DNA from: a virus
DNA: 23,708 nucleotides
IMG/VR virus record: IMGVR_UViG_3300031227_014569
Span: 1 to 23,708 of that record
Direction: 5' to 3' (one strand)
The notes under the pieces are model-generated. The model saw nothing but the letters and a program-made list of their open reading frames with translations. It made no database searches and was not told where the DNA came from. A program made the position numbers and the translations under genes. Below are positions 1-23,708 of this stretch, piece after piece. Every line of letters starts with the position of its first letter. Position 1 is the stretch's first letter.

Positions 1-349
1 AATGATTAGAACCAGAGCTTTGCATTGTTTTATTAAATAGAGATCCAACCATTACATAATCTGCTCCTAGTGCAAGTGCCTTAATTATATCATCATAGCC
101 TTGCATTCCACCATCTGCAACAATTTTGGTTTTGAATTCTCCTTCTTTCTTAATTGCTTTGCATTCTGATATTAAAGATCCTAGCGGATAGTTAATTGCT
201 ACATTAGCTGCGGTTGTACATCCTGAATTATGAACTATAATACCATTAATATTATATGAATGGTCGTTTTCTACTTCTAAATCATATATTTTTCCTTCGT
301 AATATTCTTTTGAAATATTTTCTATTGGTATTAATTTAAAACTTTTCAT
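1..349 (-). CDS. Split-intein C-fragment fused to C-terminal half of IMP dehydrogenase/GMP reductase (partial)
   Basis: The gene runs off the left edge. From its ATG at 349 it encodes a 41-residue intein C-fragment with block F (YDLEVENDHSYNI) and block G (GIIVHN), ending in the canonical His-Asn. Then comes extein beginning SGCTTAANVAINYPLGS, which continues into IVADGGM and IIKALALGADYVMVGSLF. These are the catalytic Cys loop and the phosphate-binding region of the IMPDH/GMP reductase TIM barrel. Trans-splicing with the product of the gene at 1426-2250 would give the loop SIGTG-SGCTTA and restore the enzyme. The ATG overlaps the TGA of the endonuclease gene upstream (ATGA), so translation is probably coupled. 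The IntC closely resembles the metagenomic IMPDH-1 split intein as I remember it. Whether the enzyme oxidises IMP or reduces GMP cannot be settled without the missing C-terminus. Confidence 0.9.
   Translation of the reverse strand, partial: MKSFKLIPIENISKEYYEGKIYDLEVENDHSYNINGIIVHNSGCTTAANVAINYPLGSLISECKAIKKEGEFKTKIVADGGMQGYDDIIKALALGADYVMVGSLFNKTMQSSGSNH
227..349 (-). mobile_element. Split intein C-fragment (IntC), 41 residues
   Basis: Residues 1-41 of the preceding gene. Block F contains the conserved Asp and His of DHSYNI, and the last residues are Val-His-Asn followed by extein Ser. The terminal Asn cyclises and the +1 Ser accepts the extein during protein splicing. It starts with its own Met, so it is made as a separate chain from IntN. 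Confidence 0.9.
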
Positions 350-1377
350 TTATTAATAAAATTTAAACATTTTTCTAACTCTTTATTAGAGTTATTTCTA
401 TAATCAGATTCCCATATAATTAAAATATCATATCCGTTTTGTTTTGCTAAATCATTTTTAGATTTGTCGTTTTCCCAAATTTCTTTAGCAGATATTCCGA
501 TAAAATCAAATGGAATATCTTCTTCTTCATATATTTTAGGATTAGCATGCCATTTATCTCCATTAAATTCTATTACTTTTTTAGTATCTTTTATAACAAA
601 ATCAAAATTTTTAGATCTTATACCACAACTAAATTCATGATTTAACTCTGCGAAATATATTTTTTTATATTGGCTATTAATTTCAGAATATATTTCCCAA
701 AATAATTTTTGAGATATTTTAGACCAATTTTTATTATTTTGTTTATTATATGTCCTAAAATAAGAAGTATCTGATAATTTTTTTAAATATACAACCCATT
801 TTTTATCTGCTTCTTCTTTTCCATATTTTTCCACCCAAATATCATAAACTTTCTTATTAAACATTGGATTGTTTTTACCTGCAGTTTTTTCAGATATTTT
901 TCTTTTATAAATTAATTGTTTTTTATCTGCTTCTTCTTTTCCATATGTTTCCACCCAAATATCATAAACTTTCTTATTAAACATTGGATTGTTTTTGCCA
1001 TCATATTTCCCTTTATTTTTTCCTAATAAAGCGTAATGTAATTTTAGTTTAGTTTCTTTTGATTTTTCTCTTCCTTTATTTTTAATACTTATATTATTTT
1101 TAGATTTTGATGTATGGTGTTTTCCAAACATTCCATTTCTATTTCCTTTATTTCTACATTTTTTACAAAGAAAAATTTTATCTATATTTGGAATATTTTT
1201 TAATTTGTTTTTATTATCACATTCATCACACAATACAAAAAATCCTTCATTCATCAAATCTTTACGTAAGAATTCCATATTATTTTTAGATATAAGAATA
1301 TGTTTATTTTTATTATCTATTTTATAAAATTCTAATTCTTCGTCTTTGAATAGAATTTGCGGAATGATTTTTTTCAT
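346..1377 (-). CDS. Vsr-like homing endonuclease inside a split-intein gene
   Basis: 343 residues. The N-terminal part has a C-x2-C...C-x2-C zinc-binding pattern (Cys50, 53, 71, 74), then NUMOD3-like NGMFGKHHTSKSK near residue 80. Two near-identical GKNNPMFNKKVYDIWVE repeats start at residues 127 and 167; these are probably DNA-contacting modules. Residues about 235-325 match the very-short-patch-repair (Vsr) endonuclease fold: FDFVI (Asp259), VIEFNGDKWHANP (His277), WENDKSK and GYDILIIWE. In family members this is a nuclease that cuts an intein-less allele and spreads the element. Its position between the IntN and IntC genes is the fractured-gene arrangement described for marine metagenomes. 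A promoter-like motif ends 1 base before the ATG, and its TGA overlaps the next ATG. Confidence 0.88.
   Translation of the reverse strand: MKKIIPQILFKDEELEFYKIDNKNKHILISKNNMEFLRKDLMNEGFFVLCDECDNKNKLKNIPNIDKIFLCKKCRNKGNRNGMFGKHHTSKSKNNISIKNKGREKSKETKLKLHYALLGKNKGKYDGKNNPMFNKKVYDIWVETYGKEEADKKQLIYKRKISEKTAGKNNPMFNKKVYDIWVEKYGKEEADKKWVVYLKKLSDTSYFRTYNKQNNKNWSKISQKLFWEIYSEINSQYKKIYFAELNHEFSCGIRSKNFDFVIKDTKKVIEFNGDKWHANPKIYEEEDIPFDFIGISAKEIWENDKSKNDLAKQNGYDILIIWESDYRNNSNKELEKCLNFINK
799..998 (-). repeat. Two copies of a ~79-bp direct repeat, 120 bp apart, in the endonuclease gene
   Basis: Positions 799-877 and 919-997 are identical except for a couple of bases (for example t/g near 827/947 and a/g near 877/997). 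They encode the two copies of GKNNPMFNKKVYDIWVE followed by YGKEEADKK. The near-identity at the DNA level suggests recent duplication of a DNA-binding module. Confidence 0.85.
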
Positions 1378-1378
1378 T

Positions 1379-1394
1379 TTTATTTTATATATTC
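1379..1394 (-). promoter_or_regulatory. GAATATATAAAATAAA motif before the Vsr-like endonuclease
   Basis: Exact copy of the 16-base motif found before many genes here. It ends 1 base before the ATG at 1377, so if it is a promoter the message would be nearly leaderless. It lies downstream of the IntN stop codon, so the endonuclease seems to carry its own start signal. Confidence 0.5.
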
Positions 1395-1425
1395 ATAGAA
1401 ATTATTTAAGAATTTACTTTGGTAG

Positions 1426-2250
1426 TTAATATTCTATTAATAAATGTTTTTCTTTATCTAATTGCTCCGCACTTATCCATTTTGCATACTTTTGGATATT
1501 TTCATTATTTACTATATTTTTATATTGCGTTTCTATTATATAAAATTCGTGTGTCTTTGTGCAAAAAATATTATTTACTTTATAAATTTCCTCTTCTATT
1601 TCATATTCAAATTTAGTTTTAACTTCTTGATATTTATTTTTGTGAGTTAATACTTTATCTCCTATTTGAATATCTTCTATGTTTTTTTCGTTATCTTTTA
1701 ATTTAATAATTTGGCCTGGAGTAAAACATCCGGTTCCAATTGAGCATCTAACATAATCGGCTCCAGCCATTGCTAGATTTTTATATGTAAGTGGATGCGC
1801 GACGTTTCCAACCATCACTTTTACTTCTGGAGTATGAACTTTCATTAATTTTAGAACATCGATAAGTTTTTGCATATGACCATTAGCAATATCGATAAGA
1901 ACATGCTTATAATACCAATATTGAGGTCTTGTAGTATTTCTTGTTAATTGATTATCTTCTAATGTCTGTAAATCATATTCTATTTCGCTTAATCCATAAG
2001 CTTGAAATACAACAGGATTGTCTGGTACTAAAGTTCTTGGATAATATTCTCCTCTTGGCATACAAGGTACGATATTATTTTCTATAAATTTCTCGACATT
2101 TTTATTACAAACTACAGTATCCATAGGAGCGGTCATTAAAGGTAACAATCCATTCTTATGTGTAGTTTTACATTCACTTCTACTACTAATATCACTTATT
2201 ACAGTAGGCACTATTGAAATGTCTCGCAAATCAAATTTAACGTCATCCAT
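1426..2250 (-). CDS. N-terminal half of IMP dehydrogenase/GMP reductase fused to split-intein N-fragment
   Basis: 274 residues. Residues 1-174 are the N-terminal part of an IMPDH/GMP reductase barrel: FDLRDISIVPT, LMTAPMDTV, LIDIANGHM and MVGNVAHPLTYKNLAMAGADYVRCSIGTG. No CBS domains are present. Residue Cys175 starts a 100-residue IntN with block A CFTPG, IGDKVLTH, and block B CTKTHEFYI, ending HLLIEY then a stop. The enzyme is thus cut in the active-site loop, and the catalytic Cys is on the other chain. It is strongly like the IMPDH-1 split intein in length and in the ending HLLIE. The start is supported by a TATAAAAAATAAA box just upstream. Purine nucleotide interconversion fits the neighbouring dUTPase and ribonucleotide reductase genes. 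Confidence 0.92.
   Translation of the reverse strand: MDDVKFDLRDISIVPTVISDISSRSECKTTHKNGLLPLMTAPMDTVVCNKNVEKFIENNIVPCMPRGEYYPRTLVPDNPVVFQAYGLSEIEYDLQTLEDNQLTRNTTRPQYWYYKHVLIDIANGHMQKLIDVLKLMKVHTPEVKVMVGNVAHPLTYKNLAMAGADYVRCSIGTGCFTPGQIIKLKDNEKNIEDIQIGDKVLTHKNKYQEVKTKFEYEIEEEIYKVNNIFCTKTHEFYIIETQYKNIVNNENIQKYAKWISAEQLDKEKHLLIEY
1429..1728 (-). mobile_element. Split intein N-fragment (IntN), 100 residues
   Basis: Codons 175-274 of the IMPDH/GMPR N-gene. Cys1 is the splicing nucleophile and the block B Thr-x-x-His is present (TKTH). There is no endonuclease within the fragment; the nuclease gene lies separately downstream. The insertion point is after SIGTG, two residues before the catalytic Cys of the enzyme. 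Confidence 0.92.
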
Positions 2251-2255
2251 TAGGT

Positions 2256-2270
2256 TTATTTTTTATATGA
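2256..2270 (-). promoter_or_regulatory. TATAAAAAATAAA box before the IMPDH/GMPR N-gene
   Basis: Variant of the recurring motif, reading CATATAAAAAATAAA on the minus strand and ending 5 bases before the ATG at 2250. Confidence 0.4.
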
Positions 2271-2288
2271 GTAATAAATAGGGAAGAT

Positions 2289-4895
2289 TTACACTACATC
2301 ATCTTCATCATCATCTGGGAATGTAATGTCTTCTTCAGGTGGAAGTTCTTCCTCTGGTTGTTCCGGCTTTATTGATGGAGATACAGCAGGTTCCATTGGA
2401 GTTTCTTCTGGAACTTCTGGGACAGATTGAGGTTCGGGTAATTCAACTTCAGGCTCATCAGTTTCAGGTGCTATAATATCTTTATCTTTCACATCATCTG
2501 CTGTGATATTTGGATCTTCAATATCTAGTGGAGTAACTTCATCTTCTACATCAATGTCATCAGCATCTGGAATTTCTGGAGTAACTTCTGGTCTAATTGA
2601 AGGTCTTACAACAGGTTCAGATTTTGGTGGAATTGGTCTTGGATCGGCTCCTGGAACTTTAGATATTTCAGGTTTCTTACCAGGTTCTTCCTTAGGTACT
2701 TTATCACTAATTCGAACTTTTATTTTTCCAGTTTCTTTATCCTGAACTAAAACAATTTCACTACTTCTATTTGAAACACTTCTCCATGCATCTTTAGATA
2801 AATCATAAAACGCTGCAACTTTATCAGATGATGGGTGATCTCCTGTTGGATGTTCTTCCTTGGGAATATATTTCATCATAGTAGTTCCCTTGGCAGGTCT
2901 TACTTCTCCATCAATTTTTATAAATTCAAAATTAAGAACTTTTTTATTTAATACATCTCTTAATTCTTCTATAGTAACTGGTTCGCCCATTAAAAGTTTT
3001 TCAAATAATGGTGTTCCAAGTGATTCTTCTAAAGATTCAGATTTTACCATCGCCTGTTTCCATGCTAGAGGTTTTTCCTTTGAATCTCCTACTTTAAAAT
3101 ATGCAGAATCTTGAGGTCTTCTTAATTTATTCATTGGAGTATTAGTATGTCGTTTTGCTTGGGCTTCTACACTTTGATTTGCCGACCCAGTATATTCATC
3201 AAAAGGAATGAGAGTTGAATCTTGGGCTATTGACCAATCTCCTTCTATTCTATTTTTAACTCCCTTAAGAGAGTTTGTTATAACTTCTATAGACCAGTTG
3301 GGATCTGAAAAATCAATATGACTATAATCTCCAAATTTCTGTTTATTTTCTTTTTGAATATCCCTCAAAACTTTTTGGAATTCTTTATGAGTTGGGTAAG
3401 TCCAAAAACTTATAATTTTTTCACTAGGCCATGCTCTTCCACAAAATTTAAAATCTTGTCTTGAAACATCATGGGTTTTCATATCGTAATAATCCTTTCC
3501 CATATTCCCATGAGTTTGATTTTTTGATCCGACTCTCATCTTATTTTTCCAATATCCAAATGGTATGGCTTGTGTACCGTAATAACCAAGATCATTTAAT
3601 CCAGTGACACTTTTAAGATTATCAGCCTCAATCATATCAGGGCTTTCATATAAATTTTCTTCAAGGCTTTCTGCATACATAGCTTGTTGGAATTTAAGAG
3701 GTCTAGGTGTTTTAGAATGCATTTTTCCAGGTCCAGATGATACTGGTTTTTTTAACATAGGAGAAACAGCATGATCCTTTCCTAAATCAGAAGGACTAGC
3801 ATTAGCACTTCCGATATATTCCTCAACAGATACAAAAGCTTCTTCATAATCTGATCTACCTGGATCTTCAATTCTAGTGTTAATCCTCCAACCATTATTA
3901 AAGAAATTTTCACCAATAGTATCTCCTAATTCTTTTAATCTCTTGGGCATTTCTTTTTTAGATGGATATCGCCAAAATGAAATCATTTTAGTTTTCCTCC
4001 ATAATCTGCCAGGGTATGTATAATCGACTCTATCTATACTAGTGGGTTTTTTGCGGTGAGGCCAGCGTTTTTGTCTTAAATTTGGTCCTTTGTTTGTACC
4101 TAAAGAACTGTGGGTTTTACCAGATTCTGAATTATCTAATTCATCATCCCATATTATTTTTCCTTTATACCAACCAAAAACAACTGGATCTAATTCACCA
4201 CTAGCCCATGATATTCTTTTTTTAGTTTTTGGTTCTATATAACCGTCTGGATCTTCGGTTATTAAACTTTCTGCTTGCATAGCTTGTTTCCACGCCAAAG
4301 GTTTTGTTTTTTTATCTCTAATTTTAAAAAAATCTGTTTTATCAGGTCTTCTTAATTTATCCATCGGGGACGCAACATGTTGAAGTGCAAGTTCTTCTTT
4401 AGATCTTTCATTACTTCCAACATATTTTGATAATGGAATAAGTGTAACGTGATATTCATGATCTCCCCAATCATATGATCTATCATCAGAAACATCTGGA
4501 TTCATTTTCCCGGTAATGATTTCTACTTTCCATTCTGGATCATTAAACATATTTGGTTGATTAATCGCTGATCCGATCCTGTCTATAATTTCTTTAAATT
4601 TTTCTTTAGGTGGATATTTCCAAAATGACATTATCTTTTTTTGTTCCCATAATCTTCCAGAAAGTTCTAAGAATTCTCTAGCTTTACAGTATTTGTTCTC
4701 TTCACTACATAACGTATCTTCAATGTCATCCCACCCTGGCATCCCCCCGTATGTTCCACCTTGTCGAGATATAAATAATTCCCCCTTATAAAAACCAAAT
4801 GGTGTAGCATCGGCATTCATCCATCCAGATAAGAGATTATTATCAATTCTAATTCCATCAGGATTTTCATTTAATTTATTGCGTACAATATCCAT
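2289..4895 (-). CDS. Three-fold repeat protein with WYL_2-like domain and acidic Pro-rich tail
   Basis: 868 residues. Three diverged copies of a ~200-residue unit occupy about 1-210, 211-410 and 411-622. Each has a G-R-(L/A)-W...SFW(K/R/T)YP element (near 80, 297, 486), a (L/V)(I/S)(P/V)..(K/E/D)Y.GS element (near 153, 356, 563), and an ending PL.(W/F)(K/Q)QAM...ESL (near 199, 399, 609). Residues ~650-710 (FEFIKIDGEVRPAKGT ... YDLSKDAWRSV) resemble the SH3-like WYL_2/DUF2693 domain. Residues 730-868 are Pro/Glu/Asp-rich with repeated (P/S)(S)I(R/K)P and PEVPE elements, and probably disordered. There is no signal peptide or membrane segment. The role is unknown; a capsid-core or virion polyprotein is inferred from ESL(E/I)xE sequences at the repeat boundaries. 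It begins just after the ribonucleotide reductase terminator and has its own motif. Confidence 0.8.
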   Translation of the reverse strand: MDIVRNKLNENPDGIRIDNNLLSGWMNADATPFGFYKGELFISRQGGTYGGMPGWDDIEDTLCSEENKYCKAREFLELSGRLWEQKKIMSFWKYPPKEKFKEIIDRIGSAINQPNMFNDPEWKVEIITGKMNPDVSDDRSYDWGDHEYHVTLIPLSKYVGSNERSKEELALQHVASPMDKLRRPDKTDFFKIRDKKTKPLAWKQAMQAESLITEDPDGYIEPKTKKRISWASGELDPVVFGWYKGKIIWDDELDNSESGKTHSSLGTNKGPNLRQKRWPHRKKPTSIDRVDYTYPGRLWRKTKMISFWRYPSKKEMPKRLKELGDTIGENFFNNGWRINTRIEDPGRSDYEEAFVSVEEYIGSANASPSDLGKDHAVSPMLKKPVSSGPGKMHSKTPRPLKFQQAMYAESLEENLYESPDMIEADNLKSVTGLNDLGYYGTQAIPFGYWKNKMRVGSKNQTHGNMGKDYYDMKTHDVSRQDFKFCGRAWPSEKIISFWTYPTHKEFQKVLRDIQKENKQKFGDYSHIDFSDPNWSIEVITNSLKGVKNRIEGDWSIAQDSTLIPFDEYTGSANQSVEAQAKRHTNTPMNKLRRPQDSAYFKVGDSKEKPLAWKQAMVKSESLEESLGTPLFEKLLMGEPVTIEELRDVLNKKVLNFEFIKIDGEVRPAKGTTMMKYIPKEEHPTGDHPSSDKVAAFYDLSKDAWRSVSNRSSEIVLVQDKETGKIKVRISDKVPKEEPGKKPEISKVPGADPRPIPPKSEPVVRPSIRPEVTPEIPDADDIDVEDEVTPLDIEDPNITADDVKDKDIIAPETDEPEVELPEPQSVPEVPEETPMEPAVSPSIKPEQPEEELPPEEDITFPDDDEDDVV
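3030..4895 (-). repeat. Three protein-level internal repeats (4895-4266, 4265-3666, 3665-3030)
   Basis: The units share spaced motifs over ~200 residues each: FGFYKGEL / FGWYKGKI / FGYWKNKM near the start, SFWxYP in the middle, and QAM..ESL at the end. Units 1 and 3 are more alike (MDKLRRPDK.. and MNKLRRPQD..) than either is to unit 2. The repeats are ancient at the DNA level. Confidence 0.85.
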
Positions 4896-4904
4896 TAAAA
4901 ATAC

Positions 4905-4920
4905 TTTATTTTATATATTC
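4905..4920 (-). promoter_or_regulatory. GAATATATAAAATAAA motif before the repeat protein gene
   Basis: Exact motif copy, 9 bases before the ATG at 4895 and directly after the terminator hairpin at 4927-4953. This order, stop of one unit then start of the next, favours a promoter role. Confidence 0.6.
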
Positions 4921-4922
4921 CA

Positions 4923-4953
4923 AAAGAAAAAGCTCTGAGTGATCAGAGCTTTT
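4923..4953 (-). terminator. Intrinsic terminator after ribonucleotide reductase gene
   Basis: A perfect 11-bp stem AAAAGCTCTGA/TCAGAGCTTTT closes a 4-base loop and, on the minus strand, is followed by TTTTTCTTTT. It starts 5 bases beyond the reductase stop codon. Confidence 0.9.
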
Positions 4954-4958
4954 GGAAT

Positions 4959-7900
4959 TTAGCATTTAGAAAATGAACAGGAATTGCAATGTATACAACT
5001 CTCTTCCCTAACAAGGGTCCCTCCACATTCTGGACATTTTTCTTCTTGAATGTCATCATCAATATACCTACTAAGATAACGTCGTACAACAGATGAAAAA
5101 CTTGTTACATTTTCATCTATTTTCTTAATTACGTTAAGTACATGAGAAACAGGAGCACCGTGTCTTAAAAGCATCGAAGCTGTTAAACAAAGGGTTTTCT
5201 GTTCAATTCTATCGGCTGCAAGTTGAAGATCCTCAATCTCGAACTCCCCATTAATAAATTTGTAGTGTCCTTTTTTAATTTTGACAACTCTTCCTGTGGT
5301 ATTCTTAATGCTTGGAGGATTTTCAAATGCGAATACTTCATAAGGTCTAGATGTGCCTGGCCACCGGCCGATAATGACAGCGAAATCTCTCCCGGCTGCT
5401 TTTGCTGCATAGTAATCTGCTTTAAGTTCTCTTGGTCTCTTTGGTGCATTTGTTTCATGAAATTCTTCTGTTTTTTCTTCTTTCTTGGATAAAATAACTC
5501 CTGTTCTTGATCCTTCTCTATAAATTGTACACCCTTTACAACCCACTTTCCAAGCTTCATAATAGATTTTATTAACTTCTTCTTCATTTATATCTTCGGG
5601 AAGATTATGAGTAACTGAAATTGAATGGTCAATCCATTTTTGAATAATACCTTGCATTCTAACTTTTTCAAGATAATCAACATCGTGAGATTCAGAACCA
5701 GCCCATGGTGATAAATCAATTAATCTATCAAGTTCTTCATCAGATATTGAATTTAGATAAGCTGAATAACCTGCATTAGATTTGACTGATAAATATTCGG
5801 CATTTTTTGTTTGTGCATACCATTTTATAAACTCAAAGTGGAAAACGTTATATTCTTGCCATGAATCTCCATTTTCATCAGTAAAATCTATCGTTGCTTC
5901 GGTATCATTTGGATTAATTTTTCTTCTTCTTAATGATCTAATTTTAAATACTGGTTCAATACCTGAAGTTGTCCTTGCTTCAATAGCAAGTGTACCTGTA
6001 GGCGCAATAGAAAGGGAAGCAATATTCCTTCTTCCATATTTTACATATTCTTCATATTCTTCGGTAGTAAAATGATTAGAAATAATTCTAGAAATAAATG
6101 GATTATTACATTCTTTATCATAATCCCAAATTGGAAATGCTCCTCTTTCTTTAGCAAGTTGAACAGTTTCTTTATAACAGGAAACGGCTATGACTTCAAA
6201 AAGTTTGTCGATTAGTTTAGTTGCCTTCTTAGAACCATATTGAATTCCTAACTTAGCTAACATATCTCCTAATCCAAGAACACCAATTCCTGTTCTTCTT
6301 CCATTTCTTAGAACCTCTAATACTCTAGTCCATGTTCTTAATTCAACAGCTTTTAAATATTCCTCTTCCGGATCAGATTTAATTTTTTCTATGATTGTTA
6401 TAACCTTCTCTTCTTCTAAGGAAACAACATCATCCATTGTCCTTTGAGCAAATCTTGAAGTTTTTTCTAATAATTCCCAATCAACCTTTGCACCTTTCTT
6501 GTATGGTTTAAGTACCATATTTGATAGGTTTAGTGATCCCAGACGACACGAATCAAAGGGGCTTAATGGTACCTCACCGCAATTTTTGATACATATCCCT
6601 GAAGATGTTACAAACTTATCATCCTCATTAGATGTTATGATATGATAATTATGATTGTCATCAACAGTTATGTTATAAACATCTTCATATCCATGAAAAG
6701 ATGCAGATACTACTTTATGATTTTCAGATACTTGGTTTTTAAAATTGGTAAATGAGTTGAATCTAAATTTATTACTTAATCTAAGAGGGGCTCCGGTTTG
6801 TTTTGCGTAATCATACCATATATTTCTGGTTAATTTGCCTTCTAATAAAAATATGTTTCTCCCTAAATCTAATAGTTCATTATTAGTCCATCCACTATAT
6901 CTTCCATTTGTCTCTCCGGGATGTGATGCAAAGTTTTTCTTCCATTCTTTAGACATCTTATGATAAGGATTCTTTTTTCCTACCATCATCTCAGAATGAA
7001 GTTTTTTATGCTCTTCAACTAACATTCTCTGTAAATTTTCTATTGAATCATTTTTATTATCGAAATTTTTATGGTGAATATGATATTGTTTAGCATCTAT
7101 ATCTCCATTGAAAAATTCATCAATTATCCTATATTGTCTTTTATTACGGAAATTTCCCCCGATCATTTTAGATCCAACTCTTGAAATTTGTCTATATCCG
7201 TTAGATTCAAATGAATAAAAAGGTATTAATGATTCTCCGGGGGTTAAATCTTTTAGTTCTTTATATATTAATTCTGAAGTTAAAATTTTATGATCAGGTG
7301 TAGCAATAAGTTCACTACCATCATCCAATTTTAATTTCCAAACTTCAGCGGATGATTGAGTTAATCTTGGATTTCTCCCCCATTTTATCTGAGTTTGTCC
7401 AGTATTATAATCAGTTGAATAAACAGGAACATCTTTTCCTTCATTTACTAATTGTTTAATACTAACTGCATTTCTTCCATCTGCCGTTGCAATTAAAGTT
7501 GATCCAATTATGCAGGGGTTAGTTCCTTTTGTTACAAAACCTTGATCAGCATAACAATCAGCTGGAGATTCTTTAATAATGTTGTCCCAAAATAAAACTC
7601 CAGGTTCAGCATTTTTCCAAGCTTGGTGAATTAAAGAATCCCATACTTCTTTGGCTTTTACTCTTTTTACATAAGTGCCATTTTCTCTTTTATATAGTTG
7701 GTTATATGGGATTTGTTCGGTAATCTCCGGTTGTTTTCCAGTCGTAGGCCAATGTAGAATATAATCTTGGTCAGCCTCGGCTGCTTTCATAAACTCATCG
7801 GTTATCTTAAGTGATACATTAGCTCCTGTAACCTTTGTTAAATCATCTTTCTTTACAATAAATTCTGGAGCATCCGGGTGATTAATATGATTACTAAGCA

Positions 7901-8447
7901 TTAAAGCACCTCTTCTACCATCTTGGGCAACTTCTCTTGTGGTTGCCGAATATCTATCCATAAATGAGACAGCACCGGTTGATGATTGAGCACTATTATT
8001 CACTAAACTACCTCCAGGACGGAGGTTTTCTATAGTCACTCCAACGCCACCTCTTCTTTTCATAAGTTGTGCCATTGTTTCATCTATATTGAAAATAGCG
8101 CCATATGAATCTGCTCCATTATCTATAAAGAAACAATTTCCTAATGATGAAATTTGGTAAGGATTACCGAGTCCGAATAAAATGGACCCACCGAATATAA
8201 AGTTTTTGAAATTATCTAAATGATCATGTATTTCTGCTTTTTCTATAGAGTTTGGAAATTTTAATTCCATCCTATGAATTTCGTTTGTTATTCTATTTAA
8301 TGTATCTTTTGGTGTTTGTTCTTTGTATTTTCCATTCTTTTTTAATGCGTATTTATTGATCCAAACGTTAGAGGCCAAATTGTCTCCTTCAAAGTAAGAT
8401 AGCGCGGCCTCATTTAATTGATCAACCTCGTAGGTTTCATTGATCAT
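4959..8447 (-). CDS. nrdJ: Class II (B12-dependent) ribonucleotide reductase with HNH intein
   Basis: Reduces ribonucleotides to deoxyribonucleotides for phage DNA synthesis. The open frame extends to 8555, but I chose Met37 of that frame (MINETYEVDQLNEAALSYF, ATG at 8447). The extra 36 residues are basic, overlap the polymerase gene and are unlike reductase, and a TATAAATA box lies at 8486-8493. This gives 1162 residues, 851 after intein removal. Extein features are SSLGNCF with the first redox Cys, the intein-split catalytic motif TNP-CGEVPL (thiyl Cys), FDSCRLGSLNLSNMV with the partner Cys, and APTGTLAIEARTTSGIEPVF. A TSCPD-like C-terminal region is followed by a zinc/redox tail CPECGGT...CIHCNSC..SKC, typical of class II enzymes. 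No small subunit is seen nearby, as expected for this class. Confidence 0.93.
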   Translation of the reverse strand: MINETYEVDQLNEAALSYFEGDNLASNVWINKYALKKNGKYKEQTPKDTLNRITNEIHRMELKFPNSIEKAEIHDHLDNFKNFIFGGSILFGLGNPYQISSLGNCFFIDNGADSYGAIFNIDETMAQLMKRRGGVGVTIENLRPGGSLVNNSAQSSTGAVSFMDRYSATTREVAQDGRRGALMLSNHINHPDAPEFIVKKDDLTKVTGANVSLKITDEFMKAAEADQDYILHWPTTGKQPEITEQIPYNQLYKRENGTYVKRVKAKEVWDSLIHQAWKNAEPGVLFWDNIIKESPADCYADQGFVTKGTNPCIIGSTLIATADGRNAVSIKQLVNEGKDVPVYSTDYNTGQTQIKWGRNPRLTQSSAEVWKLKLDDGSELIATPDHKILTSELIYKELKDLTPGESLIPFYSFESNGYRQISRVGSKMIGGNFRNKRQYRIIDEFFNGDIDAKQYHIHHKNFDNKNDSIENLQRMLVEEHKKLHSEMMVGKKNPYHKMSKEWKKNFASHPGETNGRYSGWTNNELLDLGRNIFLLEGKLTRNIWYDYAKQTGAPLRLSNKFRFNSFTNFKNQVSENHKVVSASFHGYEDVYNITVDDNHNYHIITSNEDDKFVTSSGICIKNCGEVPLSPFDSCRLGSLNLSNMVLKPYKKGAKVDWELLEKTSRFAQRTMDDVVSLEEEKVITIIEKIKSDPEEEYLKAVELRTWTRVLEVLRNGRRTGIGVLGLGDMLAKLGIQYGSKKATKLIDKLFEVIAVSCYKETVQLAKERGAFPIWDYDKECNNPFISRIISNHFTTEEYEEYVKYGRRNIASLSIAPTGTLAIEARTTSGIEPVFKIRSLRRRKINPNDTEATIDFTDENGDSWQEYNVFHFEFIKWYAQTKNAEYLSVKSNAGYSAYLNSISDEELDRLIDLSPWAGSESHDVDYLEKVRMQGIIQKWIDHSISVTHNLPEDINEEEVNKIYYEAWKVGCKGCTIYREGSRTGVILSKKEEKTEEFHETNAPKRPRELKADYYAAKAAGRDFAVIIGRWPGTSRPYEVFAFENPPSIKNTTGRVVKIKKGHYKFINGEFEIEDLQLAADRIEQKTLCLTASMLLRHGAPVSHVLNVIKKIDENVTSFSSVVRRYLSRYIDDDIQEEKCPECGGTLVREESCIHCNSCSFSKC
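6582..7514 (-). mobile_element. Intein with HNH endonuclease in NrdJ, 311 residues
   Basis: Begins Cys-Ile-Ile-Gly-Ser (block A) and has block B ATPDHKIL. An HNH nuclease core (YHIHHKNFDNKNDSIENLQ, intein residues ~144-162) is followed by EEHKKLHSE and a NUMOD3-like KKNPYHKMS. Block F is VYNITVDDNHNYHI, and the end is GICIKN followed by extein Cys. The penultimate residue is Lys instead of the usual His, a tolerated but less common variant. It sits exactly before the thiyl-radical Cys of the NPCGE motif, a well-known intein site in reductases. The chain is continuous, so splicing is in cis. Confidence 0.93.
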
Positions 8448-8485
8448 ATTAAAAATATGTTTATTTTTGTTATAGTTTATTTGAT

Positions 8486-8493
8486 TATTTATA
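8486..8493 (-). promoter_or_regulatory. nrdJ: TATAAATA box (T4 late promoter-like) before nrdJ
   Basis: TATAAATA on the minus strand matches the T4 late -10 consensus exactly. It lies 38 bases before the chosen ATG at 8447 and just after the polymerase stop codon. A role is inferred from position and match. Confidence 0.45.
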
Positions 8494-8508
8494 TAGACTT
8501 TTTTTCCC

Positions 8509-9945
8509 TTAAATGGCAGATTGTAAGCGTTTTTTCTTAATCTTTTGGAGCTCATCCACTTCGATGTCTGCTCGTTGAGATATTTTCTTCGCAGTTTTTC
8601 TTTGACTGTAATAATCCGTTAAAATTTCCGGAATTAATGGTTCGAATGATGCATCGAAAACTGCTCCAGATACACATTTAATTTGTTTATCATTTGTTTG
8701 AAACTGTTTATCCTTTATGATGAAGTTTTCAATTGATATCATGAACTGTCTCATAATAGAAGGATATAGGGATGCAAAGTCAAATGATGCTACCCATCCA
8801 TACAAATCAGGTGTTGGTTCGAAAACGAAAGCCCCTTCAAAATGTTCTCTTTCTTTTTTATCCCATACCTTTGGAAACACTTGTTTTCTTTGATATGCAT
8901 GTCTAGATAACGTAGCTTCCAACATTTGGATTGGAGAAAACGCATCCATGGCTTGTACTCGTGTAATTGTCCCAAGTCCTAAGAATGTAGACATAGTCTT
9001 TAATTTTTCATCCATTAGTTCTACTAACACTGAATCAATTACATTATAAAAGATATAGAGTTCATAATCATTATTAAAAAGTTCCTTTAATGTACCTGGA
9101 TATTTAACTTTCTTGATTCCAAGTGCTGCTTCAGAAACAAAGTCAAGGGTTCCATTTTCTTTTGGGTTAATAGTTCTATCCCATTTTTCATAAATTGCCT
9201 TATAGTCAACAATAAGTTTATGTTGAGGTAATTTAATGTGACGTTTCTTTCCTTTGATTGTAACTCTATGATCATACCATTGTGATGTTGGTGACATCCA
9301 AGATATGTCCATATTCAATCTTTTTGTACAACGATTATAAATATAGTCCCAATCATATCCCCAGAAAAACCATCCAGTAATAAGTGGAGCATGTCTAGCA
9401 TAATTATACAAGAAATCATATAGCATATCTGCCTCATTCTCATACTGGTGATAAACGAATTTATACTTTTTACCAAATTTTTCGATGTGTTTATTGACAT
9501 CTCTTTCAATTCTATCGCATTCTTCACCACTAAGTGGCTTTAATCCAAACGCATGAGCATCTGGATATTTTACCCAGGATATAGAATTAATTCTATTTTT
9601 TGCATCTTCAGGTTCCGCGAATCCTTCATCAGTTACGTCTACTTCGATATCACAAGAATACATGTCTGGCATATTACGTTCGAACAAATGTTTAGTATGT
9701 TCTTCACCTGCATCCATGAAAAATTCTTGGATTCTATGTTTATCTAAGAATTGTGCCGGACGCTTTGTAACAGCTTTCCCATCCCAAGAAGTTAATCCCG
9801 GAACTGCACCTCTACCTTGTTTTGCGTAACTATATGAAAATTGATGATTTGATGGAACAGTTAATTGCGAAAATGCCACTTTCCCATCTTCATTTATATA
9901 AGAAATTATTAATCTGCCTTGTCGTTGTTCAATATTTAAAATCAT
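8509..9945 (-). CDS. Family B DNA polymerase, N-terminal half ending in motif B
   Basis: 478 residues, about half of T4 gp43. The exonuclease domain shows Exo I SCDIEVD (Asp99, Glu101), Exo II as ITGWFFWGYDWDYI where the usual Asn is replaced, and Exo III YNVIDSVLV (Asp304). Polymerase motif A is FDFASLYPSI (Asp389). The frame stops after KKKRLQSAI, exactly where family B proteins continue into motif B (K-x3-N-S-x-Y-G). Motif B and motif C (DTDS), with the second catalytic Asp, are absent from all three frames of the following DNA and from the rest of the window. A partner fragment elsewhere in the genome is likely (a split polymerase); otherwise it is a truncated gene. No intein start follows the break. 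Its 3' end overlaps only the unused extension of the nrdJ frame. Confidence 0.88.
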   Translation of the reverse strand: MILNIEQRQGRLIISYINEDGKVAFSQLTVPSNHQFSYSYAKQGRGAVPGLTSWDGKAVTKRPAQFLDKHRIQEFFMDAGEEHTKHLFERNMPDMYSCDIEVDVTDEGFAEPEDAKNRINSISWVKYPDAHAFGLKPLSGEECDRIERDVNKHIEKFGKKYKFVYHQYENEADMLYDFLYNYARHAPLITGWFFWGYDWDYIYNRCTKRLNMDISWMSPTSQWYDHRVTIKGKKRHIKLPQHKLIVDYKAIYEKWDRTINPKENGTLDFVSEAALGIKKVKYPGTLKELFNNDYELYIFYNVIDSVLVELMDEKLKTMSTFLGLGTITRVQAMDAFSPIQMLEATLSRHAYQRKQVFPKVWDKKEREHFEGAFVFEPTPDLYGWVASFDFASLYPSIMRQFMISIENFIIKDKQFQTNDKQIKCVSGAVFDASFEPLIPEILTDYYSQRKTAKKISQRADIEVDELQKIKKKRLQSAI

Positions 9946-9978
9946 TGCTGTATATATTTAGATGTTATATGTGTCTAA

Positions 9979-10017
9979 ACAAAAAAAGGTCTAACGAAAT
10001 TGTTAAACCTTTTTTAA
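9979..10017 (-). terminator. Intrinsic terminator after the deoxyribosyltransferase-like gene
   Basis: On the minus strand, AAAAAGGTTTAAC pairs with GTTAGACCTTTTT with one mismatch around a 6-base loop, followed by a T-run. It separates the dUTPase operon from the polymerase gene. Confidence 0.75.
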
Positions 10018-10036
10018 GAAAATGTGTACGGCAAAG

Positions 10037-10420
10037 TTACATTTCTAATTTTGTTTGGAAAGTTTTATCTCTCCAGTTATTTAGTTCCTCTATAGAATAA
10101 AATACCGGAATTCCCTCCTTTATCGCTAAAGCAACTTCTTTATCTGCTCCAGGGCTTGGTATTTCATTTCCATCATCATCAATAGGTTTGATTCTTAAAA
10201 CTACATCACATACTTTTAGATATATGAAATCTTGTTGTAACCAAACCTGTTCTGAATGATGAGTATATAATTCTAAGAAGTGAGTCAATAAAGGCATGTA
10301 AGGCCAATATCCTAATTCTAACAATTCTTTTGATAAATCAAATTGTCTTGTAATATTAGTCGGCATCCAACCAGCGCTATAAGGACTGGCAATATAAACC
10401 TTTATTTCTTTTTCTTTCAT
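10037..10420 (-). CDS. Nucleoside 2-deoxyribosyltransferase-like protein (DUF4406-type)
   Basis: 127 residues. It starts KVYIASPYSAGW, a Rossmann-like strand with the SPY motif of nucleoside deoxyribosyltransferase relatives. It continues with LLELGYWPYMPLLTHF, WLQQDFIYLKVCDVVLRI and SPGADKEVALAIKEGIPVFYSIEEL. The Glu in GADKE aligns with the catalytic nucleophile of the superfamily. Members cut or exchange the base on deoxynucleosides, or act on nucleotide metabolites. In this gene order, 2 bases after dUTPase, a role in the phage deoxynucleotide pool is reasonable but not proven. The start ATG has an ATAAAAAATAAT stretch just before it. Length and layout fit the small single-domain phage versions. 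Confidence 0.7.
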   Translation of the reverse strand: MKEKEIKVYIASPYSAGWMPTNITRQFDLSKELLELGYWPYMPLLTHFLELYTHHSEQVWLQQDFIYLKVCDVVLRIKPIDDDGNEIPSPGADKEVALAIKEGIPVFYSIEELNNWRDKTFQTKLEM

Positions 10421-10422
10421 AA

Positions 10423-10956
10423 TTATTTTTTATCTGTGCTTCCGAATCCATCTGCTCCTCTATCATCTTGGAGACCTTTATAGAATTCTTCTTCATTTGA
10501 TCCTTCTTCCCATATATCAACAATAGAATTCAATACCGGTACTTCTAGGAATTGAATAATTTTTTGCCCTGGAGCAAGATCAACAGTATGATCAGTTGTA
10601 TTAATTAAACTTAAGTGAATTTCTCCTTTATAAGTGTAATCAACAACCGCTGCTCCAAAAATTAATCCATGCTTTGTTGCAATACCTGATTTATTATGAG
10701 CTATCAAAGCTCTTCCTGGTTCGGACATTCTTGATTTAATACCTGATGGAATCATTATTCTTCCATGGACCGGAATTGTAATAGATCTTACTTCCCCTTC
10801 ACCTTTCCCCGCTAAATCTGCAGTAGGATTCTTTTCCATTAAATCATTTAAAAATGATTCAGTAAATGCTGGCACATAGAAATCGATACCTGCATCAAAT
10901 TCATATGCCCTTGTTGGTGACTTAACGTCCCTTATCTTTAAAAATTGTATTGTCAT
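10423..10956 (-). CDS. dut: dUTPase (deoxyuridine 5'-triphosphate nucleotidohydrolase)
   Basis: Hydrolyses dUTP to dUMP and pyrophosphate, keeping uracil out of DNA and feeding dTTP synthesis. All five trimeric dUTPase motifs are visible: DAGIDFYVP (1), GRALIAHNKSGIATKHG (2/3 with the Ser-Gly core), VVDYTYKGEIHLSL (with Asp and Tyr contacting the sugar), PGQKIIQFLEVPVL (4) and the C-terminal arm RGADGFGST (5). I chose Met13 of the longer frame (MTIQFLKIRDV, ATG at 10956), because the box GATATAAAAATAAA lies just before it and the 12 upstream residues are not family-like. That gives 177 residues, slightly long because of an insert after motif 1 (SFLNDLMEKNPTADLAGKG). Confidence 0.95.
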   Translation of the reverse strand: MTIQFLKIRDVKSPTRAYEFDAGIDFYVPAFTESFLNDLMEKNPTADLAGKGEGEVRSITIPVHGRIMIPSGIKSRMSEPGRALIAHNKSGIATKHGLIFGAAVVDYTYKGEIHLSLINTTDHTVDLAPGQKIIQFLEVPVLNSIVDIWEEGSNEEEFYKGLQDDRGADGFGSTDKK

Positions 10957-10963
10957 ATTGGTG

Positions 10964-10979
10964 TTTATTTTTATATCAC
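10964..10979 (-). promoter_or_regulatory. GTGATATAAAAATAAA box before dut
   Basis: Variant of the recurring motif, 7 bases before the chosen dut ATG and immediately after the terminator at 11009-11036. Confidence 0.5.
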
Positions 10980-11008
10980 TAGAAACACTCAAAGTTTTCT
11001 AATGAGAC

Positions 11009-11036
11009 AAAAAAAGCCGGAAAAATTTCCGGCTTT
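11009..11036 (-). terminator. Intrinsic terminator after the 260-residue unknown gene
   Basis: A perfect 11-bp stem AAAGCCGGAAA/TTTCCGGCTTT with seven T on the minus strand. It lies 23 bases past the stop codon at 11059. Confidence 0.92.
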
Positions 11037-11058
11037 GGGTATTGAGGAGATAGGGGTA

Positions 11059-11841
11059 TTATTTTACGTAAGGGTCTAATGAATTAGAAACAACTTTTCT
11101 TATTTGAATTGATTCTGTTACTTCTACCTTATTTGTTACTGTAGCTCTTGGGAGATCTTTTCCATCTGCATAAATAGCTAATATTTTTCCACCCTTTTCA
11201 AATTTTCTAATTGTATTTTCGGGATTCTTACCATAATCTTCCCATTCACCTTGTTTTATTTTATCTAAAACAACTTTCATGGGATCGGTAATGAATACTC
11301 TATCTTTTCCTGATTTCCCAGGTTTGAATTTGAATGCTATTCCAAGATCGCCTAATGCCTCTTTTGCTTTAACATCCTTTAACGCATTATCATCTCTTAA
11401 TTTTTCTCCTTCATTTACTTTTTTCTTTTTAGTAGTAAGCGGATGATCAGGTACATGCTTACATGCTTTTTCATATTGGTCTAGTGTAGGGAGAGAAAAA
11501 CTTGGAGATAATTGAGCGTTCTCATCTACTTCATTTTGTTTTACAGTATTAGTTCTCCCATCTTTTTTCTTAAATGGTTGTTTAACTCCCATTTTCTTTG
11601 CCATCATAGCTCCTATTTTGTCATAAGGATTTAAATTATTCTCATTAGTTTTTTGAGTAGCCATTGCAATTGAAGAATCTCCCCATGAATCTCCGGATCC
11701 AGAAGGACCGTCTGTATTCGAACCAGCAGATGCTGCAGGAGTGGCAGTACCAACGCCCGGGGTATTGTTTAAAGTTGCCATTGGAGCAGAAACTCCGCCC
11801 ATTGCTTCTTCATCTAAGGTTTCTTTAACAAACTTTTTCAT
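11059..11841 (-). CDS. Unknown protein with MKKFVKETLDEE N-terminus; possible virion protein
   Basis: 260 residues, not recognised. The N-terminus MKKFVKETLDEEAMGG resembles the short basic/amphipathic leaders ending L-x-E that mark T4-type internal capsid proteins. It is followed by ~60 residues rich in Gly, Ser, Ala and Thr (TPGVGTATPAASAGSN), likely flexible. Residues ~70-150 are Lys-rich with VKQPFKKKDGRTN. The last third (KSGKDRVFITDPMKVVLDKIKQ ... KGGKILAIYADGKDLPRATV) looks like a small folded alpha/beta unit. There is no signal peptide or membrane span. It stands alone between its own motif at 11849-11864 and its own terminator, so it is probably a single-gene transcription unit. Confidence 0.7.
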   Translation of the reverse strand: MKKFVKETLDEEAMGGVSAPMATLNNTPGVGTATPAASAGSNTDGPSGSGDSWGDSSIAMATQKTNENNLNPYDKIGAMMAKKMGVKQPFKKKDGRTNTVKQNEVDENAQLSPSFSLPTLDQYEKACKHVPDHPLTTKKKKVNEGEKLRDDNALKDVKAKEALGDLGIAFKFKPGKSGKDRVFITDPMKVVLDKIKQGEWEDYGKNPENTIRKFEKGGKILAIYADGKDLPRATVTNKVEVTESIQIRKVVSNSLDPYVK

Positions 11842-11848
11842 ATAATTC

Positions 11849-11864
11849 TTTATTTTATATATTC
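11849..11864 (-). promoter_or_regulatory. GAATATATAAAATAAA motif before the 260-residue unknown gene
   Basis: Exact copy, 7 bases before the ATG at 11841. The match with the copy at 13141-13156 continues further upstream (CGTGTATAA precedes the core in both), giving about 25 shared bases. Confidence 0.6.
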
Positions 11865-11870
11865 TTATAC

Positions 11871-11898
11871 ACGTATCTATCTGATAACGTATCTATCT
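11871..11898. repeat. 12-bp direct repeat acgtatctatct, two copies 16 bp apart
   Basis: Copies at 11871-11882 and 11887-11898, just upstream of the motif for the 260-residue gene. They may be a binding site or chance. Confidence 0.5.
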
Positions 11899-11907
11899 TT
11901 TCACTAT

Positions 11908-12459
11908 TTAAATTTTAAATGCTGGGCCATAAGGAAAATTTGCATCAATTTGTTCAGTCCAAGTTAAACCATTATTTGTTGATCTATATACATTATAATC
12001 GAAAGGGAATTCCCAATATATTACCATTACATTATCCCCTCCCTCATAAAGTAATTCCACCACATTTAATGTTCCCGGAGGAGTTATAGAAGTTAACGAA
12101 GAAAATGCGTTATCTGTATATTTCATACTTTGTCCTGCAGTAAATAAATATCTTGAATTATTGATTTTTATTATTCTTGGTGGACGAGCTGAACCACCAG
12201 TAATAATATTTCCTTGATCAGACATTGAAGTAAAGTCCAAAGATGTATCATTTCTCCAAAGATTTCCGTCGTCTGAATTTATCACGTATATAAATCCTGT
12301 TGCATCATCATACATATAATGACTTTCAAACAAACCAGATGCTAATTGAGATGCATTTGTTCCATCTGTATCTGTTAAATTTATTCCAAGATTATTAAAT
12401 GTAATAAGTTTCGATTCATCAGGTAATATGAATATAAAAGTTGGGTAACTAAAAGCCAT
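11908..12459 (-). CDS. Beta-propeller-like (BNR-type) protein, possible tail/receptor protein
   Basis: 183 residues. Short beta-strand repeats include YMYDDATGFIYVINSDDGNLWR, INNSRYLFTAGQSMKYTD and the Asp-box-like YRSTNNGLTWTEQ near the C-terminus (S-T-x-x-G-x-T-W). Asp-boxes are found in sialidases and in many phage tail and surface proteins. The length is too short for a full propeller, so it may pair with the neighbour at 12474-12860, which has a similar style, or be one part of an oligomer. The product starts MAFSYPTFIFILPD. This is moderately hydrophobic but lacks a basic n-region and a cleavage site, so I do not call a signal peptide. No catalytic residues can be assigned. It is 14 bases downstream of its neighbour, in one operon. 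Confidence 0.65.
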   Translation of the reverse strand: MAFSYPTFIFILPDESKLITFNNLGINLTDTDGTNASQLASGLFESHYMYDDATGFIYVINSDDGNLWRNDTSLDFTSMSDQGNIITGGSARPPRIIKINNSRYLFTAGQSMKYTDNAFSSLTSITPPGTLNVVELLYEGGDNVMVIYWEFPFDYNVYRSTNNGLTWTEQIDANFPYGPAFKI

Positions 12460-12473
12460 AATATTTAATTATT

Positions 12474-12860
12474 TTAAGTTATTGTGATAATATTTCCATC
12501 TCTATCTCCAGCTACTTTGACACTTCCTCTAACTTGAATATCAGATATATTGGTAGAAGTTATACTGGTTGGTGAACTTATAGATCCTTCAGAATAATCG
12601 TATATATTTCCCAATGAATCTCCTATTAAAATATTTGATCCATCTTTAGCAAATGAAGTAAACAAAGTAAACGATCCATTTTCTGTAGAAACATCAACCG
12701 TAAAATTTACTCCGGAATCTTCGGATCTCAATAATTCTGACCCATTTTGGTAAGCTCTTGCTAATAAAATAACCGTTTCTTCTGGAGGAGGGGGTGAAGT
12801 ATGTACAGAATATTTTTCGCCAATTTGAACCATTTGGCCATTATATTTTAAGTATGTCAT
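12474..12860 (-). CDS. Small beta-rich protein, propeller-like, possible tail protein
   Basis: 128 residues. It begins MTYLKYNGQMVQIGEKY, a form of opening seen in small phage structural proteins. A Pro-rich linker (SPPPPEE) leads to beta-strand repeats: TVILLARAYQNGSELLRSEDSGVNF (Asp-box-like), FTSFAKDGSNILIGDSLGNIYDYSEG and VRGSVKVAGDRDGNIITIT. The repeat character matches the next gene downstream, so the two may be parts of one surface structure or a tandem duplication. There is no signal peptide. The function is not assigned from sequence alone. Confidence 0.6.
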   Translation of the reverse strand: MTYLKYNGQMVQIGEKYSVHTSPPPPEETVILLARAYQNGSELLRSEDSGVNFTVDVSTENGSFTLFTSFAKDGSNILIGDSLGNIYDYSEGSISSPTSITSTNISDIQVRGSVKVAGDRDGNIITIT

Positions 12861-12862
12861 TT

Positions 12863-13126
12863 TTATAATTTATTTTTATTCAATTCATAAGATTTTAAGG
12901 ATTCTAAACATCGATATGAGCCTCTTATAAGATCTTTACATTGTTGAGGTTTTGTATCATTTATAGAACATTCATTATTATCATTTAAATATTGACATTT
13001 TCCATAACGAATTTCTAAAAAAGGCATTTTAGGATCTCCATTATAATTTCTTATTAAGGGTGTATTTGTAGCAGTTAACAACCTGCAACATTTTCCGCAT
13101 CCTTTGCAATCTTCCGGTACATTCAT
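12863..13126 (-). CDS. YkgJ-type Cys-cluster protein (putative zinc/iron binding)
   Basis: 87 residues. The pattern CKGCGKCC followed by CQYLNDNNECSINDTKPQQC and a last Cys in YRCLES matches the YkgJ/UPF0153 family of putative Zn- or Fe-chelating proteins (C-x2-C-x2-CC then C...C...R/KPxxC). The family's biochemical role is not settled; some members are thought to bind metal clusters. Here the protein is smaller than most members and keeps the full Cys set. It follows the GH16 gene after 20 bases, and the upstream motif overlaps the GH16 stop codon. What it does for a phage is unknown. Confidence 0.75.
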   Translation of the reverse strand: MNVPEDCKGCGKCCRLLTATNTPLIRNYNGDPKMPFLEIRYGKCQYLNDNNECSINDTKPQQCKDLIRGSYRCLESLKSYELNKNKL

Positions 13127-13140
13127 TGTTCTATATATTT

Positions 13141-13156
13141 TTTATTTTATATATTC
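13141..13156 (-). promoter_or_regulatory. GAATATATAAAATAAA motif before the Cys-cluster gene
   Basis: Exact copy, 14 bases before the ATG at 13126. It overlaps the final codons and stop of the GH16 gene, so the same bases serve as coding sequence and signal. Confidence 0.55.
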
Positions 13157-14034
13157 TTATACACGCGCACGTAATCAACAACGAATTCTGAAATTGGGGG
13201 AGTATTTGGTTTCTCAACATCTCCAATAACTGATTGATAAATTAACACCCACATTTGAGCATCTTCTGCATTATACCATTTCAATACGTTCTTATCTGTA
13301 CACTGAAATATTTTTATTCCATCTGTATACATTTCTATTTTTTCTGGTGTCCAATCCAAAACAAATTCTTGAAATTCACCTAGTCGTAAACATTTCGCGT
13401 TATGTCCACCAATAGAAGGATGTTTTCCATTTACGTTTACACCATAATGTAAATTAATATATTGGTTATCATCTTTACCATCTATTTCAAATACATCTAT
13501 TTCTGGGGGCCAACTTGATCCCCACATCCAATATGCTGATCTAACTCCTTTTTCAATTGGAACTCTACATCTACATTCCCACCTTCCGTATTGTTGTTTA
13601 AAAATATGATCCCCATCTGGTTTTTTATGTCCAGTTGACAAACCGCCTGATGAAAAAGGAACAACTTTTGTTTCTATGGGATCGAAATTAGTGCAACTTG
13701 AGTGCCAATGACCATCTTTAGTTTTTCTGTAAAAAGTTTTTGGTTCGTATTTGGTTATACAACTTATAGTAGAATCATTATTAAGTATTGGTTCCGTCCA
13801 CCAACTTCTTCCATTTCTTGGGTGGAACGCTCCCCAGTGTTCTCCTATTCCCCATTTTCTATTATCGTTTTGTTTTCTACTCCAAGATATTTCATTAAAA
13901 TCGTCATTAAATACCAATTTTAATCTCTTTTTAAATTTTGGAGAAGAATCTTTTAATTTTCTTTTTGCGAATTTAGCGTAAAATTTATATCTACATGTAT
14001 AATATTTGTTCGCTATACGATCTTTTAATTTCAT
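13147..14034 (-). CDS. Glycoside hydrolase family 16 protein (beta-glucanase/agarase/carrageenase-like)
   Basis: 295 residues. The catalytic motif is E-x-D-x-x-E: WPPEIDVFEIDG with Glu178 (nucleophile), Asp180 and Glu183 (acid/base). Supporting family elements are GLSTGHK, YGRWECRCRVP, GVRSAYWMWG, EFQEFVLDWTPEKIEMYTDG and the C-terminal strand EFVVDYVRVYKN. GH16 enzymes cut beta-1,3/1,4-glucans or marine galactans such as agar, porphyran and carrageenan; the exact substrate cannot be read here. The N-terminus is strongly basic without a signal peptide, so the protein is either a virion component or released at lysis, which would suit a depolymerase for the host's coat or algal glycans. Its ATG overlaps the HAD gene's stop (ATGA). 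Confidence 0.9.
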   Translation of the reverse strand: MKLKDRIANKYYTCRYKFYAKFAKRKLKDSSPKFKKRLKLVFNDDFNEISWSRKQNDNRKWGIGEHWGAFHPRNGRSWWTEPILNNDSTISCITKYEPKTFYRKTKDGHWHSSCTNFDPIETKVVPFSSGGLSTGHKKPDGDHIFKQQYGRWECRCRVPIEKGVRSAYWMWGSSWPPEIDVFEIDGKDDNQYINLHYGVNVNGKHPSIGGHNAKCLRLGEFQEFVLDWTPEKIEMYTDGIKIFQCTDKNVLKWYNAEDAQMWVLIYQSVIGDVEKPNTPPISEFVVDYVRVYKNI

Positions 14035-14582
14035 TTTTTCTTTTCTATTAATCTTGATTTAATTCCCGGTATTTGATTAGCTATTTCAATATTTTTATGA
14101 CTATCATCAAAAAATAAAACTTGGTCATATTTATCAGCTAAATCAGATAAAACTTTCTTTTTGGCTGCTGGGATATCATAATGTTCACCGTCATCTCGAC
14201 CCAATGTTATAACATTTTCTAATGGCATATTAATACCTTCTCTTGTTAAAAAATTATGAATGGCCAATTGAGCTTTATGAGATCTGGCTGTTAGAATATA
14301 AATTTCTGAACTACTTCGACCTGATTTCTTAGCCATGTCAATATTTTTAAGGGCCGGCCACATTTTATATTTTTGGGCATTCATTATAATACGAGGATCA
14401 ATGAAATCTTCCATATTAGTAGTTTCACCTTTCTTTGGCTTATAGAAATTATATTCTTCAGGGGTGAGAGAATTAATTCTTCTTCCATCCTTATAAACAT
14501 GAACCTTAGCAGAAGTTTTCACTAATGTATCATCGAAATCCATGACATAACATTTAAATTGTGGTACTTCTCGTGCTCTCAT
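14031..14582 (-). CDS. HAD-superfamily phosphatase
   Basis: 183 residues from the chosen start (MRAREVPQFK, ATG 14582), which overlaps the TGA of the GIY-YIG gene. An in-frame ATG at 14594 would add four residues inside that gene and is less likely. HAD motif I is DFDDTLV (Asp15 nucleophile, Asp17), motif II is YILTARS, Lys residues stand in the AAKKKVL stretch, and motif IV is LFFDDSHKN. The overall look is that of phage polynucleotide-kinase-type 3'-phosphatase or 5'-nucleotidase domains with no kinase domain attached. The probable substrate is a nucleotide or nucleic acid end, inferred only. It is co-translated with GH16 downstream. Confidence 0.82.
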   Translation of the reverse strand: MRAREVPQFKCYVMDFDDTLVKTSAKVHVYKDGRRINSLTPEEYNFYKPKKGETTNMEDFIDPRIIMNAQKYKMWPALKNIDMAKKSGRSSSEIYILTARSHKAQLAIHNFLTREGINMPLENVITLGRDDGEHYDIPAAKKKVLSDLADKYDQVLFFDDSHKNIEIANQIPGIKSRLIEKKK

Positions 14583-15193
14583 ATTACTATCCATTTTTTG
14601 TGGTGGGATCTACTTCCATTAATCACAGCATTTATATGACATGATAAAGATCCAATTTTGTTTGCTAAATCAAACTTATGACCTTTAAATATTTCTCCGG
14701 TTTCTTTATTTTTAAAATTATATATATTGTGATCAAATCTAGGGTTGTTCTTCCCTTTTTCCGTGCCACGTTCTTTTCTAGTATTTCCCATTTTTAATTT
14801 AGATTCTTTAGAATGAGATTGTCCAAACATTCCATTGTTTTCTCCTTTAGCTAAATTTCTTTCTTGTCTAATTTTACTCATTTGTTTCTTAGCCTTTGCT
14901 GTGTGTTTATAATTAACTGCGCCTTCTCCGCCATCAGTTAAATTATATCCATTTGGCCACTTTGTATTCTTTTCATTAATCCAAAATGTTTCTCTTTCTT
15001 CCCAATTATCTTCATTACAAATTTCAAGTATTTCTTTTTTAAAATTCTTTCTTCCATGTTTCTTAATGGATCGTTGAATAATTCGTCCACTACCTAGGTA
15101 TTTATCCTTTATATTATTCGTAGAATGATAACCTACATAAGATAATCTGGTGTTTAAATTAGTTGTTATGTATATCGTATGTTTCTTACCCAT
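14579..15193 (-). CDS. Free-standing GIY-YIG homing endonuclease
   Basis: 204 residues. The GIY-YIG core is IYITTN...SYVGYHST, then YLGSGRIIQRSIKKHGRKNFKKEILE and the Glu-containing ERETFWINEKN with GYNLTDGGEG. The DNA-binding part has NUMOD3-like NNGMFGQSHSKESKLKM, a second copy-like KGKNNPRFDH, and a C-terminal NUMOD1-like segment (IFKGHKFDLANKIG). It is a Seg-like mobile gene that spreads by cutting and repair. It is fitted between two genes with minimal overlap: its start overlaps the previous stop (ATGGGTAA) and its TGA overlaps the HAD start. This keeps both neighbours intact, as expected for an established mobile gene. Confidence 0.9.
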   Translation of the reverse strand: MGKKHTIYITTNLNTRLSYVGYHSTNNIKDKYLGSGRIIQRSIKKHGRKNFKKEILEICNEDNWEERETFWINEKNTKWPNGYNLTDGGEGAVNYKHTAKAKKQMSKIRQERNLAKGENNGMFGQSHSKESKLKMGNTRKERGTEKGKNNPRFDHNIYNFKNKETGEIFKGHKFDLANKIGSLSCHINAVINGSRSHHKKWIVI

Positions 15194-15695
15194 AATATTT
15201 TCCGAATCTTTTATCGATTCTTATTCTATCTTCATCTTCTTTATCTAAAAATCCAGGTGCATATACTTCTCCACCACTATTAGATTCTATCTGCTGTGAT
15301 AGTTTAGTTATGATTAATTCTATTGTATCTTTAAAATAATCGGGATTTTTAGAATCTTCTAAGTATTCACTAATTTTAGAATCCTGAATTAATTCAATAT
15401 AAATACCCAACGCATCATCTAATAATTCTTCTCCAATATAAAAACCATCTTGAAGAGAAGTCATTATCATATTAGCATGCATCCACTTCTGGAAAAAGTC
15501 ATTCTTATTTTCTGAACTAACTCCTGCCTTAACAGCTGAATTATTTGATAACGTTTCTTTTTCTTTCTTTTTTAATTCGCTATTTTGAATCTTAGAAGTT
15601 TTCTTTCTAATATCACTTAAACTATCAGCAGTTCCATCATCCGAATAACCTGGCCAATAGTCTCCGGTACTTTCAAATATAAATTGAGCCCTCAT
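15186..15695 (-). CDS. Unknown protein (169 residues), possible virion component
   Basis: Not recognised. It starts MRAQFIFESTGDYWPGYSDDGTADSLSD, then a Lys-rich helical stretch (DIRKKTSKIQNSELKKKEKET). A helical region follows (DFFQKWMHANMIMTSLQDGFYIGEELLDDALGIYIELIQD), ending in an acidic, Asp/Arg-rich tail with FGKYYG. There is no signal peptide or transmembrane segment. The start is supported by a GATATATAAAATAAA box 8 bases upstream, itself just after a terminator. Its neighbours upstream are scaffold-like proteins, which suggests but does not show a structural role. Confidence 0.7.
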   Translation of the reverse strand: MRAQFIFESTGDYWPGYSDDGTADSLSDIRKKTSKIQNSELKKKEKETLSNNSAVKAGVSSENKNDFFQKWMHANMIMTSLQDGFYIGEELLDDALGIYIELIQDSKISEYLEDSKNPDYFKDTIELIITKLSQQIESNSGGEVYAPGFLDKEDEDRIRIDKRFGKYYG

Positions 15696-15703
15696 ACTAA
15701 TTG

Positions 15704-15718
15704 TTTATTTTATATATC
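15704..15718 (-). promoter_or_regulatory. GATATATAAAATAAA motif before the 169-residue gene
   Basis: Differs from the consensus only at the upstream end. It lies 8 bases before the ATG at 15695 and abuts the terminator at 15719-15747. Confidence 0.6.
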
Positions 15719-15747
15719 TAAAAAGGGAGACCCTAAGATCTCCCTTT
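15719..15747 (-). terminator. Intrinsic terminator after the acidic scaffold-like gene
   Basis: A 9-bp stem AAAGGGAGA/TCTCCCTTT with an 8-base loop, followed by five T in total on the minus strand. It is 20 bases beyond the stop at 15768. Confidence 0.88.
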
Positions 15748-15767
15748 AATTATTTAGAATTTAAAAA

Positions 15768-17405
15768 TTAGTTCTTTGGGAAAGGATTAACTCCTTTTTT
15801 TCCTGGTTGAAATCCTTTTTTATCATCTTTATCATCGTCTGCATCTTTATCTTCGTCTGCATCTTCATCATCATCACCTTCAGCTTCTTCAGCATCTTCT
15901 TCATCAGCAGTTTCACCGGCTTCATGCTCTGGAGATTCATCTTCAGCTGGGGCATCTTCTAATCCATCAAAACTGATTTCATCTTCAATACCTTCTTCGC
16001 CTTCAACTTCAATTTCTCCACCGAACATATCTTCGATATCAACACCTTTACCTTCTAACCATCCTTTAAGAACGTCCCAATTTTCAGCAGAAACTTTAAT
16101 TTGTGTTCCACCTTCAACCGGAGCTTCATCATCCATTGATAATTCGTCACCACCTAATTCATCACCTGCATCTTCAGGAGTGTCAAGTGGAAGTTCATCA
16201 ATAGCTTCTTCTTCGCCAGCAAGTTCTTCTCCGCCTTCTTCAGCTTCTGGATCATCAAAACTTCCTAGGTCATCCATTTCAAACTCATCGTCATCTTCTA
16301 CAAGGTTCGGAGTAGTTTTATGGTTTTGCTTAGATACTTTTCTTTCGAAACCTTCACCACCTGTAATAGATTCTTCAATCTCAGGTACTTCTTCAGCAAC
16401 TTCTTCGCCTTCACCTTCTAAATCGCCACCCATATCTAGGTCAAAATCAGCAACTTCTTCACCGGCTCCTTCAGGAGATTCAAGATCAGTTTCACCATCC
16501 ATTGGCATTTCATCATCTATTGCAAGTTCATCACCACCTAGTTCATCACTAACAGCTTCAGCATTAACTCCAAGTTCTCCTAACTCAGCAATTGCATCTT
16601 CAATATCATCAACAGTGATAATGAATTCAGTAATTTCTACTCTATCATCTTCAACAGCAACTTCGTCATCGATTACTTCTTCAGCACCTTCTGTATCTTC
16701 AGCTGCTTCTTCTTCCTCATCATCTGCTTTCTCAGCATCTTCTTCAGCATCATCATCAGCTTCCTTATCTTCTTCTTTGTCCTCTTCCTTATCTTCTTCT
16801 TTGTCCTCTTCCTTATCATCGTCATCTTCTTCTTCAGCTTCATTTAAAGCGGCTGCTCTCTTAGATTTGATTTGTTCAACGATTCTAGCAACTCTTTCTT
16901 CACGAGTTTCTTCTTCTTTAATACATTTTCCATCTTCATCAAGTTCATCCTCGTCATTAATTCCTTTTTTACCAGTTTTCTCATCTTTAAAATCATGATC
17001 TTTAGCCTCAGCTAATCTAGATTTGATTTTAGTTTCTTCTGATAAAGCACCAGTAGTTTGTGGCTGAATAACATGTACTAATTTCTCTCCTAATTTAGAA
17101 AGCTTATAAGTAGTTACACCACTAGCAGTTGTTGATTCGAAAAATCTTTGATTTCTCTTCAACCACATATTTGCAGCTGCAGCTGGATTTTTCGATGTTT
17201 CATTAAGGCCGGCGATAAATCTCTTTAGACTTACTCTAGATACCTTAGCGTTTTCAGATACAAAAGATAATACAGCATTTCTCATCGGAGCTCTTGAACC
17301 TACGACTACGGGTTGTTTCTCTCCGTATTTTCTCGTTAAGGTTATAGATTTATTCTCGTTAAGATACTGACCTAATGTAGTTGGCACATAACTTTTTCTT
17401 TTCAT
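15768..17405 (-). CDS. Acidic low-complexity protein with N-terminal folded domain; prohead scaffold-like
   Basis: 545 residues. The first ~110 residues are ordinary in composition and look like a small winged-helix-type fold (VSLKRFIAGLNETSKNPAAAANMWLKRNQRFFE...TTYKLSKLGEKLVHVI). It begins MKRKSYVPTTLGQYLNENKS. From residue ~170 it is extremely rich in Asp and Glu, with KEEDKEED tandem units and two related blocks around DELGGDEL followed by A/S-IDDE or MDDE. A compact island (TQIKVSAENWDVLKGWLEGKGVDIEDMFGGEIEVE) interrupts the acidic tail near residue 430, and the end is Lys-rich. Acidic, low-complexity, abundant proteins of this kind often serve as capsid scaffold or core. That is inference; no family is recognised. 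Confidence 0.75.
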   Translation of the reverse strand: MKRKSYVPTTLGQYLNENKSITLTRKYGEKQPVVVGSRAPMRNAVLSFVSENAKVSRVSLKRFIAGLNETSKNPAAAANMWLKRNQRFFESTTASGVTTYKLSKLGEKLVHVIQPQTTGALSEETKIKSRLAEAKDHDFKDEKTGKKGINDEDELDEDGKCIKEEETREERVARIVEQIKSKRAAALNEAEEEDDDDKEEDKEEDKEEDKEEDKEADDDAEEDAEKADDEEEEAAEDTEGAEEVIDDEVAVEDDRVEITEFIITVDDIEDAIAELGELGVNAEAVSDELGGDELAIDDEMPMDGETDLESPEGAGEEVADFDLDMGGDLEGEGEEVAEEVPEIEESITGGEGFERKVSKQNHKTTPNLVEDDDEFEMDDLGSFDDPEAEEGGEELAGEEEAIDELPLDTPEDAGDELGGDELSMDDEAPVEGGTQIKVSAENWDVLKGWLEGKGVDIEDMFGGEIEVEGEEGIEDEISFDGLEDAPAEDESPEHEAGETADEEDAEEAEGDDDEDADEDKDADDDKDDKKGFQPGKKGVNPFPKN

Positions 17406-17427
17406 AATTGTAACATTAATTTTAAAT

Positions 17428-17443
17428 TTTATTTTATATATTC
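17428..17443 (-). promoter_or_regulatory. GAATATATAAAATAAA motif before the scaffold-like gene
   Basis: Exact copy, 22 bases before the ATG at 17405, the longest spacing among exact copies. Confidence 0.6.
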
Positions 17444-17489
17444 ATTTAGTTCTTAACACTCTTGGACACTTGTTGTAACATCAATCATC

Positions 17490-18923
17490 TTAACTACTTG
17501 CAACTGAATTTGATGGCCAACCTCCACCACCAATAATTTCTTCATCAATATCCTCAGTATCTTCTATATAGTCATTAAATTCATGCTGATCGATTATTTC
17601 AATAGTATCATAACTATCACCTAAAAATTCTACGATATCCATTTCATCGTATTCTGGTTCATAAGATATCTTCTCAAATGAATCATCCTCTCCTTTTTTA
17701 ACTATTCCATACCAATCTCCATCAGGGCTTAGTTTAAACACTTTACCAATAAACTCATTATCGCCATCAATAACCTTTACATAGAAAAGATAATCATTAT
17801 CTAAGTAATCTTCTTTAGTTTTTTTTTCCACTTCACCTTCTCTTTCAATGTATGCTTCATCTATATTATAGAAATTTTCTGGAGTCATTGGATTATATGA
17901 ATCATAAACAGGTAAACCCATTTTTTCTTGTTGTTCTTGCTTTTTGTAAATTTTTGTTCTTAACTTACTAATTTTATCTGTAATTATTCTAATTTCCTTA
18001 AGGGCTTCTTTCTTAGGTTTTTCTAATGCTGGATTAAATTCTGGATAATAATAGTAGTAGTTATCAATAATTCCTTGTGGATCTTCAACTCCTAATTTTT
18101 TAAGAGCCTTTAATTTATCCTTGTCATCTACACCTGAATTAACGATATCTGCAGCTTCATGTCCCATTTGGGCGAAGAATTCTTCCATTTCACCTTCGAC
18201 TCCTTCAAACTTAGGAGACTGAAATCTGTCTAACTGATATTCTTTATCTTCTTGTAACTCTGTTATTTCATATTCAATTTCAGTAATATCTTTATCAAAT
18301 TGATCATATTTATCTAGTTTTGTATCGCTCCAAGGCTTTTGTTTTCTTTGTTTTGGAGATCTAACAGGATCTATTTTTCTAATAGGTCTGCCTTCTTTAT
18401 TTACTTCATAAGGAAATCCATACATTCCAGTAAAACGAGGTTCTTCATCATCTGCTTCATACATGCTTTCATGATCCATTTGATCCATGTCTAATTCCTT
18501 TAGTTGATTTACTAAACTTCTAAGATAGGATTGCATTTCTTCAATTTCAGCAGGATCTTCTATTACCATCATTTGATCAGAAATTTGATCGATCTCTAAT
18601 TGAATTCGTTGAGATTCATCTTCTGTTTCATCAACTCTTACTAATAAAGATTCTGATGTTGGTTGAACATTTGTTACAGCAGCGGCCGCAGCTGCAGCAG
18701 CTTGTTCTGGAGATTGTTGATTCTGTCCTGCTTCTGGAGCAGCATCACCACTTATCTTAGCTAATTCAGTTTGAATATCACTTTTTTGACCATCAATTCT
18801 AGCAATTTGAGATTTAAGAGCTGCAATTTCAGCATCTGCTTTTGCAACTCTAGCCATACCCTCAGCATATTTTTGAGCCATTGCTGGATCTGTTATATTC
18901 ACATCTTCATTTAATTTTTTCAT
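17490..18923 (-). CDS. Coiled-coil protein of unknown function, possible capsid-core protein
   Basis: 477 residues. The N-terminal ~60 residues form a predicted coiled coil (RVAKADAEIAALKSQIARIDGQ). An Ala-rich linker (AAAAAAAAV) follows, then TSESLLVRVDETEDE and another helix (IQLEIDQISDQMMVIEDPAEIEEMQSYL). The middle is charged, with long helices (DITEIEYEITELQEDKEYQL). The C-terminal ~110 residues (YLFYVKVIDGDNEFIGKVFKLSPDGDWYGIVKKGEDD...) look like a small beta-barrel, then an acidic tail ending GGGGWPSNSVASS. There is no signal peptide. The start ATG overlaps the stop of the upstream ligase-like gene, so translation is coupled. The N-terminus MKKLNEDV fits the shared short leader pattern ending near L-N-E. 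Confidence 0.75.
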   Translation of the reverse strand: MKKLNEDVNITDPAMAQKYAEGMARVAKADAEIAALKSQIARIDGQKSDIQTELAKISGDAAPEAGQNQQSPEQAAAAAAAAVTNVQPTSESLLVRVDETEDESQRIQLEIDQISDQMMVIEDPAEIEEMQSYLRSLVNQLKELDMDQMDHESMYEADDEEPRFTGMYGFPYEVNKEGRPIRKIDPVRSPKQRKQKPWSDTKLDKYDQFDKDITEIEYEITELQEDKEYQLDRFQSPKFEGVEGEMEEFFAQMGHEAADIVNSGVDDKDKLKALKKLGVEDPQGIIDNYYYYYPEFNPALEKPKKEALKEIRIITDKISKLRTKIYKKQEQQEKMGLPVYDSYNPMTPENFYNIDEAYIEREGEVEKKTKEDYLDNDYLFYVKVIDGDNEFIGKVFKLSPDGDWYGIVKKGEDDSFEKISYEPEYDEMDIVEFLGDSYDTIEIIDQHEFNDYIEDTEDIDEEIIGGGGWPSNSVASS

Positions 18924-20764
18924 GGTTGATTATTATTTTGTCTTTCAATTTCTGGAAATATGATAGGATCAAATTGAGCGATCTCTGCTCCTTCCCAAGT
19001 TCTATATTCATTTATTACTTGATCATAAAAATTATGGACAGGTTTTGGTGTTAGTTCCATAAAGTATGATCCGTTTCCATCTTCAACAGCTCTTGCTGCG
19101 GCTAACGCATCTTTATTTTCCATCTCACCAATATTAAATTCATCTAGAGTATTTATCTTTCCACCCATAACTTCCTCTTCATAAAACAGTTGAAGTGATA
19201 ATTCAGAGTTTTTACCCTTATCTGTAAAAATTATAAGAGGTTCAAAATGAGGTCTACAGAATTCAAAAATTTCTTTTAAAGACCATCTGTCCAATATCAT
19301 ATATGATGGAATTAAACTTTTATTGAAGTTTGATAAAGATTTCATCTGAGCTCGAACTAACACATCACTAATATGAAAATTCTTTCCTTTTAAATCTCTT
19401 TCACTACCAACAGCAGCTAATACAACAGGAACGTTCCATTGATTATGAATTTGTTCAATATTAGTCATTTGTGCTTGAGTAAATGGTTCTAAGGTAGTTA
19501 AATAAACAGCAACTCTATTTTCACCTTGTGGCACGTTTATTTCTGGAGGTAAGAATGCATTTTGTACTGAAGCAATAACCCTCATATTATCAATATCGTT
19601 AGGTTGTCTTCGTTTTAATGCTTTTACTGTAATATTTTTGGATCTATTTTCATTTAATGCAACATAGTCATTTACGTATTCAGCTGTATCAACTTCATCA
19701 CTTATCATTTCATTAATAACACCTACGTAGGTATTAAATTTATCTACAACTGTTTCTGATAAAAGTCCATACGGTTTTTTGTATTTTCTAAATGATGATA
19801 AGAAAACTCTATAAAGAGCCTCATAAATAGGATCTTCATTAATGTATTTTAAAGTTTCTTTGTTATTTATAAATTTAGGGTTTAGTTTACCCATGTGGCC
19901 ATATTTTGGAGAAGTTAAATAACTTGGTTCTAAACCTTCTGTTATTTTTTCAGTCGCACAATATTTAACAAACACATCATTAATAATTTCAATATATAGT
20001 TCTTCAGTAGTTTCTGATAATAATTTAGGAAATTTATAAGAATCCATAAATTCATTTAAACTCAATAAAACAATATCATAAAAATCTCTAGATTCACTTT
20101 GTCTTTTATAGGCTTCATCAAGAATATCAAATTCATAAGAAATAACTTGAATAAGGTGTTTACCTGATTTAATTACAACTCCTTCAATAACGGCTTCTTT
20201 AGAATAAGATGTTTGAAGAGTCTTTGTAATCATTTCAGAGAATGTATCAAACTCTCCATTATAATTTTTTGTATCATATGCGATAAAGAGACGTTTTTGT
20301 TCTTCATTTAATTTCCCTTCAAATAATACGGGTGGTCTCCCCATACATAAAATACCTGCCCATTGTTTAACTTCGTTGTAGTCATAAGATTCTATAACCT
20401 TTCCATTAACCCTTTTGGTCATGTCAGTTAAAATATATCTAGGTAGATTCGAGTATGGAATTCTAAGTGGTCTTTCCACTGGAGTATAGGCTACTCCATA
20501 TCTAATTCCTTCAGGTAAGTCGGTTTCACCAATCAGTGTTGGCAATTCTAATAATGCTTGTTCCCAAACATCATTTAATGTTCTTTCTATTAATGTGATT
20601 TCAGAATTATTCTTTTTGAAGAATTTTACTTCACCATCAATTTTTTCAAAGAGGATTCTAAATGTGTCGAGTTTTTCTGTTATAACTACTTCATCATTTA
20701 AAAGTTTATCAACGTATGATTGACCTCTTTTTTGTATTGAGGTCTTAATCGAATTTAATCCCAT
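18920..20764 (-). CDS. Ligase-like nucleotidyltransferase fused to a degenerate nucleotidylyltransferase-like domain
   Basis: 614 residues from the chosen start MGLNSIKTSIQKRG (ATG 20764), which has TATAAATA 8 bases upstream; an ATG-less extension to 20818 adds 18 poor residues. Residues ~15-220 resemble the covalent nucleotidyltransferase (RNA/DNA ligase) fold: ITEKLDTFRI with possible Lys31 as motif I (KxDG relaxed to KLDT), IRYGVAYTPVERPL near motif III and EGVVIK (194-199) as motif IV. Motif V is not clear. Residues ~416-590 resemble the HxGH nucleotidylyltransferase fold: VAVYLTTLEPFTQAQMTNIEQ and a C-terminal ELTPKPVHNFYDQV like that of NMN/cytidylyl-type transferases, but the HxGH His residues are replaced (TQAQ). 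The protein may be partly or wholly non-catalytic. It lies among scaffold-like genes. Confidence 0.65.
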   Translation of the reverse strand: MGLNSIKTSIQKRGQSYVDKLLNDEVVITEKLDTFRILFEKIDGEVKFFKKNNSEITLIERTLNDVWEQALLELPTLIGETDLPEGIRYGVAYTPVERPLRIPYSNLPRYILTDMTKRVNGKVIESYDYNEVKQWAGILCMGRPPVLFEGKLNEEQKRLFIAYDTKNYNGEFDTFSEMITKTLQTSYSKEAVIEGVVIKSGKHLIQVISYEFDILDEAYKRQSESRDFYDIVLLSLNEFMDSYKFPKLLSETTEELYIEIINDVFVKYCATEKITEGLEPSYLTSPKYGHMGKLNPKFINNKETLKYINEDPIYEALYRVFLSSFRKYKKPYGLLSETVVDKFNTYVGVINEMISDEVDTAEYVNDYVALNENRSKNITVKALKRRQPNDIDNMRVIASVQNAFLPPEINVPQGENRVAVYLTTLEPFTQAQMTNIEQIHNQWNVPVVLAAVGSERDLKGKNFHISDVLVRAQMKSLSNFNKSLIPSYMILDRWSLKEIFEFCRPHFEPLIIFTDKGKNSELSLQLFYEEEVMGGKINTLDEFNIGEMENKDALAAARAVEDGNGSYFMELTPKPVHNFYDQVINEYRTWEGAEIAQFDPIIFPEIERQNNNQP

Positions 20765-20772
20765 AATTATTG

Positions 20773-20780
20773 TATTTATA
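20773..20780 (-). promoter_or_regulatory. TATAAATA box (T4 late-like) before the ligase-like fusion gene
   Basis: Exact TATAAATA on the minus strand, 8 bases before the chosen ATG, directly after the terminator at 20804-20831. Confidence 0.5.
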
Positions 20781-20803
20781 TGATTTTTTATATTTATCCA
20801 AAT

Positions 20804-20831
20804 AAAAAAGGGAGTCATTACAACTCCCTTT
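20804..20831 (-). terminator. Intrinsic terminator after the 192-residue gene
   Basis: A 9-bp stem AAAGGGAGT/ACTCCCTTT, 7-base loop, six T on the minus strand. It starts 22 bases past the stop codon. Confidence 0.9.
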
Positions 20832-20852
20832 CAATATTAGTATGTTTTATTC

Positions 20853-21431
20853 TTATTTCTTTTTCTTGATATAAACTTTTTTAGCTCTGACTTCTTCGTT
20901 TATCTTTTTAGGTTCTTCCTTTTTTGAGGATTCAGAAATTTCAGTCCTAATGTTAGTAATGAATTCGTCTAGAGATTCTGCAAAAGCTTCAGTAATAATA
21001 TCGGATATCATGTTTGGAGATAATACATCAGTAATCTCTTCCCCTTTAACCATTCCGTACATTTCATCAATTACAGAATAAACTTTAAATTTAAGATCGT
21101 TTTGACGCATTGTTTCACTTAACAATACACTTGCTTTGTTCTTAAGGTAGTTTTTCTTTTGAAGTGGTGTAGAATTCTCAGTTAATCTAGGTGAACGCTT
21201 TAGTAAGAAATTTTGACCTAATTCGTTTAATCCAGATTCTTCAGTCCAATACTGATTTAACTCACTTAGAAATGAAACCTGGGATTTCTCATTTAAGTCA
21301 TGGATTGCTGTTAGATTATAATGTTCTAATAATGCATTGTATATCTGTCTGAAATCGTTAACGATGTGGGATTCGTGAAGCGTTTCGCTCTCGTTAAGTT
21401 TTTCTTTATAGACTTCTCCAAACTTGCGCAT
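20853..21431 (-). CDS. Helical unknown protein with Lys-rich tail, possible capsid-core protein
   Basis: 192 residues. It begins MRKFGEVYKEKLNESETLHES, a leader resembling T4 internal-protein targeting sequences (aromatic and charged residues ending L-x-E). The body is mostly helical (HIVNDFRQIYNALLEHYNLTAIHDLNE, LSPNMISDIITEAFAESLDEFITNI), and the C-terminus is basic (VRAKKVYIKKKK), which could contact DNA. No known family is recognised. The ATG has an exact GAATATATAAAATAAA copy 10 bases upstream, which overlaps the stop of the GIY-YIG gene. It is a single-gene unit closed by its own terminator. Confidence 0.7.
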   Translation of the reverse strand: MRKFGEVYKEKLNESETLHESHIVNDFRQIYNALLEHYNLTAIHDLNEKSQVSFLSELNQYWTEESGLNELGQNFLLKRSPRLTENSTPLQKKNYLKNKASVLLSETMRQNDLKFKVYSVIDEMYGMVKGEEITDVLSPNMISDIITEAFAESLDEFITNIRTEISESSKKEEPKKINEEVRAKKVYIKKKK

Positions 21432-21441
21432 ATTTTATAAA

Positions 21442-21457
21442 TTTATTTTATATATTC
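21442..21457 (-). promoter_or_regulatory. GAATATATAAAATAAA motif overlapping the GIY-YIG stop
   Basis: Exact copy, 10 bases before the ATG at 21431. In the upstream GIY-YIG frame the same bases read Glu-Tyr-Ile-Lys-stop. Confidence 0.65.
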
Positions 21458-22081
21458 ATTCTTTTTTTTTCTTCTAGACTCTTTCATTCTGGTAGCTGTT
21501 TCTATACCATATCGTTCTTCCCAAGTCTTTCCTTTTACTGCATTACTTATATGTATATTATGTTCTTTAGAATTTTTTTTCCCCAAATGAGAATTACTCA
21601 TTTTTTTCTTTGTATCATCACTATGAATAGTTCCATATCTATTATTCTTATGTCCTATTTTATTTTTTATACTAATTTTCATTTTATTTGATATATCTAT
21701 TCCATATCGTTCTTCCCATGAAAGGTTTTTAAATTTTCCTTTCATCGTCTTTTTGGTTTTTTCCCGGGCTGCAATAGTTTGTGGAGATCCTAATCTTCCT
21801 TTACCACCCCATGTTTGATTATATCCGCCTAAAGTAGTATGTGCATTTAATTTCTTTATCCAGTATTGCTCTTGTTTTTGCCAATTATCCGGATTAACAT
21901 ATTCAATTATACCCTTAACAAAATTGTTTATTCCATATTTATCAATAGATTTATGTAAAAGAACACCACTTCCAAAATATTGATCATATTCTATATTAGT
22001 AGCATGAAACCCCACATAACATTTTTTATTGTATAAATTAGCTATCTTATATATGTAATAGTAATTATAATTTAAAATCAT
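21443..22081 (-). CDS. Second free-standing GIY-YIG homing endonuclease
   Basis: 212 residues from ATG 22081; a TTG six codons earlier (22099) is an unlikely alternative. The GIY-YIG core is YYIYKIANLYNKKCYVGFHAT, then FGSGVLLHKSIDKYGINNFVKGIIEY, EQYWIKKLN and GGYNQTWGGKG. The C-terminal DNA-binding half has a repeated SWEERYGI / TWEERYGI unit and two NUMOD3-like segments (NNRYGTIHSDDTKKKMS, KKNSKEHNIHISNAVKG). It is related in plan to the endonuclease at 14579-15193 but diverged. It sits at the end of the minus-strand series and terminates exactly inside the start signal of the next gene. The ATG directly follows TATATAAAATAT, so any leader is extremely short. Confidence 0.88.
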   Translation of the reverse strand: MILNYNYYYIYKIANLYNKKCYVGFHATNIEYDQYFGSGVLLHKSIDKYGINNFVKGIIEYVNPDNWQKQEQYWIKKLNAHTTLGGYNQTWGGKGRLGSPQTIAAREKTKKTMKGKFKNLSWEERYGIDISNKMKISIKNKIGHKNNRYGTIHSDDTKKKMSNSHLGKKNSKEHNIHISNAVKGKTWEERYGIETATRMKESRRKKKNEYIK

Positions 22082-22289
22082 ATATTTTATATATCTCAAT
22101 GAACAATGTCAATTGTGTGAGTTTTGATAAATGTTAACTTAATAATATAACCAAAATAATTGAATTTTGAAAATATTTAAGCACTTATTTGTATTTTTTG
22201 AAAACTTAATTTTTTCTTAACAAATCTGGTGATTTCTGGTACGATTTTGTTAGTATAGTATATATATCACATAAAATAAAACGCACGTT
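22082..22289. promoter_or_regulatory. Divergent intergenic region between the GIY-YIG gene and the secreted protein gene
   Basis: 208 bases of very AT-rich DNA and the main strand switch of the window. The minus side has GATATATAAAATAT (about 22082-22096) for the endonuclease. The plus side has several TATA-like stretches (GTATAGTATATATATC) and then CATAAAATAAAAC (22269-22282), a relaxed copy of the phage motif, before the ATG at 22290. No hairpin, tRNA or further gene is seen. Confidence 0.6.
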
Positions 22290-23360
22290 ATGAAAAAGTT
22301 AATTAGTTTATTAGTAATGATTCTTTTGAGTTTTGGTTTATTCGCTCAACAAGAAAGAGAACTTTCTGATTATGAAAAATACCGAATTGAACAAGAAAAT
22401 GAAATGGTAGAGAATACTCCTCGCGATACTGTTGTAGTTTATGAAACAGATACAGTTTGGATTGAAGTAGAGCCAGAAGAAAACAACAATTGGGAATGGG
22501 AAAATGAAATAAATCGTAGATTATATTTCCAGTATTCTTATTACCATAACCCTTACTCTTATTATAATTCAAGATATTATGGATATGGATATGGATATGG
22601 CCACAGATATGGATATGGCTACGGATATCCTACTTATGGAGGTTGGTATAGTGGATATTATAATTATCAAGCTTATTATGGATCATATTACCCTTATGGA
22701 AATTATGGTTGGGGACATAATCATTATATGCATTATGGATCATATTATAATAGAAATTATAACAGAGGCAATCACTACGCATCTAGTGGTACTCTTGGTA
22801 GGAGAAATAATTATTATAGCCAACCAAACAAAACATATAGGAGTGGATATGTCCCAGCTCCAACTTCTAGAAAAGCAGCAATTAAGTCAATTTCACCAGT
22901 AAGAACTAATAGAACTGTAACTGCTAATAGGAAATCTAATCAAGTTGTAAGAACAACTAGGCCTACTCAATCTAGAATTGCTACAAAATCAACTCCACAA
23001 AGGAAAACACAAGCTAGAACGTATCGTCCTACTTATAATAAACCTAATAGGAGTGCTACTCAAACCAGAGCACAATATAATAAAAGAACTACACCTGCTA
23101 GAAGTTCTTCAACATATAAAAGACCTGCAAGTTCTTCGACAAGAAGTTATTCAACACCATCTAGGAGTTCATCAAGTTATCAAAGATCAGCTCCTACAAG
23201 GAGTTCTTCAAGTTATTCAAGGAGTTCTTCATCGGGTAGAAGTTCAGGATCAAGTTATTCTGGAAGTTCTTCAGGTAGGAGTTCAAGTTCAAGAAGTTCT
23301 GGAAGTTCTTCATCAGGTAGAAGTTCAGGTGGTTCTTCAAGTAAAAGTTCAAGGAGATAA
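22290..23360 (+). CDS. Secreted Tyr/Gly-rich and Ser/Arg-rich repetitive protein
   Basis: 356 residues, the only convincing plus-strand gene. A Sec signal peptide MKKLISLLVMILLSFGLFA is followed by QQE, a cleavage context common in Bacteroidetes. After a short acidic segment (YEKYRIEQENEM, VVVYETDTVWIEVEPEENNNW), residues ~80-165 are Tyr/Gly/His-rich (GYGYGYGHRYGYGYG). A basic Arg/Thr/Gln/Pro segment follows, and the last ~100 residues are Ser/Arg-rich (RSSSSYSRSSSSGRSSG). It is thus exported to the periplasm or surface, basic, and probably disordered or aggregating. No enzyme motif is seen. It may be a moron gene altering the host envelope, adhesion or superinfection; this is speculation. 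A bidirectional terminator follows. Confidence 0.85.
   Translation: MKKLISLLVMILLSFGLFAQQERELSDYEKYRIEQENEMVENTPRDTVVVYETDTVWIEVEPEENNNWEWENEINRRLYFQYSYYHNPYSYYNSRYYGYGYGYGHRYGYGYGYPTYGGWYSGYYNYQAYYGSYYPYGNYGWGHNHYMHYGSYYNRNYNRGNHYASSGTLGRRNNYYSQPNKTYRSGYVPAPTSRKAAIKSISPVRTNRTVTANRKSNQVVRTTRPTQSRIATKSTPQRKTQARTYRPTYNKPNRSATQTRAQYNKRTTPARSSSTYKRPASSSTRSYSTPSRSSSSYQRSAPTRSSSSYSRSSSSGRSSGSSYSGSSSGRSSSSRSSGSSSSGRSSGGSSSKSSRR
22575..22632 (+). repeat. Short tandem ggatat(ggc) repeats coding for GYGYG
   Basis: Hexamer-like units ATGGAT/ATGGCT repeat here and encode the Tyr-Gly run of the secreted protein. Slippage could change the length of this tract. Confidence 0.6.
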
Positions 23361-23385
23361 TATAGTTCGTGCAATATATTATTCA

Positions 23386-23424
23386 AAAGAAAAGGGAAGC
23401 ATCTCGTAGGTTGCTTCCCTTTTT
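23386..23424. terminator. Bidirectional intrinsic terminator between convergent genes
   Basis: A 12-bp stem AAAAGGGAAGCA/TGCTTCCCTTTT with a 10-base loop. The plus strand runs into five T; the minus strand runs into TTTTCTTTTG. It serves the secreted protein gene and the convergent right-edge gene. Confidence 0.88.
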
Positions 23425-23441
23425 GTTTTATATTTGTAAGA

Positions 23442-23708
23442 TTAATCTCTTTCGTATTCTCCTTCAGTTTCATACCATTGCCAAAGTTCTTCCCAGGTAA
23501 CAGATTTCCCGGATATAGTATGCCCGGAAGGAGCTTGGGGATCTTTTCTATCTCCGTCAGAATCATATCGTGATTGAGGATGCCCTTCTTCATATCTTTC
23601 AACAACTGCATTCTCTTTGAATTCTCCAATAGAGGGCATTTCTAAAGATTCTGAAGTAGTATAGTTTTTATTAAATACTTTACGTTTACCATCATCATCG
23701 AAAACATT
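23442..23708 (-). CDS. C-terminal part of an unknown gene entering from the right edge
   Basis: 88 residues are visible and the frame is open to the window end, so the start lies outside. It reads NVFDDDGKRKVFNKNYTTSESLEMPSIGEF... and ends SVTWEELWQWYETEGEYERD. A start at ATG 23639 is possible, but the coding-like sequence upstream argues against it. The tetrapeptide SESL also occurs in the three-fold repeat and coiled-coil proteins, hinting at a shared processing or assembly role. No family is recognised. The 3' end faces the bidirectional terminator. Confidence 0.65.
   Translation of the reverse strand, partial: NVFDDDGKRKVFNKNYTTSESLEMPSIGEFKENAVVERYEEGHPQSRYDSDGDRKDPQAPSGHTISGKSVTWEELWQWYETEGEYERD

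What the first reader, a model, noticed from the sequence alone, without database searches (positions are those of the whole stretch)
1..2250. Fractured IMPDH/GMP reductase gene: split intein with a Vsr-like endonuclease gene between the halves
The sequence shows N-extein(174)-IntN(100) ending in a stop, then a separate Vsr-like endonuclease gene, then IntC(41)-C-extein as a third gene. Fusing the exteins gives SIGTG-SGCTTA, an intact enzyme active-site loop. The same arrangement is known from marine metagenomes (the IMPDH-1 split intein and its relatives, prized for fast trans-splicing), but few have an assigned virus and host context. Here the phage neighbourhood is visible.
Basis: partly seen in the sequence, partly recalled or inferred. 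Interest (0 to 1): 0.85.

Follow-up and report, generated by a model that had tools for sequence, protein, structure and literature searches.

The report
Phage enzyme gene split by intein
A large phage carries a purine-enzyme gene broken into two pieces, each ending in half of a self-splicing protein element that should rejoin them, with a DNA-cutting homing gene in the gap; the arrangement is already known from marine metagenomes, but phage relatives with empty, full and decayed versions of the site show its life cycle.

Summary
On the minus strand the window encodes N-extein (174 aa)+IntN (100 aa), a Vsr/EDxHD-like endonuclease (343 aa), and IntC (41 aa)+C-extein, cut by the contig end. All splicing residues are present. 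Five distinct relatives carry the gene uninterrupted at exactly this position; the nearest (L006) is 87% identical in exteins. Two other phages (one a 405-kb contig) have the same three-part locus, and that contig holds no intact copy elsewhere. With the window, 23 distinct loci share this insertion site: 14 with an intact endonuclease gene, one frame-broken, six with it deleted (five keep a C-terminal stub), two contiguous. Tree conflict (AU p=1.6e-58) and intein synonymous divergence about ten times below that of the exteins in two pairs indicate movement by homing. This is a new member of the known 'fractured gene'/IMPDH-1 split-intein kind; splicing itself is inferred, not shown. Additions: placement in a large, probably Bacteroidota-type phage; a divergent IMPDH/GMP-reductase-like host enzyme; matched empty sites; and a full-to-decayed series of endonuclease genes whose 3' ends overlap the IntC start.

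The parts
1729..2250 (-). N-extein, 174 aa, N-terminal half of an IMPDH/GMP-reductase-like enzyme, ends ...VRCSIGTG
   Evidence: ORF; Pfam IMPDH 1.9e-11 for the ORF; 84% identical to the uninterrupted gene of L006
1426..1728 (-). IntN, 100 aa plus TAA stop; starts CFTPGQ, block B CTKTH
   Evidence: Hint_2 4e-6; 67% identical to L005 IntN; dN/dS 0.26 against L005
1379..1391 (-). TATATAAAATAAA, promoter-like motif directly before the endonuclease gene; one of 7 exact copies before genes in the window
   Evidence: 12 matches with one mismatch allowed, 0.79 expected by shuffling; a similar AATATATAAATTAAA precedes the L005 endonuclease gene; function inferred
346..1377 (-). Free-standing endonuclease gene, 343 aa: CxxC...CxxC N-terminus, two NUMOD3 motifs, C-terminal Vsr/EDxHD-type nuclease (IEFNGDKWHANP)
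   Evidence: NUMOD3 2e-9; family profile hits I-Bth0305I 3r3p 7e-5; Foldseek Vsr 1cw0/1vsr prob 0.99, E 0.05-0.09; dN/dS 0.38 against L005
227..349 (-). IntC, 41 aa, own ATG overlapping the endonuclease stop codon (ATGA), ends IIVHN
   Evidence: Pfam Intein_splicing 6e-6, profile 123-155 of 155; 71% identical to L005 IntC
2..226 (-). C-extein, first 75 aa, starts SGCTTA (Ser+1, catalytic Cys+3); cut by the contig end
   Evidence: Pfam IMPDH 1e-13; 95% identical to L006

Best explanation
This is a 'fractured gene': a mobile split intein with its homing endonuclease gene in the catalytic loop of a phage IMPDH/GMP-reductase-like enzyme. The two half-genes are translated separately; IntN and IntC associate and trans-splice by the class 1 route (Cys1, Ser+1, Asn cyclisation), giving an enzyme with an unbroken SIGTG-SGCTTA loop. 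The endonuclease is expected to cut the intein-free allele of co-infecting relatives at or near this site, so that repair copies IntN-endonuclease-IntC into it. Shown here: anatomy, conserved residues, purifying selection, empty sites, horizontal movement of the intein. Inferred: splicing, enzyme activity, cleavage target.
For: Anatomy and families. Splicing residues intact. Uninterrupted genes at the exact site in L006, L007(=L008), L009, L010, L011. Same locus in L005(=L004) and L016. Intein tree joins window+L005+L016 (100/99); extein tree joins window+L006 (100/99) inside a clade of intein-free genes; AU test p 1.6e-58. dS of intein against exteins: L019/L021 0.03/0.00 against 0.49/0.40; L017/L024 0.05/0.00 against 0.47/0.39. 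Window against L005 dN/dS: IntN 0.26, IntC 0.27, endonuclease 0.38. All intein-bearing loci have Ser at +1, whereas the 8 intein-free genes nearest the window have Ala or Gly. Only the two halves in the 405-kb contig. Endonuclease fold.
Against: No splicing or cleavage data. The C-extein is incomplete in this record. No co-conversion tract between window and L006. dS values for the window/L005 pair are near saturation. The endonuclease model has low confidence (pLDDT 68.7, pTM 0.34).
Confidence: 0.9

Rival explanations
1. The two halves assemble without splicing, as a two-subunit enzyme, the intein parts being inert tails. The DNA polymerase of the same phages is encoded in two separate parts without inteins, so split enzymes are tolerated.
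For: Polymerase N-half at 9945-8509 ends without intein; in related contigs the C-half lies about 31-49 kb away with no IntC.
Against: Catalytic splicing residues are conserved in 23 loci; Ser+1 replaces the Ala/Gly of the nearest intein-free genes; the break is inside the active-site loop, next to the catalytic Cys, where 141 extra residues would be expected to disrupt the site.
Confidence: 0.05
2. Dead remnant: the gene is inactivated and its pieces are decaying.
For: Related loci do show decayed endonuclease genes.
Against: All three window ORFs are intact and under purifying selection against L005 (dN/dS 0.26-0.38); no intein half is broken in any locus examined, while the endonuclease gene is broken or gone in seven.
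Confidence: 0.03
3. Assembly artefact joining unrelated pieces.
For: Single metagenomic contig, with the C-extein at its very end.
Against: Same order, spacing and homologous sequence in separately assembled contigs L004 (111 kb), L005 (405 kb) and L016.
Confidence: 0.01
4. The endonuclease is a stand-alone homing gene that happens to sit between the halves and targets some other site; the split intein is a passenger.
For: The 405-kb L005 genome has a second, weaker relative of the endonuclease elsewhere; stand-alone Vsr-like homing genes are known (own knowledge).
Against: 14 distinct loci have a member of the same endonuclease family at exactly this place, and the 3' end of the gene overlaps the IntC start in 13 of 14.
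Confidence: 0.06

Closest known systems
Fractured genes (Dassa et al. 2009, Nucleic Acids Res 37:2560; not held in the library; content given from own knowledge, title as cited in PMC7090010)
   Same: Conserved enzyme gene broken by a split intein with a free-standing endonuclease gene between the halves; Vsr-related endonuclease; mostly phage; IMPDH among the host genes
   Different: Host enzyme is a divergent phage IMPDH/GMPR-like branch; nearest relatives lie on 111-405 kb phage contigs; syntenic intein-free alleles are available
IMPDH-1 split intein (Carvajal-Vallejos et al. 2012, cited in PMC11766414)
   Same: Same insertion site in the enzyme loop, Cys1 and Ser+1; loci with the published junction GGG|SIC (PMC12350263) belong to the same intein family
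   Different: Junction GTG|SGC; IntN 47 and 44% identical to GGG|SIC members L017 and L021; splicing untested
I-Bth0305I (EDxHD homing endonuclease family; PMC3943268)
   Same: Profile hit to its solved catalytic domain 3r3p, E 7e-5; elongated protein with NUMOD-type modules
   Different: I-Bth0305I is associated with a group I intron; this one sits between split-intein halves
Contiguous relatives L020 and L041
   Same: Same insertion site and intein family
   Different: Intein in one reading frame; L020 keeps the IntC Met inside the fusion, as if re-fused from a split form

Membership tests
Fractured gene (split intein + endonuclease gene) | Enzyme gene interrupted at one point, exteins joining exactly to an intact homologue | tested here: met
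   Gap-free junction against L006-L011
Fractured gene (split intein + endonuclease gene) | IntN ends at a stop, IntC has its own start | tested here: met
   TAA at 1428-1426, ATG at 349
Fractured gene (split intein + endonuclease gene) | Endonuclease gene between the halves | tested here: met
   346-1377
Class 1 split intein | Cys1, block B TxxH, C-terminal His-Asn, nucleophilic +1 residue | tested here: met
   C1, CTKTH, VHN|S
Class 1 split intein | Trans-splicing activity | not testable with these tools
   needs expression
IMPDH-1 intein allele family | Same insertion site and common intein descent | tested here: met
   GxG|SxC site in all relatives; same intein family as GGG|SIC loci; the published IMPDH-1 sequence itself was not aligned
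EDxHD/Vsr-like homing endonucleases | Vsr-fold catalytic domain with conserved acidic/His motif | tested here: met
   3r3p E 7e-5 by profile; Vsr 1cw0/1vsr prob 0.99 by Foldseek though E only 0.05-0.09; D259, E270, G273, H277 invariant in 14
EDxHD/Vsr-like homing endonucleases | Site-specific cleavage of the intein-free allele | not testable with these tools
   needs cleavage assay
GMP reductase or IMP dehydrogenase (named enzyme) | Passes a curated equivalog cut-off | tested here: not met
   Best 107 bits against a cut-off of 344 for the intact L006 gene
IMP dehydrogenase | Arg-Tyr flap and CBS domain | tested here: not met
   Flap Arg-Tyr absent in the alignment with E. coli GuaB; intact homologues only about 350 aa

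The most novel reading that the evidence does not exclude
Fractured genes run a complete homing cycle that locks the split in place: the IntN-endonuclease-IntC cassette invades intein-free alleles, the endonuclease gene then decays, but because the IntC start codon and its ribosome-binding region lie within the endonuclease's 3' end, deletions leave that end as a stub and the gene stays split; occasionally the halves are re-fused (L020). This would explain how natural split inteins without an endonuclease arise.
Probability: 0.5. Interest if true: 0.6.

Novelty: new member of a known kind. Interest (0 to 1): 0.42.

Why it matters
Split inteins of this family are among the fastest known and are widely used tools. 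The locus adds a diverged member that may be orthogonal to IMPDH-1, and the family series (empty, full, frame-broken, stub-only, contiguous) makes the origin of natural split inteins by homing and endonuclease decay directly testable, with a matched intein-free allele as cleavage substrate.

Tried and rejected
Co-conversion around the insertion site between the window and L006: mismatches are not clustered. Read-through of the IntN stop: several TAA/TGA stops follow in frame in the window; a 785-aa open frame reported for L021 was a tool artefact; only L019 and L030 have a lone TAG between IntN and endonuclease sequence. A first count of the +1 residue by pattern missed many Ser and was replaced by an alignment: Ser in 14 of 80 intein-free homologues, so Ser is not diagnostic across the whole subfamily, only against near relatives. 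A search with the N-half protein alone found nothing in viral contigs. No relative of the intein in GTDB genome contigs. No Rfam family such as a group I intron in the window or L005. The endonuclease model is of low confidence and used only as support for the profile hit. Naming the enzyme as GMP reductase or IMPDH: rejected, below all cut-offs. L028 shows no endonuclease stub. The key papers (Dassa 2009, Taylor 2011, Carvajal-Vallejos 2012) are not held.

Full report
What is there. The window is a whole 23,708-bp IMG/VR record. Its first 2,250 bases encode, on the minus strand, an N-extein fused to IntN, a separate endonuclease gene, and IntC fused to the first 75 residues of the C-extein. 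Pfam's IMPDH profile matches the two extein parts consecutively, and Hint/intein profiles match the intein parts. The endonuclease has NUMOD3 motifs and a C-terminal nuclease domain; a profile of 14 such proteins from the same site hits the solved catalytic domain of I-Bth0305I (3r3p, E 7e-5), and the low-confidence AlphaFold model returns Vsr as top Foldseek match (prob 0.99, E 0.05).

Empty and full sites. A scan of viral contigs with the IntC half found intein-free genes at the exact site in L006, L007(=L008), L009, L010 and L011, with the ribonucleotide reductase gene upstream in L006, L007 and L011 as in the window, plus the same three-part locus in L004/L005 (contigs of 111 and 405 kb, evidently one virus). 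L016 is a third one, with two apparent frameshifts in the endonuclease gene; assembly error cannot be excluded there. In the 405-kb contig the only IMPDH-family matches are the two halves.

The wider family. A profile of IntN found about 20 further distinct loci, all at the same place in IMPDH-family genes, between GxG and SxC. Eight of them (L017, L019, L020, L021, L024, L025, L027, L030) have the junction GGG|SIC, which is that of the published IMPDH-1 (PMC12350263). The state of the endonuclease differs: intact in 14 distinct loci including the window; frame-broken in L016; deleted to a C-terminal stub in L013 (E 2e-13), L019 (4e-12, its stub matching the end of the intact gene in L021), L035 (1e-11), L042 (2e-11, with a stop inside) and L022 (3e-6); absent without trace in L028; and the intein is contiguous in L020 and L041. 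In 13 of 14 intact loci the endonuclease gene overlaps the IntC start by 4-50 nt, so the IntC initiation region lies inside the endonuclease gene. This can explain why it is always the 3' end that survives. That reading is an inference.

Mobility. The intein tree groups window, L005 and L016 (100/99); the extein tree groups the window with intein-free L006 (100/99) inside a clade of intein-free genes, and holding the three intein-bearing exteins together is rejected (p 1.6e-58). In the pairs L019/L021 and L017/L024 the synonymous divergence of the intein is 0.00-0.05 while that of both exteins is 0.39-0.49. Both facts are what homing predicts. Between window and L005 the intein parts and the endonuclease are under purifying selection (dN/dS 0.26, 0.27, 0.38), with dS 0.8-1.0 and thus imprecise. 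No co-conversion tract was detectable between window and L006. Decay of the endonuclease after fixation is the expected end of the homing cycle as reviewed in PMC3229294.

The +1 residue. All intein-bearing genes have Ser at +1. The eight intein-free genes nearest to the window have Ala or Gly there; across 80 intein-free homologues the counts are G 32, A 18, N 14, S 14, Q 2, with the catalytic Cys in all 80. Intein-bearing alleles in this branch thus differ from their near relatives by the Ser that splicing requires (Fisher p 0.007 for 3/3 against 14/80, not corrected for relatedness).

The host enzyme. Intact homologues score 106-121 bits with the best GMP reductase model and 97-111 with the IMPDH model, all far below cut-offs. 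They lack a CBS domain and the Arg-Tyr flap of IMPDH but keep the loop Cys. Whether it is a GMP reductase, an IMPDH or something else is open.

Phage context. The polymerase half is closest, among named phages, to Prevotella Lak phages (38% identity), relatives lie on contigs up to 405 kb, and only 1 of 18 genes has a Shine-Dalgarno-like sequence (12.7% at random positions). A large phage of a Bacteroidota-type host is the most likely source; this is an inference. Sampling sites and hosts are not given by the tools.

Verdict. The arrangement is a known kind. Splicing and cleavage remain untested.

Noticed in passing
window 4959-8555 (-): Ribonucleotide reductase carries a contiguous intein (residues about 349-658) with an HNH-type endonuclease domain; L006, L007 and L011 have the intein-free gene.
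   Followed up: partly
window 8509-9945 (-); L134, L137: Family B DNA polymerase is encoded in two parts without inteins; in related 260-405 kb contigs the C-terminal part lies about 31-49 kb from the N-terminal part.
   Followed up: partly
window, upstream of 7 genes (e.g. 1379-1391, 4905-4917, 11849-11861): Motif TATATAAAATAAA, 7 exact copies, all on the coding strand just before genes; reminiscent of a late promoter.
   Followed up: partly
L005 8718-11761: NAD-dependent DNA ligase gene split into two ORFs with a DUF7487/TnsA-like endonuclease gene between them and no intein or Rfam intron found.
   Followed up: partly
window 14579-15193 and 21443-22099 (-): Two further putative homing endonuclease genes (one GIY-YIG, both with NUMOD3), so the phage is rich in such genes.
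   Followed up: no
window, 20 genes: Stop codons are TAA 16, TGA 4, TAG 0.
   Followed up: no
L020 5452-6951: Contiguous intein at the same site that keeps the IntC start Met inside the fused ORF (LIELIAEMKFKLVEI), suggesting re-fusion of split halves.
   Followed up: partly
L030 6304: IntN is followed by a lone TAG and then the endonuclease in the same frame.
   Followed up: no
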